From: Desulfobacca acetoxidans DSM 11109
GTDB taxonomy: Bacteria > Desulfobacterota > Desulfobaccia > Desulfobaccales > Desulfobaccaceae
Reading direction: 5' to 3'
DNA: 64,000 bases
NCBI RefSeq assembly: GCF_000195295.1
Contig: NC_015388.1
Coordinates: forward strand, 1,612,001 to 1,676,000
The notes beneath the pieces are model-generated. The model did no database searches, was not told where the DNA came from, and was given only the letters and a program-made list of their open reading frames with translations. Positions 1 through 64,000 of the stretch are shown one piece after another. The position numbers and the translations under genes were made by a program. Numbering within the stretch: the first letter of the stretch is position 1; every line of letters begins with the position of its first letter.

Positions 1-83
1 TGGCAAGACTTTTTTGAATCAGTTCGTAAGGATGGCAACTCCCCCTTCGGTCTGGTGCATCAGCTTGCAGTGGGGGAGCTAGA

Positions 84-250
84 GCGATTGCCAAAAGTCC
101 TTATGTTCCCAGGAACACAACAAAAAATGGAAGAATGATTGATGGCCTAGGCCTCCTGGCCTGCCCCACCATTTTTCATCTAGGTTCTGACCGATTGAGG
201 GTAGCTATCGTAGGAATGGGTCCGAGACCTACCCCTAAAAAGAGACTATA
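84..250. repeat. Diverged direct repeat, copy A (flanks RND operon)
   Basis: This stretch resembles 4706-4900 in the same orientation. Shared blocks include GCGATTGCCAAAAGTC (84-99), then ATGTTC.CAGGA.CACAAC, CTTCCTGGCCTG-like and GATTGAGGGT.GCTATCGTA. Copy B carries an extra segment of about 40 bp in the middle. No protein is encoded here. The pair brackets the two-gene RND operon; whether it is a decayed mobile-element edge or a dispersed non-coding family cannot be decided from one window. Confidence 0.6.
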
Positions 251-277
251 TTATTGGCAAGCAGTATAACTCTGCCA

Positions 278-3200
278 TTACTGGCTGATTATCACATCAG
301 AGGTTTTTGCGACTGCTTTTTCGGATGCGTTTCTGTTCCGCCCGAGCCAGTTCTTCACCCTTCGATTAAAGTTGTCCAGATAAATGTAAATTACCGGGGT
401 GATATACAGGGTAAGCACCTGGGAAAAAAGGAGGCCTCCGACAACGGCCAGTCCGAGGGGTTGCCGGGCTTCAGAGCCGGCGCCGATGCCCAGGGCGATG
501 GGTAGAGTGCCAAAGAGGGCCGACATGGTGGTCATCATGATGGGCCGGAAACGCAGCAGACAGCCCTCGTAAATGGCATCATGGGGTGATTTGCCGTGGC
601 GGCGCTGGGCCTCCAGGGCGAAGTCGATCATCATAATGGCATTCTTCTTGACGATGCCGATGAGCATAATGATGCCTACAAAGGCATAGAGGTTAAGGTC
701 CATTTTAAAGAGCAGGAGGGTTACTAAAGCTCCGAAGCCGGCCGAAGGGAGGCCGGAGAGGATTGTCACCGGATGAATAAAACTTTCGTAGAGAATACCC
801 AACACCAGGTAAATGACCAGTATTGCCATTATCAGGAGGATTCCCAACCCTTTCAGGGAAGATTGAAAGGCCTGGGCGGTTCCCTGGAAACTGGTAGTGA
901 TGGAAGCCGGGAGTTCTTGAGCGACCTTATTGATCTCGGCTACTGCATCTCCCAGCGCCACTCCGGGTTTGAGATTGAACGAAATGGTTACCGAGGGAAT
1001 CTGTCCGGCATGATTAATAGTCAGCGCTCCAGCGCCGCGGCTCAATTGCGCCACGCTCTCAAGAGGAACCAGTTGTCCGGTGTCGGCGCGTACGTAGAGT
1101 AGACCGAGAGCTGCCGGATCCATCTGATATTGTGGGAGAACTTCCATGATTACCCAATACTGATTTGTGGGGGTATAGATCGTGGAGACCTGGCGCGAGC
1201 CGTAGGCGGTGGCCAGGGCATTTTCCAGTTGTTCGGCGCTGACCCCCAGTGCCGAGGCCTTATCCCGGTCGATAGAGACGAGGATTTCCGGACCATGAAG
1301 TTGAAGGTCACTGTTAACGTCTGTGAGTCCTTCCACCTGACGCATCTTTTCTTCCAAACGAGCCGCCCAGCGATAGAGTTCAGCCATATCAGCCGACTGC
1401 AGAGTAAATTGGTAAGGACTCTTAGTCAACTGACCGCCGATCCGGATAGAAGGAGGCACTTGCATGAAGGCCCTGACGCCGGTAATCTGGCCCAATTGGG
1501 GTCTGAGCCTGGCGATAACTTCATTGACATGTTGGCGCTCCTCTCGGGGTTTCAGGCGAGAGAAAATAATTCCCGAGTTGACCGTCATATTGGTGCCGCC
1601 GGCCCCGACAAAAGACATATAGGAGGCCACTGCCGGGTCGCCGCCGATAATGGCAGCCAATTCCTTCTGGCGCCGCACCATGTTATCAAAAGAGGTGTCT
1701 TGCGGGCCTTCGGTAAAGGTGAAGAGCTGGCCGGTGTCCTGGTCCGGGAGGAAGCCCTTGGGGATTGTCACGAAGAGGTAGGCCGTGAGGAGGAGTATCA
1801 GCCAGAAAATAGCCATGGTGGCGCGGCGATACCTCAGGACCTTTTTTAGGCTCCAGTCGTAGAGCCGCAGCATGCCGTCGAAAATGCGTTCGAAAAATTG
1901 GTAGAAACGGCCGTGGCCCTGTTCTTTCGGGGGCTTTAAAAACCGGGCGCAGAGCATCGGCGTGAGGGAAAGGGAGATAAAACCGGAGATCAGGATAGCT
2001 ACCGAGATGGTGACGGCAAACTCATTGAGGAGACGCCCGACAACACCGCCCATAAAGAGGACCGGAATGAAGACGGCGGCCAGCGACACGGTCATAGATA
2101 GGATGGTAAAGGCGATCTCCTGAGAACCGGCAAAAGTCGCGTTTAATCTGTCCTTACCCATCTCCTGGTGACGGACGATATTTTCCAGCATGACAATGGC
2201 GTCGTCGACGACAAAACCGACGCTAAGGGTCAGGGCCATGAGTGAGAGATTATCAATGCTGAATCCCAGGAGGTACATGGCGGCAAAAGCGCCAATAATG
2301 GACATGGGGACAGCCAGGCTGGGTATGACCGTGGCCGAGATATTGCGTAGGAACAGAAAGATGACCAAGATAACCAGACAGACGGTGAGAATCAAAGTGA
2401 ACTGGACATCATGAATGGATTCCTGGATGGAGAGGGACCGGTCATAGAGTACGTCCAGACTGATAGCCGCCGGTAGTTGGGCCCGAAAACTGGGCAGAAG
2501 CTTTTTAACATTATCCGACACCTCCACGGTGTTGGTTCCAGGCTGGCGTTTAATGGCCAAAACCACGGACCGGGTTCGGTTATACCAGCTGGCCACCCGG
2601 TCGGTCTGGACGCTGTCAACAACCCGCCCGATTTCATTCAACCGCACCGGCTTGCCGTGCCGGTAGGCGACGATCAGGGGGCGGAAGGCAGCCGCGTCGA
2701 AGAGCTGGCCGGTGGCCTTGATGGTAAAGGCCTGGGCAGACTTGTCAATCGTACCGGTAGGCAGATTAACGTTCCCGGCGGCCACCGCTTTTTGCACTTC
2801 ATCGATGCCGATACCCCGGCTGGCCAGGGCGTATGGGTCCATCTGGACCCGCACGGCATATTTCTGGGCCCCGTAAACCAAGACCTGGGCTACGCCGCTG
2901 ATCATGGAGATGCGCTGCGACATATAGGTCTGGCCGTATTCGTCGACAGTGGACAACGGCAGGGTAGGGGAGCTCAAGGCCAGATAGAGGATGGGAAAGT
3001 CTGCCGGGTTGACCTTGGCGAAGGTCGGCGGACTGGGCATATCTTTGGGAAGCTGTCCCAAGGTTTGAGAAATGGCCGCCTGGATATCCAGGGCGGCGGC
3101 ATCGATATCCCGGTCGAGATCGAAGGTCACCGTGATCCGGGTCTGTCCCAGGGCACTGGTGGAGGTCATGGAATCGATCCCGGAGATGGTGGCGAACTGC

Positions 3201-3406
3201 TTTTCCAGGGGGGTGGCGATGGCCGAAGCCATAGTTTCGGGAGAGGCGCCGGGAAGGGAGGCCGTTACCTGGATGGTAGGGAAATCAACGTTGGGGAGCT
3301 CACTCACCGGCAGAGCGCGGTAACCCATAACGCCAGCCAACAGGATGCCTAACATGACCAAGGTGGTCATCACCGGCCGACGGATAAAGGGTTCGGCCAG
3401 ATTCAC
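278..3406 (-). CDS. RND efflux permease (HAE1/MdtB-MdtC type)
   Basis: Inner-membrane proton-driven exporter of the hydrophobe/amphiphile RND family, 1042 residues, the usual length. The N-terminus (MNLAEPFIRRPVMTTL) gives the first transmembrane helix. Two large periplasmic domains separate the two blocks of helices. The TM4 segment has the paired acidic residues of the proton relay (VGFVVDDAIVML), and the TM10 lysine is present (GIVKKNAIMMIDFA). The start overlaps the stop of the adaptor gene by 4 bases (ATGA), so the two are translationally coupled. Sequence style is closest to MdtB/MdtC or multidrug-type pumps, but the substrate cannot be read. No TolC-like outer-membrane gene is adjacent, so the pump must use one encoded elsewhere. 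Confidence 0.95.
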   Translation of the reverse strand: MNLAEPFIRRPVMTTLVMLGILLAGVMGYRALPVSELPNVDFPTIQVTASLPGASPETMASAIATPLEKQFATISGIDSMTSTSALGQTRITVTFDLDRDIDAAALDIQAAISQTLGQLPKDMPSPPTFAKVNPADFPILYLALSSPTLPLSTVDEYGQTYMSQRISMISGVAQVLVYGAQKYAVRVQMDPYALASRGIGIDEVQKAVAAGNVNLPTGTIDKSAQAFTIKATGQLFDAAAFRPLIVAYRHGKPVRLNEIGRVVDSVQTDRVASWYNRTRSVVLAIKRQPGTNTVEVSDNVKKLLPSFRAQLPAAISLDVLYDRSLSIQESIHDVQFTLILTVCLVILVIFLFLRNISATVIPSLAVPMSIIGAFAAMYLLGFSIDNLSLMALTLSVGFVVDDAIVMLENIVRHQEMGKDRLNATFAGSQEIAFTILSMTVSLAAVFIPVLFMGGVVGRLLNEFAVTISVAILISGFISLSLTPMLCARFLKPPKEQGHGRFYQFFERIFDGMLRLYDWSLKKVLRYRRATMAIFWLILLLTAYLFVTIPKGFLPDQDTGQLFTFTEGPQDTSFDNMVRRQKELAAIIGGDPAVASYMSFVGAGGTNMTVNSGIIFSRLKPREERQHVNEVIARLRPQLGQITGVRAFMQVPPSIRIGGQLTKSPYQFTLQSADMAELYRWAARLEEKMRQVEGLTDVNSDLQLHGPEILVSIDRDKASALGVSAEQLENALATAYGSRQVSTIYTPTNQYWVIMEVLPQYQMDPAALGLLYVRADTGQLVPLESVAQLSRGAGALTINHAGQIPSVTISFNLKPGVALGDAVAEINKVAQELPASITTSFQGTAQAFQSSLKGLGILLIMAILVIYLVLGILYESFIHPVTILSGLPSAGFGALVTLLLFKMDLNLYAFVGIIMLIGIVKKNAIMMIDFALEAQRRHGKSPHDAIYEGCLLRFRPIMMTTMSALFGTLPIALGIGAGSEARQPLGLAVVGGLLFSQVLTLYITPVIYIYLDNFNRRVKNWLGRNRNASEKAVAKTSDVIISQ

Positions 3407-4584
3407 GAGGGGCGCTCCGGACCGATGGCAGGCGGGGATGGGTTTTGAATTTCCACCTTGGCGCCCGGATACAGCCGTAGCTGGCCGTCAATGACGACTT
3501 CTTCGCCGGATTTGAGACCGGATTTGATAACCGCAGAGCCGTCTGCAGTCCGGTCAAGTTCAACAGGGCGGGCCTCTGCAGTTCGATCCGCTATGATGAC
3601 GTAAACGTAATTTCCCTGCTGCCCTACCTGTAGGGCCTGAGCGGGAATCACCAGAGCATTGGGCTGCTCCGTCAGGATCAGGCTGACGTTGACAAATTGG
3701 CCCGGCCAGAGAGTGCGATCCTGATTCTGGAAAAGGGCCTTTAATTGCACGGTGCCGGTGGCCTGATCCACTTTGTTGTCCACAAAGACCAGTTCACCAA
3801 AGGAGCAGTATTGTTCGGCTGGCGGGATGGCTACCTCCACCCGGAGGCGCCTCCGGTTCATATATTTTTTGACTTCCGGCAGGTGTTGCTCCGGCAGGGT
3901 GAAGTTGACATAGATGGGGACGATCTGATTGATGACCACCAGGATGGCCTTTTCATCGTTGGCTTTTACCAAATTGCCCTGGTTGATCAGGATGTCGCCG
4001 GTCTTGCCGTCGATAGGCGAGCTAATAGCGGTGTATTCCAGTTTCAGGCGGGCGTTCTCCACCGCGGCGGCGTCGGCCTTGACCGTGGCTTCGAGAGAGG
4101 CGGCCTTGGTAGCATACTGCTCATATTCACCGGTGCTGACGAGATTCTGGCGGATTAGGGCTTCATAGCGCCGGGCATCCCGGCGGGCGTTCTCCAGGAG
4201 GGCCTGATCCCGGGCCAGGTTGGCCAAGGCCTGTTGAAGCTGAGCTTCGAAGGGACGCGGGTCGATGGTGAACATCAACTCGCCTTTTTTGACCTCCTGG
4301 CCTTCTTGAAAGTGAACTCTAACCACCTGGCCCTCCACCTGGGACTTCACCTGAACAGTGGAATATGCTTCTACATTACCGATCGCCTTCAAAACCATCG
4401 GCATAGTCTTTTGAACTACGGTCGCAACCGTCACGGGAGCTGGTGGTCGGGCCGGCGCCTCCGGTTTGCTGCCACTGCAGCCGGCCAGGAGAAGCGATAG
4501 AGCTGCAGCAATAAGAAAAAAGGATAATTTTTTCGGATAGCGAAGGTCTTTAAAACAATAGCTTAGAGTATACGGATTTTGCAT
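3403..4584 (-). CDS. RND periplasmic adaptor lipoprotein (membrane fusion protein)
   Basis: Adaptor subunit linking the downstream permease to an outer-membrane channel. The 393-residue product has a hydrophobic signal segment ending in a lipobox (LLLAGC, lipidated Cys at residue 36). A biotinyl-lipoyl-like half motif follows (VEGQVVRVHFQEGQEVKKG), then an alpha-helical hairpin (about residues 105-180, rich in Ala, Leu, Arg and Glu) and beta-barrel and membrane-proximal domains, as in the AcrA/MdtA family. It is the first gene of the operon. No good Shine-Dalgarno is seen before this ATG, so the start is the best available rather than proven. Confidence 0.93.
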   Translation of the reverse strand: MQNPYTLSYCFKDLRYPKKLSFFLIAAALSLLLAGCSGSKPEAPARPPAPVTVATVVQKTMPMVLKAIGNVEAYSTVQVKSQVEGQVVRVHFQEGQEVKKGELMFTIDPRPFEAQLQQALANLARDQALLENARRDARRYEALIRQNLVSTGEYEQYATKAASLEATVKADAAAVENARLKLEYTAISSPIDGKTGDILINQGNLVKANDEKAILVVINQIVPIYVNFTLPEQHLPEVKKYMNRRRLRVEVAIPPAEQYCSFGELVFVDNKVDQATGTVQLKALFQNQDRTLWPGQFVNVSLILTEQPNALVIPAQALQVGQQGNYVYVIIADRTAEARPVELDRTADGSAVIKSGLKSGEEVVIDGQLRLYPGAKVEIQNPSPPAIGPERPS

Positions 4585-4641
4585 TTAGCGTGGGGTAGTC
4601 TTTCAGGAAATAGATTATTGAGTTTTTGGTTTTTGATAAAT

Positions 4642-4670
4642 ACTATAGCAGAATTAATTTGTTATGGACA
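4642..4670 (-). promoter_or_regulatory. Candidate extended -10 promoter for the RND operon
   Basis: On the minus strand a -10 box TATAGT (5/6 matches) is preceded by TGC, an extended -10. A weak -35 (TGTCCA) lies 17 bases further upstream. It sits about 60 bp before the adaptor start. The promoter lies within the dispersed repeat copy at 4642-4692. Read by eye, not scored. Confidence 0.42.
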
Positions 4671-4692
4671 CAGTTTGTTTCGGGACAGGCCT
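4642..4692. repeat. Short dispersed repeat, copy 1
   Basis: The sequence ACTAT-GCAGAATTAA-GTTATGG-CACAG followed by a GGACAGG-like end recurs at 20188-20238, and more diverged at 21917-21963. All copies are non-coding. This copy contains the promoter-like sequence for the RND operon. Confidence 0.55.
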
Positions 4693-4705
4693 AGGGGAAT
4701 ATCTA

Positions 4706-4900
4706 GCGATTGCCAAAAGTCATCATGTTCTCAGGAGCACAACGAAATATGAGAAAATGACTGGTAGCATAGGCTTCCTGGCCTGTGCATCAGCGTGCCG
4801 GCTGGAAACCCTGCACCAGCATCCTTCGTACAAATTCTGATCGATTGAGGGTGGCTATCGTAATGGGGGGGCTGAGACCCACTCCGACAAAAAAGACGAT
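4706..4900. repeat. Diverged direct repeat, copy B (flanks RND operon)
   Basis: This copy matches 84-250 in order and orientation. It starts with the identical block GCGATTGCCAAAAGTC and ends around the TCGATTGAGGGTGGCTATCG block. It contains an extra segment of about 40 bp (from GTGCATCAGC to CCAGC) that is absent from copy A. Confidence 0.6.
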
Positions 4901-4933
4901 ATTGTTGGAGCCTTTGGCAAAATAGCTTTTTGT

Positions 4934-5003
4934 GTCATCCTGCACGAAGTGAAGGATATTAAGCCTATAGAAATATTGGATTCTTCGCTACGCTCAGAAT
5001 GAC
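4934..5003. repeat. Palindromic dispersed repeat (GTCATTCTGAG family)
   Basis: The element starts GTCATCCTGCACGAAGTGAA and ends in the reverse complement of GTCATTCTGAGCGTAGCGAA. The other copy in this window is at 28550-28619 in opposite orientation. It has imperfect terminal inversion, no coding potential, and resembles the short genome-wide repeats common in many bacteria (general knowledge). Confidence 0.65.
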
Positions 5004-5113
5004 CATAACCTTATAACAAGAGTTTTGCAAAAGCCTCATTGGCAAGCACTATCAATCTCTGCTGAGGAGAATATCCTCCTGATTACTTACCAATGACGTG
5101 CTTTCAGGCCTCA

Positions 5114-5142
5114 ATAAAAAAGGCGGCCTGGGATGGCCGCCT
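5114..5142 (-). terminator. Rho-independent terminator after barrel protein
   Basis: On the minus strand the 8-bp stem AGGCGGCC / GGCCGCCT has a 6-base loop and is followed directly by a run of six or more T. It lies 23 bases past the stop of the outer-membrane protein gene. Confidence 0.85.
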
Positions 5143-5165
5143 CGGTTCATATGTAGACCAGTTTC

Positions 5166-5888
5166 CTAGAAGTGATACGCCACGCCGATCTGGAAGGAAT
5201 GCAACTGGTAATCGGGTTTTACATCTAAAGTGTTTCCAAGAACAGTATAGTTATACTTGGGTTCAGCCCAACGGAAGCGGTAAAAAGCATCCAGAGAGAC
5301 ATTTTTCAATGCATAGTACCGTACACCGGCATCGACAACGAGGGCAATATCAGTGGTGGAATTTGAAGGAGTATCTATGCTAGCTGCCCCTGTTCCAGCC
5401 GTCGCTTTCTGTCCTGAGAAGAGGATGCCAGGACCGACGGATATATAAGGCTGCAACCGTCCAAACGGCACATCTTGATCCGGCAGAAAACCATATCGCC
5501 CGGTAAACATAAAGGCCAGGGTGGCGGCATAACCTTCGGATTCAATGGTTACACCAGTGCCGCTAATAAGCTGCCGGGAGAAGTTCAGCCGATGGTAGCT
5601 GAAATCCAGATGGAATCCCAAGTACTTCATCCAGTCGGGGTAATCGTAACCCAGGAAGCCTTCTTTGACGAACCAGGTGCCGACTTTCAAGCCTCCGAGG
5701 ATAAACGGGTTGTCATACCTTCCCGCAAAACCAGGTACATTGGTGCCATTTACCGACACACCGCCGCTTGAGCTAGAGGCTGCGACCCCGCCGATATACC
5801 CTTCCACATACATTTCGGCCCAACACAGAGTTGGCGCCAGGACCAAGGCGGCAATTACCGCCAGCCAGATCATTTTCCCCTTTTTCAT
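5166..5888 (-). CDS. Small outer-membrane beta-barrel protein
   Basis: The 240-residue product has a clear Sec signal peptide (MKKGKMIWLAVIAALVLAP, cleavage likely after LCWA). A chain of alternating amphipathic strands and Gly-rich turns follows, and the C-terminus ends in an aromatic residue (FQIGVAYHF), as outer-membrane barrels do. Length and pattern suggest an eight-stranded OmpA/OmpW-like barrel (porin-family beta-barrel domain). The start is supported by a strong GGGGGG-type ribosome site. It is a single-gene unit with its own terminator. The function, perhaps surface stability or small-molecule passage, is not readable. Confidence 0.8.
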   Translation of the reverse strand: MKKGKMIWLAVIAALVLAPTLCWAEMYVEGYIGGVAASSSSGGVSVNGTNVPGFAGRYDNPFILGGLKVGTWFVKEGFLGYDYPDWMKYLGFHLDFSYHRLNFSRQLISGTGVTIESEGYAATLAFMFTGRYGFLPDQDVPFGRLQPYISVGPGILFSGQKATAGTGAASIDTPSNSTTDIALVVDAGVRYYALKNVSLDAFYRFRWAEPKYNYTVLGNTLDVKPDYQLHSFQIGVAYHF

Positions 5889-6120
5889 GTTTCCCCCCTT
5901 AATTTAGTTGTTCTCAAATAAATAAATATACTACTCAGTTAAAGGTGCTCTGTGTTGCCTTTCACCTCCTTCCTCAAGGGTAACCTGCACTTAAGCGTAG
6001 CTTATTCCCCTAACAATTTCCTTTATCGGCATTTTACGGCGAAAGTCAAGATATTGTCAAGCAGAAAGTTGAGGAGCGTAGAAAAAAACCTCAATGCAAA
6101 CAGTTAGCAATTTTCCCGAT

Positions 6121-7029
6121 TCAGGGCCAGACGCTCAAGAGTGTCGCAATTCCCAAAACGAGGCCAACCAGACCGTTCAGTGTGAAAAAGGCGTGATTGA
6201 GACGCGACAGATCCTGGGGGGACAACAAGGTATGCTCCACCAGGAGCAAGAGACCGGCCAGAACGGCGGCGATGTAAAAGATCATCCCCAAACCTGCCAG
6301 ATATCCCACCAGGATGAAGCCAAAACCGGCTCCAAGATGAAAGATTAGCGCCAACCGCATGGCCTTGGCGCGCCCGAGGCGGCAGGGCAGGGAATGCAGC
6401 CCCACGGTGCGGTCAAAGTCCTCATCCTGAAGGGAATAAAGGATATCAAAGCCGGCTACCCACAGGAGCACTGTCAGAGACAATAGCAACGGCAGGCCGG
6501 TAATGTCGCCCCGGACCGCGATCCAGCCGGCCGCCGGGGCGATGGCCAGCGCCGCTCCCAAAAACAGGTGCGAGGCCCAGGTAAAGCGTTTGGTGTAGGA
6601 ATAGAAGAGCACCACCGCCAGGGCCACCGGGGAAAGCAGCAGGGCCAGATTGTTTAGTTGTGCCGCGGCAAAGAAAAAGAGCAGGGCGCTGGCTAGGATG
6701 AAGATTATCGTCGCCCTCCGGCTGATGAGCCCTTGGGGAAGGGCTCGGGTGGCAGTGCGGGGATTGAGGGCATCATAGCGCTGATCCACCAGCCGGTTAA
6801 AGGCCATAGCGGTGCTCCGGGCCCCTACCATAGCCAGGAGGATAAAAAAGGCCTGGCGGCCGGTGGGAAGCCCCCGGGCGGCCAGCAAGGCCCCCATAAA
6901 GGCAAACGGCAGGGCGAAGACGGTATGCTCGATCTTGATCATCTCGAGCAAAATAAGCAATTTTCGCCACCATAGGGAAGATTTTGGTCTTTCTTCTAAA
7001 GCATGCCCGAAGTTACCTGCTGCGGTCAT
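6121..7029 (-). CDS. mqnP: UbiA-family prenyltransferase (menaquinone, MqnP-like)
   Basis: Integral membrane enzyme expected to attach the polyprenyl chain to the naphthoate ring in the futalosine menaquinone route. It has 302 residues and about eight or nine hydrophobic segments. Both Asp-rich motifs of the UbiA superfamily are visible: NRLVDQRYD for prenyl-diphosphate/Mg binding, and DILYSLQDEDFD. It is the last gene of the mqn operon and overlaps the UbiD-like gene by 17 bases. UbiA homologues alone can serve ubiquinone, heme or menaquinone; the choice of menaquinone rests on the neighbours mqnA, mqnC and mqnE. Confidence 0.88.
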   Translation of the reverse strand: MTAAGNFGHALEERPKSSLWWRKLLILLEMIKIEHTVFALPFAFMGALLAARGLPTGRQAFFILLAMVGARSTAMAFNRLVDQRYDALNPRTATRALPQGLISRRATIIFILASALLFFFAAAQLNNLALLLSPVALAVVLFYSYTKRFTWASHLFLGAALAIAPAAGWIAVRGDITGLPLLLSLTVLLWVAGFDILYSLQDEDFDRTVGLHSLPCRLGRAKAMRLALIFHLGAGFGFILVGYLAGLGMIFYIAAVLAGLLLLVEHTLLSPQDLSRLNHAFFTLNGLVGLVLGIATLLSVWP

Positions 7030-8482
7030 TATTTAATCCCAAACGGTCCCAAATTCTATCCACCTTCTCTCTAACGCCAGAGTCCATCTCGATGACTGCC
7101 GGCCATTCCCGGGTAAAACCCTCTTCCGGCCACTTGCGGGTGGCGTCGATGCCCATCTTGGAACCGTAGTGCGGCAGTGGCGAGGCGTGGTCCAAAGCGT
7201 CCACCGGCCCGTCCACGAAGACTACGTCCCGCCGGGGATCGACATTGTTTCCCAGCCGCCATAACACCGCCCCCAGGTCCTGCACGTCCACTTCCCTGTC
7301 ATAGATGACGATCATCTTGCAGAACATCATCTGTCCCAGCCCCCACAGGGCGTGCATCACCTTGCGGGCGTGGCCGGGGTAGCGCTTGTCGATGGAGATG
7401 AAGGCCAGGTTGTGGAACACCCCTTCCATGGGCAGGTTCATGTCCACGATCTCCGGCAGCGTCTTTTTGATCAACGGCAGGAAAAGGCGTTCGGTGGCCT
7501 TGGCCAGGTAGCAGTCTTCCATGGGGGGCTTGCCGACGATGGTGGCCGGATAGACAGGCTCGCGCCGCCGGGTCAGGGCGGTGACGTGGAAAACCGGGTA
7601 CTCATCTGCCAGGGAGTAGTAGCCGGTGTGGTCCCCGAAAGGTCCCTCGCGGCGCCTCTCCCCCGGTTCGATATACCCTTCCAGCACGATCTGGGAAGCC
7701 GCCGGAACATATAAAGGGACATCAACGCATTGCACCAATTCCACCGGCTCCTGGCGCAGGAATCCGGCAAAGATCATTTCGTCCAGATCGTCGGGCAGGG
7801 GGGCAGTGGCGGCGTAGGTTACCGCCGGGTCGGGGCCGATGGCCACGGCCGCAGGGAGTCTCTCCCGCCGGTGTTCCGCCGCCCGGTAGTGCGCCGCCCC
7901 GCCCTTGTGTTTATGCCAGTGCATGCCGGTGGTATTCTTGTCGTACACCTGCAGCCGGTACATGCCCACGTTGCGCTTCCCCGTCACCGGGTGGTGGGTG
8001 ATGACCACCGGCAGCGTGATGAACGGCCCGCCATCCAGGGGCCAACAGGTGAGCACCGGAATTTTGGTCAGGTCCACCTCATCTCCCTGCAGCACCACCT
8101 CCTGGCAGGGTGCCCGGCCGACGGTTTTTGGGAAGATGTTGGCCAGCCGCCGCAACTTAGGGATCATTTTGAGTTTTTTCATCAGGGTGTTAGGCGCCTC
8201 GGCCTCCAGGAAACTTAGGATGTCGGCGGCGATTTCTTCCAGGTCATTGACCTCCAGGGAGAGGCACATGCGCTTCATGGAGCCGAAGGCGTTCATCAGC
8301 ACCGGCATGTCGTAACCCGGCACGTTCTCGAAGAGCAGCGCCGGGCCGCCGTCCTTCAGCTTGCAGACCCGGTCGGTGACCTCGGTGATCTCCAAGTGCG
8401 GACTGAAGGGCTGCGTAATGCGCCTCAACTCCCCCTGCTTCTCCAAAACCTTGATAAATTTCTGCAGGCTGTCATAGCCCAT
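7013..8482 (-). CDS. mqnL: UbiD-family prenylated-FMN decarboxylase (MqnL-like)
   Basis: Predicted to remove the carboxyl group of the naphthoate intermediate in futalosine-route menaquinone synthesis. The 489 residues match the UbiD family along their length, with the E-x(3)-R-E segment (EPGERRREGPFGDHTGYY) that holds the catalytic Glu-Arg-Glu network and the Mn/prFMN-binding region around MHWHKHKGG. Such enzymes need a UbiX-type flavin prenyltransferase; none is in this window. The gene starts 21 bases after mqnA and its end overlaps the prenyltransferase. Context makes it menaquinone-specific rather than ubiquinone-specific. Confidence 0.88.
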   Translation of the reverse strand: MGYDSLQKFIKVLEKQGELRRITQPFSPHLEITEVTDRVCKLKDGGPALLFENVPGYDMPVLMNAFGSMKRMCLSLEVNDLEEIAADILSFLEAEAPNTLMKKLKMIPKLRRLANIFPKTVGRAPCQEVVLQGDEVDLTKIPVLTCWPLDGGPFITLPVVITHHPVTGKRNVGMYRLQVYDKNTTGMHWHKHKGGAAHYRAAEHRRERLPAAVAIGPDPAVTYAATAPLPDDLDEMIFAGFLRQEPVELVQCVDVPLYVPAASQIVLEGYIEPGERRREGPFGDHTGYYSLADEYPVFHVTALTRRREPVYPATIVGKPPMEDCYLAKATERLFLPLIKKTLPEIVDMNLPMEGVFHNLAFISIDKRYPGHARKVMHALWGLGQMMFCKMIVIYDREVDVQDLGAVLWRLGNNVDPRRDVVFVDGPVDALDHASPLPHYGSKMGIDATRKWPEEGFTREWPAVIEMDSGVREKVDRIWDRLGLNNDRSR

Positions 8483-8503
8483 AAAATTGCGCCTTTCTGT
8501 GGA

Positions 8504-9373
8504 TTAGATGAGTTGTGGGGGAGGGCCGGGGAACGCTGTTTCCTGTCCTCCCGGAATAAACCTCAACTCTGGCATCTCCGGCAAGTCCCCGTACCTGTGC
8601 AAGTACCGGAAAAAAGCCGTCAGGCCCTCCTGCTGGCCCGCGTCCAGATCATACTTTAATTTTTGAAAGTAATCCAGCAGTTCGGCTTCGCTGAGGTTCA
8701 CCTGGGCCGTGGCCTGGCGGCAGATATCGCTCAGGGCGTTGCAGCCCTGGAGTTTGGAGGACACCAGGGTCCGGTGGAGGTAGGTTACCAGGTCGGGTTG
8801 GCGCTCCCAAACATCGCGGCGGGCGGCCCAGACTCCGAAGACAAAGGGGAGGCCGGTGAGGTCGTGCCAGGCCCGGCCCAGATCCAGGAAGTAAGGGTAG
8901 ATGCCCCGGGCCCGCAGGCGCAGGGCTTCATCCCCGATGGCCAGCATGCCGCAGACGCCGTCCGCGAACTGGTCGGTCACCGCACCGGTGCGGCACAGGG
9001 GCCGGGCCCCGTAGAGTTCCGCCAGCACCACCTTGACCAGGGCGGCGGAGGTGGCCGAGGCCGCGCTCAGCACCACCTCGCGGCCGGAGAGGCGCTGGAA
9101 AGGGAGGCGGCTGAAGAACAGCACGCTCCCCACGTCGCCCACGGTGCTGATGGACAGTTCCGGCAGCAGCAGGTAGTCCCGAAAGCGGCGGCCGTACTCG
9201 TAGCTGGAGATGGCGCTCACCTCCAGGAAACCGCCCCGCATCTGCTCGTTCAGTTCCGCCGGGGTGCCGGAGACCACCTGAAAGCCGTTGGGGCAGATGG
9301 CCCGGTCGATGGCGTAGTAGATGGGGAGCACGTTGATATAGCGAATCCGACCCAGGCGGGGTAGATCAGGCAT
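8504..9373 (-). CDS. mqnA: Chorismate dehydratase MqnA
   Basis: First enzyme of the futalosine route: dehydrates chorismate to 3-enolpyruvylbenzoate. It has a periplasmic-binding-protein-like fold and 289 residues. The N-terminus RLGRIRYINVLPIYYAID is the typical MqnA opening, and a Ser-rich substrate loop follows (LSAASATSAALVKV). I place the start at 9373 because AAGGAGACTTGCC lies just before that ATG; the open frame extends 22 codons further upstream with no family resemblance. The start overlaps the end of the deaminase gene by 8 bases (ATGCCTGA), indicating translational coupling. Confidence 0.93.
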   Translation of the reverse strand: MPDLPRLGRIRYINVLPIYYAIDRAICPNGFQVVSGTPAELNEQMRGGFLEVSAISSYEYGRRFRDYLLLPELSISTVGDVGSVLFFSRLPFQRLSGREVVLSAASATSAALVKVVLAELYGARPLCRTGAVTDQFADGVCGMLAIGDEALRLRARGIYPYFLDLGRAWHDLTGLPFVFGVWAARRDVWERQPDLVTYLHRTLVSSKLQGCNALSDICRQATAQVNLSEAELLDYFQKLKYDLDAGQQEGLTAFFRYLHRYGDLPEMPELRFIPGGQETAFPGPPPQLI

Positions 9374-10607
9374 GGCAAGTCTCCTTGGGAGGGCTGAGCC
9401 ACCGCACCTCCCCCATGGCACCGGCGGCCAGCAAGGCATCCCAGAAATCTCCCGCCCCGGCGTCCACGGGCACCAAGAGCAGAGCGGCCCGTTTCCCGGG
9501 ATCCAGGCTGCCCAAGTCGGCCTCCCGGCCCAGGGCGGCGGCCCCGTTTAGGGTGGCCAGGCGCACCAGCCGCCCCGGCGGCACCGCCGGGAACTGCTCC
9601 CGCAGCACTTCCAGCTCCCGGAACAGGTTCAGGTCATGGTTGGAGGCCAGGGAGTCGGTGCCCAGGGCCAACCGCACGCCGTCCGCCTCCAGAGCCGTCA
9701 GATTTGGCAACCCGGTTCCGGTAAACAGGTTCGAGCGGGGGCAGAGCACTACCCGGGCCCCCCGCCGAGCCAAAAGCTTTCGGTCGGCTGCATCAAGCCA
9801 TACCCCATGGGCCGCCAGGGCGGGGCCGGCGAAGAAACCCAGGCTATCCAGGTAATGGGCCGGGGAGACCCCAGGAGGCTGAAAATCGGGCCGCCAGCGG
9901 CCCCGCAGCATCAAGAGGCTCCGGAAAAAACCGCCCCCTGTCTGCAGAAACCGTTCCTCCTCCCTCGATTCGGCCAGATGCACGGCGCTGGGGCGCCCAT
10001 GGCTTCGGTTCCAGGCGGCAATCCGCTGGCAGAGGGGGGCCGAGACTGAATAGGGGGCGTGCGCCGCAGCGGAGAAATTGGTCAGAGTTAGGGCCGCTGG
10101 GGCGGCAAAGATGGGGAAACCAGTCTCCAGCGGCCCCGCCCCGGTAAGATCGAAGCCCAGGCACTCGAAAAAGTAACAGAACTCCAGGCCGCTTTTTGCA
10201 AGGGCCGGGAGGCTAAGGCCAGTGTTGCTGATTTCGGCCACCAGGCCGGTGCCGAAGCGACGCAGTTCCGCTATCCCGGCGGCCGCCCCGGCCTGCAGGT
10301 CCTCAAGAGTGAGGGTGGCCATTTCCGCCAGGGCCGCGCTCAGCCAGTCCTGCCAACGCTCCTGGGCGGCAATCCGCCCCCGTAGGGCAGTCAGTTCCAG
10401 GTGGGTGTGAGCGTTGACCAGGGCCGGCATGATGGCCCCGTCGCCATGGTCCTCCCAGGCATCCCAGGGCTGCCGCCGCAGGTCGGCGGCCGGTCCCACG
10501 GCGCGGATGTGGCCGTCGGCGATTGCCACCGCCCCGGCTTCGATGACCGGTCCCGTCACCGGGACTATCCAGCGGGCTTGATGGATTATGATCGACGGCT
10601 TGTTCAT
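9366..10607 (-). CDS. mqnX: Aminodeoxyfutalosine deaminase-type amidohydrolase
   Basis: Predicted to deaminate 6-amino-6-deoxyfutalosine to futalosine. It is a metal-dependent amidohydrolase (TrzN/SsnA/adenosine-deaminase-like) of 413 residues. Metal ligands are visible: HTHLE (His67, His69), a later AVHLAES, an AAHGVW histidine, and LGTDSLAS with the conserved Asp. I place the start at 10607, where the ATG overlaps the TGA of the phosphorylase gene (ATGA); 26 further open codons upstream lie inside that gene and look unrelated. The pathway role is inferred from mqnE, mqnC and mqnA in the same operon; the fold alone would also fit other purine or guanine deaminases. Confidence 0.82.
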   Translation of the reverse strand: MNKPSIIIHQARWIVPVTGPVIEAGAVAIADGHIRAVGPAADLRRQPWDAWEDHGDGAIMPALVNAHTHLELTALRGRIAAQERWQDWLSAALAEMATLTLEDLQAGAAAGIAELRRFGTGLVAEISNTGLSLPALAKSGLEFCYFFECLGFDLTGAGPLETGFPIFAAPAALTLTNFSAAAHAPYSVSAPLCQRIAAWNRSHGRPSAVHLAESREEERFLQTGGGFFRSLLMLRGRWRPDFQPPGVSPAHYLDSLGFFAGPALAAHGVWLDAADRKLLARRGARVVLCPRSNLFTGTGLPNLTALEADGVRLALGTDSLASNHDLNLFRELEVLREQFPAVPPGRLVRLATLNGAAALGREADLGSLDPGKRAALLLVPVDAGAGDFWDALLAAGAMGEVRWLSPPKETCHA

Positions 10608-11479
10608 GACCTGAACCACTGCCGCCAGTCCGTACCGATATCGCCTCGCTGACGGTACCGTTCCATGAGCCAGGGGCAGGGGCACTGGCGGGGTGCTGCA
10701 GCCAACCCCGGCAGGAGCTTCAGGGCCAATTCCCCCAAAGCCGCCTCCACCGCCTGAACCCGTTTGATCTCCTCAGGCGTGGCCAACCCTTCAAACAGGA
10801 TGCCCGGTTGATAAGGTCGATCTTTTACTCCCTCGGCATAATTGACCACGTAACAGAGGGCTGTGTAACACAACTCCAGCTCTCGCGCCAGGAAGACCTC
10901 CGGGACCAGGGTCATGCCCACCAGGTCGCCGCCCAACAGCCGGTATTTGCGGATTTCCGCCGGGGTCTCCAGGCGGGGGCCGGTGGTGGCGGTATAGACC
11001 GCCGCCGGATGAAGGGGAAGAGGCCCGTTTTGCAGGGTTTGGATTACCGCCTGCCGCAGTTCGGGACAGAAGACCGGATTCTGGCGGACAAAGCCCAAAC
11101 CCCGGTGGGGAAAGAAGGTGTACGGTTGTTGCTGACCTTCATCCAAAATATCATGGGGGACAACCAGGTCTCCCGGCGCCATGGTTTCGTTGATGGCTCC
11201 GGGGGCGCACCAGGCCAGAATCTTCTCCACCCCCAGGGTTTTTAAGGCGTATAAATTGGCCCGGTCATTGACGAAGGGTGCAGAGACGCGGTAGCCGTCC
11301 TCTCCATGTCTTGAAAGCACGGCAAAGTCAATATCTTGATATTTAAAGAGATGCACCGGATTGCTGCAGCCGAAGGGGGTGTCATAGGTTTGGCAGTGGC
11401 GCACATCTAAACCCTGCCTGAGGAAATCCTGGTGAGCCCCGACGCGGGCAATGATGGCTATCTGGGGATTATAAGTCAT
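10604..11479 (-). CDS. MTAP-like purine nucleoside phosphorylase
   Basis: Member of the nucleoside phosphorylase family, trimeric MTAP/PNP class, 291 residues. Visible signature: TTGPRLETPAEIRKYR, then GGDLVGMTLVPEVFLAREL and the VVNYAEG segment. The N-terminal NPVHLFKYQDI and CAPGAINETMAPGDLV stretches also fit MTAP. MTAPs cleave 5'-methylthioadenosine with phosphate. Inside this mqn operon, between mqnC and the deaminase, the likely job is to release the base from futalosine or aminodeoxyfutalosine, the step normally done by the hydrolase MqnB. No MqnB-like gene is in the window. No clear ribosome site is seen before this ATG. Confidence 0.82.
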   Translation of the reverse strand: MTYNPQIAIIARVGAHQDFLRQGLDVRHCQTYDTPFGCSNPVHLFKYQDIDFAVLSRHGEDGYRVSAPFVNDRANLYALKTLGVEKILAWCAPGAINETMAPGDLVVPHDILDEGQQQPYTFFPHRGLGFVRQNPVFCPELRQAVIQTLQNGPLPLHPAAVYTATTGPRLETPAEIRKYRLLGGDLVGMTLVPEVFLARELELCYTALCYVVNYAEGVKDRPYQPGILFEGLATPEEIKRVQAVEAALGELALKLLPGLAAAPRQCPCPWLMERYRQRGDIGTDWRQWFRS

Positions 11480-11519
11480 CGTTGCATTGGTATTTAAGCG
11501 GATAGTAGGAGTCGCCTGT

Positions 11520-12590
11520 TCATGGTTGCCTTGGGGCCATTATCCGGTAGACGTGATCCCGCTGTTTCGGTTCGTATCCTGCCGATACGATCTGCCGTTC
11601 GATTTCCTGTTGCGAGAGGCGGAAACCGACGCCGGTGGCGGCGACGACGTTCTCTTCGATCATGGTTGAGCCGAAGTCGTTGGCCCCGAATTCCAAGGCA
11701 ATCTGAGCCACTTTGGCCCCCTGGGTGACCCAGGAGACCTGCAGGTTGGCAATATTGTCCAAAACGATTCGGGCAATAGCCAGGGTTTTGAGATAATCCA
11801 CCACGTCCGTTGTGGCGCCACCCAGAGCCGTGCCGCCGGGTTGATAGCTCCAGGGGATGAAGGCGATAAAGCCGCCGGTGCGGTCCTGGATCTCACGTAA
11901 GCGCCAGAGGTGCTCCAGGCGCTCGGCCTGGGTCTCAATGTGGCCGAACATCATGGTGGCGGTAGTGCGCAGGCCAAGACGGTGGGCGGTCTCCATGACG
12001 GTAAGCCATTCCTCGGTAGTGCATTTGCTCGGGGCCAGGGCCCGGCGCACCCGGTCGGTCAGAATCTCGGCGCCACCGCCGGGAATCGACCCCAAGCCGG
12101 CCTCACGGAGGTGAACTATTACTTCCTCGATGGTAAGTCCAAAGGTCTTGGCAAAAAAGGTGATTTCCGGCGGCGAAAAGCCATGGACATGCAGACCCGA
12201 GCGCCGGATAAAACGGAGCAGCTCCTTGTAATATCCGAATGGCAGGTCAGGATTGAGGCCGCCTTGCAGCAGGACGCCGGTGCCGCCCAGGGCCAGGGTT
12301 TCTTCCAGTTTTTGGGTCAATTCCGGCCAGGGCAAGACATATCCCTCGGGATGGCCGGGTGGCCGGAAGAAGGCGCAGAAGCGGCAGCCGGAGAGGCAGA
12401 TATTGGTGTAATTGATGTTGCGGTCTACCACATAGCTGACCCAGGTTTCGGGATGCCGCTGGCGGCGTATATAGTTGGCCCAGCGGCCCAGGGTCAGGAT
12501 ATCCAGGTCCCAGAGCGGCAGGGCTTCTGTGAGGGTGAGACGCCCCCCGGAGGTGATTTTGGCCTCGATGGCCGAAGTCGAATGAGACAT
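11520..12590 (-). CDS. mqnC: Cyclic dehypoxanthine futalosine synthase MqnC (radical SAM)
   Basis: Radical SAM enzyme that closes the ring of dehypoxanthine futalosine. It has 356 residues with the cluster motif CLSGCRFC (Cys65, Cys69, Cys72), the GxxxQGGLNP segment, and the family motif GLGSIPGGGAEIL shared by MqnC and MqnE. It is more MqnC-like than its neighbour in lacking the MqnE-type CAFGKRAGD start and in having CAFFRPPGHPEGY. It begins 5 bases after the mqnE stop, so the two are surely cotranscribed. No Shine-Dalgarno is obvious, which fits coupling to mqnE translation. Confidence 0.92.
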   Translation of the reverse strand: MSHSTSAIEAKITSGGRLTLTEALPLWDLDILTLGRWANYIRRQRHPETWVSYVVDRNINYTNICLSGCRFCAFFRPPGHPEGYVLPWPELTQKLEETLALGGTGVLLQGGLNPDLPFGYYKELLRFIRRSGLHVHGFSPPEITFFAKTFGLTIEEVIVHLREAGLGSIPGGGAEILTDRVRRALAPSKCTTEEWLTVMETAHRLGLRTTATMMFGHIETQAERLEHLWRLREIQDRTGGFIAFIPWSYQPGGTALGGATTDVVDYLKTLAIARIVLDNIANLQVSWVTQGAKVAQIALEFGANDFGSTMIEENVVAATGVGFRLSQQEIERQIVSAGYEPKQRDHVYRIMAPRQP

Positions 12591-12595
12591 AGGGT

Positions 12596-13693
12596 TTAAT
12601 GACTGATGACGTTATACAGCGTATCCCGCTCCACCGGCTCGCGTCCCGCCTCCTGGATGAGGTGGTGCAGTTCCTGACGAGTGAGTCCCTGGGCGGTGCG
12701 GGCTCCGGCCATGTGGGTGATGCGTTCTTCTATGACAGTGCCGTCGATGTCGTCTGCCCCGAAAGCCAGGGAGAGCTGGGCGATCTTGGGGCCGATCATG
12801 ATCCAGAAGGCCTTGATATGGGGAAAGTTGTCTAGTATCAGGCGGGCTACTGCCAGGTTTTTGAGGTCATCGAAGCCGGTGGTCTCCGGCAGACCGGCCA
12901 ATTCGGTGTTGGCGGAATGAAAGGCCAGGGGGATAAAAGTCAGAAAGCCCCCGGTCTCATCCTGGGCGGCGCGCAGTTTGACCAGATGGTCTACCCGTTC
13001 TTCCAGGGTCTCGTGGTGGCCGTAGAGCATGGTGGCGTTGGTCCGCAGGCCCTGACGATGGGCGGTCTGGCAGACCTGCAGCCAGCCCTCGGGGGGGAGC
13101 TTCTTGGCGCATAAGCTCTGTCGGATGCGGGGACTGAAGACCTCGGCGCCGCCCCCCGGCAGAGAGCCCAGGCCGACTTCCTGCAGGGCGGCCAGGGTAT
13201 CGGCCACGCTCAGATCGGCAATACTGGCCAGGTGGGCGATTTCTACGGCGGTAAAGGCCTGCAGGTGGACGCTCGGGCGCCTGGTCTTGATATTTCGGAG
13301 CATGTCGAGGTAATAGGAGAAAGGCAGATTGGGATGCAGCCCTCCGACAATGTGAATTTCGGTAACCGGCTCCGAGAGGCGTTCATCCACCTTGGCCATA
13401 ATATCATCCAGGCTCATTTCGTAAGCCAGGGGGTCTCCGGCCCGTTTGCCGAAAGCACAGAACTTGCAGCCGTTGATACAGACGTTGGAATAATTGATGT
13501 GCTGATTAATAATATAGTAGGCCTTATTGCCGTGCTGCCGCTCCCGCGCGATGTTGGCCAGGTAGCCCACCCCCAGCAGATCAGTAGAGCGGTAAAGGTC
13601 CAGACCGTCCTCGAAGGTCAGGCGTTTCTGGGCCAACACTTTTTCATGGATGGGGATCAGATTGGGATCCTTAAAAAAACCGTTGCCGCCCAT
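12596..13693 (-). CDS. mqnE: Aminofutalosine synthase MqnE (radical SAM)
   Basis: Radical SAM enzyme joining 3-enolpyruvylbenzoate-derived carbon to adenosine from SAM, forming aminodeoxyfutalosine. It has 365 residues with the cluster motif CINGCKFC (Cys72, Cys76, Cys79), HIVGGLHPNLPFSYY, GLGSLPGGGAEVFSP and the NATMLYGHHET segment typical of MqnE. It is first of the structural mqn genes, preceded by a TGAGGAT ribosome site. The TetR-type gene ends 83 bases upstream on the same strand, so the whole block may be one transcript. Confidence 0.92.
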   Translation of the reverse strand: MGGNGFFKDPNLIPIHEKVLAQKRLTFEDGLDLYRSTDLLGVGYLANIARERQHGNKAYYIINQHINYSNVCINGCKFCAFGKRAGDPLAYEMSLDDIMAKVDERLSEPVTEIHIVGGLHPNLPFSYYLDMLRNIKTRRPSVHLQAFTAVEIAHLASIADLSVADTLAALQEVGLGSLPGGGAEVFSPRIRQSLCAKKLPPEGWLQVCQTAHRQGLRTNATMLYGHHETLEERVDHLVKLRAAQDETGGFLTFIPLAFHSANTELAGLPETTGFDDLKNLAVARLILDNFPHIKAFWIMIGPKIAQLSLAFGADDIDGTVIEERITHMAGARTAQGLTRQELHHLIQEAGREPVERDTLYNVISH

Positions 13694-13776
13694 AGTAAAT
13701 CCTCATTTCAATTTAAGTTGATGGTTTATGTCAACAGGTCAAAGGTTTAATGCTGCTGAAGTAAGCAAGATCAGGT

Positions 13777-14442
13777 TCATTCGTAAGGCTTGTCGCCGTC
13801 AGCTAAACCATGCCGCAGGACGCTCACCAGCTCCCGAACCCGCTGGCCCAACTCCTCTTCGGTGGCCTGGTCCAACCCGAGGGCAACGTCAAAGGCCGGG
13901 ACGCTGACTGCTTGGAGAAAGCGGTCCAGCAGGGCGTCCAGGAGGAAAGTGGTGGTCTGCTGAGGCAACCCCGGCCGCAGTTCCCCCCGGGCCATTCCCT
14001 GACGCAGTAGAGACTGCAGATAATCAGCGGAAAATTGACGGACCGCCCGGAGCAGTTCCTGCCGCTGCGGCACCTGCTGATCGAACAGAATCTTCAGATA
14101 AATGCCGTAAATTCTCGGATGTTCTTTGATGAAAGCGACCCCTGCCAGGAGGGATTTCTCCAGACGGGTGAAAAAATCTTCCCCGAGGGTGCTCTCCTTC
14201 ACCTGAACTAAAATCCGCCGGACAAAGGAGATCGCAAAGTCAAAAATATAGAGAAAAACTCCGCTCTTGTCGGTAAAATACTGGTAGAGGGAACCCTTGG
14301 CGATGCCGGAGCGGGCCACGATGACATTGAGGCTGGCCTGAGGGTAGCCCTTGCTGGCGAATTCCTCCAGGGCGGCATCGATGATGCGGGCCTGTTTGGC
14401 CTCGGGCAGATTGAGAAAAGTCGGGCGGACGATCTCTGGCAT
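13777..14442 (-). CDS. TetR-family transcriptional regulator
   Basis: 221-residue regulator with an N-terminal TetR helix-turn-helix (about residues 15-60): ARIIDAALEEFASKGY, then ASLNVIVARSGIAKGSLYQY followed by FTDK. The C-terminal part is a variable ligand-binding domain. I choose the ATG at 14442 because GGAGGA lies 10 bases before it; an upstream in-frame ATG at 14460 has no ribosome site and lies inside the palindrome at 14459-14478. The gene lies just upstream of mqnE on the same strand, so it could control the menaquinone operon, itself, or a distant gene such as an efflux pump. The ligand is unknown. Confidence 0.88.
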   Translation of the reverse strand: MPEIVRPTFLNLPEAKQARIIDAALEEFASKGYPQASLNVIVARSGIAKGSLYQYFTDKSGVFLYIFDFAISFVRRILVQVKESTLGEDFFTRLEKSLLAGVAFIKEHPRIYGIYLKILFDQQVPQRQELLRAVRQFSADYLQSLLRQGMARGELRPGLPQQTTTFLLDALLDRFLQAVSVPAFDVALGLDQATEEELGQRVRELVSVLRHGLADGDKPYE

Positions 14443-14458
14443 AGTCTTCGGTTCCTCC

Positions 14459-14478
14459 ATATGACCAGTTGGTCATAT
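14459..14478. promoter_or_regulatory. TetR-type operator palindrome
   Basis: Perfect 9-bp inverted repeat with a 2-bp centre: ATATGACCA-GT-TGGTCATAT. It lies immediately upstream of the ribosome site of the TetR-family gene, where an autorepressor operator is expected. The TGACC..GGTCA form is usual for TetR-family operators (general knowledge). No second copy was noticed before mqnE or the RND operon. Confidence 0.75.
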
Positions 14479-14569
14479 CAATTATAGGCAACATCTGTCA
14501 AGAGAAATTAGAGAATGGGTTGGGGGGATATTTGGTATCTCGTATTGCCATACTGCTTGTATAAAAACA

Positions 14570-14610
14570 GTGAGCCGTGAGCCGTGAGCCGTGAGCCGTG
14601 AGCCGTGAGC
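14570..14610. repeat. Heptanucleotide tandem repeat (GTGAGCC)
   Basis: Five perfect head-to-tail copies of GTGAGCC plus a sixth partial copy. Non-coding; lies between the TetR gene and the IS element. Likely variable in length between strains by slippage. Confidence 0.95.
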
Positions 14611-14695
14611 AGCAAAAACATTATTGTGAGCAGCCGCCACGATTCTGTTTTTATGCTTCGTTGTGTTCGGCAGAGCATGTGCACTTATGGAAAAA

Positions 14696-14725
14696 TTGAC
14701 TTGGCAGGTAAAACTGTGCTATTTT
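14696..14725 (+). promoter_or_regulatory. Candidate promoter now facing the IS element
   Basis: TTGACT (5/6), an 18-base spacer, and TATTTT preceded by TGC (extended -10). It points to the right and ends 32 bp before the IS insertion point. Without the IS it would read toward the truncated DUF4276-like gene. Not scored by computation. Confidence 0.4.
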
Positions 14726-14747
14726 GCACTTATATTCTGTAGTAAAA

Positions 14748-14756
14748 TATAAGCTT
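14748..14756. repeat. Target site duplication, left copy
   Basis: TATAAGCTT directly abuts the left inverted repeat of the IS and recurs exactly at 16305-16313 directly after the right inverted repeat. Nine bases is within the range of IS4-superfamily duplications. Confidence 0.92.
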
Positions 14757-16304
14757 CTAGAGTTTAGAATCTGCGCATTTTCTTGTTGCCAAATTTTCAA
14801 CGTACTTCAGCGTCACCGTATGTGGTAACGGTATCAACCAGACGAAATGTCATTAAGAAATGCGAACTTTATGCTGCTTTTTTGCAGGTAGCCATAAAAT
14901 CCTCGTTGGGCAGCACGAATTTTTGCGATTTTCGATCCCAGCAGGCCCTGATGTTGACAAGTCGAAAATATTGTTGGACTGCTTTGACGATCCAGCCTGC
15001 GGTTACGGCTTGCTGCCGACGCCAAGGGATAGGGAAAAGTTGCGCTCCTTTCTGGTCGCCAAGCCAGAGAGCCAGTAACCTTGGCAAGCTGTAACTCAGG
15101 GAAATGAGCGTTGTCCAACGGGCCAATGTCTGGCGAGACTGCTGCCAGGCATTGATCAGACCAAAGCTGTGCTTGATCTCGTTGAACATCGGTTCTATCC
15201 ACCAACGACGGCTGTACAATTTGATCACATTCGCTGCCGTCAAGGTGGGATCGGTAGCCAGCAACAGGGCCCAATTGGTCCATTTTCCGGAATCCTGCAG
15301 AAAGCGGCACCAGACTACTCGGCAAATATGTCCTTTTAAGAATCGGACTTTGGCCTGGGCAGTATAGAATTCGAAGCGTCGGGTTTTGCCATACGCCTTG
15401 ATAGACGCGTGTTGTAAGGGCAGCAAGGTTTTGGCCTTGGCGAAGGTCAATTTCTCTCCATACTTGCGAGGTGCTCCCCGTCGAGGGGAGGATGGCTGGG
15501 TGGGCAAGAGATAACATACGGTGTCTCGGCGAACCTGACCAATGACCGTCACTGCCTGATGGATCAGACGGAGCACCAGAGTTTTTTTCATATACCAGGC
15601 GTCGAGTAGAAGTCGTATGGCGATGGCTCTTGGCACCCATTGACGAGCTAAAGCCATCAAAACTTGGGCGGCTTTCAGCTTTGATGTGTTTCCCGTAGTT
15701 CGTATGAGCCGCCATAACCATGGGAAGGCTGCGGTTCTGCCGGCATATGTTAACACTATGGCTAAAGCCACCCGTAATTGCCCGAAGATGAACGGCGGCC
15801 GGTTGGGTCTGTGGGCATGATCGTGATATATCGCTGCCGAAGGAGCTTTTTTCGAGGTTCTGGGCGTCAACATATCGTCTATGACCAGGGTAATGGTGAG
15901 ACGAGGAAAGTAACGCAACACGAGGACAAGCCATTGGCGGCAAAGGCTTAACCAAGAAAAACCATTGCTCTGTAGGGCCTTGAAGTAATTGCTCCAACTC
16001 GTTTTGGCGCACACAGTGAGGATAGCATCGGTGATATGACCAGATCCTGATAAGATGTTGCCAAAGAGCAGTTCGAGTAACGTGGGACGGAGCTTGATAG
16101 GCACCGCCTGCCATAGGATAGTGAGCCACTGAGCAAGAACTTGATAGGGGATAAGAAGTTTTGTAGCCATTGAACAACCTCCCGAGAAAAGAATTTTCTT
16201 TTCTCGATTGGTCGCCAAAGGCGACCACGCGTTTGCGCGGGTCTGTCAAGCTTTTTTTCGTGGCTGATACATTTTTTTAATCAATCGTAGATTCTAAACT
16301 CTAG
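14757..16304 (-). mobile_element. Complete IS4-superfamily insertion sequence
   Basis: 1548-bp element bounded by 19-bp terminal inverted repeats, left CTAGAGTTTAGAATCTGCG (14757-14775) and right its complement (16286-16304), with one mismatch. Perfect 9-bp direct repeats flank it. It contains one full-length transposase gene on the minus strand. Matching ends and an intact duplication argue for fairly recent insertion without later rearrangement. It sits between the TetR gene and a truncated DUF4276-like gene. Confidence 0.93.
14869..16170 (-). CDS. IS4-superfamily DDE transposase
   Basis: 433-residue DDE transposase catalysing cut-and-paste movement of its element. The likely catalytic residues are Asp98/Asp99 (LVIDDM), Asp190 (LLLDAWYM) and Glu326. 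Glu326 lies in the IS4 signature Y-x2-R-x3-E-x6-K (YSRRWWIEPMFNEIK; Tyr319, Arg322, Glu326, Lys333). Start at 16170 is set by GGGAGG seven bases upstream; 16 upstream codons are open but lack a ribosome site. No frameshift or stop is seen, so it may be active. The exact family (IS4 group or IS701-like) was not determined. Confidence 0.93.
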   Translation of the reverse strand: MATKLLIPYQVLAQWLTILWQAVPIKLRPTLLELLFGNILSGSGHITDAILTVCAKTSWSNYFKALQSNGFSWLSLCRQWLVLVLRYFPRLTITLVIDDMLTPRTSKKAPSAAIYHDHAHRPNRPPFIFGQLRVALAIVLTYAGRTAAFPWLWRLIRTTGNTSKLKAAQVLMALARQWVPRAIAIRLLLDAWYMKKTLVLRLIHQAVTVIGQVRRDTVCYLLPTQPSSPRRGAPRKYGEKLTFAKAKTLLPLQHASIKAYGKTRRFEFYTAQAKVRFLKGHICRVVWCRFLQDSGKWTNWALLLATDPTLTAANVIKLYSRRWWIEPMFNEIKHSFGLINAWQQSRQTLARWTTLISLSYSLPRLLALWLGDQKGAQLFPIPWRRQQAVTAGWIVKAVQQYFRLVNIRACWDRKSQKFVLPNEDFMATCKKAA

Positions 16305-16313
16305 TATAAGCTT
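16305..16313. repeat. Target site duplication, right copy
   Basis: TATAAGCTT, identical to 14748-14756, directly following the right inverted repeat. Confidence 0.92.
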
Positions 16314-16348
16314 GTTAACCCGGATAATTCATCAAAATCCCATATACC

Positions 16349-16375
16349 CGGTGGCACAGGCTTTCCAGCCTGTGC
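16349..16375. repeat. Dispersed palindromic repeat (ACAGGCTTCCAGCCTGT family)
   Basis: CGGTGGCACAGGCTTTCCAGCCTGTGC, given here by its ends: a palindrome built on ACAGGCT and AGCCTGT. Related units occur at 21739-21759, near 4768-4790 and near 147-167. Non-coding; probably a dispersed short repeat. Confidence 0.55.
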
Positions 16376-16457
16376 AAAAAAAACAGTCTGTATTTCAGGT
16401 AAGCCTGTTAATCTATGGCATTAAAATGAGTTAGCTATCTTTTTCAAAATATCATGA

Positions 16458-16985
16458 ATAAAGCGGGTTAGAATTCAGAGGCCGATTAACGCACATGGGA
16501 TGGGCAATATTGTAAAATTAAATGGGCTAGAAAGATTTCTTAAAGTTGCGGAAAAGCGTGATGCGTGTCATGCTGTTCTCATACTACTCGATGCTGAAGG
16601 CAGTTGTGCCAGAGAGGTGGCTGGACGACTGGCGACAAGGGCAAGGAATCATAGTCCTCATCTGCCCATCGCTGTTGTTGCAGCCAAATGCCACTATGAG
16701 AATTGGCTACTGGGGAGTACCGAGACACTTGCGGGGAAGAGCGGTCTAAAAGACTCTTTGGAGATAATTAGCGATCCAGAATCCGTTCCCGATCCCAAAA
16801 GATGGCTCACAGATCATATGGAGAAAGGGAAAGCATACAAAGAAACCTTTGACCAAGCGCCTCTAAGCAAAGCAATTGATATTGATCTTGTTTGCCAAAG
16901 AGCTCGATCATTCCGACGCCTAGAGCATGCGTTAGAACAACTCATATGCAGCATCAAATCAGGTACACCGCTCATAAGCCCCTAA
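16458..16985 (+). pseudogene. 5'-truncated DUF4276-like gene
   Basis: An open frame from ATG 16500 gives 161 residues that read like the C-terminal three quarters of DUF4276 proteins. Markers are AVLILLDAEGSCARE, LPIAVVAAKCHYENWLLGS, DPESVPDPKRWLTDHM, TFDQAPLSKAIDIDL and RARSFRRLEHAL. Family-like sequence appears to continue upstream of the ATG (VRIQRP, 16467-16484) until a TGA at 16455-16457; the N-terminal acidic region of the family (a VEGHGE-type motif) is missing. I read it as a fragment. DUF4276 proteins often pair with AAA ATPases in defence-type loci (general knowledge); no such partner is here. A translated short form is possible but unlikely to be active. Confidence 0.55.
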
Positions 16986-17348
16986 AAAATATCTGCCTGA
17001 CAATTTCTAAGTTGGCAAATCATAGAGTGGATTATTGATCACTTATGCTGGACCTCGTTAAAATCCCTTGACACCGGCGCCGCCTTATGGTACTTCACAT
17101 GGTAACTTTGGTGGAAGTGAGACTGTTCTCTGTGATTTAAATAGATAGTATTAGCGGATAGTTAATCAACTGATCGGAATATTTCTCAAGGAAAAGTGAA
17201 AATTATCAGATAGGCAATGATGTGGGAGATGGCGGCTCATCTCGGCATTCTTTGCCTATTGTCATTTTCTTCATGGTTGCGTGGTATTGCAAACCTATCT
17301 TACTTCAATGGCAACAGTTGTAGTCGAGGTGCATTCAGGAGAGTATCC
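16986..17348. other. Spacer upstream of valS
   Basis: 363 bases with no credible gene. It holds a TTGACA at 17068-17073 with only a poor -10 (TACTTC) 17 bases later, so the valS promoter is uncertain. No T-box-like leader and no tRNA are seen. The frame of valS is open back to 17217, but that extension has no family resemblance. Confidence 0.6.
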
Positions 17349-20009
17349 ATGTCGGAGTCGTTGGCCAAGGTCTACAGTCCGGGTGAAATTGAGAAAAAAT
17401 GGTATGAATACTGGGAGGCGAATTTCCTTTTTCAAGCCGACGCCAACAGCGACCGTCATCCCTACAGTATTGTCATTCCGCCGCCCAATATCACCGGTTC
17501 GCTGCATATGGGACACGCCCTTAACAATACCCTTCAGGATATCCTCTGTCGCTGCAAACGCATGCAGGGGTATAACACCCTCTGGATGCCCGGTACTGAC
17601 CACGCTGGCATTGCTACCCAGAACGTGGTGGAACGGATGCTGGCCGCTGAAGGTAAAGACCGGCACACGGTAGGCCGGGAGGCCTTTATAGAGCGGGTCT
17701 GGCAGTGGAAGAAGGAGTCGGGGGGGCACATTATCAATCAACTTAAGCGCTTGGGTTGTTCCTGCGATTGGAGCCGCGAGCGCTTCACCATGGATGCCGG
17801 TCTGTCAGCGGCAGTGCGGGAGGTCTTTGTCCGCCTGTATGAGGACGGTTTGATTTATAAAGGGGATTATATCATTAATTGGTGCCCGCGTTGTCAGACC
17901 GCCCTGGCCGATTTGGAAGTTGAGCACGAAACCAAGGAGGGTTATCTCTATTACATCAAGTATCCGTTGGCCGGAAACGGCGGTCATCTCACCGTCGCCA
18001 CTACTCGGCCGGAGACCCTGTTGGGAGATACGGCGGTAGCGGTCAACCCCAACGATGTGCGGTTTACGAAATTCCATGGTGCCACGCTCCTGTTGCCGGT
18101 ATTGGGCCGCAAGATACCGGTGATTACGGATGACTACGTGGATATGGAGTTCGGCGCCGGCGCTCTTAAAGTCACACCGGCGCATGATCTCAATGATTTC
18201 CAGCTTGGTATCCGGCATCAGTTGCCGGCGGTGCGGGTTATTGACGGGAAAGGCCGGATGACTGAGGAGGCCGGCAGATATCAGGGCATGGACCGGTTCA
18301 CCTGCCGGGATAAAATCGTCAAGGACCTGAAGGCCGACGGTTTATTGGAAAAGGTGGAAAAATATGTGCATGGCGTTGGTCACTGTTATCGCTGTCGGGC
18401 CGTAGTGGAGCCGATGCTCTCGAAACAATGGTTCGTAGCAGTGAAACCGTTGGCCGAGGCCGCGGTTGCGGCCGTCACTGAAGGCAGCATCCGCATCATT
18501 CCGCCGATGTGGGAGAAGACCTTCTTTGAGTGGATGGACAATATCCGGGATTGGTGTATTTCCCGGCAGATCTGGTGGGGCCACCGTATCCCGGCCTGGA
18601 ATTGCCCAGCCTGTGGTGAGATTATCGTGGTGCGGGAAACTCCGACGCATTGTCCGAAGTGCGGCGGGACAGAGCTGGTTCAGGAGGAAGACGTCCTGGA
18701 TACCTGGTTTTCCTCGGCGTTATGGCCCTTTTCTACCTTGGGCTGGCCGGAGCAGACCAGGGAACTCACACTTTTCTATCCCACCTCGGTGCTGGTCACC
18801 GCTTTTGACATTCTCTTCTTCTGGGTGGCCCGGATGATGATGATGGGTCTCTATTTCATGAAGGAGGTACCTTTTCGGGAGGTCTATATCCACGCCCTGG
18901 TCCGGGACGCCGAGGGTCAGAAGATGAGCAAATCGAAGGGCAACGTGGTGGATCCATTAGAGGTTATGGAGGAATACGGCACTGATGCCTTCCGATTCTC
19001 TCTGGCCGCCTTTGCCGCTATGGGTCGGGACGTTCGCCTATCGGAGGAGCGAATCGCCGGGTATCGTAATTTTGTCAACAAGATCTGGAATGCCAGCCGC
19101 TTTACGCTAATGAATCTGGCCGATTATGATTACGCTGCTGCAGCCCATGATACAGTCGCTCTTAGTTTAGAGGAACGCTGGATCGTCAGCCGTCTGCAGC
19201 AGGTCTGTCAGGCGGTGACAGAGGCCCTGGATTCCTATAATTTTGATCAGGCGGCGAACCAGCTCTACCAGTTTGCCTGGCACGAGTTCTGCGATTGGTA
19301 CCTGGAACTTATCAAGCCGGCCCTCTATGACAACACCGATCCGGTCAGGAGGCGTCACACCCAGAGAGTCTTGCAGGAGATCCTCAGCGCCCTGCTGCGC
19401 CTGTTGCATCCCTTTATGCCTTTTGTTACCGAGGAGATCTGGCACAAACTGCCAGGGACGGTTGGCAGCATCATGGTGGCGCCGTATCCTGCGGTCAGGC
19501 AGGAACTCATAGATTCCATGGCAGAAGAGGAGATGAATCTGCTGATGGCTGTCATAACGGCGATCAGAAACCTACGGGGAGAAATGAACGTTCCACCCGG
19601 GGCGAAGGCGCCGGTCAATCTCTATAGCGGCAATGAGACCGCCTTGGCTGCCCTGAGACGGCACACTAAATCACTGGTAATCATGGGCAAGATTGACGGG
19701 CTGAGCTTTAACCCGGACGGTGATCGGCCGCAGGCTGCAGCCAAGGCCGTGGTCCAGGACATAGAGATCTATCTGCCCCTGGTCGGTCTCATTGACTTTG
19801 CCGAAGAAGACCGGCGTTTGGCTCGAGAGATCGACAAAATCAGCAAAGACCTGACTACAAGCCAACGCAAACTGGCCAACGAGGACTTCGTGGCCAAGGC
19901 CCCCGCTGAGGTTGTGGAGAAGGAGAAAGAGAAGGTTCAGACCCTTACCCAGAAGTTGGCCAAGCTTAAGAGTCACAAAGAAAAGATCAAGGCTCTGACT
20001 ACTGGATAA
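17349..20009 (+). CDS. valS: Valyl-tRNA synthetase
   Basis: Cytoplasmic class I aminoacyl-tRNA synthetase charging tRNA-Val, 886 residues. It carries the HIGH-type motif (PPPNITGSLHMGHAL), the KMSKS motif (KMSKSKGNVVDP), the CP1 editing domain (TTRPETLLGDTAVAV) and a C-terminal coiled-coil arm rich in Lys and Glu after about residue 820. Two CxxC pairs inside the catalytic insertion (CPACGE, CPKCGG) suggest a zinc knuckle. Start 17349 is chosen because AGGAGAG precedes it and MSESLAKVYSPGEIEKKW is the normal opening. It is the first of three plus-strand housekeeping genes, each with its own spacer. Confidence 0.96.
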   Translation: MSESLAKVYSPGEIEKKWYEYWEANFLFQADANSDRHPYSIVIPPPNITGSLHMGHALNNTLQDILCRCKRMQGYNTLWMPGTDHAGIATQNVVERMLAAEGKDRHTVGREAFIERVWQWKKESGGHIINQLKRLGCSCDWSRERFTMDAGLSAAVREVFVRLYEDGLIYKGDYIINWCPRCQTALADLEVEHETKEGYLYYIKYPLAGNGGHLTVATTRPETLLGDTAVAVNPNDVRFTKFHGATLLLPVLGRKIPVITDDYVDMEFGAGALKVTPAHDLNDFQLGIRHQLPAVRVIDGKGRMTEEAGRYQGMDRFTCRDKIVKDLKADGLLEKVEKYVHGVGHCYRCRAVVEPMLSKQWFVAVKPLAEAAVAAVTEGSIRIIPPMWEKTFFEWMDNIRDWCISRQIWWGHRIPAWNCPACGEIIVVRETPTHCPKCGGTELVQEEDVLDTWFSSALWPFSTLGWPEQTRELTLFYPTSVLVTAFDILFFWVARMMMMGLYFMKEVPFREVYIHALVRDAEGQKMSKSKGNVVDPLEVMEEYGTDAFRFSLAAFAAMGRDVRLSEERIAGYRNFVNKIWNASRFTLMNLADYDYAAAAHDTVALSLEERWIVSRLQQVCQAVTEALDSYNFDQAANQLYQFAWHEFCDWYLELIKPALYDNTDPVRRRHTQRVLQEILSALLRLLHPFMPFVTEEIWHKLPGTVGSIMVAPYPAVRQELIDSMAEEEMNLLMAVITAIRNLRGEMNVPPGAKAPVNLYSGNETALAALRRHTKSLVIMGKIDGLSFNPDGDRPQAAAKAVVQDIEIYLPLVGLIDFAEEDRRLAREIDKISKDLTTSQRKLANEDFVAKAPAEVVEKEKEKVQTLTQKLAKLKSHKEKIKALTTG

Positions 20010-20187
20010 TATTTTACGAAAGCAGGTGGGGAGCGGGTCTTATTTAGTTTCCGGTTTCCGGAAAATTGTCATTCTTTGAGAGGGTACCGGCAAGCCGTGA
20101 TAATCACCTGCCGGTGGCATAGGCCGGTCATCCGGTACAGAAGTTATTCTATTAATAATCCGGAACTCGGGACTTGTTTTCTTATTA

Positions 20188-20238
20188 ACTATGACAGAAT
20201 TAAGTCGTTATGGTCACAGATGGTTGTAGGACAGGTCG
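20188..20238. repeat. Short dispersed repeat, copy 2
   Basis: ACTATGACAGAATTAAGTCG, then TTATGGTCACAG and a GGACAGG end, closely matching 4642-4692. Reverse-strand reading gives a CATAGT box preceded by TGT, a weakened form of the promoter-like sequence in copy 1. Confidence 0.5.
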
Positions 20239-20292
20239 AAGTTAGTAATATACCTGGACTTAGGGTTATAGGGAAAACAGAACATTGAAGGG

Positions 20293-20324
20293 TAGGGGGT
20301 AGTTGCACCCTATAGCTTTTTTTT
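20293..20324 (+). terminator. Possible rho-independent terminator
   Basis: Short stem TAGGG / CCCTA (an alternative GGGT / ACCC pairing is possible) followed by TAGC and a run of eight T. It lies far (about 280 bases) downstream of valS, so its gene is uncertain. Confidence 0.4.
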
Positions 20325-20385
20325 AAAAAGGATGATAACCTAAAAATATTTTGGTATTCAACCCATGTGATTTAGGAAATCCGAC

Positions 20386-21687
20386 ATGATTACACTTGCC
20401 CTTGAAAGCATCCGCAACCTTTCCCCGGAGCGGCGCCAGGCTATCATGAAACGTTCCAGCCTGGATGTAACTGCGGTTTTGGATGACATCAAAAAGATTG
20501 TCCAAGAGGTGCGGCAGCATGGCGACCGCATCGCGCTCGATTTTCATCGGCAGTATAAAGACGACATCAGTTCGGCAGATTTAGTAGCCAGCGAAGCGGA
20601 GATTCGTGCAGCATACGAATCAATCGATCCAAAGTTGCTTGATGCCCTGAAGCTGGCAGCGGCGAATATCGAAAAATTTCATCGGGCCCAATTAGATCGG
20701 GGGATGTGGGCCATCGAGGTGCAGCCGGGCATCCTGGCTGGGCGGTTGCAGCGCCCGTTGGATCGGGTCGGCTGTTATATTCCCGGTGGCCTGGCCAAAT
20801 ATCCCTCTACGGTGCTCATGACTATCATCCCGGCGCGGGTGGCCGGGGTGTCGGAGATCATTGCCTGTACCCCGCCGGACCAGGGCATGACGGCCAACCC
20901 TACTACTTTGGCGGCGGCTCATCTGGCCGGCGCCACAAACATTTACAAGATAGGTGGTCCTTGGGCGGTAGCCTCTATGGCGTATGGCACCGAGACCGTG
21001 CCGCAGGTGGATAAGATCGTCGGGCCGGGAAATAAATATGTTACTGCGGCCAAACTGTTGGTCTTCGGAGAGGTAGGCATCGACTCTCCTGCCGGTCCGA
21101 GTGAAGCCCTCATTTTGGCTGATGAATCCGCAGAAGCCAGATTGGTGGCGATTGATTTCCTTTCCCAAGCGGAGCATGATCCGGATGCCGCCGCAGTGTT
21201 GGTAACCACATGGGAGCCCCTGGCACATCGGGTCATTGACCTCATCAAAGAGGAATTCCATAATCTGCCCCGGCAGGAAATCCTTAAATCTGCCATCAAC
21301 CATCATTCCGCGGTGCTGTTGGCTCATGATTTGGATGAGGCGATTGATTTTGTGAACCATTACGCCCCGGAGCACCTGCAGATTATCACCCGGGAGCCTT
21401 TTGCCGTCCTGCCGCGCATACGCCATGCCGGTTCCATCTTTCTCGGGATGTATGCCCCGGTTCCGGTGGGTGATTATGCCTCCGGAACTAATCATGTCTT
21501 GCCGACGGGGCGGACGGCCAGGATGTTTTCCGGATTGTCAGTAGATGATTTTATAAAGAAGCCAACCTTCCAGCATTTAACCAAGGAAGGCTTGAAATCG
21601 CTCAAAGATGCGGTCGTGCGGTTGGCCGAGGCCGAAGGCCTTCCTATACATGCCCGGGCGGTAGCCGAGAGATTCCGTTATGTTTAG
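20386..21687 (+). CDS. hisD: Histidinol dehydrogenase
   Basis: Cytoplasmic zinc enzyme for the last two steps of histidine synthesis, oxidising histidinol to histidine with NAD. The 433 residues match the family length. Visible motifs: [11 protein letters not shown] for [14 protein letters not shown], the [10 protein letters not shown] segment with zinc/substrate Gln-His-Asp ligands, HYAPEHLQI and [13 protein letters not shown]. The ribosome site AGGAAA precedes the ATG. It stands alone, away from other his genes, which is frequent in this bacterial group. Confidence 0.96.
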
Positions 21688-21738
21688 TCAGCAAATAAAG
21701 TTTCTGGTTTCCGGTTGTCGGTCAAAAAATAAGTTTTG

Positions 21739-21759
21739 TACAGGCTTGGAAGCCTGTGC
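21739..21759. repeat. Dispersed palindromic repeat (ACAGGCTTGGAAGCCTGT)
   Basis: TACAGGCTTGGAAGCCTGTGC is a self-complementary unit related to 16349-16375. It could form a hairpin in transcripts reading through the hisD-folE2 gap. Confidence 0.55.
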
Positions 21760-21876
21760 TACCGGCAGATGATTTTTATGGTTCGTGAATGGCCGATAGA
21801 CAGTGACAATTAGTCTTGTGAAATTATTAAAAATAGCATAGATTGGTACTATCAAGATAGAAAGCTTATTTTTCTT

Positions 21877-21911
21877 CCGGTTTCCGGTTTTGGGTTTCCG
21901 GCTTCCGGTAA
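21877..21911. repeat. TTCCGG-rich short tandem array
   Basis: Several imperfect copies of GGTTTCCG/GGCTTCCG in a row. The same word occurs at 20046-20060 and at 21704-21718. Non-coding, apparently slippage-derived. Confidence 0.6.
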
Positions 21912-21916
21912 ATAAT

Positions 21917-21963
21917 ATAGGAGAATTTAATTCTTATGGTTTTAAATGGTTGTCGGAGAGACC
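21917..21963. repeat. Short dispersed repeat, copy 3 (diverged)
   Basis: ATAGGAGAATTTAATTCTTA, then TGGTT and TGGTTGTCGGAGAG, aligns with copies at 4642-4692 and 20188-20238 at clearly lower identity. Confidence 0.4.
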
Positions 21964-22088
21964 GGAAATGGTATTGTCAAATTGTTGCTCATTAGAAACT
22001 GATTTTCCCTATTTGATTCCGCTTCCGAACTGATGCGCCCCACGCCCTGAGGGAAAAGCAGAATAAAGCCTGCGGAGGAAAAGATAAG

Positions 22089-22940
22089 GTGCATAAAGGG
22101 AAGGTCGCTGCCGCTATCACGCCCCTAGCTGAGATTGCCGATGTCCAGAGTCGGCCTGATCATCGCAATATAGATATTGATAAAGTTGGGGTTAAAAACA
22201 TTTCTTATCCTATTATTGTCCTGGATAAATTTAACGGTACCCAAAATACCGTGGCTCGCATTAATATTTATGTTAACTTGCCCTACCGCCACAAGGGCAC
22301 TCATATGAGCCGGTTTATCGAAATCTTGAGCGAATTCCGGCGTAATATCAGTATCAAGAACATTCCCCAGATTCTTGAAGAGACGCGGCATCGACTGCAT
22401 GCGCAATCAGCCCATATAGAGATGATCTTCCCCTATTTTATTCAGAAACAAGCCCCGGTCTCGAGGGCCCGCGCCCTGATGGAGTACATCTGCACCATCA
22501 AAGGGTCATTGAACGGAGAAGGTTTGATTGATCTGGTGGTTTGCGTTAAAGTACCCATTACTACCCTCTGTCCCTGTTCTAAAGAGATAAGTTCGGTAGG
22601 GGCCCACAATCAGCGCGGGGAAGTGCGGGTACAGGTGCGTTTTAAAAAGTTTTTCTGGATTGAAGATTTGATCAGACTGGTAGAGGCCTCGGCATCATGC
22701 GAGGTCTATTCTCTGCTCAAGCGCCAGGATGAAAAATTTGTCACGGAACGGGCCTATTCCAATCCCATGTTTGTGGAAGACGTAGTCCGTGAAATAGCCT
22801 TAAAATTGGATAAAGATGATAATTTTACCTGGTACTCGATAGATTCCGAGAACTATGAGTCTATTCACAATCACTCGGCCTATGCCTACATTGAGACCGA
22901 CAAGCGCCAGGAAAATAGACGCTCAAAGCCGGCGAGCTGA
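22089..22940 (+). CDS. folE2: GTP cyclohydrolase FolE2 (type IB)
   Basis: First step of folate (and possibly deazapurine) synthesis: GTP to dihydroneopterin triphosphate. 283 residues match the FolE2/COG1469 family: VGVKNISYPIIV at the start, HKGTHMSRFIEIL, and the metal/catalytic Cys161-Pro-Cys163-Ser-Lys-Glu segment, then VGAHNQRGEV. It starts with GTG at 22089, set by GGAGGAA eight bases upstream. The type IB enzyme works with metals other than zinc, unlike FolE. The C-terminal codons overlap the terminator hairpin. Confidence 0.94.
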   Translation: MHKGKVAAAITPLAEIADVQSRPDHRNIDIDKVGVKNISYPIIVLDKFNGTQNTVARINIYVNLPYRHKGTHMSRFIEILSEFRRNISIKNIPQILEETRHRLHAQSAHIEMIFPYFIQKQAPVSRARALMEYICTIKGSLNGEGLIDLVVCVKVPITTLCPCSKEISSVGAHNQRGEVRVQVRFKKFFWIEDLIRLVEASASCEVYSLLKRQDEKFVTERAYSNPMFVEDVVREIALKLDKDDNFTWYSIDSENYESIHNHSAYAYIETDKRQENRRSKPAS

Positions 22941-22963
22941 TGCTCATCGGCTTTTGTTTTTTT
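22925..22963 (+). terminator. Rho-independent terminator of folE2
   Basis: Stem AAGCCG plus GAGC pairing with GCTC plus CGGCTT, loop TGAT, followed by TTTTGTTTTTTT. The stem begins inside the last folE2 codons. It separates folE2 from the convergent methyltransferase operon. Confidence 0.8.
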
Positions 22964-22981
22964 AGGGTTTTCTCCTCATTT

Positions 22982-24001
22982 TCACCCGTTTTTTACTGCT
23001 ATTACAAAGCTGGAATGTTCTCCCACCCGCCTGAGTTCGGGGCGGCTGCATCCCAAAGATTCCACCCAGGTCGCCACTTCGTGGTGTTTGTAGGCGCGGC
23101 CGCCTTGAGTGACCGCCAACATATGGAGGCCGAAAAACGCCGCGCTGGGTGGGGTATAACCGTCGTCGTCAAGAAAGAAGTCATGCACTGCCAGCCGTCC
23201 GCCGGGCACCAAAGCGGAGCAGGCTTTTCTGAGGATGGTCTGTGATTGGGTCTCTGTGTGGCTGTGCAGAATCTGTGAAATCCAAATGAAGTCATAGCCT
23301 GAACCGATGTCATCTTCCAGGAAGTTGCCGGCAATTGTTTGCACCCGGCTGGTTAAGCCATGCCGGACCAGGTTTTCCCGGGCGATGCTGATCGGGAGTG
23401 GCAGATCAAAAACCGTAGCCTTGAGTTGCGGGTATTGTTGGGCGAAAGCGATGGCATAGGAAGCTGGCCCGCCCCCCAAATCCAGCAGGTGTTTGATGTC
23501 TTTTAGATTGAGCTGCTCCAGGACCAGGGGGATGGTATCCCGAGCGACGGCGTGCATGCCCCAAATAAAGTCTTTGACTTCTTGTTCATGGGCCTCTGCG
23601 TGGGCCTCCACCCAACGGGCCGGATCGATCTTCGGATGATTGCCGGTGGCCACGACCGCCCCCAGGTCTGACCAGCCTTCCCAGGTATGATGCAGGTGTT
23701 TAAAAATTGCTCCCCGGTAATTTTCTCCCGCTGCTACCAAAAATTCCTGAGCCACGGGGGTGTTGTGGTAGGAGTTGTCCTTTTTGCTTAACAACCGCAA
23801 TGCAGTCAGGCCGTTGAGCAACATCTCCAGGGCCCTGGCATTCACCTGGAGGCGACTGGCTAAATCCTCGACAGTGGTTGGGATAGAGAGATGGCTAAAG
23901 ACGTCTAAATCGCAGGCCACCAAGAAAACCTTGGCAGCCTGAAAACCCCGAGACAGCTCCATCAATTGGGCGAAGCCGGATAGGTCACCGCTGGGCTTCA
24001 T
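22982..24001 (-). CDS. SAM-dependent O-methyltransferase (dimerisation-domain type)
   Basis: 339-residue methyltransferase of the class with an N-terminal winged-helix dimerisation domain (about residues 20-90: TVEDLASRLQVNARALEMLLNGL) and a C-terminal Rossmann domain. The SAM-binding motif is LLDLGGGPASYAIAFA, followed by ATVFDLP and a LHSHTETQSQ segment. The class methylates small aromatic or quinone-like hydroxyl groups; the substrate here is unknown. Start 24001 follows AAAGGAGACGCC; a longer frame to 24166 has no family resemblance. The ATG overlaps the stop of the tiny upstream ORF as ATGA, so both are probably made together. Confidence 0.88.
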   Translation of the reverse strand: MKPSGDLSGFAQLMELSRGFQAAKVFLVACDLDVFSHLSIPTTVEDLASRLQVNARALEMLLNGLTALRLLSKKDNSYHNTPVAQEFLVAAGENYRGAIFKHLHHTWEGWSDLGAVVATGNHPKIDPARWVEAHAEAHEQEVKDFIWGMHAVARDTIPLVLEQLNLKDIKHLLDLGGGPASYAIAFAQQYPQLKATVFDLPLPISIARENLVRHGLTSRVQTIAGNFLEDDIGSGYDFIWISQILHSHTETQSQTILRKACSALVPGGRLAVHDFFLDDDGYTPPSAAFFGLHMLAVTQGGRAYKHHEVATWVESLGCSRPELRRVGEHSSFVIAVKNG

Positions 24002-24156
24002 GGCGTCTCCTTTCCATTTTGATCTGATTGTTCCTGACGCGGCACGGCGCAGGAAGAACGGTTCAGTCAGGTTTTGATCCCAAACTTGGGCAGTATCCAG
24101 GCGTTTAAAACTACCCAGATGGCCAGAAAAACTACGAGAAAGGCAAGTATTTGCAT
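23998..24156 (-). CDS. Candidate small membrane selenoprotein (TGA read as Sec)
   Basis: ATG at 24156 opens 29 codons: one hydrophobic helix (about residues 3-23, LAFLVVFLAIWVVLNAW) and the tail LPKFGIKT. Codon 30 is TGA (24069-24067). The frame then stays open for 22 more codons (LNRSSCAVP at the start) to a second TGA that overlaps the methyltransferase ATG as ATGA. A stem-loop with bacterial-SECIS geometry follows the first TGA. Read through, the product is 52 residues with Sec30 and Cys36 on one face of the membrane. A weak AGAGG lies 9 bases before the start. If the TGA is a plain stop, it is a 29-residue membrane peptide instead. Function unknown; a redox role is only a guess. Confidence 0.55.
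24027..24059 (-). promoter_or_regulatory. Candidate bacterial SECIS stem-loop
   Basis: Downstream of the TGA at 24069-24067: 5' arm GTTCTTCCTG-CGC, loop CGTGCC, 3' arm GCG-T-CAGGAACAAT, with one C-C mismatch and one bulged T. The apical loop starts 20 nt after the TGA and has G at loop position 2; both agree with published bacterial SECIS consensus (16-37 nt; G in the first two loop positions). Folding was done by eye. Confidence 0.5.
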
Positions 24157-24204
24157 GGATGTCCAACCTCTTGACTTTCCAACGTTAGGCGCCGGAAGGC
24201 CTTA

Positions 24205-24987
24205 TCAGTTATCATAGGTGGCGTTGCGGTGGCTCCACCGCCGCAGAAACTGATAAAGACTTTCCTTGTATAGCAGCATTAGTAAGGCTGCCAACAGGAA
24301 TAATCCCAGGAGGGCCAAGAAAGTGATATAGTCGCCACGATAGACTTGAGCCCCTTGCAGGGAAAGCATCAGAGTGCCCGGCATGCGGCCGATGGTGACG
24401 ATAAGAAGAAAGACCCGGAGGGGCATTTTGCTCAGGCCCAGAATGAAGCAGAGGTAATCCTTCGGAAAGCCGGGTAACAGAAAGAGCAGAAAGGCAATGA
24501 GAGTGCCCTGTCTTTCGATGATAAAGTCAAATTTATCCAAGGTCGGTTTACTGACCAATTTTTCGATCAGGTGTATTTCCAACCACCGGCCTAATAAAAA
24601 GGCCAAAATAGAGCCGAGGGTGAGGCCTAAGGTAGAGTAGACAAATCCCATCGGACCGCCGAAAAGGAAGCCGCCTAAAAAACCCGTAGCCTCTCCGGGG
24701 ATGGGGGCAAATATAACCTGCAACGATTGGATTACGATAAAGACTACGGGGGCGGCGGGGCCGAAGGAGAGCAGCCAGTTGCGGATATTTTCTTTACAGG
24801 ACAGGAAATTGTAGCAGTTAGTCGCCCAGTTGCTGAGGGGGAGCCAAAATAGGTAGAGGGACAGGGCTGCAAGTGAAATAAGAACCAGGGCAGATAAGGA
24901 CCACGTCAGCCAGAGGCCGTTTTTGGGGGGTGGAAATTCAGACTGAGGCGACAAGATAAATCTCTCTTTATTGGAATCGGTTGTCAA
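24205..24987 (-). CDS. TVP38/TMEM64 (VTT-domain) membrane protein
   Basis: 260-residue inner-membrane protein with about six hydrophobic segments and the VTT/SNARE-associated core: FAPIPGEATGFLGGFLFG followed by GLTLGSILAFLLGRWL, and later FLLFLLPGFPKDYLCFILGL. Bacterial family members (DedA relatives) are linked to lipid scrambling or membrane homeostasis; no specific role can be read. The ATG overlaps the stop of the radical SAM gene (ATGA), and the tiny membrane ORF starts 48 bases downstream, so it belongs to the prmA operon. Confidence 0.88.
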   Translation of the reverse strand: MTTDSNKERFILSPQSEFPPPKNGLWLTWSLSALVLISLAALSLYLFWLPLSNWATNCYNFLSCKENIRNWLLSFGPAAPVVFIVIQSLQVIFAPIPGEATGFLGGFLFGGPMGFVYSTLGLTLGSILAFLLGRWLEIHLIEKLVSKPTLDKFDFIIERQGTLIAFLLFLLPGFPKDYLCFILGLSKMPLRVFLLIVTIGRMPGTLMLSLQGAQVYRGDYITFLALLGLFLLAALLMLLYKESLYQFLRRWSHRNATYDN

Positions 24988-25928
24988 TGAGAGGCCTTAC
25001 CCGGCCAGAGACGGCCCTGGTAGGTGCCGCGACGGATAAAAGCCTGTCTGATATCGTGCAGTACGCCCGCTTTGTCCAGACACCAGGCGGGCGCTGCCAG
25101 TTCTTCCGGGTGGGGATCGCCCGTTAAACGATGGATGATCATCTGCGGCGGTAATAATTCGATGACCTCAACTACCAAACTGATGTATTCCTCCCTCAAC
25201 AACGGCCGGTAAATCCCCGTATCATAGAGTTCTGCTAATGGAGTTCCCTTAATGACGTAAACGAGATGCAGCTTAACCCCGTCTACCGGCAAGGTCCCTA
25301 GGAATGTAGCTGTGGCCAACATATCAGCCTTTGATTCTCCGGGTAGACCTAGCATGACGTGCGCCAGCAGATGCACTCCCCGATGGGCTGCCGTGTTTAC
25401 AGCCTTAACAAAGCAAGCTGCGTCGTGGCCGCGATTGATCAGGCGGAGGGTCCGATCATGGGCCGATTGTAGACCTAGCTCGAGCCAGACGAGGTGAGTC
25501 TGGGCCAATGAACCGAGCAGTTTTAGGAGGTCCGGAGATAAGCAATCGGGTCTGGTGCCGATACTCAGACCGACCACCTGCGGAAAGGCCAAGGCCTCGG
25601 CATATAAAGATTGCAGGTGCTCCAGGGGACCGTAGGTGTTAGAAAAACTTTGAAAATAGGCGATAAATTTTCGGGCTTGGTAGCGTCTCCCGAGGCGTAT
25701 CATACCCTCCTGTATCTGTTGAGTGATGGAATGCCCCAGGGCGTGGGCCCCGGTTCCAGACCCTCGGGTGTTGCAATATATACAGCCACCCCAACCCACC
25801 CGGCCATCCCGATTGGGGCAGGTCAGACCGGCGTCCAGAGTAATTTTCTGCACCCGTTCGCCGAATTGAGCGTTCAAAAAGGCAGGCAGACTGCGGTAGG
25901 GATTCTCGGGTGAGAGAGAGAGAGTCAC
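24984..25928 (-). CDS. Radical SAM protein, TIGR01212/YhcC type
   Basis: 314-residue radical SAM protein of the TIGR01212 (YhcC/YtqA) family. The cluster cysteines are widely spaced, Cys37 (LTCPNRDG), Cys49 and Cys52 (GGCIYC), which is a mark of this family. SIGTRPDCL and ELGLQS follow in the barrel. Its reaction is not established. It overlaps both neighbours by 4 bases (ATGA at each side), which shows tight translational coupling with rsmE upstream and the VTT gene downstream. Confidence 0.9.
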   Translation of the reverse strand: MTLSLSPENPYRSLPAFLNAQFGERVQKITLDAGLTCPNRDGRVGWGGCIYCNTRGSGTGAHALGHSITQQIQEGMIRLGRRYQARKFIAYFQSFSNTYGPLEHLQSLYAEALAFPQVVGLSIGTRPDCLSPDLLKLLGSLAQTHLVWLELGLQSAHDRTLRLINRGHDAACFVKAVNTAAHRGVHLLAHVMLGLPGESKADMLATATFLGTLPVDGVKLHLVYVIKGTPLAELYDTGIYRPLLREEYISLVVEVIELLPPQMIIHRLTGDPHPEELAAPAWCLDKAGVLHDIRQAFIRRGTYQGRLWPGKASH

Positions 25929-26710
25929 GGGTTCAGATCGCCCCAGGTATACTGCAATACCGCTACTGCCGCCAGGGCGGCGGTTTCTACCCGCAGCCGT
26001 CGCGGTCCCAACCCTAACAGGTTGAAACCCGCCTGTCGCGCCGTATCTGCTTCGGCTGCGGTAAACCCTCCCTCAGGACCGATAAGGGCCCGGATCGTGC
26101 GAGGACGCGGCCAGGCTGCTAAATCGTGAGGGCGGTGAGCTTGCCGTTGCTCCTCCCAGAACATCAACTTGACCTCTTCCGGTCCGATGAGGGCGTCCGG
26201 AAAATCCACCGGTGGATCGATCTCAGGCAGGATCAACCTCTGAGAAGATTTTAAGGCCTCCTGTGCCAATCGTTGCCAGCGCAGCAGACGCGATTTTTTC
26301 CACCCCCCCGGCCGGACCAGTGAACGGGTAGAGGTAAAGGGGACGAGCCGGTAGATGCCCAATTCCGTGACCTGTCGGATGAGGGAATCGAAGATCTCCG
26401 CTCTTACCAGGGCCAACCCCAGGGTGATTTTAAGACTGGATTCGATTCCGACAGAGAGTTCGTTTAGTAGACGGAGCCGAGCGGCGGTGGGTTCGAGGCT
26501 CAAAATTTCCGCTTCAAAAATCCGACCGCAACCATCTGAAACCTCCACCCGATCTCCTACCGCCAGTCGTACGACTCTGATCAGATGATGGCTTTCTGAA
26601 GGAGATAGAATGACCTCATCTCCCCGAAATTGATTCAGGCCAGCAAAAAACCGCCGCCGCTGCCGCTCTTGATGAAAACGCCCGGGGGGAGGAATTTTGT
26701 CAGCTTTCAT
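25925..26710 (-). CDS. rsmE: 16S rRNA m3U1498 methyltransferase RsmE
   Basis: SPOUT-class methyltransferase that modifies U1498 of 16S rRNA in the 30S subunit. 261 residues with the family segments RRFFAGLNQF, DGCGRIFEAEI, and the knot region LIGPEGGFTAAEAD followed by LGPRRLRVETAALAAV. It lies between prmA (4-base gap) and the radical SAM gene (4-base overlap). The prmA-rsmE pair is a common ribosome-modification pairing. Confidence 0.94.
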   Translation of the reverse strand: MKADKIPPPGRFHQERQRRRFFAGLNQFRGDEVILSPSESHHLIRVVRLAVGDRVEVSDGCGRIFEAEILSLEPTAARLRLLNELSVGIESSLKITLGLALVRAEIFDSLIRQVTELGIYRLVPFTSTRSLVRPGGWKKSRLLRWQRLAQEALKSSQRLILPEIDPPVDFPDALIGPEEVKLMFWEEQRQAHRPHDLAAWPRPRTIRALIGPEGGFTAAEADTARQAGFNLLGLGPRRLRVETAALAAVAVLQYTWGDLNP

Positions 26711-26714
26711 CGGC

Positions 26715-27611
26715 TTACCTGCGCTTCAGAACAAGTACCGCCCAATCATCCTTCAGGTGGGTTTGAACAGATTGCAGCCCTTGAGCCCGAAATCGTTCTT
26801 CCATCTCAGGAAGGTCGGTCTGCAAGAAACCTGAAATGATCATCTGTCCTTCAGGAAGCAGCCTTCCGGCCAAACTTTCGGCCAGGGTCTGTAAATCGGG
26901 TGCGGTCAGGTTGGCAAAGATCAGATCGAACTGTTGACGGATGGCGCTCAGGGGAAGATCCTCGACCCGCATCAAGTCATGAAGCTCATTGAGCAGGATA
27001 TTTTCCCTGGCTGCCGCCAGCGCCTCCGGATCTACATCGATAGCCAATACTCTGGCGCCTAGACGGGCCGCCGCCAACCCGAGGATGCCGGTTCCGGTCC
27101 CGACATCCAAGACCCATCGAGGGGGGTGCTGCGACCAATTATAGGTCACTTCCTCCAGGGCCTTTAAACAGAGCCAGGTGCTGGGATGTCGGCCGGTGCC
27201 GAAAGCCATGCCGGGATAGATGGTCAAGACCACTTCAGGGCCGGTGGAGTTATACTCCTCCCAAGGGGGGCGTATTACAAAACGACCCACGAGGCGGCGT
27301 GCTTTGAAGTGTACCTGCCAGGCACGCTCCCAATCTTCTTCCTCTATGATCTGCTGCTGCAGTTCACCGATCCGATATCCCAAGGCGGCGAGGCGATCCA
27401 GATAGGTAAACAGATCCTGGCGGATATCCGCGGTAAATTCCCCGGCTGGGAGATACGCCCGGATGCCGGCCAACCGAGGCGAACTGTCTATCTCGGCCGC
27501 GTCTTCCAATACCACCCCGCGCCCGCTCCACCCGGTGAGAAAGATCCCCGCTTCTTCCTGAAGGGTTTCGGGCAGCAAGATCCGAATTTCGAGCCATTTC
27601 TGTTTTGGCAT
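26715..27611 (-). CDS. prmA: Ribosomal protein L11 methyltransferase PrmA
   Basis: Class I methyltransferase trimethylating ribosomal protein L11. 298 residues: an N-terminal substrate-recognition domain (MPKQKWLEIRILLPETLQEE), the MAFGTGRHPSTWLCL substrate loop, the SAM motif VLDVGTGTGILGLAAARLGA, and the NLTAP catalytic-site motif of N-methyltransferases. It is the first gene of a compact minus-strand operon that runs through rsmE to the O-methyltransferase. Only a poor ribosome site is seen before the ATG. Confidence 0.94.
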   Translation of the reverse strand: MPKQKWLEIRILLPETLQEEAGIFLTGWSGRGVVLEDAAEIDSSPRLAGIRAYLPAGEFTADIRQDLFTYLDRLAALGYRIGELQQQIIEEEDWERAWQVHFKARRLVGRFVIRPPWEEYNSTGPEVVLTIYPGMAFGTGRHPSTWLCLKALEEVTYNWSQHPPRWVLDVGTGTGILGLAAARLGARVLAIDVDPEALAAARENILLNELHDLMRVEDLPLSAIRQQFDLIFANLTAPDLQTLAESLAGRLLPEGQMIISGFLQTDLPEMEERFRAQGLQSVQTHLKDDWAVLVLKRR

Positions 27612-27852
27612 TGTGTACCCACGGGCTTTTTCTTACAGGGGGGATGAAGGTAAGATTCTTGCCAAACTCACCTAAATGCTACTGTGCAATATTATATCGC
27701 TTGAGAGAAGTAGTTGCAAATGCTTTAGTAGTTCTCAAAATGCAACCGCGCAAGAAGAAAAAGGTCCTGGCTTGGCAGAAAAAAGCGGTCACCTGAATCA
27801 GGATTCCCACGGCCCAACCGAACCGGCTTAAATTTGGCAGATTTAGCAGGAT

Positions 27853-28449
27853 CTAATAATGGTCTGTCTTATCATCGGGTAACCTCTGATTTAACAGTCT
27901 TTCCGGTTGGCGGTAACCGTCTTGTAGTCCCCGGCTCAATGCCTCTAAATATTTCTGGGAAAATGCCAGGAAATGGCCGGTGATGACAAATCCCTGGCGC
28001 ACCATGCTCTCCAGTCTGTCAACCATGGGATTTTTTATGAGCAGAAAGGTATTGCGGTTCAATAACGACTTCGGCCCAGAGAAGCCGCAATAAATGTTAG
28101 GGAAGTTATGCACTAGAATAATCAGTCCACTCTGATCGAGAATGGTCGCCGGGTTATACCTGTTGACATCAGTCCGCAGTTTATCGACAACCTCTCCTTT
28201 GACCAGCAGACTCTTATGCTCCCGGCGCAGGGAGCTCAATTTTTTTTCGATTTCCTCAAGGATATGATTTCGCTGCGAGGGGGAAATTTTATTAAATTGA
28301 TGGAAATGCCCCGGTGGCCAGAAAAAGCTTTCTATAATTTTTTCCGAAGCCGACGTCAGGGTGGGAAAAATAAGACTTGCCAGACAGAATAACACCATGA
28401 TACCCATATATTTGGAAAAGTGATCCTGGCAAAATGTTTTTGGTGACAT
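27853..28449 (-). CDS. Unknown secreted protein
   Basis: 198 residues from the ATG at 28449 (GTGGAG close upstream); a longer frame to 28554 is open but has no extra support. A hydrophobic segment (MGIMVLFCLASLIFPTLTSA) looks like a signal peptide with cleavage near SASE. The mature part is charged and mainly helical: a segment rich in Lys, Glu and Arg (LEEIEKKLSSLRREHKSLL), then ILDQSGLIILVHNFPNIYCG, and a polar C-terminus ending in DDKTDHY. I recognise no family. The single-gene unit has the MBL-fold gene divergent upstream. Confidence 0.55.
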   Translation of the reverse strand: MSPKTFCQDHFSKYMGIMVLFCLASLIFPTLTSASEKIIESFFWPPGHFHQFNKISPSQRNHILEEIEKKLSSLRREHKSLLVKGEVVDKLRTDVNRYNPATILDQSGLIILVHNFPNIYCGFSGPKSLLNRNTFLLIKNPMVDRLESMVRQGFVITGHFLAFSQKYLEALSRGLQDGYRQPERLLNQRLPDDKTDHY

Positions 28450-28549
28450 AAGCTCCACGTGCCGAACAGGAGGCTGAACCGGTGGGCAAGGGGATTTTGA
28501 TCCGAGGAGCATTAATGGGGTGCTTCTAAAATCGGCTCCCACCACTTTT

Positions 28550-28619
28550 GTCATTCTGAGCGTAGCGAAGAATCTAATTCTTCTAACGAGTTGAGATCAT
28601 TTACTTCATTCAGCATGAT
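28550..28619. repeat. Palindromic dispersed repeat (GTCATTCTGAG family), copy 2
   Basis: Starts GTCATTCTGAGCGTAGCGAA and ends near ACTTCATTCAGCATGAT, the inverted counterpart of 4934-5003. It lies in the divergent spacer between the unknown secreted protein and the MBL-fold gene. Confidence 0.65.
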
Positions 28620-28665
28620 AGAAACAGGTGTTTTGTAAAAGGCCTTTATGATATTGATCATATCA

Positions 28666-28671
28666 TATAAT
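28666..28671 (+). promoter_or_regulatory. Candidate -10 box for MBL-fold gene
   Basis: A perfect TATAAT sits 84 bases before the MBL-fold start, inside TGATCA-flanked A/T-rich sequence. No convincing -35 is found at 16-18 bases. Confidence 0.3.
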
Positions 28672-28754
28672 TGATCAGATTGGCCAGGACTTGGGGGTGA
28701 TCTCCAATGATTGGCGATCTTTAACATTTCGGGCGGCTTCTAGTTAAAATACCT

Positions 28755-29861
28755 ATGTTTTATTATCTGTTAAAGTTAATCAAAAAGCGAGTCGCGTTTG
28801 GCATGTTTCTGCGATTCGGCCTGGCAAGTCTTGGATTGGCTGTGGCCGTTGTCCAGGTTTGGTCCCAAGAGTCAGAGATACCTCAACATCATGTGCCAGG
28901 GGGTTTTCGTAATCTGCACATCGACAATCAGGGGCGCCGATGGGACTTTTTTCGTTGGCGTCTGGGCCTGGGTCCCAAAGAGGCGCCGGCCTTCGGATCA
29001 GAGTCGGTCCTTCCCTATCGACCAGAGGTAGTCTCGCCGGATCTTAATTGTTTGAACCACGCTGATCCTAAAACTATCCAGATCACCTGGATCGGCCATA
29101 GTACCTTTCTGATTCAGGTTGCCGGACTCAACCTTCTCACTGATCCGATATTCAGTGAGCGTGCTTCTCCGGTGAGTTTTGCCGGAAGTCGTCGGCAGGC
29201 GCCGCTCCCCTTGAGATTGGAGGACCTGCCTCCCATTCAGGCCACCGTGATCAGCCACAATCACTACGATCACCTGGACCGGCCCACAGTTACCCGGCTT
29301 GGAGGCGGGGTCAGGTTTTTTGTACCGCTAGGTTTGGCCGAATGGTTTCGGGAAGCAAATCTGCCTCAGGTTACTGAACTGGATTGGTGGCAGTCAGCCG
29401 AATTTGGACCGATACGTTTCCATTGCGTTCCGGCCCAGCATTTTTCGATGCGGACGCCTTTTGACGCCTATGAAGTTCTTTGGGCCGGTTGGGTGCTATC
29501 GACGCCAGTCGGAAAGATCTATTTTGCCGGAGATACCGGCTATTCCCCGGATTTTCGAGAGATCGGCAGACGATTCGGCCCCATGCGCCTGGCCTTGATA
29601 CCTATCGGCGGTTATATGCCCCGCTGGTTTATGCGGCCTGTGCACATCGATCCCGAAGAAGCAGTACGGGTGCATCAAGATGTCCGATCGCAACAATCTA
29701 TCGGCATGCACTGGGGTACGTTTAAATTAACCGACGAACCCCAGGCTGAACCACCGATCTTGTTGCGTCAAGCATTACAAAAAGTAAACATACCTCCGGA
29801 TAAATTTATCGTCCTGCGGTTTGGCGAGACTCTTGTATTGCAGCCAAGCCCGGAAAGATAG
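28755..29861 (+). CDS. MBL-fold hydrolase (NAPE-PLD/UlaG-like)
   Basis: 368-residue metallo-beta-lactamase-fold enzyme. Metal site residues: HNHYDHLD (His168, His170, Asp172, His173), a later FAGDTGYS with the bridging Asp, and IGMHWGTF. The layout WIGHSTFLIQ...LTDPIFSERASP matches the NAPE-phospholipase D/UlaG-like subgroup. An N-terminal hydrophobic stretch (LRFGLASLGLAVAVVQV) suggests export or membrane anchoring. The substrate is unknown; phosphodiester or lactone compounds are typical of the subgroup. The following cysteine-rich gene starts 10 bases later, so they may share a transcript. Confidence 0.85.
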   Translation: MFYYLLKLIKKRVAFGMFLRFGLASLGLAVAVVQVWSQESEIPQHHVPGGFRNLHIDNQGRRWDFFRWRLGLGPKEAPAFGSESVLPYRPEVVSPDLNCLNHADPKTIQITWIGHSTFLIQVAGLNLLTDPIFSERASPVSFAGSRRQAPLPLRLEDLPPIQATVISHNHYDHLDRPTVTRLGGGVRFFVPLGLAEWFREANLPQVTELDWWQSAEFGPIRFHCVPAQHFSMRTPFDAYEVLWAGWVLSTPVGKIYFAGDTGYSPDFREIGRRFGPMRLALIPIGGYMPRWFMRPVHIDPEEAVRVHQDVRSQQSIGMHWGTFKLTDEPQAEPPILLRQALQKVNIPPDKFIVLRFGETLVLQPSPER

Positions 29862-29870
29862 GGATGCTTT

Positions 29871-30395
29871 TTGTCTGAGAGAAGCATACAACGCAATCTC
29901 AAGATAGCCCGAGGTCTGTTCTTGGCCTACGGTCTCCAGGTGGGCCAAGACAGGCACTTAAAAGAGCTGTTTAAACGCTATCGGGAAGCGATCCATCATA
30001 CCGGTGAGGCGATGCAGCGATTGGGCGTGACCGAAGCCTGCACCCGTTGTGCCCTGGAGGGGATGGGCAGTTGCTGTTTCGCCGGGGTGGAAAACAACTA
30101 TGACGCCGTTTTGCTATTCATCAATCTCTTCTTCGGGTGTGAGCTCACGGAGTCACCAGAGATTGCGGGAAAATGTTTATTTGTCGGCAAGGAGGGATGT
30201 AAACTGGTGGCCCGGCATTACTACTGTCTGCGCTTCTTCTGCGATGAGCTCAGAGCGGCATTGGGTTCGGCCGGCGTCGGGTGTCTTAACGAAACTATCG
30301 GACGGGAGCTTGGGCTAGGTCTGGAACTGGAGCACGGTTTGCGGCAGTTTTGGCGCCGCCTGCAAAGAGACAACTTTCTGGCCGGGAGGTCTTGA
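29871..30395 (+). CDS. Cysteine-rich YkgJ-like metal-binding protein
   Basis: 174 residues, starting with TTG at 29871 (a GGGA lies just before; no ATG in frame). Ten cysteines form two clusters: CTRCALEGMGSCC (57, 60, 68, 69) and CLFVGKEGCKL followed by YYCLRFFC (102, 110, 119, 124), plus Cys90 and Cys138. The spacing resembles the YkgJ/CxxCxxxCC family, annotated as putative zinc- or iron-binding; that link is my reading, not a search. The N-terminal helices are charged and there is no signal peptide, so it is cytoplasmic. It directly follows the MBL-fold gene. Confidence 0.6.
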   Translation: MSERSIQRNLKIARGLFLAYGLQVGQDRHLKELFKRYREAIHHTGEAMQRLGVTEACTRCALEGMGSCCFAGVENNYDAVLLFINLFFGCELTESPEIAGKCLFVGKEGCKLVARHYYCLRFFCDELRAALGSAGVGCLNETIGRELGLGLELEHGLRQFWRRLQRDNFLAGRS

Positions 30396-30444
30396 GCGGG
30401 GGAGGAGAGGTTGCCTTCTAAATCAGCCTCTCCTTGCTGGTAGG

Positions 30445-30858
30445 TCAATCAATAAAGACCACCAGCTTTTGGCGCAATTCCGGCGGTAGGGGGACCGGTT
30501 TTCCGGAAAAATCGATGCTAATGGTGGTCAACCGGACTTCTGTGGCCAACTTCCTGGTAGCGGTCAGGAAGAGTTGCTGCTGAAACTGCACGCCGCGGCT
30601 TTTGAGCGACGGAATAACGGTAATAATGTCGATCTGATCATCATACCGGACTGGTTGGCGATAGCGGCAATGGGCTTCAACGACTGCCAGGTGTATCTGG
30701 CGAGCGACCAACTCGGGGTAGCCAAAACCTAGATCCCGCAGGAGCTGTTCTCGGGCCAGTTCGAAAAGGTGAAAATAATTTCCGTGATACACGGCCTGGC
30801 CCATGTCAACTTCAAATAATGGAATTCGATATGAAAATCGATGTCCTTTTCCCGCCAT
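30445..30858 (-). CDS. Acyl-CoA thioesterase, YbgC/FadM type
   Basis: 137-residue single hot-dog-fold thioesterase. The active-site motif is FEVDMGQAVYHGNYFHLFELAR with catalytic Asp18, His-Asn-Tyr spacing and a downstream Glu, as in YbgC/4-hydroxybenzoyl-CoA thioesterases. Substrate chain length cannot be told. A single-gene unit, convergent with the YkgJ-like gene and just downstream of the alpha-operon terminator region. Length is normal. Confidence 0.88.
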   Translation of the reverse strand: MAGKGHRFSYRIPLFEVDMGQAVYHGNYFHLFELAREQLLRDLGFGYPELVARQIHLAVVEAHCRYRQPVRYDDQIDIITVIPSLKSRGVQFQQQLFLTATRKLATEVRLTTISIDFSGKPVPLPPELRQKLVVFID

Positions 30859-30889
30859 ATCTCACACGCAGCGCCTAGTCGGGGGGCAG

Positions 30890-30923
30890 AAAAAAGCAGA
30901 GCGAGAGGGTTACCGCCTCCCGC
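30890..30923 (-). terminator. Terminator of the ribosomal superoperon
   Basis: On the minus strand, just after rplQ: stem GCGGGAGG / CCTCTCGC (8 bp with one G-U), loop CGGTAAC, then TCTGC and TTTTTT. An outer pairing AGCAGA / TCTGCT can extend it. It fits the end of the 33-kb ribosomal gene run. Confidence 0.6.
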
Positions 30924-30945
30924 CAGAAGTGATTCACCATTCTGC

Positions 30946-31347
30946 TTATTGTGCCGCGGCCTTGGCTTTTTTGGTCCTCTTGATCTTTTCCGGACGTCCT
31001 AGCAGTTCGATGACCGAAATGGGGGCTGCGTCTCCCAATCGCAATCCTTTGGGTATGATGCGGGTATAACCACCGGACCGTTCCACATAGCGTTCCCGCA
31101 GTTCACTGAAAAGTTTGAACACCACGTCCTTGGATCGGACTACGGCCAGGGCCTGGCGGCGGGCATGGAGATCATTCTTTTTGGCCAGAGTGATCATCTG
31201 TTCCGCCAGTTGGCGCAATTCCTTGGCCTTGGCGGCGGTAGTCTCCAAACGTTCATGTTCGAGCAGCGAAGTGACCAGGTTGCGCATCATCGCTAAACGG
31301 TGTTCTTTGGTCCGGGAAAGTTGTCTCCCAGCTCTGCGGTGCCTCAT
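30946..31347 (-). CDS. rplQ: Ribosomal protein L17
   Basis: 133-residue large-subunit protein at the tunnel exit region. Opening [17 protein letters not shown] and the [18 protein letters not shown] stretch are characteristic; a C-terminal Lys/Ala tail follows the [12 protein letters not shown] segment. Its ATG overlaps the rpoA stop by 4 bases. It is the last gene of the superoperon before the terminator-like hairpin. Confidence 0.97.
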
Positions 31348-32354
31348 GACAAACCTTCCTTTCCTTCCGGGACGCCTTCCCGGGGGGGAAAATTTTCCAA
31401 TTTCATGCCCAGGTTGAGTCCCATTTCCGATAAAATTTCCTTGATTTCATTGAGGGATTTACGGCCGAAGTTCTTGGTTTTCAGCATCTCGGCTTCGCTC
31501 TTTTGCACTAATTCGCCGATAAAACGGATATTGGCATTTTTCAGACAGTTGGCGGAACGTACCGAAAGCTCCAGTTCGTTGACCGGTCGAAAGAGATTTT
31601 CGTTGAGTCGGCTGATTTCGGTGGCCGGTTTTTCCTCTGTTTCCTCACAAGGTTCTTCAAAGTTGATAAAGATAGTAAGCTGTTCTTTAAGAATCTTGGC
31701 GGCGAGGGCCACGGCGTCTTCGGGGCTGACGCTGCCATCGGTCCAGACCTCCAGAGTCAATTTGTCATAATCCGTCTGTTGACCGACGCGTGCCTGCGTC
31801 ACGATATGGTTGACCTTACGGATAGGGGAAAAGATGGCATCGACAGGGATGGTGCCGATAGACTGTCCCTCTTGCTTATTTTCTTCGGCCGGTCGGTAGC
31901 CTTTGCCGGATTTGACCGTGGCCTCAATAAATAATTCGCCGTCTCGAGCCAACGTGGCAATATGGCTGTCGGGGTTTAAAATCTCAATGGTGCCGTCGGT
32001 CTTGAAAGCGCCGGCTGTAACTTCCCCTTCTTCCCTGGCCTCGAGGTAAATAACTTTCTCTTCTTGAGAGTGCATCTTAAAGCGGACTGCTTTAAGATTC
32101 AAAATAACCTCGGTGACGTCTTCAATAACCCCGGGTATGGGAGAAAATTCGTGATGAATCCCCTTGATCTTTACCGAGGTGATTGCAGTGCCCCTGAGTG
32201 AGGAAAGCAAGACGCGGCGCAGGGCATTGCCCAAGGTAGCCCCAAACCCTCGTTCTAGGGGTTCACAGGTAAACTTCCCGTAAAAACGGTTATGTGTATC
32301 GGGATCGATCTCTAGCTTTTTTGGTCTAATCAAGTCGGTCCAGTTCTTGTGCAT
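31344..32354 (-). CDS. rpoA: RNA polymerase alpha subunit
   Basis: 336-residue alpha subunit. The N-terminal assembly domain has [20 protein letters not shown] and [12 protein letters not shown]; a Glu-rich linker (about residues 235-255) precedes the C-terminal domain that binds UP elements and activators ([31 protein letters not shown]). Start 32354 is chosen because GAGGAGAGCG lies just before; the open frame extends 39 codons upstream without resemblance to the family. It precedes and overlaps rplQ. Confidence 0.97.
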
Positions 32355-32477
32355 TCGCTCTCCTCGGCACAAAAACCATGTTCTGGTTTTTAGCTTCTCC
32401 TGAACATCGTGGTGTTGTGAAAGGTTCGTTTTAAAAAGGAGGGTTCTCCTGGCGGAGAGGCGCGAAACCAAAACGAA

Positions 32478-33104
32478 TTATTTTGAATATAACTCGACGA
32501 TAAGATGTTCCTGAATCGGCATCGTGACGTCCTCTCGCGATGGCATCAAACGAATAATGCCGCGGAAATTTTCTGTATCGACTTCTAACCATTGGGGAAT
32601 TCCCCGCCGGGCGACTGCTCCCAGGGCTTCGGCGATCTGCAGAATTTTACGACTTTTCTCTTTTAACTCAATAGTATCACCAACATTGACCAGGTACGAG
32701 GGGATGTTGATTTTTTTGCCATTGACCAGAAAATGGTTGTGGCGTACTAGTTGACGGGCTTGGGCCCGGGAATTGGCGAAGCCCAGACGATAAACGACAT
32801 TGTCGAGGCGACGTTCCAAGAGAGTTAACAGATTGGCGCCGGTGATGCCTTTCTGCCGGTCGGCGGCGGCAAAATAGCTGCGAAACTGTTTTTCCAACAG
32901 GCCATACATGCGCCGGACTTTCTGTTTTTCGCGCAACTGAATGCCGAAATCAGAGAATTTTGCCCGACCTTGCCCGTGTTGACCCGGTGGATAGCTATGG
33001 CGTTCAAAGGCGCACTTATCGGTGTAGCAGCGATCCCCTTTAAGAAATAATTTCATTCTTTCCCGCCGGCAGAGCCGACAGACTGATTCGCGATACCTGG
33101 CCAA
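32478..33104 (-). CDS. rpsD: Ribosomal protein S4 (zinc-binding form)
   Basis: 208-residue primary 16S-binding protein. The N-terminus has Cys9, Cys12, Cys26 and Cys31 ([18 protein letters not shown]), the zinc-binding C+ form. The S4 RNA-binding domain follows ([24 protein letters not shown]). In many bacteria S4 represses the alpha operon by binding its leader; I see no clear pseudoknot to prove that here. Sits between rpsK and rpoA in the standard order. Confidence 0.97.
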
Positions 33105-33190
33105 TTATCACCTCATCATCTAAAGGTTATTATTGTTATAAAACAGCAAAACAGACGAGACCCTCGTTTAAACTTGTACCCTCTGCTACC

Positions 33191-33586
33191 CTAAACCCGA
33201 CGCCGCTTTGGCGGCCGGCAGCCATTATGGGGGATAGGGGTGACGTCCCTGATCAGATTGATGGTGAATCCGGCGACCTGAAGGGCTCGAATAGCCGCTT
33301 CCCGACCGGCGCCGGGACCTTTGACGAAGACGTCAATTGTCCGCATTCCTTGTTCCATAGCCTTTTTGGCGGCATCTTCGGCGGCCAGTTGTGCCGCAAA
33401 GGGGGTGCTTTTGCGCGAACCCTTGAATCCCTGGATTCCGGAGGAAGACCAGGATACTACATTGCCGGCCGGATCGGTAATGGTGACAATGGTGTTATTA
33501 AAAGTGGATTGGATGTGCGCTACGCCTGTGGGGATATTTTTTTTCTCTTTTTTCTTTTTGACTCCCCGGCGAGTTACTTTAGCCAT
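33191..33586 (-). CDS. rpsK: Ribosomal protein S11
   Basis: 131-residue platform protein of the small subunit. [19 protein letters not shown] and the C-terminal [16 protein letters not shown] are typical. The N-terminus is extended with a Lys-rich stretch ([11 protein letters not shown]), a common variant. It starts 9 bases after rpsM. Confidence 0.97.
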
Positions 33587-33595
33587 GATAACTCC

Positions 33596-33970
33596 TTACG
33601 CTTTTTTCCGCTTGCCGACGACCGAACGGCGAGGGCCTTTTCGGGTGCGGGCATTGGTATGGGTTCGTTGTCCGCGAACCGGCAGTGATTTCCTATGCCG
33701 CAGACCGCGGTAGCAGCCGATATCCATGAGTCTCTTAATATTCATGGAAATTTCTCGGCGTAAATCACCTTCCACTTTGTGGTGGGCGTCGATGACGTTG
33801 CGGATGCGGGTGAGTTCAGCGTCAGTTAAATTATCCGATTTCGTGCTACCGTCAACTTCGGCAACCTGGAGGATTTTTTGCGCTGTGGTACGGCCGATGC
33901 CGTAGATATACGTCAGTGCGATTTCCATCCGTTTATTGCGAGGCAAATCCACCCCTGAGATTCTGGCCAA
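33596..33970 (-). CDS. rpsM: Ribosomal protein S13
   Basis: 124-residue head protein contacting the P-site tRNA and bridging to the large subunit. [20 protein letters not shown], the helix-hairpin-helix [13 protein letters not shown], and the basic tail [16 protein letters not shown] are the family marks. It lies 14 bases after rpmJ at the start of the alpha-operon part. Confidence 0.97.
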
Positions 33971-33984
33971 CTTCCTTCCCCCTT

Positions 33985-34098
33985 TTATCCCTGGCGCTGC
34001 TTATGCTTTGGATTTTCACAGATCACCCGTACCACGCCTTTTCGCCGGATGATCTTGCATTTGCTGCAGATTCGCTTAACTGAAGCTTTAACTTTCAT
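33985..34098 (-). CDS. rpmJ: Ribosomal protein L36 (zinc-binding form)
   Basis: A 37-codon gene easily missed because of its size. The product starts [15 protein letters not shown] and carries the zinc ribbon Cys11, Cys14, Cys27, His32 with a basic tail ending KHKQRQG. Its place between infA (34-base gap) and rpsM is the normal one, and the length matches L36 exactly. Zinc ligands are all present, so this is the C+ form rather than the zinc-free paralogue. Confidence 0.96.
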
Positions 34099-34132
34099 GC
34101 TAGTGTCCTTTTCCGGGAACAATTCGAGAGGG

Positions 34133-34351
34133 TTATTTAGCCCGATAAGTAATGCGTCCCCGGTTTAAATCATAAGGAGAAAGTTCTACTGTGACTCTAT
34201 CTCCGGGTAATATCTTGATATAATGCATCCGCATTTTGCCGGATATGTGCGCCAATACCCTATGACCATTCTCTAATTCCACCCGAAACATGGCATTGGG
34301 CAACGGTTCAATGACGGTGCCTTCCACTTCGATAGCTTCTTCTTTGGGCAT
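34133..34351 (-). CDS. infA: Translation initiation factor IF-1
   Basis: 72-residue OB-fold protein that occupies the 30S A site in initiation. The sequence [20 protein letters not shown] followed by [20 protein letters not shown] and [18 protein letters not shown] is diagnostic. It lies after a 448-base gap from map, so it may start its own transcript with rpmJ and the alpha genes. Confidence 0.97.
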
Positions 34352-34799
34352 ATACCACTGCTCCCAAAACTGGTTGTCATTACTTACAAATCACCCGCAT
34401 ACCATGAAAATGGCTATTGGTGGTTGATACTTGTCAGTCTATTTGCAAGTTGTCTTTTAACGGGGGCGGGATGCGCTTTGCTTTCCAGCCCTACAATCTA
34501 CAGTCTGCGCGACAGTTAACAGTCGTTGCTTTCCAATCCTACCAAATATAGAAAAATTCAGGTTTCTTATCCTGCTCGGGTCTGGTTGATTTTAGAATAT
34601 CCTCATTCCCCTAATCTTGCCAAGCAATCGGCCTTCAGCCTCCGACCATCGGCTTAATGAGGATAATCAGTAAAATACGCCATACCTGGCAATGTCTCGG
34701 CTTGCGAAATTGATTCCTCAAATATTTTGAGTGAAAGCTGTTGGCTCATTTCGGGAATAACCCTGGAAAGCCGAAATTATAACCCTATTTATTATATGC
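34352..34799. other. Long spacer inside the superoperon (map-infA)
   Basis: 448 bases, by far the largest gap in the ribosomal run. I find no open frame with support. On the minus strand two TATAAT hexamers (near 34782-34788 and 34795-34800) lie close to the map stop, neither with a good -35, so an internal promoter for infA-rpmJ-rpsM onward is possible but unproven. Confidence 0.5.
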
Positions 34800-35546
34800 T
34801 TATAATTTGCTCAAAATCAAGACGCCTTTTTCAGTGAGAGCAATGGTGTGTTCATAATGGGCCGCTAGACTGCCGTCTTTGGTGACTGCCGTCCAACCAT
34901 CGGGGAGAACGGATACCTGCCAATCTCCGGCGCTCACCATCGGCTCGATAGCCATAGTCATTCCAGCCTGTAAGACCGGCCCATGACCGGGAGGGCCATA
35001 ATTCGGGATCTGCGGATCTTCATGCAGGGCGCGTCCGATACCATGGCCGACGAAATCTCGGATAACCGAGAAACCTTCTTTTTCGACGGTTTCTTGAATA
35101 GCATGGGAGACGTCGCTCAAGCGGTGGCCGATACAGACCTGACCAATGCCGGCATACAGCGCCTCTTCGGTGGTAGCCATGAGCTTTTTGGCAGAGGAAC
35201 TTACCTCCCCCACCGGTACGGTGACTGCGGCATCTCCGAAGTAGCCGTCATACCGGACACCAAAATCTATACTGACCAGATCTCCCTCCTCCAGACATCG
35301 GTGAGAAGGGATGCCGTGGACAACTTCATCATTAATGGAAACGCAGACAGAGCGGGGATAACCCCGGTAATTCTTGAAAGCTGGCTTGACCTTGCGACGG
35401 CGGCAGATTTCTTCCGCTAAGATGTCCAACTCCAGGGTTTCCAATCCGGGTTGGATAATTGCGGCCATTTCTGCTAAGGCTTCAGCAACGATCTGATTGG
35501 CCACTTGCAATTTGCCAATTTCTAGTGGCGATTTAAGCTTAATCAT
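34800..35546 (-). CDS. map: Methionine aminopeptidase type I
   Basis: Removes the initiator Met from new proteins; 248 residues. Pita-bread-fold metal ligands are visible: SIDFGVRYDGYFGDAAV (two Asp), VGHGIGRALHEDP (His), TMAIEPMV (Glu) and YEHTIALT (Glu). Start 35546 gives the usual MIKLKSPLEIGKLQ opening; a TTG at 35582 with a nearby GGGGGA would add 12 residues and cannot be excluded. It follows adk, as in the spc operons of many bacteria. Confidence 0.95.
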   Translation of the reverse strand: MIKLKSPLEIGKLQVANQIVAEALAEMAAIIQPGLETLELDILAEEICRRRKVKPAFKNYRGYPRSVCVSINDEVVHGIPSHRCLEEGDLVSIDFGVRYDGYFGDAAVTVPVGEVSSSAKKLMATTEEALYAGIGQVCIGHRLSDVSHAIQETVEKEGFSVIRDFVGHGIGRALHEDPQIPNYGPPGHGPVLQAGMTMAIEPMVSAGDWQVSVLPDGWTAVTKDGSLAAHYEHTIALTEKGVLILSKL

Positions 35547-35605
35547 AGCGCTTTGATTGTTGGGGAAACCCTTGATGGCCAAGCGGTTTCCCCCGAAAAG
35601 TCTTA

Positions 35606-36253
35606 TTAGCCTAAGATACCAACAATCTTATTAAAGATGTCGTTAATGCCGCCTACACCCTTAATGGTCTGTAGCATGCCTTGTTTGGCATAATAATCGA
35701 TCAGGGGTTTGGTGGCCTGGTTATAGGTGGTTAAACGAGAGCGTACGGTAGCTTCATTGTCATCGTCGCGCTGATATAAGGGCGAACCGCATTTATCACA
35801 CACCCCTTCTTTTTTAGGAGGAGTGAATTTAATATGATACATCTGACCGCAATCCGCATTTTTACAGGTCCGGCGACCGGTGAGACGGGTAACCAGTGCT
35901 TCTTCGTCAACCTCGATGCTCAGCACATGGTCGATCTTGGAGCCCATCTTTTTTAAGGTGGCGTCCAGTGCCTCAGCCTGAGGTACTGTGCGCGGAAAAC
36001 CGTCCAGAATAAATCCTTTCTGGGCATCGGACTGTTTCAGCCTATCTTCAATGATGCCGATAACGACCTCATCGGGGACCAGCTTGCCGGCATCCATATA
36101 TTCTTTGGCCTTCTTGCCCATGGCGGTGCCTTCCTTGACCGCCGCCCGCAAGATGTCGCCCGTAGAGATCTGAGGAATCTTATACTTCTCAATTAAAAGT
36201 TTCGCCTGCGTTCCCTTGCCGGCGCCAGGGCCACCCAACAGAATCAGATTCAT
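35606..36253 (-). CDS. adk: Adenylate kinase (zinc-LID form)
   Basis: 215-residue enzyme balancing ATP, ADP and AMP. P-loop GGPGAGKGTQA at the N-terminus, AMP-binding DGFPRTVPQAEAL, and a long LID with four cysteines (TCKNADCGQMYH and VCDKCGSPL) that would bind a structural zinc. Placed between secY (212-base gap upstream) and map, in the usual order of the spc gene cluster. Confidence 0.97.
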   Translation of the reverse strand: MNLILLGGPGAGKGTQAKLLIEKYKIPQISTGDILRAAVKEGTAMGKKAKEYMDAGKLVPDEVVIGIIEDRLKQSDAQKGFILDGFPRTVPQAEALDATLKKMGSKIDHVLSIEVDEEALVTRLTGRRTCKNADCGQMYHIKFTPPKKEGVCDKCGSPLYQRDDDNEATVRSRLTTYNQATKPLIDYYAKQGMLQTIKGVGGINDIFNKIVGILG

Positions 36254-36419
36254 GCCTGCCTCCTTAAAAGACGATTTACGCTGCGCGGTAGCGCTGCTAC
36301 CCCACGCTTACCTACTTTCGCCAGATAGCTCGAAGGATCCAGCTAGGATATATCTTTATCCTTCAAGGGCGGTACATAATCAATAAACCTTACTGCCTAA
36401 AAACTGCGCTGAAACTCAA

Positions 36420-36448
36420 CCGAGACCTAAAAACCGGGATGGTCTCGG
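36420..36448 (-). other. Strong hairpin after secY
   Basis: Perfect 8-bp stem CCGAGACC / GGTCTCGG with a 13-base loop, 17 bases past the secY stop and inside the secY-adk gap. No T run follows on the transcribed strand, so it is not a standard terminator; it could be an RNA processing or stabilising hairpin. Confidence 0.55.
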
Positions 36449-36465
36449 ATTGGAAAAAAAAGTAT

Positions 36466-37779
36466 TTATCTCCGGGTGCGTCCGCCGATGCGCTTCTTCA
36501 TAAAGCCTTCGTAATGTCGGGTCAACATATGCGACTCTATCTGTCCTACCGTGTCCATGGCCACACCCACGACAATTAACAGGGCCGTGCCGCCGAAATA
36601 GAAAGGAACGTTAAATCGTTGCACGAGGACAGTCGGCATGACGCAGACAAAGGAGACATACAAAGCGCCGCCTAAGGTAATCCGGCTCAGGATGCGCTCA
36701 ATATAGTCGGAAGTCGGCTTACCGGGCCGCAGACCGGGGATATAGCCGCCATACTTTTTCATGTTTTCCGCCACATCAACCGGATTAAAGGTTACGGCGG
36801 TATAAAAGTAGCAGAAGAAAATAATGAAAATTACATAGAGAATTTCGTGTATTAAGGCTCCCGGGGAAATCAATTCCGTGGCTCTTCTCACCCAGTCCAC
36901 ATTGATAAAGGTGGCGATAGTGGCTGGAAACATGAGAATAGAGGAGGCGAAAATAGGGGGAATAACGCCGGCGCTGTTCACTTTTAACGGCAGGTGGGTT
37001 GTCTGCCCGCCATACATCCGACGTCCTACCACCCGCCGGGCGTATTGTACCGGTATGCGCCGCTGACCCCGCTCCATGAACACAATAAATCCGACCACGG
37101 CGATCATCAGAATCATAATGAGAAAGATCAGAATGATGCCGATTTCACCGGTCTTAACCAGTTGCATGGTATTGATGATGGCCGAGGGCATGCGGGCTAC
37201 GATGCCGGCAAAAATAATCAGAGAAATACCGTTGCCGATGCCGCGCTCAGTGATCTGTTCTCCCAGCCACATAATAAATGCGGTACCCGAAGTGAGGGTC
37301 AGGACCGTCATGAGGCGGAAGGCCCATCCCGGATGCAGTACTACCGGGACCCCGCCGCTTTCCATACCCATACCTTCAAGACCCATACTGATGCCCAGGC
37401 CTTGGATGGCGCTTAAAATTACGGTACCATAGCGGGTGTACTGTTTAATTTTCTTCTGGCCGGCTTCCCCTTCTTTATAGAGTTTGTCCAGGGCTGGTAT
37501 AACCACCTTCATCAGCTCCATAATAATGGAAGCGCTGATGTAAGGCATAATTCCCAAGGCAAAGACGCTCAGGCGCTCCAGGGCGCCACCGGAGAACATG
37601 TCGAACAATCCGAAGATTGTGCCGCGGTGGCGGGCGAAAAAGCTCATCAAGGCATCGGCGTCGATTCCTGGGGTGGGAATATGACAACCGATACGATAAA
37701 CGGCCAGGAGCAGTAAGGTGACTATGATCCGCCGTTTGAGCTCTGGTATTTTGGCGATGTTTTGCAGGCCGCCCAGCAA
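36466..37779 (-). CDS. secY: Preprotein translocase subunit SecY
   Basis: Channel-forming core of the Sec translocon in the inner membrane, 437 residues with about ten hydrophobic helices. GCHIPTPGIDADAL (plug region), MPYISASIIMELM, the VGRRMYGGQTTHLPLKVNSAGVIP segment cut in the large cytosolic loop (RRVVGRRMYGG), and MLTRHYEGFMKKR near the C-terminus are characteristic. It starts 1 base after rplO; the partner SecE is encoded at the far end of the same run. Confidence 0.97.
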   Translation of the reverse strand: MLGGLQNIAKIPELKRRIIVTLLLLAVYRIGCHIPTPGIDADALMSFFARHRGTIFGLFDMFSGGALERLSVFALGIMPYISASIIMELMKVVIPALDKLYKEGEAGQKKIKQYTRYGTVILSAIQGLGISMGLEGMGMESGGVPVVLHPGWAFRLMTVLTLTSGTAFIMWLGEQITERGIGNGISLIIFAGIVARMPSAIINTMQLVKTGEIGIILIFLIMILMIAVVGFIVFMERGQRRIPVQYARRVVGRRMYGGQTTHLPLKVNSAGVIPPIFASSILMFPATIATFINVDWVRRATELISPGALIHEILYVIFIIFFCYFYTAVTFNPVDVAENMKKYGGYIPGLRPGKPTSDYIERILSRITLGGALYVSFVCVMPTVLVQRFNVPFYFGGTALLIVVGVAMDTVGQIESHMLTRHYEGFMKKRIGGRTRR

Positions 37780-37780
37780 G

Positions 37781-38221
37781 TTAAATTACCTCGACGGCGC
37801 CGCCTTGGGCTTCGATCATTTCCCGGGCCTTGCCGCTGACCGCATGCAGCCGCACCGTCAGAGGGACAGTGACCGCACCATCGGCTAGAAGCTTGATGCT
37901 GCTGGCGCTTTTGGGAACGAGCCCGGCGTTTTTTAGGACCTCTTCATCAACCACAGTACCCGCCGGGAAGCGGGTTAGGTCCCGAAGATTGATGATGACC
38001 TGGGGTTTCCGGAAGATATTGGTGAATCCACGCTTGGGCAGACGCCGAATGATGGGCATCTGGCCGCCTTCGAAGGCAGGGCCGAGTTTGGCGCCGGAGC
38101 GCGACCTCTGCCCTTTATGTCCCCGACAGGCAGTCTTGCCATGTCCGGAACCGGTACCGCGGCCGACACGTTTTTTCTTATGTTTCGAACCCGGACAGGG
38201 TTGCAGTTCATCTAATCTCAT
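37781..38221 (-). CDS. rplO: Ribosomal protein L15
   Basis: 146-residue large-subunit assembly protein. The basic, Gly-rich N-terminal arm ([20 protein letters not shown]) and [17 protein letters not shown] are typical. It ends 1 base before secY and begins 6 bases after rpmD, so it is translated as part of a tight trio. Confidence 0.97.
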
Positions 38222-38227
38222 AAGTAC

Positions 38228-38425
38228 TTAACCTTCTCTGGACCTGGTGCGAACTTCTACCAAATGGGCGACTTGCCGAACCATGCCGCGGACAGCCGGA
38301 GTATCCTTGTGGCGGACGGTTTTAGAAAGTTTCGTTAAACCTAACGTTGTCAAGGTAATCCGCTGTCGCTCGGGTCTGCCGATGGGGCTCCGCTTTAAGG
38401 TGATCTCCAAAACCTGTTCTACCAT
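38228..38425 (-). CDS. rpmD: Ribosomal protein L30
   Basis: 65-residue L30: [19 protein letters not shown] and the [21 protein letters not shown] stretch fit the family. Start 38425 is the first ATG, with an AGAGAG-type weak ribosome site. A TTG six codons upstream is in frame but has no better site. Confidence 0.96.
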
Positions 38426-38449
38426 AAGTTTCTCTCTTCTCAATACTGG

Positions 38450-38962
38450 CTAAGCCCTGATTTCTTCGAGAGCGCGGTTGCGTTTTTGGGCTATTTCTTC
38501 CGGACTGGCCAACTGTTTTAAAGCGTCGAAAGTGGCCTTCACGGCGTTATGGGGATTATTGGAACCCAGGCATTTGGTCAAGATATTCTGAATCCCGGCT
38601 ACTTCCACCACGGCCCGCACCGGTCCACCAGCAATGACGCCAGTTCCTTCGGAGGCCGGCTTTAACAGCACCTTGCCTGATCCAAATCTTCCCACTACCG
38701 TATAGGGGATGGTCGAATTTAAGATAGGTACCTTAATCAGGCTTTTTTTGGCGCGTTCCATGGCCTTGCGGATGGCTTCCGGCACTTCATTGGCCTTACC
38801 CAGACCGGCTCCAACCTGTCCCTGACCATCACCCACTACGACCAGGGCGTTGAAACTAAAACGCCGCCCACCTTTGACAACCTTGGCCACCCGGCTAATG
38901 TGTACCACCTTGTCAAGAAATTGTATTTCCGATGCCTCGCTCTCGAACAATGTTACCTCCAT
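38450..38962 (-). CDS. rpsE: Ribosomal protein S5
   Basis: 170-residue small-subunit protein important for decoding accuracy. Double-stranded RNA-binding-like fold: [40 protein letters not shown] and [15 protein letters not shown]. Position between rplR and rpmD is canonical; length is normal. Confidence 0.97.
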
Positions 38963-39000
38963 AGACCCAACGGTCTAAAGAACTTTTAGGTTCCAGCCGA

Positions 39001-39369
39001 TTAAAAATCCAACCCGTGCTCTCGACAGCTATCGGCCAACTCTTTAATACGTCCATGATATAAAAAACCGTTGCGGTCAAACGCTACCTGGGAGATTCCT
39101 ATGGTTTTGGCTTTTTCTGCCAAAAGTTTTCCCACCATCCGAGCCGCTTCGGTCTTTTTCAGGGAAGTAGCCTCACTGCGGAGTTGCTTGCTCAGGGTGG
39201 AGGCGGCGATCAGGGTCTGTCCCTTTTGATCGTCAATGATTTGGGCATAGATATGCCGCGAGCTTTTAAAAACGGATAATCGGGGGCGCTCCGAAACTCC
39301 CAAGATATTCTTGCGAACCCGCCGCTTACGTTTTAATCTGGCCACCACTTTCGGGTTAGTCTGTCCCAT
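39001..39369 (-). CDS. rplR: Ribosomal protein L18
   Basis: 122-residue 5S rRNA-binding protein. [37 protein letters not shown] and the C-terminal [20 protein letters not shown] are diagnostic. Start 39369 is set by AAGGTAACAATC; 16 open codons upstream are unlike the family. A 207-base gap, unusually long for this operon, separates it from rplF. Confidence 0.97.
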
Positions 39370-39576
39370 GATTGTTACCTTATCTACCAAAACTCTGTCA
39401 TGGCCGCTAGCGGCCACCCGTTCCCTCCCATTGCTGAGGGGCTGCCATTGTTATCGCGGGTTACCTGCTAACTTATAATTATTAGTTATTACTTCCAAAT
39501 TACCAACACCCGGCAATACTGCCGTGTGTAGGGGCGGGCTATTTGATTCGACCTCAAACTGTCCGCCGGTTCATGA

Positions 39577-40116
39577 TTAACGTCCGCCAGCTTTTCCCAC
39601 TTTGCGGCGGATAACTTCGTCGGCGTACTTAATGCCCTTGCCTTTATAAGGTTCCGGCGGCCGCATCTGTCGAATAACTGCTGCCGTCTGTCCTAAAGAT
39701 TCCTTATCAGCCCCTTCGAGGATCAGACGGTTGGTTTTTTCGACCTTGGCGGTAATGCCGGTTGGTAATCTGTACTCAATAGGATGGGAATAGCCCAGAC
39801 TAAAGAGTAGATGGTCGCCTTTATCTTCCACTTTATAGCCGGTACCCACGATTTCAAGCGTTTTGAGGAAGCCGGTGCTGACGCCGGTAATCATATTGGC
39901 TACGAGGGTGCGTTCCAATCCCCAATAACGCCAATATGATTTATTATCATCCCTCAATAAGACCTTTAATTCGGTGGGGGTTATTTCTAAATCCACCAGA
40001 GGGTGAAGGTGCCGCGCCAATGTTCCCTTGGGCCCTTTAACGGTGAGAGAACCGTTGTCGTAGTTCACCTTGACTTCTTTGGGCAGAGGGATAGGTTGTT
40101 TGCCGATGCGAGACAT
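39577..40116 (-). CDS. rplF: Ribosomal protein L6
   Basis: 179-residue protein with two similar domains near the factor-binding site of the 50S subunit. MSRIGKQPIPLPKEVKVNY and the C-terminal MRPPEPYKGKGIKYADEVIR are characteristic. Follows rpsH by 62 bases. Confidence 0.97.
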   Translation of the reverse strand: MSRIGKQPIPLPKEVKVNYDNGSLTVKGPKGTLARHLHPLVDLEITPTELKVLLRDDNKSYWRYWGLERTLVANMITGVSTGFLKTLEIVGTGYKVEDKGDHLLFSLGYSHPIEYRLPTGITAKVEKTNRLILEGADKESLGQTAAVIRQMRPPEPYKGKGIKYADEVIRRKVGKAGGR

Positions 40117-40178
40117 ATTAATATTTCCTTTTCACGGCCATGCCACCAGATTTGGCAATAACGCCGCGGCTGGCTTTC

Positions 40179-40577
40179 CTACCAGATGTTGCATAGGACC
40201 TCACCGCCGACACCTTGTTGACGTGCCTCCCGGTCAGTAAGGATTCCTTTGGAGGTTGACACGATCGCGACGCCAAGCCCACCCAGAACTTGTATAATGC
40301 CATCTTTCGGGGCATACACGCGGCGGCTTGGCTTGCTGATCCGCTTCAGACCGTTAATCAGCGGCTTGCTTGATCTGTCGTATTTTAAATAAACCCGCAG
40401 CACACCTTGTTTTTTGTCCTTGATAATCTTGAAATTCTTAATATAGCCCTCTTCTTTGAGAAGGCGCGCCACGCTGATCTTCATCCGGGATGCGGGAATA
40501 TCGACTTTATCAAATCTCGCCGCCCCCGCATTGCGGATCCTGGTCAACATGTCCGCTAGGGGATCGGTAAGGCCCAT
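40179..40577 (-). CDS. rpsH: Ribosomal protein S8
   Basis: 132-residue primary 16S rRNA-binding protein and, in some bacteria, the spc-operon repressor. [23 protein letters not shown] and the C-terminal [20 protein letters not shown] followed by VLCNIW are family marks. No S8-like operator was recognised upstream of rplE. Confidence 0.97.
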
Positions 40578-40690
40578 AATGTTTGACTCCTATTTGCCAG
40601 AGGTAATTGCCAAGATTAACTTTCAATGCTGCCCGGCTGCTTTACCGACTGCCCGTGGAAAATCCATGATGCTTTTCGGTCAACCGTATC

Positions 40691-40876
40691 CTACCAACTT
40701 GATTTAATGACCCCTGGTATTTCCCCCTTGAGGGCCAGTGACCGGAAGCAGAGTCGGCAGATGCCAAATTTCCGAATGTAAGCTCGCGGCCGGCCGCACA
40801 AAGGGCAGCGATTATATTTCCGGACACTGAATTTCGGTTCCCGCTTCGCCTTGGCAATGATAGATTTTTTTGCCAC
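40691..40876 (-). CDS. rpsZ: Ribosomal protein S14, zinc-binding type Z
   Basis: 61-residue S14 of the short zinc type: Cys24, Cys27, Cys40 and Cys43 ([20 protein letters not shown] then C). The longer zinc-free S14 is about 100 residues, so the length also supports type Z. Lies between rplE and rpsH as usual. Confidence 0.97.
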
Positions 40877-40889
40877 TCAAGTCTCCTTA

Positions 40890-41429
40890 CTAACTTCTGA
40901 AAGGCATTCCCAACCGCCTGAGAAGGAATTTTGCTTCCTCATCCGTAGGGGCAGAGGTGACGATAGTTATATTCATTCCTTTAATCTTATCAATCTTATC
41001 ATAATCGATCTCTGGAAAGATGATCTGCTCTTTGATTCCCAGGGTATAGTTGCCCCGACCATCAAAGGCCTTATCAGACACGCCCCGAAAATCGCGTACC
41101 CTCGGAAGGGCGATATTCATCAGCCGATCCAAAAACTCAAACATCTTATCTCGCCGTAGGGTAACCATGACGCCGATAGGCATACCCTCTCTCAACTTGA
41201 AGGCGGCGATAGACCTGCGGGCCCGGGTAATGACTGGTTTCTGGCCGGTAATGGCCGCCAGTTCAGCACTGGCGGAGTCCAAAATCTTGATATTTTGCGT
41301 TGCCTCGCCCAGCCCCATATTAACCACGATTTTTTGGAGCCGCGGCGCCTGCATCACGCTTTTATACCGGAACTCCTGGATCATTGCCGGAATACATTCT
41401 TTTTGATAAAAATCGTATAACCGCGCCAT
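40890..41429 (-). CDS. rplE: Ribosomal protein L5
   Basis: 179-residue 5S rRNA-binding protein of the central protuberance. [55 protein letters not shown] and the [14 protein letters not shown] end are typical. It starts 8 bases after rplX. Confidence 0.97.
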
Positions 41430-41437
41430 ACTGTTTC

Positions 41438-41788
41438 TTACCCTTCGATCAGTTCACCGCACTTGCAACAGGTGCGTACCCATTTGCCGTCAGCGGTCTG
41501 AGTCTTTTTGATCCGAGTGGCCTCGGTGCATTTTCCACAGATAAGCTTAACGTTGGAGATATGCAGGGGGGCTTCTTTTTCGATGATGCCCCCTTGACCG
41601 GTGGTTGGGCTCGGTCGGGTGTGGCGTTTAATCATGTTAATCTTCTCCACCAGGACCCGGTTCTTATCTCGCAGGACTTTGAGGACCTTGCCGGTCTTGC
41701 CTTTTTCTTTGCCGGCGATCACTTCGACTTTATCATTCTTTTTGATGCGGATGATAATTTCTGTTTCTATCGGTTTTTTTTTGGCCAT
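41438..41788 (-). CDS. rplX: Ribosomal protein L24 with C-terminal zinc ribbon
   Basis: 116-residue assembly initiator protein. The KOW domain is [20 protein letters not shown], followed by [11 protein letters not shown]. The C-terminus carries CxxC pairs, Cys84/Cys87 (ICGKC) and Cys107/Cys110 (CCKC), a zinc-ribbon extension present in some lineages but not in E. coli L24. Confidence 0.97.
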
Positions 41789-41796
41789 CTGAGCAC

Positions 41797-42165
41797 CTAT
41801 AACACCTCTGGGGCCAGGGAGATGATCTTCATAAATTTCTTGGCCCGCAGTTCCCGCGCCACCGGGCCGAATATACGCGTGCCGATGGGCTCACCCTGTG
41901 GATTAATCAATACTGCCGAATTATCGGAGAATCTGATATACGAACCATCGGGTCGGCTGGTTTCCTTGATAGTCCTTACCACTACCGCCCGTTTGACGTC
42001 GCCCTTTTTAACTTTGGAATTGGGCAGGGCTTCTTTTACGGCTACTACAATGATATCACCGACGCAGGCATAGCGTCGTCTGGTGCCTCCCAAAACCCGA
42101 ATGCACTGCAACTGCTTGGCGCCGGAATTGTCTGCGACATTTAACGTTGTGTGTACTTGAATCAT
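41797..42165 (-). CDS. rplN: Ribosomal protein L14
   Basis: 122-residue protein at the subunit interface. [40 protein letters not shown] and the conserved [11 protein letters not shown] block are diagnostic. It starts 87 bases after rpsQ and is followed closely by rplX. Confidence 0.97.
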
Positions 42166-42252
42166 AGCCGACCTTTACTCTCCGAGCTGATCCGCCACAG
42201 AGGGTTCGAAGGCTCAGATGAGATGTTGTTATTTTATCCAAAACCCGCAAAT

Positions 42253-42513
42253 TTATAGGGCTTTCTCGAGTATTTCTTTTATCCGCCAGCGTTTGTCCCG
42301 ACTTAAAGGGCGAGATTCAATAATCAGCACCTTGTCGCCGACGCCGCATGCGTTATTTTGATCGTGGGCTTTGAATTTTTTCCGCCGTTTTACTGTCTTA
42401 TGATAGACAGGGTGACGGACTAACCGTTCGACGCGAACGACCACGGTTTTGTCCATCTTGTCGCTGACGACAACGCCGGTTAAAGTTTTTCGGTTACCTC
42501 GTTCTTGATCCAT
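42253..42513 (-). CDS. rpsQ: Ribosomal protein S17
   Basis: 86-residue OB-fold 16S-binding protein. [19 protein letters not shown] and [18 protein letters not shown] are the S17 signature. Start 42513 is the first ATG giving the normal opening; a GTG nine codons upstream is in frame, and the ribosome site before either is weak. Confidence 0.96.
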
Positions 42514-42561
42514 GTCTCTTCTCTCAGAAATTTCCAACACTGTCTCATGGATGGCGTTGGT

Positions 42562-42750
42562 CTATATCGACTTTTCCCTCAGCACTGTCTTCAATCGGGC
42601 CAAATCCCGACGCGATTCACGCAGGCGAGCCGAATTGCTGAGCTGCTGGCTGGCGAGCTGAAACTTCAGATTGAAGAGCTCTTCTTCCAATTCCTTCATC
42701 TTGGCCAACAATTCTTCGCCGGTAAGTTCTCGCAAGTCTGCGGCTTTCAT
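42562..42750 (-). CDS. rpmC: Ribosomal protein L29
   Basis: 62-residue helical protein near the tunnel exit. The opening [20 protein letters not shown], the [15 protein letters not shown] core and the [11 protein letters not shown] end match L29. Its start overlaps the end of rplP by 4 bases. Confidence 0.97.
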
Positions 42751-43160
42751 GTGTCCTCCCGGATGACAAATCTGGTTTTGATCGGGAGTTTATGACTGGC
42801 CAGACGCAGAGCCTCGCGCGCCACCTCTTCCGGGATGCCTTCCATTTCGTACAAAATCCGCCCTGGCCGGATTACTGCCAGCCAGCCTTCCGGGCTGCCC
42901 TTGCCCTTGCCCATCCGGGTTTCCGCCGGTTTTCGGGTAAAGGGTTTATCGGGGAAAATCCTGATCCAGATCTTGCCGCCGCGCTTAATGTATCGTGTCA
43001 TGGCTATACGGGCTGCTTCAATCTGTTGGGCAGTCAGATAACCGCAATCCTGGGCTTGTAGACCGAAAGCGCCAAAGGCTACCTTATTACCGCGGGTGGC
43101 CTGACCTCTCATTCGCCCCTTTTGTTGTTTCCGGTAACGTACTCGTTTTGGACTTAACAT
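42747..43160 (-). CDS. rplP: Ribosomal protein L16
   Basis: 137-residue protein organising the A-site region of the 50S subunit. [40 protein letters not shown], and [20 protein letters not shown] are the standard marks. It overlaps rpmC and follows rpsC by 35 bases. Confidence 0.97.
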
Positions 43161-43195
43161 AAGATTTTACCATCCTTGTGGACGCAGACTGGCAC

Positions 43196-43846
43196 TCAGT
43201 AGTTGAGCCGGTCCTCCGACAGGATCTCCCCTTTGAAAATCCAGGCCTTTATACCGATGACGCCGTAGGTTGTCCTCGCTTCGGCAACGCCGTAGTCAAT
43301 ATCAGCCCGCAGCGTATGAAGAGGTACCCGTCCTTCCCGGTACCACTCCCGGCGTGCCATTTCAGCCCCGCCCAGACGTCCGGCGACTCGCACTTTGATG
43401 CCTTGGGCACCAAATTTCATTGCCTGACCGACAGCCTTTTTCATCGCCCGGCGGAAAGCTACCCGTCTTTCCAATTGTAAGGCGATATTTTCCGCCACCA
43501 ATTGCGCATTAAGTTCGGGCTTGCGGACTTCGTGGATATCCACGATTAATTCCCGGCCGATTAATCTTTGTAATTTCTGGCGGAGTTCTTCGATTTTTTT
43601 GCCTTTTTGACCGATGACGATGCCAGGCCGAGAGGTATGGATCTTCATCTTAACCTTATTGGCCGCCCGCTCAATATCAATGGCGGCAATCCCGGCTCCT
43701 TGAAGTTCCTTCTCATTTTTAATGAACTTGCGAATTTTTTGGTCTTCTAATAAAAGATCAGAGTAATTTTTCCGAGCAAACCAATAGGAATGCCAGCGTC
43801 GGTAACTGCCCAAACGGAACCCGACTGGATGAACTTTCTGTCCCAA
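43196..43846 (-). CDS. rpsC: Ribosomal protein S3
   Basis: 216-residue head protein at the mRNA entry site. [20 protein letters not shown], the KH-domain loop [14 protein letters not shown] and the C-terminal [20 protein letters not shown] are characteristic. The order rplV-rpsC-rplP is the usual S10-operon order. Confidence 0.97.
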
Positions 43847-43901
43847 GCGCTCCTCCCGCTGCCAATGCCGCCCTAAGGCTTTATGGGCAGATATCTATCT
43901 G

Positions 43902-44234
43902 TTATTTCTCGTCCAACACCACGGTAATGTGGCTGGTGCGTTTAACGATTCGATTGACTCGCCCCATGGCCCTCGACATAAAACGTTTTAATGAAGGCCC
44001 GCCGTCGACATATGCCCTTTTGATAAAGAGGCTATCGACGTCGACTTGGGAACGTTGACTGGCGTTGGCCACTGCCGATTCCACCAACCGGCGAACGAGG
44101 CGAGCCGCTTTTTTGGGAATGAATTGTAATGCCCCCAATGCTTCGTCAACTTTTTTGTCCTTGATAGCCCGGGTGACGAGCCGAACTTTTTGGGGCGAGA
44201 TATGAACGAATTTTGCTTGAGCTCGAATTTCCAT
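43902..44234 (-). CDS. rplV: Ribosomal protein L22
   Basis: 110-residue protein lining the exit tunnel; its loop is a known macrolide-resistance site. Opening QAKFVHISPQKVRLVTRAIK and the loop region GPSLKRFMSRAMGRVNRIVK with RTSHITVVL are typical. Length is normal. Confidence 0.97.
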   Translation of the reverse strand: MEIRAQAKFVHISPQKVRLVTRAIKDKKVDEALGALQFIPKKAARLVRRLVESAVANASQRSQVDVDSLFIKRAYVDGGPSLKRFMSRAMGRVNRIVKRTSHITVVLDEK

Positions 44235-44268
44235 AAATAACCTATAAGATGAGCACTGCCGGCTGCCG

Positions 44269-44553
44269 TTATTTGCCTTTGACTTTGGTCTTTTTGGCGC
44301 CAGCGTGGCCGTAATACGTGCGCGTCGGTGAGAATTCTCCCAACTTGTGGCCCACCATGTTTTCCGTAACGAAAACCGGGATGAACTTTTTGCCGTTGTG
44401 TACGGCCAGGGTCAACCCGACAAAATCCGGTGTGATAGTCGAACGCCGGGACCACGTCTTAATCACTCTGCGGTCCTGGGTGTCTTTGGCCTTTAGAACT
44501 TTGACAAGCAAGCTCTCTTGAACATAAGGGCCTTTTTTTAGTGAACGCGGCAC
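44269..44553 (-). CDS. rpsS: Ribosomal protein S19
   Basis: 94-residue head protein. [40 protein letters not shown] and [19 protein letters not shown] are diagnostic. It follows rplB and precedes rplV. Confidence 0.97.
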
Positions 44554-44619
44554 GTTTCCTCCATCTCAAAACAGCAGCTCAAAAAACTTCCAAGGTTTCC
44601 GTTTCTCATTTTTAACATA

Positions 44620-45444
44620 CTACTTATTTCGCCGCTTGATAATGTAGCGATCACTCTCTTTGGGTTTGCGGGTCTTAAACCCTTTGGTGGGTTTGCCCCA
44701 GGGGCTCACCGGATGGCGTCCGCCAGAGGATTTACCTTCTCCACCACCCATCGGATGGTCGACAGGGTTCATGGCCACGCCGCGCACGTGCGGTTTCCGT
44801 CCCAGCCAGCGTTTCCGTCCGGCTTTGCCGATGGAAAGATTTTCGTGCTCGACATTGCTCAGTTGGCCAATAGTGGCCTTGCAATTTATATGTACTACCC
44901 GCACCTCTCCGGAGGGAAGCTTCAACTGGGCGTAATTCCCTTCTCTGGCTACCAACTGGGCATAGGCTCCGGCAGCGCGAGCCATCTGACCGCCTTTGCC
45001 CGGCTTCAGCTCGATATTATGAACCAAGGTGCCCAGAGGAATGTTACGCAGGGGCAGGGCGTTGCCGGGTTTGATGTCGGCTTCAGGGCTGGAGACGACT
45101 GTGTCCCCAACGTTAAGATTCAGCGGTGCCAAAATATAGGTCTTTTCCCCATCCAGGTAGTGAAGCAGGGCAATACGGGCCGAACGGTTAGGATCATATT
45201 CGATGCTGGCGACTTTAGCGGGGACCGCTTCTTTGTTTCTCTTGAAATCAATCAATCGATACAGGCGCTTGTGTCCACCGCCGCGGTGTCTGACCGTAAC
45301 CCGCCCCTTGTTATTCCGTCCGCCACTCTTGGGTAGTGAAGCGACCAGGCTCTTTTCCGGCTCGGCCTTGGTGATTTCGGCAAAATCATGTCCCGTCTGA
45401 AAACGACGACCCGCCGATGTCGGTTTTCTTTGAATTAATGCCAT
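44620..45444 (-). CDS. rplB: Ribosomal protein L2
   Basis: 274-residue primary 23S-binding protein needed for subunit joining and the peptidyl transferase centre. [20 protein letters not shown], and the conserved [20 protein letters not shown] with its functional His, then [15 protein letters not shown], are visible. Length is normal. Confidence 0.98.
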
Positions 45445-45491
45445 GATGTTATCCTTTTTGCCCGATCATCTTGAAACAGCGATTGATAGAA

Positions 45492-45782
45492 TTATACGCC
45501 TTCAAAGAATGGAATTTTCTCACCCGGACCCAGCGTGATAATCGCTTTCTTCCAATCCGAGCGCTTTCCTTCGTAGCGCCCCAACCGCTTTTTCTTTCCT
45601 TCATACCGGCAGGTGTTTACCCCGGCTACTTTAACCTTAAATACTTCTTCCACTGCCTGGCGGATTTCAATCTTGTTAGCCCGAACATCGACTTTTAAGG
45701 TAATCTTGTTGCCGGCTTCTTTCTGCAGGTGGCTCTTTTCAGTGATCAAGGGGCCTTTGATGAGATGATGATAAGCCTTCAC
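45492..45782 (-). CDS. rplW: Ribosomal protein L23
   Basis: 96-residue exit-site protein docking trigger factor and [23 protein letters not shown] and [20 protein letters not shown] are family marks. Its start overlaps the rplD stop by 4 bases, so rplD and rplW are coupled. Confidence 0.96.
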
Positions 45783-46402
45783 GCGACGAACCTCTCTTCG
45801 ATCTGGCTAATGGCCGGCTGAAAAACTACTAAGTGGTCATAGCGCAAGATATCATAGACGTTTATACCCTCGGTCCGCATAATCTGCACATAGGGAACAT
45901 TGCGGGACGAAAGCGTGAGCACCTGATTGTCGTCCGCAGTAATAAACAGGGCCTTATTGATCTGAAATTTCTCCAAGACCCGAATAAAATCCTTGGTTTT
46001 CGGCGAATCGTAGGGGTATTGATCTAAAATCAGTAGTTGACCGTCGGCCAACTTGCTGGAGAGGGCCATTTTCAAAGCTAGACGACGGACTTTTTTGGGA
46101 GGCTTATAAGCATAGCTACGAGGCTTGGGTCCGAAAACGACGCCACCACCGCGCCAGAGCGGGGAACGGATTGACCCGACTCGGGCTCGGCCGGTTCCTT
46201 TCTGCCGCCAGGGCTTATGCCCGCCGCCCCTCACTTCCGAGCGTCCTTTCGTGGATGCAGTTCCCGCCCGACGGCAAGCCAGCTGCATCGTCACCACTTC
46301 ATGCAGGATATGGCCCTGCACCGGAATATTAAAGATATCGTCGCGTAAACTCACTTCACCTACTTTATTGCGATCGATATCGTAGACATCAATGACCGGC
46401 AT
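45779..46402 (-). CDS. rplD: Ribosomal protein L4
   Basis: 207-residue tunnel-lining protein; in E. coli also the S10-operon repressor. The loop region [20 protein letters not shown] and the [20 protein letters not shown] block are characteristic. No L4 attenuator was recognised upstream. Confidence 0.96.
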
Positions 46403-46419
46403 GTCTCTTTCCCCAATAG

Positions 46420-47046
46420 CTACTCAGACTTTTTGATTAATAAGAGGCCGTGGCGGGCCCCCGGAACTGCACCTTTGAGAATTAACAGGTTACTTTCCGG
46501 GCGGACATCAACTACTTCGAGGGTGAGGGTAGTTACCCGGGCATTTCCCATGCGTCCAGGCAGCTTCTTGCCCTTGAAAACCCTTGACGGATAGGCGCTG
46601 GCCCCGATAGAGCCCGGAGCTCGATGCGACATTGAACCATGGGTTTCCGGACCCCGTTGAAAGCCCCAGCGCTTGATAACTCCGGCAAAACCGCGTCCCT
46701 TGCTGAAGCCGACCACATCCACCCGCTCGCCGATCTCAAATTGGCTAACGTCCAGTTCTTGACCCACCTCTAAATCTGAGATGGATTCCAGACGGAACTC
46801 TTTCAAAAACCGGAAACCACTTTTGAAACCATGCTTCTCATAATGCCCTTGCAGGGGTTTGGTCAGTTTATCCAGCCTCTTGCGGATAAAGCCGACCTGT
46901 ACGGCATCATAACCGTCAGCGGCCAGGGACTTTTTTTGAACTATATAACAGGGGCCCGCCTCGATTACGGTCACCGGCAGAGCGACGCCTTCGGCGCTGA
47001 ATATGCGGGTCATCCCCAATTTCCTTCCCAATAGCCTTCCTATCAT
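46420..47046 (-). CDS. rplC: Ribosomal protein L3
   Basis: 208-residue protein reaching the peptidyl transferase centre. MIGRLLGRKLGMTRIFSAEG and the conserved MSHRAPGSIGASAYPSRVFK with KLPGRMGNARVT are visible. Start 47046 is the ATG; an in-frame TTG four codons upstream lies inside the GGGAGGA/GGGGAAGG ribosome-site region and is less likely. Confidence 0.97.
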   Translation of the reverse strand: MIGRLLGRKLGMTRIFSAEGVALPVTVIEAGPCYIVQKKSLAADGYDAVQVGFIRKRLDKLTKPLQGHYEKHGFKSGFRFLKEFRLESISDLEVGQELDVSQFEIGERVDVVGFSKGRGFAGVIKRWGFQRGPETHGSMSHRAPGSIGASAYPSRVFKGKKLPGRMGNARVTTLTLEVVDVRPESNLLILKGAVPGARHGLLLIKKSE

Positions 47047-47103
47047 GACCTTCCCCAATCCTCCCTGGCGGTTGCCGCATTTACGAGAGCATCAACAAAG
47101 CTC

Positions 47104-47412
47104 TTAAAGCTTGATTTCGACATCAACTCCCGCCGCCAGGTCTAACTTCATAAGCGCATCCACGGTCTGTTGCGTCGGCTCCAAAATATCCAATAAACGC
47201 TTGTGCGTCCGCACCTCAAACTGTTCCCGAGATTTTTTATCTACGTGAGGGGAGCGCAAAACGCAAAATTTGTTAATGTCGGTTGGCAGTGGAATCGGTC
47301 CGGCGACCATAGCCCCGGTGCGGCGGGCAGTTTCCACAATTTCTCCGACTGATTGATCGAGCAATTTATGATCGAACGATCTCAAACGGATGCGTATCTT
47401 ATGAGTTATCAT
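47104..47412 (-). CDS. rpsJ: Ribosomal protein S10
   Basis: 102-residue head protein and NusB partner in antitermination. The [16 protein letters not shown] opening, [20 protein letters not shown] and [18 protein letters not shown] are diagnostic. Start 47412 (ATG) gives the exact family length; a TTG two codons upstream is discarded. It begins 14 bases after the tuf stop, linking the str and S10 clusters. Confidence 0.97.
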
Positions 47413-47426
47413 AGTCAACCTACAGG

Positions 47427-48620
47427 TTATTCAACGATTTCGGTAACGACGCCGGCGCCGACGGTGCGGCCGCCTTCCCGGATGGCGAAACGCAGTTCTT
47501 TTTCGAGTGCCACCGGAGTGATGAGGTGTACTTCGATGGCGACGTTGTCCCCCGGCATCACCATCTCCACTCCTTCCGGCAGGGTAACGACACCGGTGAC
47601 GTCGGTAGTGCGCAGGTAGAATTGGGGCCGGTAGCCGCTGAAGAAGGGGGTGTGACGCCCGCCTTCCTCTTTATTGAGGACGTAGACCTCGGCCTTGAAC
47701 TTGGTGTGGGGGGTGATCGAACCCGGCTTGGCTACTACCTGGCCGCGCTCCACCTCATCTTTCTTGGTGCCGCGCAGCAGGATGCCGATATTATCGCCCG
47801 CCTGTCCCTGGTCCAGGATCTTGCGGAACATCTCCACCCCGGTGCAAACGGTCTTGAAGGTGGGGCCGAACCCGACGATCTCGACTTCCTCCTGGACCTT
47901 GATGATGCCCCGCTCCACCCGGCCGGTGACGACGGTACCCCGTCCCGAGATAGAGAAGACGTCTTCGATGGGCATCAGGAAGGGTTTGTCGACATCCCGG
48001 ACCGGCTCGGGGATATAGCCATCTACCGCCTTCATCAGCTCGAAGATACAGGCCGCCGCCTCGGATTTGGGGTCGTCCGATTCCAGCGCCTTCAGGGCCG
48101 AACCCTTGACGATCGGGATATCATCCCCCGGAAAATCGTATTTGGAGAGCAACTCTCGCAGTTCCAGTTCCACCAGTTCGATGAGCTCGGGGTCGTCCAC
48201 CATGTCCACTTTGTTCAGGAAGACGACGATGTAGGGTACGCCCACCTGCCGGGCCAGCAGGATGTGCTCCCGGGTCTGGGGCATGGGACCGTCGTCGGCT
48301 CCCACCACCAGGATGGCGCCGTCCATCTGGGCCGCTCCGGTGATCATGTTCTTGATATAGTCGGCGTGCCCCGGACAATCCACATGGGCATAATGGCGAT
48401 TGTCCGTCTCGTATTCGACGTGGGCCGTGGCAATGGTGATCCCCCGCTCTTTTTCTTCCGGCGCCTTGTCGATCTGGTCAAAAGGCACGTATTCCGCCAT
48501 CCCTTTCAACGACAGATGTTTGGTAATCGCCGCCGTCAGCGTTGTCTTGCCATGGTCAATATGCCCGATCGTACCGATGTTGACGTGGGGCTTCTTCCGC
48601 TCAAACTTCTTCTTGGCCAT
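47427..48620 (-). CDS. tuf: Elongation factor Tu
   Basis: 397-residue GTPase delivering aminoacyl-tRNA to the ribosome. G motifs: [25 protein letters not shown]; domains 2 and 3 have [13 protein letters not shown] and [27 protein letters not shown]-type ribosome site precedes the ATG. Placed between fusA and rpsJ. A second tuf copy elsewhere is possible. Confidence 0.98.
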
Positions 48621-48673
48621 GATGTATTCCTCCTGGTAACCCTCACCGAGAACTTTTTTTCAGAATATTTTTA

Positions 48674-50749
48674 CTAAGGCCTGCTGCGACCGATAATCTC
48701 TTCTGCCAGACTTTGAGGTACCGGCTCATAGTGGTCAAATTGCATCGTGAAAGTAGCCCGTCCCTGAGTGGCATTGCGCAGGTCGGTGGCATATCCGAAC
48801 ATTGTGGCCAGCGGCGCTTCTGCCTGAATGATCTGCAGCCCCTTCCGGCTCTCCAAATTCTTGATCCTGCCTCTGCGAGAGTTTAGATCGCCGATGGCCT
48901 CGCCGACAAATTCCTCGGGGGCAACTACTTCCAGACTCATAACCGGCTCCAACAAAATGGGCTTTGCTTTCTTGGCGCCTTCTTTGAGAGCCATGGATCC
49001 GGCGATGTGAAAGGCCCGTTCCGAGGAGTCGACCTCGTGATAAGAGCCATCCACCAGAGAAACATGCACATCAACCATCGGGAATCCGGCCAGCACCCCG
49101 TTTTCCAAAGCCTCCCGGACGCCCTTCTCGACTGCCGGAATATACTCCCTGGGAACCACTCCGCCCACGATGTGATCTTCGAATTCAACGCCTGTCCCCG
49201 GAGGCAAAGGCTGGAGCTTTAACCAGACATGCCCGAATTGGCCGCGTCCACCGGTTTGACGAATAAATCGCCCTTCTGCTTCAACCGGCTGGGTGATGGT
49301 CTCCCGGTAAGAAACTTGAGGCTGTCCCACCTGGGCATCGACCTTAAACTCCCGCATCAGGCGGTCAACGATGATCTCCAGGTGTAGCTCTCCCATTCCG
49401 GCGATAATGGTCTGGCCCGTCTGAGCGTCGGTATGTACTCGAAAAGACGGATCTTCAGCCATGATCTTGTTCAGCGCCTGTCCTAACTTATCCTGATCGG
49501 CTTTGGTCTTGGGTTCGATGGCAACGTCAATCACCGGGACCGGTATTTCCAAACTCTCAAGAATGATCGGCGCCCGTTCATCGCACAGGGTGTCTCCGGT
49601 GCTGGTCTGACGCAATCCGACTGCGGCAATGATATCCCCGGCGCTGGCTTCCTTGATTTCTTCACGTTTGTTGGCGTGCATCTTCAGGAGGCGACCGATC
49701 TTCTCTTTCGTTCCCTTGTTGGCGTTATACACCGAACTGCCGCTGAAAAGAGTTCCAGAGTAGAGGCGCAGGAACGTTAAGTGTCCAACGTAAGGATCGG
49801 AAAGCAGTTTGAAGGCCAACGCAGTCAAGGGACCTTTTTCGTCGGCCGGCCGTTGGACAATCTCTCCGCGGTCGTTTATGCCTTGGATAGGAGGAACGTC
49901 GTTTGGGGCCGGGAGATAATTGATTACTGCATCCAACAGGGGCTGGATGCCCTTGTTTTTGAAGGCGGACCCACAAAGAACCGGCGTTACCTTGAGGCCA
50001 ATGGTCCCTCGGCGCAAGACATTACGGAGAGCGGCCGCTTCCACCGGTTCGTCTTCCAGATAGCATCTCATGATCTCATCATCCAACTCAGCCAGCGTTG
50101 CCACCATGCGGTTGCGATATTCCTCGGCCTGAGAAGTGGCCTCCGCAGGGATCTGGGCCACCCGGTATGTGGCCCCTAAATTATCTTCGTCGTAAATCAA
50201 CGCTTGCATTTCGATAAGATCTATAATTCCTTGGAATTTGTCTTCACTGCCTAAAGGCAGTTGGATAAGCACCGGGTTGGCCTGCAATCTATCAATAATC
50301 ATCCGCAGGGTGCGAAAAACGTCTGCGCCGATCCTATCCATCTTATTGATAAAAGCTAAGCGCGGTACATTATAGCGATCTGCTTGCCGCCATACTGTTT
50401 CCGACTGCGGTTCCACCCCCGCGACGGCATCGAAAACCGCAATTGCACCGTCAAGTACCCGCAGAGAACGCTCCACCTCAATGGTAAAATCAACATGGCC
50501 AGGGGTGTCAATAATATTGATCCGATGGTCCTTCCAGAAACAGGTGGTTGCAGCCGAGGTAATGGTGATTCCCCGCTCCTGTTCCTGCTCCATCCAATCC
50601 ATTACCGCCTGACCGTCGTGGACCTCCCCTATTTTGTACGTCACCCCGGTATAGTAAAGGATGCGCTCCGTTGTTGTTGTCTTGCCCGCATCTATATGGG
50701 CCATGATGCCAATATCCCGAATTCGCGATATTGGGATGTTAGAAGTCAA
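48674..50749 (-). CDS. fusA: Elongation factor G
   Basis: 691-residue translocase GTPase. G motifs: [36 protein letters not shown]; the domain IV tip region [20 protein letters not shown] is present. The genomic place between rpsG and tuf and a full-length sequence identify it as the main EF-G and not a specialised EF-G2. Confidence 0.97.
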
Positions 50750-50776
50750 AACTGATTTCCTGTCTATTAAGCTGTC

Positions 50777-51247
50777 TTACCATCGGTAGTGGGCAAAGGC
50801 CTTATTCGCTTCCGCCATCCGGTGTGTATCTTCACGTTTTTTTACGGCTGCACCCCGGTTCTGGAAGGCGTCTAAAAACTCCGCCGCCAATTTGGCTTTC
50901 ATGCTCTTTTCTCCGCGGCTTTTGGAGTAATTGATCAGCCACCGGATGGCCAGCGAGGTGCGGCGATTCTGAGGCACTTCCACCGGTACCTGGTAAGTGG
51001 CGCCGCCCACCCGACGCGACTTGACCTCTATCAACGGCCGGACATTATCCATGGCTTTATGGAAGACCTTAAGCGGATCTTCCTGTTGCTTCCGTCCGAT
51101 AATCTCAAAGGCATCATAGATAATCGCAGCCGCCACGGTTTTCTTGCCGCGGCGCATCAGACCGTTAATAAAACGGGCCACTAACGGATCTTTAAATTTC
51201 GGATCGGGGATAATCTCCCGCTTCACGACCTCGCGTTTTCTGGGCAT
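50777..51247 (-). CDS. rpsG: Ribosomal protein S7
   Basis: 156-residue primary 16S 3'-domain binder. [40 protein letters not shown], and the [20 protein letters not shown] hairpin are characteristic. Lies between rpsL and fusA. Confidence 0.97.
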
Positions 51248-51279
51248 TACCGTTTACTCCCTCACTCCCGGAGACCTGC

Positions 51280-51651
51280 TTATTTAGGCTTTTTGGCGCC
51301 GTATTTGGAGCGCCCTTGCCTTCTATCCTGAACACCGACGGAGTCCAGGGTTCCTCTCACAACGTGGTATCGCACACCGGGCAAATCCTTCACCCGGCCG
51401 CCGCGGATCAAAACGACGGAATGCTCCTGTAGATTATGACCAACTCCGGGAATATAGGTGGTCACTTCAATTCCGTTGGTAAGCCGCACACGCGCCACCT
51501 TACGTAGCGCCGAATTCGGTTTTTTAGGAGTCGTAGTATAGACCCGGACGCATACCCCTCGCTTCTGGGGGCAACTTTTCAGCGCCGGAGTAGAAGTCTT
51601 CCTTTTGATCTTTTCCCGGCCTTTGCGAACTAATTGATTTATGGTCGGCAT
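51280..51651 (-). CDS. rpsL: Ribosomal protein S12
   Basis: 123-residue decoding-centre protein. [20 protein letters not shown], the streptomycin-region loop [19 protein letters not shown] with its conserved Lys, and [20 protein letters not shown] are visible. Lys and Pro positions look wild type. It starts 85 bases after rpoC. Confidence 0.98.
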
Positions 51652-51736
51652 ATTTTCCGCAGCTCCGTTTATCTGGCATTCTCACGCCGCTAAAACTTTA
51701 ATTTTATAAATAATTATGAGGAAAATGTCAAGATAT

Positions 51737-54700
51737 TTATGCAGCCGTGGCTGCTTCAGGCTCCTCTTCTTGAATTTGTACCTTAATATTGCGGTACTTA
51801 GCCAACCCGGTGCCTGCCGGGATGGGTCTTCCCATAATGACGTTTTCTTTCAGGCCTCGTAGATAATCCACCCGTCCGGCTACGGCAGCGTCCGCCAGCA
51901 CTTTAGTGGTCTCCTGGAAGGAAGCCGCCGAGATCCAGCTTTCGGTTGACAGTGAGGCCTTGGTGATGCCCAACAACAGAGGTTCGGCAGTGGCCGGACG
52001 TTTCCCTTGTGATGCCATCTCATCGTTTTTCTCTTCGAAGATATGTTTTTCAACCTGTTCACCCAAGAGAAAGTTGGTATCGCCGGGATCGGTTACACGG
52101 ACCCGCCGGAGCATCTGCCTGACGATTACTTCAATATGTTTATCGTTGATCTTCACACCTTGGAGGCGGTATACTTCCTGGACTTCATTGACCAAGTAGC
52201 GAGCCAATTCTTTCAGACCGCTGATGGCCAGGATGTCGTGGGGGTTGGCGGAGCCGTCCATCAAAGGCTCACCGGCCTTGACCCGTTCACCCTCTTGGAC
52301 GGCAATGTGTTTGCCTTTTGGGATCAGGTATTCGATAGGGTCGCCAACGTCGGGAGAAACCAGGACCTTGCGTTTGCCTTTGGATTGCCGGCCATGGCTA
52401 ACCGTGCCGCTTATCTGCGAAAGGACGGCGTGCTCTTTGGGTTTGCGCACCTCAAACAGTTCCGCCACCCGCGGCAAGCCGCCGACGATATCCTTGGTTT
52501 TGGTGGTCTCGCGGGGAATCTTGGCGATGACATCACCTGGATTTACCTCATCGCCTTCAGAAACCATCATGATGGCTCCTACCGGCAGGGGATAACGGGC
52601 TACCGCCTGAGAGTTGGGCAGGCGGGCCGTGCGTCCGGCTGCATCCTTGATGGATATCCGCGGGCGTTTTTCCGGATTTTGGCATTCGATAATAACCTTG
52701 GACGCCTTCCCCGTGACGGTGTGAACCCTCTCCTGCATGGTGACGTCCCGGGGGTCTTCGGCGTCTTTCTGTTCAATAATATCGCCGAACTTGACCGTAC
52801 CGTGCACCTCGGTGAGGATCGGGTTGGTATAGGGATCCCATTCCGCCAGCATCTGGTCAGGTCCAACCTCCTGGCCTTCCTCCACTCTGAGGCGGGTGCC
52901 GTAGGTGATGGGATAACGCTCTTTCCCTTTGGCGCTTACCACGATGAGTTCACCCTGACGGCTCAGGGCCACCAGGTTGCCGCTAAAGTCGCGCACGGTG
53001 CGCAAGTTGTCAAACTGCACCTTACCGCGATGGCGGGACAGGTGGACGCTCTGTTCAGCCCGCCGGGAGGCCGTGCCGCCGATGTGAAACGTTCTCATCG
53101 TCAACTGGGTACCCGGTTCACCGATGGATTGGGCGGCGATGATGCCAATGGCCTCGCCGATGTTCACCGGCGTGCCATGCGCCAGGTCTCGGCCGTAGCA
53201 TTTGGCACACACGCCATATCGGGTCTGACAGGTGAGCACCGAGCGGATACGAAGTTTTTCGATGCCAGCTTCTTCGATCTGTTGAGCAGCCTCTTCGTCG
53301 ATTTCGTCGTTGGCGAAGACAATGACCCGACCGGTATTGGGGTTGACGATGTCTTCCAGGGCGGTTCGGCCCAGCACACGTTCGCCTACCCGTTGAATAA
53401 TCTCACCACCTTCAATGAGCGGTGTAACGTCGATGCCATCGATGGTGCCGCAGTCTAATTCGGTGATCACACAATCCTGGGCAACGTCCACCAACCGTCG
53501 GGTGAGGTAACCGGAATTAGCGGTTTTCAACGCCGTATCGGCCAGACCTTTCCGGGCGCCGTGGGTGGAGATAAAGTATTGCAACACGGTCAAGCCTTCC
53601 CGGAAATTGGCGGTGATGGGGGTTTCAATGATTTCACCCGAAGGTTTGGCCATCAGACCGCGCATTCCGGCCAATTGCCGCATCTGCTTATCACTACCGC
53701 GGGCCCCGGAGTCAGCCATCATATAGATCGGGTTAAAGCTTCCGGTTTCCTCTTCTGCGAGGATTTTTTCCTGTTCGGGGTTCGTACGGTATCCGGTTAC
53801 GGTCTCCCGGGCCATTTCTTCCATCATTTCGGAGGCGACTTCATCCGTGGCTCTGGCCCAGATGTCCACTACTTTATTATATTTCTCCCCTTCGGTGATC
53901 AACCCTTCCCGATACTGTCCCTCGACTTCGGCGACCTCCGCCTGTGACTGACCTAAGATTTCCGCTTTACGCTGCGGTATCATCATATCGTTGATGGCGA
54001 TGGAAATACCGGCCTGGGTGGCGAATTTATATCCCAGGTCTTTTAGCCGGTCCGCCAGGATCACAGTGGTCTTGATACCACACTTGCGGTAGGACTCACC
54101 GATCAACTTGCGGATCTCTTTTTTCGTCATGGTCCGGTTAATGCTATCGAAAGTAACTTCTTCCGGCATAATTTCCCGCAGCAAGATGCGGCCGACCGTG
54201 GTGGTGACGACTTTGCCAGTCTGGCTGACCAGGATCGGCGATTGTGCATCCAATTCTCGATCATCCAGCGCTGATTGCAGGGTCTCGGCTGCGGTGATAA
54301 AGGTCGAATCTTCGGTTTGTACCTTCAACCGCGCCTGCGGGTCTATCTTCCCCTGATGCAGCAGTTCTTCAATTTCTGCCACTGAGGTCTTCGGGCCGTC
54401 CATCCTGACTTGGATCCGGGCGTGTAAATCTAACGTTCCCTGGTCGTAAGCGATGCGGACCTCTTCCGGTGAGGAAAAGGGAACAGGTCTATAGTCATCA
54501 TAGGGGATCCGCTCCCCTTTGGCCAGAGGACGTTCTCTGGTGAGGTAATAGAGCCCTAAAACAATATCCTGCGATGGCACGATGATGGGTTCCCCGTTGG
54601 CCGGGGAAAGGATGTTGTTAGTGGACATCATCAATACCCTGGCCTCGATCTGGGCCTCCAGCGATAGTGGTACGTGCACAGCCATCTGGTCGCCATCGAA

Positions 54701-56104
54701 GTCGGCGTTGAAGGCAGTGCAAACGAGGGGATGCAGTTGGATAGCCTTGCCTTCCACGAGAATCGGCTCGAAGGCCTGGATGCCCAGGCGGTGCAACGTC
54801 GGGGCCCGGTTCAACATTACCGGATATTCTTTTACTACTTCGCTGAGGGTGTCCCACACTTCCGGGGTTTCTTTTTCCACCAGTTTTTTGGCTGATTTAA
54901 TTGAATTGGAAAATCCCTTGTTGACTAAGCGGTTGTAAATGAATGGTTTAAACAATTCCAGGGCCATCTTTTTAGGCAACCCGCATTGGTGCAGGCGCAG
55001 ATCGGGGCCGATGACGATGACCGAACGCCCGGAATAGTCGACGCGTTTTCCCAAAAGATTCTGGCGGAAGCGTCCCTGCTTACCTTTGAGCATGTCACTG
55101 AGCGATTTGAGCGGCCGCTTATTGGGGCCGGTGATTGTCTTGCCCCGACGGCCGTTGTCAAAGAGGACGTCGACCGCCTCTTGCAGCATCCGTTTCTCAT
55201 TGCGGATAATGATCTCCGGGGCGTCGAGCTCCACCAGGCGTTTCAACCGGTTATTTCTGTTAATTACCCGCCGGTAGAGATCATTTAGGTCTGAGGTGGC
55301 AAAGCGGCCGCCATCCAGGGGGACCAGGGGTCTCAAATCGGGGGGCAGGACAGGGATAACCTCCAGGACCATCCATTCCGGCTTGATGCTAGAATCCTTG
55401 AAGGCATCAATGACCTTAAGGCGTTTACTGATTTTTTTGCGTTTTGCTTCGGAACTGGTTTTCTGCATCTCCTCCCGCAATTGTTCGGAAAGCGGCGTCA
55501 GGTCCAGGTTACTTAGCATATCCCGTATGGCTTCGGCCCCCATGCCAGCTTCGAATTCATCGCCGTATTCCTCCCGGGCCTGGCGAAATTTCTCTTCACT
55601 CAGGATTTCGCCTTTGCGGAGAGCAGTATTTTTCGGGTCAATGACTACATAGGATTCAAAGTAGAGGATTTTTTCAAGATCTTTTAATGTCAGGTCCAAG
55701 AGGTTGCCGATCTTACTCGGCAGGCTCTTCAAAAACCAGATATGCACCACCGGGCAGGCAAGTTCAATATGTCCCATCCGTTCTCGCCTGACCTTGGATT
55801 GGATGACCTCCACGCCGCATTTTTCGCAGACCACCCCGCGATGCTTCATCCGCTTGTATTTGCCGCAGTTGCACTCATAATCTTTGGTGGGGCCGAAGAT
55901 TTTGGCGCAGAAGAGGCCGTCCCGTTCCGGTTTGAAGGTTCGATAATTAATAGTTTCCGGCTTTTTCACCTCGCCATAGGACCAGGATCGGATCATCTCC
56001 GGAGACGCCAGGGAAATCCGTACGGCGTTAAACTGGAGCGGGTCTTTTGGTTTGGCAAAAATGCTGTTGATATCTTCTAAATTTACTTCGCGCATTTTAT
56101 CCAT
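51737..56104 (-). CDS. rpoC: RNA polymerase beta-prime subunit
   Basis: 1455-residue catalytic subunit. N-terminal zinc ribbon with four Cys ([20 protein letters not shown]), the metal-binding [16 protein letters not shown] loop, the bridge/trigger-helix region [19 protein letters not shown], and a second Cys cluster ([17 protein letters not shown]) are all present. Start 56104 overlaps the rpoB end by 8 bases and follows GAGGTGG; a second ATG three codons later is possible, and 27 open codons upstream are inside rpoB and unlike the family. Confidence 0.97.
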
Positions 56105-59100
56105 GGTTTTCCGCCACCTCTGATTCCTTGTCCTCCAAGAGCTCCACATTAAGGGCCAAGCTTTGAAGTTCTCGGATAAGAACATTAAAGGATTCAGGTA
56201 AACCGGCTTCTAAATCATATTGACCTTTGACAATCTTTTCGTACATGCGCGTGCGGCCGGCGACATCATCAGATTTTACGGTAAGAAATTCCTGCAAGGA
56301 GTAGGCTGCGCCATATGCCTCCATGGCCCACACTTCCATTTCGCCTAAACGTTGGCCGCCAAACTGGGCCTTACCTCCCAACGGCTGCTGGGTGACAAGC
56401 GAATAAGGTCCGATGGAGCGGGCATGGATCTTGTCGTCTACCAGGTGATGCAGCTTCATCATGTACATGGTGCCTACGGTTACGCTACGGTCAAAGGGTT
56501 CGCCGGTGCGGCCGTCGAAAAGTTTTGCTTTCCCTACTTCTGAAACGCCCGCTTGGGTTAGACAGGCGCGGATCTCCGACTCCAGGGCCCCGTCAAAGAC
56601 CGGTGAGGCCATGAACATCCCTTCTTTATGAAACTTTTCCCAGAACTGTCTGATATCTTCGAGGGTGGCTGACTCCAGCCAGGCGTCCACCTGGGGGTTG
56701 TTATAGAGGGCTCGTATCCGATTTTTCACGGCGTCCAGATCATAAAATTCGTCGATCAAACGTCTGATCTGCTGGCCTAAAAGACGCGAGGCCCACCCGA
56801 GATGGGTTTCCAGAACCTGACCCACATTCATGCGGGAGGGCACCCCTAAAGGATTGAGCACGATATCAACCGGGGTGCCGTCGGCAAAGTAGGGCATGTC
56901 TTCCTCCGGTAGGATCCGGGAAACCACGCCTTTATTGCCGTGTCGGCCGGCCATTTTGTCGCCTACTGCCAACTTGCGCTTCATGGCGATGAAAACTTTT
57001 ACCATCTTAATAACGCCCGGCGGAAGTTCATCGACTTTGCGCAGGCGATTGATCTTTTCTTCAAACTGATTGTTTACCTGTTGAATCTGGACCTGATAAC
57101 TTTCCAGCAGCCGATCGACGCTGCCTTCCAGTTCCGGATTATCGAAAGAGACATTACGCCAATGATGCAAGGGGAGCTTGGTTACCATGTCCGGGGTGAT
57201 AATGACCCCTTTTTCCAGGATATAGCTGGCGGACGTAATATCATCCGGGATGTCAAAGACCGTTTGGTTGACCAGAAGTTCTTTAAGGCGATGGCTGACA
57301 CTCTGGGTTATGATTGAAATTTCATCGCCTTGGTCTTTTTGAAGTTTGGCAATGGCCTCCGCTTCGATGGCTCGGCTGCGCTCATCTTTTTCAACTCCCT
57401 TGCGTGAGAAGATCCGGGCATCAATAATAATTCCTTCTATACCAGGGGGAACTCGCAGGGAGGTATCGCGGACATCACCGGCCTTTTCACCGAAAATAGC
57501 GCGCAGCAGCTTTTCCTCCGGAGAAAGCTGGGTTTCCCCTTTAGGAGTTACCTTGCCTACTAAGATGTCTCCTGGTTTAATTTCGGCCCCGATACGGATT
57601 ATGCCGCTTTCATCGAGATTGGCCAGGGCCTCTTCACTCACGTTGGGGATGTCTCGGGTGATTTCTTCCTTGCCGAGTTTTGTGTCGCGGGCGACGACCT
57701 CAAACTCTTCAATATGAACGGAGGTGAAGACGTCTTCCTTGGCAATGCGTTCACTAACGAGGATGGAATCTTCAAAGTTGTACCCGCCCCAGGGCATAAA
57801 AGCTACCATAACGTTCTTGCCCAAGGCTAGTTCCCCAAAGGCCGTAGCCGGACCGTCAGCGATGATCTGGCCTTTTTCCACCCGATCGCCGGGTTTGACG
57901 ATGGGCCTCTGATTAAAACAGGTGTTTTGATTGGTACGCTGGAATTTTGTCAGTTTGTAAATGTCAACAATTGATTGGGAATCTCCCTCATCGCCATTAT
58001 AAGCGCGCACGACGATACGGGTGCCATCCACCACTTCGACGATGCCGCTGCGTTTAGCCACAAGGGTAACGCCAGAATCCCGGGCCACGACGTTTTCCAA
58101 ACCGGTACCGATGAGGGGTGGAGTACAGGTTAAGAGCGGAACGGCCTGTCTCTGCATGTTAGAACCCATGAGCGCCCGGTTGGCGTCATCGTTTTCGAGG
58201 AACGGGATGAGAGAGGCCGCGACGCTGACCAACTGGCTGGGCGAGACATCCATGTAATCAACTTCTTCCGGTCGAACCATGATAGATTCACCCGCCTGCC
58301 GGGCCGAGATCAGGTCGTTGATAAATCTGCTGTCCTGATCAAGAGGGGCATTCGCTTGGGCGATAACATTATCGCCTTCATCCAAGGCACTCAAGAATTT
58401 TATCTGGCGAGAAACATGTACGCTCCAAACGCCATTTTCTTCTTTCTTTTCCACCACGCGGTAAGGGGTTTCGATAAAGCCGAATTCATTTACCCGGGCA
58501 TAGGTGGATAAAGAGACGATCAGGCCGATATTTGGACCTTCCGGGGTTTCAATGGGGCAGATGCGGCCGTAGTGAGTCGGGTGGACGTCACGCACCTCAA
58601 ATCCCGCCCGTTCCCGAGTCAAGCCGCCGGGTCCTAAAGCACTCAGACGGCGTTTGTGAGTGATCTCTGACAACGGGTTGGTCTGGTCCATAAATTGGGA
58701 TAGTTGGCTGGTGCCAAAAAATTCTTTCACCACTCCCGACACCGGTTTGGCGTTGATCAGATCATGGGGCATCAGGGCGTCGATTTCCTGAAGACTCATA
58801 CGCTCCTTAATGGCCCGCTCCATTCGCACCAGGCCGATACGGTATTGATTTTCCAACAGTTCACCGACGGCCCGAACCCGACGATTGCCTAAATGATCGA
58901 TATCGTCAATGGGGCCTTCGAGTTCTTTTTGGGTAATGAGCTCCCTGACGGCAAACAGTATGTCTTCTTTATCCAACGTACTCTGAGTAACCGGCGCCTC
59001 GCGTTTCAACTTGAGGTTCAGCTTCAGACGTCCGACCGGAGATAAGTCGTAATATTCCGGGCGAAAAAAGAGGTTGTCGAAGAAATTGGCTGCTACCTCC

Positions 59101-60257
59101 AGAGTTGGCGGATTGCCGGGACGGAGTTTCCGATAGATTTCAAAGATGGCCTCACGTGTGCTGCCGGTCTTATCCACCGCCAAAGTGTTACGGAGGCAGG
59201 GGCTGACATTGATGCCTTCGATGTAGAGGACGTCAATCTCACGGATGCGGCGCTGGCGCAGACGGTCGAGTTTTTCCTCGGTCACTGGTTCGTTACAGTT
59301 AATCAGCACCTCGCCGTTTTCGGTGTCCAAGATATCGTGAGCCACTACTCGACCGATTATTTCACCCGGCATTAGGGACAACCGTTCTACACCCGCTTTC
59401 TGCAGTTTGCGGATGAGTTCCGGGGTGATCTTTTTGTTCTTTTTGACCAATAATTCCCCTGTGCTAGGGTCCACGATATCCATTGAGACTTTGCGTTGCA
59501 GCAGAAACTCGGGATTGAATTTTTTTTCAATGCCTTCGGAGTCTAGAAATACTTTTTCGGTTTTATAAAAAAAGTTAAGTAGTTCTTCGGTAGAATAACC
59601 CAAGGCCTTGAGCAATACCGTAACCGGGAATTTCCGTCGGCGGTCTATGCGGGCGTATAAAATATCTTTCGGATCAAATTCAAAATCAATCCAGGAACCC
59701 CGCATCGGTATTAAACGGGCCGAATAGAGGAGCTTGCCGCTGGAGTGGGTCCTGCCTCGATCGTGATCGATAAACAGACCCGGAGAACGATGGAGTTGGC
59801 TGACAATAACGCGTTCAGTACCGTTGACGATGAAAGTACCGTTATCCGTCATCAAGGGCATGGTGCCAAAATAAATTTCCTGTTCCTTGATATCCCGGAT
59901 AGATTGCATCTTGGTTTCCGACTCGACGTCATAGACCACCAGACGCACGGTCAGTTTCATCGGTGCTTCAAAGGTCATGCCCCGCTGTAGGCACTCTTCC
60001 TCATCATACTTCGGTTCGGCAAAACTGTAGTTAACAAATTCCAGGGAGGCGGCACCGCTGTAATCCGTGATCGGGAAGACACTCTTGAATACCCCCTGCA
60101 ATCCGAACTCGCCTCTCTGTTCCGGAGGCGTATCTTTCTGGAGGAATCTATTATAGGATTCTTTCTGCATCTCGATGAGATTTGAGATGTCGATAATCCT
60201 TTCTATTTTGCCAAAATTTTTGCGATACAATTTTTGAGGTGAGAAGACCTCAGCCAT
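56097..60257 (-). CDS. rpoB: RNA polymerase beta subunit
   Basis: 1386-residue subunit forming one pincer of the enzyme. The rifampicin-region sequence [20 protein letters not shown] followed by [20 protein letters not shown] looks wild type. [20 protein letters not shown] and [20 protein letters not shown] near the C-terminus are conserved. It follows rplL by 82 bases. Confidence 0.98.
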
Positions 60258-60339
60258 TCTTTCTCCTTGTTTGCAGACACCAACCTCTGCTTAACTCCAA
60301 AACGCCGCCGCCATTTAAGGGCTTTGCCTGAATGCCGCC

Positions 60340-60720
60340 CTATTTGATTTCTACAGTGGCGCCTTGCTCTTCTAATTTTTTCTTGATTTCTTCAGCCTCG
60401 GCTTTGGAGACGGCTTCTTTGATGTTGGTCGGTACACCTTCTACAGCCTCCTTGGCTTCTTTGAGACCTAAACCGGTGATGGCGCGCACTTCTTTGATGA
60501 CCTGGATTTTATTAGCCCCAATCACCGTCAGGATCACATCGAACTCGGTCTTCTCCTCTACTGCCGGAGCCGCTTCCGCCATCGCCGGTCCAGCCGCTAC
60601 TGCTACCGGAGCCGCCGCCGTGACGCCAAATTTCTCTTCCAGATCTTTGATCATCTGGGATAATTCCAAAACGCTCATAGAAGCAATGAAATCGATGACC
60701 TCTTCTTTCGTTATCGCCAT
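60340..60720 (-). CDS. rplL: Ribosomal protein L7/L12
   Basis: 126-residue stalk protein. An N-terminal dimerisation helix ([20 protein letters not shown]) is joined by an Ala-rich hinge (about residues 34-53) to the C-terminal factor-binding domain ([40 protein letters not shown]). A 196-base gap from rplJ may hold a regulatory leader or attenuator; none was recognised. Confidence 0.98.
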
Positions 60721-60916
60721 GACGCATAATCCTCCTTACATGCTTGATATATCATAATAAATCCTCTGGCGCGGTTTAACTCTGCAGTCATTTTCCGGTT
60801 TTCAGCCATCACCTGTGTCTCTTACTCACGCTAAGCTGTCAGCGCCGGGACGAAAAAACTATCGTGCGGGGCAAGCATTTCGTCTCTGATGAGGGCTGTT
60901 GGTCTGCCAAAAGAAC

Positions 60917-61441
60917 TCAGCGCTCGACCTGTTTGTCTGCAATGGCCTGCAAGGTATAGAGAAATTGCCGGATGATGCCCGACAGGACGCTGACCAGAGA
61001 CGTGGGTACTCCTTGTAAAGCTCCCAATAACTTAGCCAACAATACTTCTCGATCCGGGAGTTTGGAGATATCGATAATGTCCTGCTTCGCTAATACGGAG
61101 GCATTTAACCTCCCGGCCTTGAGGAAGAAATTATCAGGTTTATCTTTGGCGTATTTGGCCAGGATTTTGGCAATTTCAACCGGATTCTGGTAGCCCAGGG
61201 CAATCGCCGTCGGGCCGACCAGGAAGCTTTCCAAAGCAGCCGCCTCGGTGTTGCCGGCGGCCAGTTTTAACAAGGTATTCTTGGCGACTATTAATTCGCC
61301 GCCAGCGTTTTTCAGTTCCCGGCGCAACTGGGTGAATTCAGCCACCTTCATTCCTTTGAAGTCGGCCAGGACATTGAACGAGGCCCGCTCCAATTTCTGC
61401 TGTAGTTCTTCGATTATTTCGCTTTTTTTAGCTTTTTGCAT
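60917..61441 (-). CDS. rplJ: Ribosomal protein L10
   Basis: 174-residue stalk base protein that anchors L7/L12 dimers. EIIEELQQKLERASFNVLAD, then FKGMKVAEFTQLRREL and the GELIVAKNTLLKLA block fit L10. It starts 27 bases after rplA. Confidence 0.96.
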   Translation of the reverse strand: MQKAKKSEIIEELQQKLERASFNVLADFKGMKVAEFTQLRRELKNAGGELIVAKNTLLKLAAGNTEAAALESFLVGPTAIALGYQNPVEIAKILAKYAKDKPDNFFLKAGRLNASVLAKQDIIDISKLPDREVLLAKLLGALQGVPTSLVSVLSGIIRQFLYTLQAIADKQVER

Positions 61442-61468
61442 CGGCTCCTCCTCTCCCTCGCCGGCACG

Positions 61469-62185
61469 TTAGGTAGTGGCGAAGCGTATCAGATTTTTTA
61501 CTTCCAAAGGATCGATGCGGACGCCCGGACCCATGGTGGTGGAAATAGATATGCCCTGCATATAGGCGCCTTTACTGGTTGTCGGCTTCAATCGGATCAG
61601 GGTGTCAAAGAAGGCCGCCATATTTTGGAGGATTTTTTCCTCGCCGAAAGAGACCTTGCCCATAGGGGCATGTACCACACCGGCTTTATCAACCCGGAAT
61701 TCAATCTTACCGGCTTTGAGCTCTTGAACTGCCCGATTCACATCAAAGGTAACCGAGCCCGCTTTAGCATTGGGCATCAGACCGCGGGGGCCCAGTATCT
61801 TGCCGATCTTGCCGACCGCTCCCATGAGGTCGGGGGTTGCCACCGCCTTATCAAAGTCCAGCCAGCCACCTTTGATTTTTTCAATGAGATCTTCCGCACC
61901 GACGTAATCGGCCCCGGCATCGAGGGCTTCCTTCTCTTTTTCGCCTTTGGCAAAAACTAAAACTCGCACTGTTTTACCGACGCCATGGGGCAACACTACT
62001 GCTCCCCGGACCATCTGGTCAGCATGTCGCGGATTGACCCCCAGCCGAACAGCTACGTCCAGACTTTCATCAAATTTGGTATAGGTGGTTCCCAGAGCCT
62101 CGGTTACTGCCTCTGAAAAATTATATTTGCGGGTTCTATCCACCTTTTCCCGCATGGCTGTATATTTCTTGCCTCTTTTCGCCAT
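61469..62185 (-). CDS. rplA: Ribosomal protein L1
   Basis: 238-residue mobile-stalk protein and, in E. coli, repressor of the L11 operon. [59 protein letters not shown] and the C-terminal [12 protein letters not shown] are typical. It follows rplK by 31 bases. Confidence 0.98.
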
Positions 62186-62216
62186 GTCGCGCCACCTTTC
62201 TCTCAGGGTGAGATGC

Positions 62217-62639
62217 TTAAACGATCTCTATCCCCATACTGCGCGCCGTTCCCATAATGGTCTGTTTGGCCGCTTCGACATCTACGGTATTTAAATCAGG
62301 CAACTTGAGCCGGGCAATCTCTTCTACCTGGTCCATGGTTACCTGCCCGATATTTCCCCGTCCGGCTTCTTTGGCGCCTTTGGCCAACTGGGCTGCTTTT
62401 TTAAGCAGAACCGAGGCCGGCGGTGTTTTGGTAACGAAGTTGAAGGACCGATCAGCAAAAACGGTTATCAGAACTGGAATAACCATGCCTTCCTGACCTT
62501 GGGTGCGGGCGTTATAACTTTTTACAAACTCCATGATGTTGACGCCATGCTGCCCTAAAGCGGGTCCAACTGGGGGTGAGGGATTTGCCTGTCCGGCGGG
62601 CAACTGCAGTTTTATCTGCGCAATTACCTTTTTTGCCAT
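62217..62639 (-). CDS. rplK: Ribosomal protein L11
   Basis: 140-residue protein of the GTPase centre and the substrate of PrmA, whose gene is at 26715-27611. [20 protein letters not shown] with [18 protein letters not shown] and the C-terminal [20 protein letters not shown] are diagnostic. A 170-base gap to nusG carries a dispersed hairpin. Confidence 0.98.
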
Positions 62640-62747
62640 GATCCTGAACTCCTTAACACAATGTTTTCAGTCCCTCCGTAGCTGGATCCGTTCGGGCCGA
62701 TATCCAACCACTGCCTAGCCATTGCCTCAATATCTCCCAATAGTTTG

Positions 62748-62779
62748 CCCTCTCCTCAAGGGGAGAGGGTCGGGTGAGG
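62748..62779. repeat. Dispersed hairpin in nusG-rplK gap
   Basis: CCCTCTCC-TCAAGG-GGAGAGGG (62748-62769) forms a perfect 8-bp stem; TCGGGTGAGG follows. This unit resembles a hairpin repeat widespread in bacterial genomes. It lies in the transcribed gap and could slow or process the message; there is no T run. Confidence 0.55.
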
Positions 62780-62809
62780 AATAAGCAGACCTTTCGGCAA
62801 CAGCTACAG

Positions 62810-63340
62810 CTAAGTTTTTTCCACTTGGGAGAATTCAAGCTCTACCGGAGTGGGACGTCCGAATACACTGATCATCACGCGCACCCGGCCCTTTTCCCCT
62901 TTAACCTCATCTACCACGCCATTAAAGTTGGTAAAAGGCCCATCGATTACCCGGACCTTGTCGCCTAACTCAAACTTAATCTTTGGTTTAGGCTTGAGTG
63001 CTCCCTCTTTAATCTGGTTGATGACCTTTTCCGCTTCAGCATCGGGAATGACCGCCGGTTCCATCCGGCCTCCGATAAAGCCGGTTACTTTAGGTGTATC
63101 TTGCACCAGGTGCCAGGTGTCGTCATTCAGTTCCATTCTGACCAGCACATACCCCGGATAAAACTTGCGGTGCGAAATGCGCCGCTGTCCTTTGATCATC
63201 TCCTCTACCTGTTCGGTCGGGACCAGAACCTGGGTGATGAGGTCTTGCATACCGCGACTGCGGGCGCGCTCTTCCAAGGCATCTTTAACTTTCTTTTCAA
63301 ATCCGGAATACGTATGCACGACGTACCATTTTTGAGCCAA
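62810..63340 (-). CDS. nusG: Transcription antitermination factor NusG
   Basis: 176-residue elongation factor coupling RNA polymerase to ribosomes or Rho. NGN domain: AQKWYVVHTYSGFEKKVKDA, GYVLVRMELNDDTWHLVQDT; C-terminal KOW domain: GDKVRVIDGPFTNFNGVVDE. The start is TTG at 63340, because AAAGGGGGCG lies six to seven bases before it and gives the normal M-A-Q-K-W-Y-V-V-H opening. A GTG at 63361 overlaps the secE stop but has no ribosome site. Confidence 0.95.
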   Translation of the reverse strand: MAQKWYVVHTYSGFEKKVKDALEERARSRGMQDLITQVLVPTEQVEEMIKGQRRISHRKFYPGYVLVRMELNDDTWHLVQDTPKVTGFIGGRMEPAVIPDAEAEKVINQIKEGALKPKPKIKFELGDKVRVIDGPFTNFNGVVDEVKGEKGRVRVMISVFGRPTPVELEFSQVEKT

Positions 63341-63357
63341 AAGACGCCCCCTTTGTA

Positions 63358-63690
63358 TCACCCGATAATGTACTTAACCAGTCGGGAAAGGCCCAAGTCT
63401 ACGATTCCTAAATAGAAAGAGACCAGAAAGACTAAAACAATGACGACCGCCGTTGCTCCCAGGGTTTCCTTCTGTCCGGGCCAGGTAACCTTTTTCAGCT
63501 CTACCCAGGCCTCCTGGATGAACTGTTTGGTGCGAACCCAATAGTCTCCAATCGCCGGCCAAGTAAAGGTCTTACTCTTTTTGGGTTTGATTTTGACCAA
63601 TTGACCTTTGCCAGGTTTTTTGGTCAACTCTTTGGCGATCACATCTTGGCCTTTTTCTCCGGCTTTTTCTTTAATTTTTATCTTTTTCAT
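63358..63690 (-). CDS. secE: Preprotein translocase subunit SecE
   Basis: 110-residue Sec subunit clamping SecY. Only the C-terminal third is conserved: the amphipathic helix FIQEAWVELKKVTWPGQKET followed by one membrane helix (AVVIVLVFLVSFYLGIVDLG). The N-terminus is an unusual Lys-rich, probably unstructured arm of about 45 residues (KKIKIKEKAGEKGQ, LVKIKPKKSKTF). Start 63690 is the ATG; a TTG two codons upstream is possible. Confidence 0.94.
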   Translation of the reverse strand: MKKIKIKEKAGEKGQDVIAKELTKKPGKGQLVKIKPKKSKTFTWPAIGDYWVRTKQFIQEAWVELKKVTWPGQKETLGATAVVIVLVFLVSFYLGIVDLGLSRLVKYIIG

Positions 63691-63696
63691 CGGCAA

Positions 63697-63960
63697 TCGC
63701 CTGGTTATCTCTCCGGCTGGAAGTACGTTCCTGCTATCTAGCTTCTTGTAATGAAATATAATTATTACTCAAAACGCCGCCTCACCCCATTCTTACCCCC
63801 CGATAGGCTCATAGATGCTCCGTTGCCGCAAAAATAGGCTGACACTGGGTTTCCCAATAGGTGCCACCGGAAAGAGTCATCAAATTGACCGCTGACTGGG
63901 GAGGGGACGAGTTTGACTCACCTTTAAAGAGAACTATTTTGACGAGCAACCATACAAAAT
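63697..63960. other. Spacer between tRNA and secE
   Basis: 264 bases without a protein gene. An rpmG (L33) gene, common at this position, is absent on both strands. No clear promoter was identified. Confidence 0.6.
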
Positions 63961-64000
63961 TGGCAGGCCAGGAGGGATTCGAACCCCCATCACCCGGATT
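63961..64000 (-). tRNA. tRNA 3' part, probably tRNA-Trp (cut by window end)
   Basis: On the minus strand: anticodon-stem 3' half TCCGG, variable loop GTGAT, T stem GGGGG, loop TTCGAAT, T stem CCCTC, acceptor CTGGCCT, discriminator G and an encoded CCA. The anticodon itself lies just outside the window (it would occupy 64001-64003). tRNA-Trp is inferred from the location directly before secE-nusG and from the AA at positions 37-38. Confidence 0.8.

Follow-up and report, generated by a model that had tools for sequence, protein, structure and literature searches.

A UGA codon conserved in two phyla points to an uncatalogued family of small membrane selenoproteins

The window analysed here is a stretch of 64,000 nucleotides of Desulfobacca acetoxidans DSM 11109 (contig NC_015388.1, positions 1,612,001 to 1,676,000). 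Within it, a sequence-only reading had drawn attention to positions 23998-24156, described as a tiny membrane-protein ORF with an in-frame TGA, a SECIS-like hairpin and a stop codon that shares an ATGA with a methyltransferase start. All of these elements are present, but the reading gave no strand: the ORF lies on the minus strand, and reading 23998-24156 on the plus strand gives no such ORF. In D. acetoxidans the putative selenoprotein gene is flanked by a gene for a VTT-domain protein and a gene for an O-methyltransferase. The features of the locus are as follows.

24205..24987, minus strand: VTT-domain (DedA/TVP38-like) membrane protein, the next gene upstream, 48 nt gap
24167..24171, minus strand: possible weak ribosome-binding site of the selenoprotein, AGAGG, proposed from sequence
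24001..24156, minus strand: coding sequence of the 52-residue putative selenoprotein, supported by family alignment A4; terminal stop TGA at 24000-23998
24085..24153, minus strand: predicted single membrane-spanning helix, residues 2-24 (AlphaFold2 on A4)
24067..24069, minus strand: Sec codon TGA, codon 30 (TGA in 138 of 141 family members, Cys in three)
24049..24051, minus strand: codon of the second cysteine, Cys36, +6 from Sec (Cys conserved at +5/+6 in the family)
24031..24055, minus strand: bacterial SECIS-like hairpin, TTCCTGCGC-CGTGCC-GCG-T-CAGGAA (family-wide enrichment, covariation)
22982..24001, minus strand: O-methyltransferase, 339 aa, Dimerisation and Methyltransf_2 domains, a lineage-specific neighbour

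The reading frame opens at ATG 24156-24154 and runs MQILAFLVVFLAIWVVLNAWILPKFGIKT-TGA-LNRSSCAVPRQEQSDQNGKETP-TGA; with the internal TGA translated as U, the product is MQILAFLVVFLAIWVVLNAWILPKFGIKTULNRSSCAVPRQEQSDQNGKETP. One membrane helix, a TGA at codon 30, 22 further sense codons and a cysteine (Cys36) six residues past the TGA had all been read correctly from the letters, as had the ATGA at 24001-23998, in which the methyltransferase ATG (24001-23999) overlaps the terminal TGA of the ORF. The methyltransferase has a Shine-Dalgarno sequence of its own (AAAGGAG, 24013-24007). It is a distant relative of BchU, scoring 96.8 bits against TIGR02716, far under the cut-off of 276.1. The upstream gene in locus L004 (member 2 of alignment A2) is akin to the VTT-domain gene of the window (62% identity). 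A search of Rfam near the locus returned nothing meaningful.

Relatives were collected by a six-frame search reading through stop codons, then with a profile of seven sequences (A1) and then with an alignment of 104 members (A4); the survey covered Desulfobacterota and Planctomycetota. In the read-through search, every sampled member of the same taxonomic family yielded relatives, with exactly one internal TGA each. About 140 of 395 Desulfobacterota genomes match profile A1 at E<1e-5 (140 matches listed), each match containing an internal TGA. Planctomycetota relatives were added by a scan of GTDB contigs, and 25 of 294 Planctomycetota genomes match alignment A4; a plasmid collection contained no relative. 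Altogether, 141 members were extracted from their loci. The codon at the Sec position is TGA in 138 of these and Cys in three, while TAA or TAG occurs in none. Stop-codon usage in the homologues, to which the sequence-only reading had pointed, differs between the two ends of the tail: stops at the Sec position are all TGA, whereas terminal stops are mixed (TGA 52, TAA 35 and TAG 31 in 118 members). If members are assumed to be independent, the probability that all 138 are TGA by chance is ~10^-49.

The surrounding residues are conserved in both directions. Ahead of Sec, Pro at -7 and Gly at -4 are found in 100% of the 141 members, Trp at -16 and [Asn/Gln] at -12 in 95% each, and Thr at -1 in 93%; after Sec, Met or Leu occupies +1 in 84%, and a second Cys lies at +5 in 112 of 141 (79%) or at +6 in 17 of 141 (12%). 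The codons beyond the TGA, whose conservation the initial description had left as a matter for homologues, therefore keep this Cys in 129 of 141 members. The family signature is W-x2-L-[NQ]-x-[WYFV]-[IV]-L-P-[KR]-[LFM]-G-x2-T-U-[ML]-S-x-[SA]-C. Five of the 141 members lack a second Cys in the vicinity of Sec, and a strict Sec-Cys bond is therefore not universal.

Several members depart from the common arrangement. L105, L108, L155, L044, L077 and L118 either have no second Cys close to Sec or have it 12 residues off. In the sister-genus members L006-L008 the stretch from Sec to the following Cys is longer by four residues (U-LSGKTGAGS-C, against U-x4-C in most members), and their predicted apical loop is also placed differently. 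One member (L095, genome G248) has an extra residue ahead of Sec (IPSGU), which suggests that there are more divergent relatives beyond the motif used.

In the bacterial SECIS model (PMC13188914) a hairpin stands just 3' of the UGA, one of the first two positions of its apical loop is a G, and this loop lies ~16-37 nt from the UGA. At the locus, the six-base apical loop CGTGCC (24046-24041) begins 20 nt past the UGA and has G at loop position 2, as first described. Taken alone, this hairpin is unremarkable: its 64-nt fold has z = -0.90, and 35 of 200 shuffles fold equally well. The case therefore rests on comparison across the family. Over 118 members, mean z against GC-matched synonymous recodings is -1.28 for the 48 nt that follow the TGA (p = 7e-20), compared with -0.32 for the 48 nt before it (downstream-upstream difference, p = 9e-12). 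By the cut-offs chosen here, hairpins of at least 5 bp that carry G at loop position 1 or 2 and begin 14-37 nt past the UGA occur in 106 of the 118 members, against 50.8±5.4 expected from protein-preserving synonymous recodings; the SECIS-like hairpins of the family lie 14-26 nt downstream of the UGA. The commonest hairpin class has 21 non-redundant members, in every one of which the six innermost pairs form, as against 21-46% for slid pairings; classes were picked per sequence by best pairing, so that the paired percentage is partly circular and synonymous recoding is the independent test. Compensatory pairs are found in the same class, several pairs being changed on both sides (GC, TA and CG at +18:+32, for instance). 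The hairpin features of the family fit the bacterial SECIS model.

The window genome encodes the machinery for Sec insertion: selA (SelA, 517 bits), selB (SelB, 383.9 bits), selC (tRNA-Sec, 80.5 bits) and selD (SelD, 367 bits) were all found. The SelD gene (L181:1501-2418; C1:557612-558529) has an in-frame TGA inside the active-site motif GUAAK: SelD is thus a selenoprotein itself and, with SelA, SelB and tRNA-Sec also present, UGA is very probably read as Sec at other sites of this genome as well.

Homologues with Cys at the aligned position, one of the two outcomes anticipated for relatives, do exist. All three (L159, L160 and L166) belong to Planctomycetota (genomes G595, G652 and G581), where the matches sit on contigs no shorter than 3.6 Mb; the Desulfobacterota members included no Cys form. 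Neither tRNA-Sec (E<=1e-9) nor SelB (over the cut-off) was found in any of the three Cys-form genomes. By comparison, tRNA-Sec, SelB or both were found in all 36 TGA-form genomes checked (36/36 vs 0/3; Fisher p = 1.1e-4). These 36 comprise the window genome, nine Planctomycetota, five positive Desulfobacterota without a SelA match (tRNA-Sec in 5/5, SelB in 4/5) and a further 17 plus four Planctomycetota, the 17 having tRNA-Sec and the remaining four SelB. The presence of SelA was also considered as a correlate and set aside as uninformative, SelA being found in 355 of 395 genomes.

The downstream gene differs among relatives. Overlap with a methyltransferase recurs in L006-L008, whereas a different gene follows in L003-L005 and in most other members. 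Co-translation with the O-methyltransferase, part of the original proposal, accordingly holds for D. acetoxidans and L006-L008 and fails as a general feature; the methyltransferase was rejected as a general functional partner, and the partnership is lineage-specific. That the TGA is an ordinary stop, the locus encoding a 29-residue membrane peptide and the next 66 nt merely coupling translation to the methyltransferase, has in its favour that nearly all TGA-ended genes do end there, that the ATGA overlap is real and that the window hairpin is weak when taken alone, but we give it almost no credence: 138 members lack TAA or TAG at the Sec codon even though their terminal stops vary, the tail (chiefly Cys +5/+6) is conserved across two phyla, the frame continues through a Cys codon in three genomes without Sec machinery, and in L003-L005 and the majority of other relatives the next gene downstream is of another kind.

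Comparison across genomes shows one UGA codon conserved in two phyla, with Cys in its place in genomes without Sec machinery. That the product of the locus is a selenoprotein is, by comparative genomics, close to certain; Sec insertion at residue 30, as originally suggested, is supported by the codon distribution at that position and by the family-wide enrichment of SECIS-like hairpins; the outcomes that the sequence-only reading had named as refuting it were each checked, and none was found. With somewhat less assurance, the locus very probably represents a genuine member of a widespread, uncatalogued bacterial family of ~50-residue single-pass membrane selenoproteins. The sequence-only reading had recognised no named family, and the 104 members tested against NCBIfam release 20 and Pfam-A were likewise left unassigned (best chance matches E = 0.0045 and 0.0085), none matching the SELENOK or SELENOS Pfam families at E<=0.01. 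A 2026 catalogue (PMC13188914) lists 119 families and subfamilies, of which none fits by motif or description, and no motif, name or description was found in the literature searched; novelty rests on the table of that 2026 review together with NCBIfam. On this basis we take the selenoprotein family to be new, its architecture being unlisted among the bacterial selenoproteins of PMC13188914 or NCBIfam. It shares with the selenoproteins of that catalogue a UGA with a SECIS immediately downstream, a Sec near a Cys and Cys homologues in genomes without Sec machinery, but none of the catalogued families is listed as a ~50-residue single-pass membrane protein with TU[ML]SxSC. NCBIfam models exist for TsoA (LULAxC), TsoB (UxxxxU) and UGSC; members of the family described here fail to match them.

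In the structure predicted by AlphaFold2 from A4, pLDDT is ~90 at residues 1-10 and 52-59 in the C-terminal tail, which is predicted to be disordered. Mean net charge is +1.7 in the 13 residues before Sec, compared with -0.3 at the N terminus: because the basic side is C-terminal, the Sec end should, by the positive-inside rule, be cytoplasmic. Neither sequence comparison (best E 0.11) nor fold comparison with the PDB gave a relative. The eukaryotic SELENOK and SELENOS, too, are small and span the membrane once, and they bear Sec in a cytoplasmic tail that is charged and disordered. In those proteins, however, a long tail precedes Sec, which stands near the C terminus, whereas here Sec lies a few residues past the helix, and the resemblance is one of architectural analogy only.

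Genes of sulfide and persulfide metabolism adjoin the family in some Planctomycetota loci. Persulfide dioxygenase-rhodanese (PDO-rhodanese), rhodanese, TauE or sulfide:quinone oxidoreductase (SQR) were located by tblastn at most 3.5 kb away in 10 of 32 Planctomycetota loci, as against 0 of 106 Desulfobacterota loci at the sensitivity used. (A family-wide link to rhodanese, drawn from upstream Pfam counts, was dropped, since by the tblastn count all loci with rhodanese/PDO neighbours belong to Planctomycetota.) For L051, L053-L055 and L058 the presence of rhodanese, metallo-beta-lactamase and TauE domains is borne out by Pfam, and L054 also has an SQR-like domain of the pyridine-nucleotide-disulfide oxidoreductase type; the rhodanese neighbours include one with YgaP-like helices. 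In the Cys-form loci L187 and L188 the gene order is TauE, PDO-rhodanese, small protein, SQR. PDO-rhodanese is present in one to three copies per genome where it occurs and was not found in five of the 16 genomes searched, so that by our estimate its adjacency in nine Planctomycetota genomes is very unlikely to be due to chance. One PDO-rhodanese gene (L201) was considered as a second selenoprotein and rejected, since translation shows its TGA to be a normal terminal stop.

Operons made up of TauE, PDO-rhodanese, the small Sec/Cys protein and SQR were observed in L053, L054, L058, L187 and L188. We regard these sets as a candidate operon for sulfide oxidation that includes one additional component not so far described. 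The sulfide detoxification operon of the cst type in S. aureus consists of CstA, CstB, SQR and TauE. The Planctomycetota set (PDO-rhodanese, rhodanese, TauE/SafE and SQR) resembles it, but differs in the tiny membrane Sec/Cys protein, which to our knowledge is no described part of cst-type operons.

Function can be proposed in outline. SelB and tRNA-Sec would insert Sec at residue 30; the helix would anchor the protein, its basic C-terminal side in the cytoplasm; and Sec, with the Cys 5-6 residues on, would form a reactive selenol/thiol pair at the membrane surface. In Planctomycetota such a pair would pass on or reduce the persulfide made by SQR, beside the persulfide dioxygenase-rhodanese. 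Given the sulfide/persulfide gene neighbourhood in Planctomycetota, we therefore favour, tentatively, a selenol/thiol redox relay that is tethered to the membrane and handles sulfane sulfur (persulfides); that the protein is a general thiol redox partner seems nearly as likely.

As such a partner, the protein would serve a membrane thiol/peroxide or disulfide reductase and be fed by thioredoxin, CcdA or TlpA, a reading that we also hold to be a serious possibility while stopping short of expecting it. No single set of genes surrounds the Desulfobacterota members, although ArsR regulators, thioredoxin, CcdA/TlpA and methyltransferases recur, and the thioredoxin, CcdA and TlpA-like neighbours of several lineages argue for this role; among genes farther away at the same loci, thiol families are absent from the families matched by at least two members. 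Sec with a nearby Cys suggests a selenenylsulfide, although the second Cys is not universal, and most known selenoproteins are thiol oxidoreductases (PMC13188914). A general reductase partner nevertheless finds it hard to explain why the Sec and Cys forms of Planctomycetota both adjoin PDO-rhodanese and SQR.

A role without redox chemistry, in which the protein binds metal or selenium/sulfur species at the membrane as a scavenger or transport accessory (to a TauE exporter or VTT protein), seems unlikely. Tiny single-pass proteins are often accessory subunits, a VTT-domain protein is encoded upstream in the window and in L004, and TauE occurs in L053, L054, L187 and L188; against this, no transporter partner is conserved across the family, and the residue is almost always Sec and otherwise Cys, which points to chemistry at that atom.

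The sulfane-sulfur relay can be extended to a broader and more doubtful proposal: that this almost Sec-obligate family may act as a perselenide/persulfide relay at the membrane surface, leading from SQR to persulfide-consuming enzymes, with an equivalent role in sulfur protection in sulfate reducers, and may be a bacterial architectural counterpart of SELENOK/SELENOS. Such a family would have gone unseen because its members are too short and lack common Cys homologues. Selenoprotein searches largely rely on Cys homologues or on long tails past the UGA; here Cys homologues are few and only ~20 residues follow the UGA, which is why the family was missed, and gene finders overlook the gene because its mid-gene "stop" codon is read as selenocysteine. 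Roughly one third of the sampled Desulfobacterota genomes carry the family nonetheless. For this phylum, which has a central place in the sulfur cycle, it would mean one more common selenoprotein, and it makes it possible to test directly whether selenium chemistry at the membrane is used in the handling of sulfide or persulfide. The family alignment provides gene callers with a concrete model, and further tiny selenoproteins are probably hidden in genomes already annotated.
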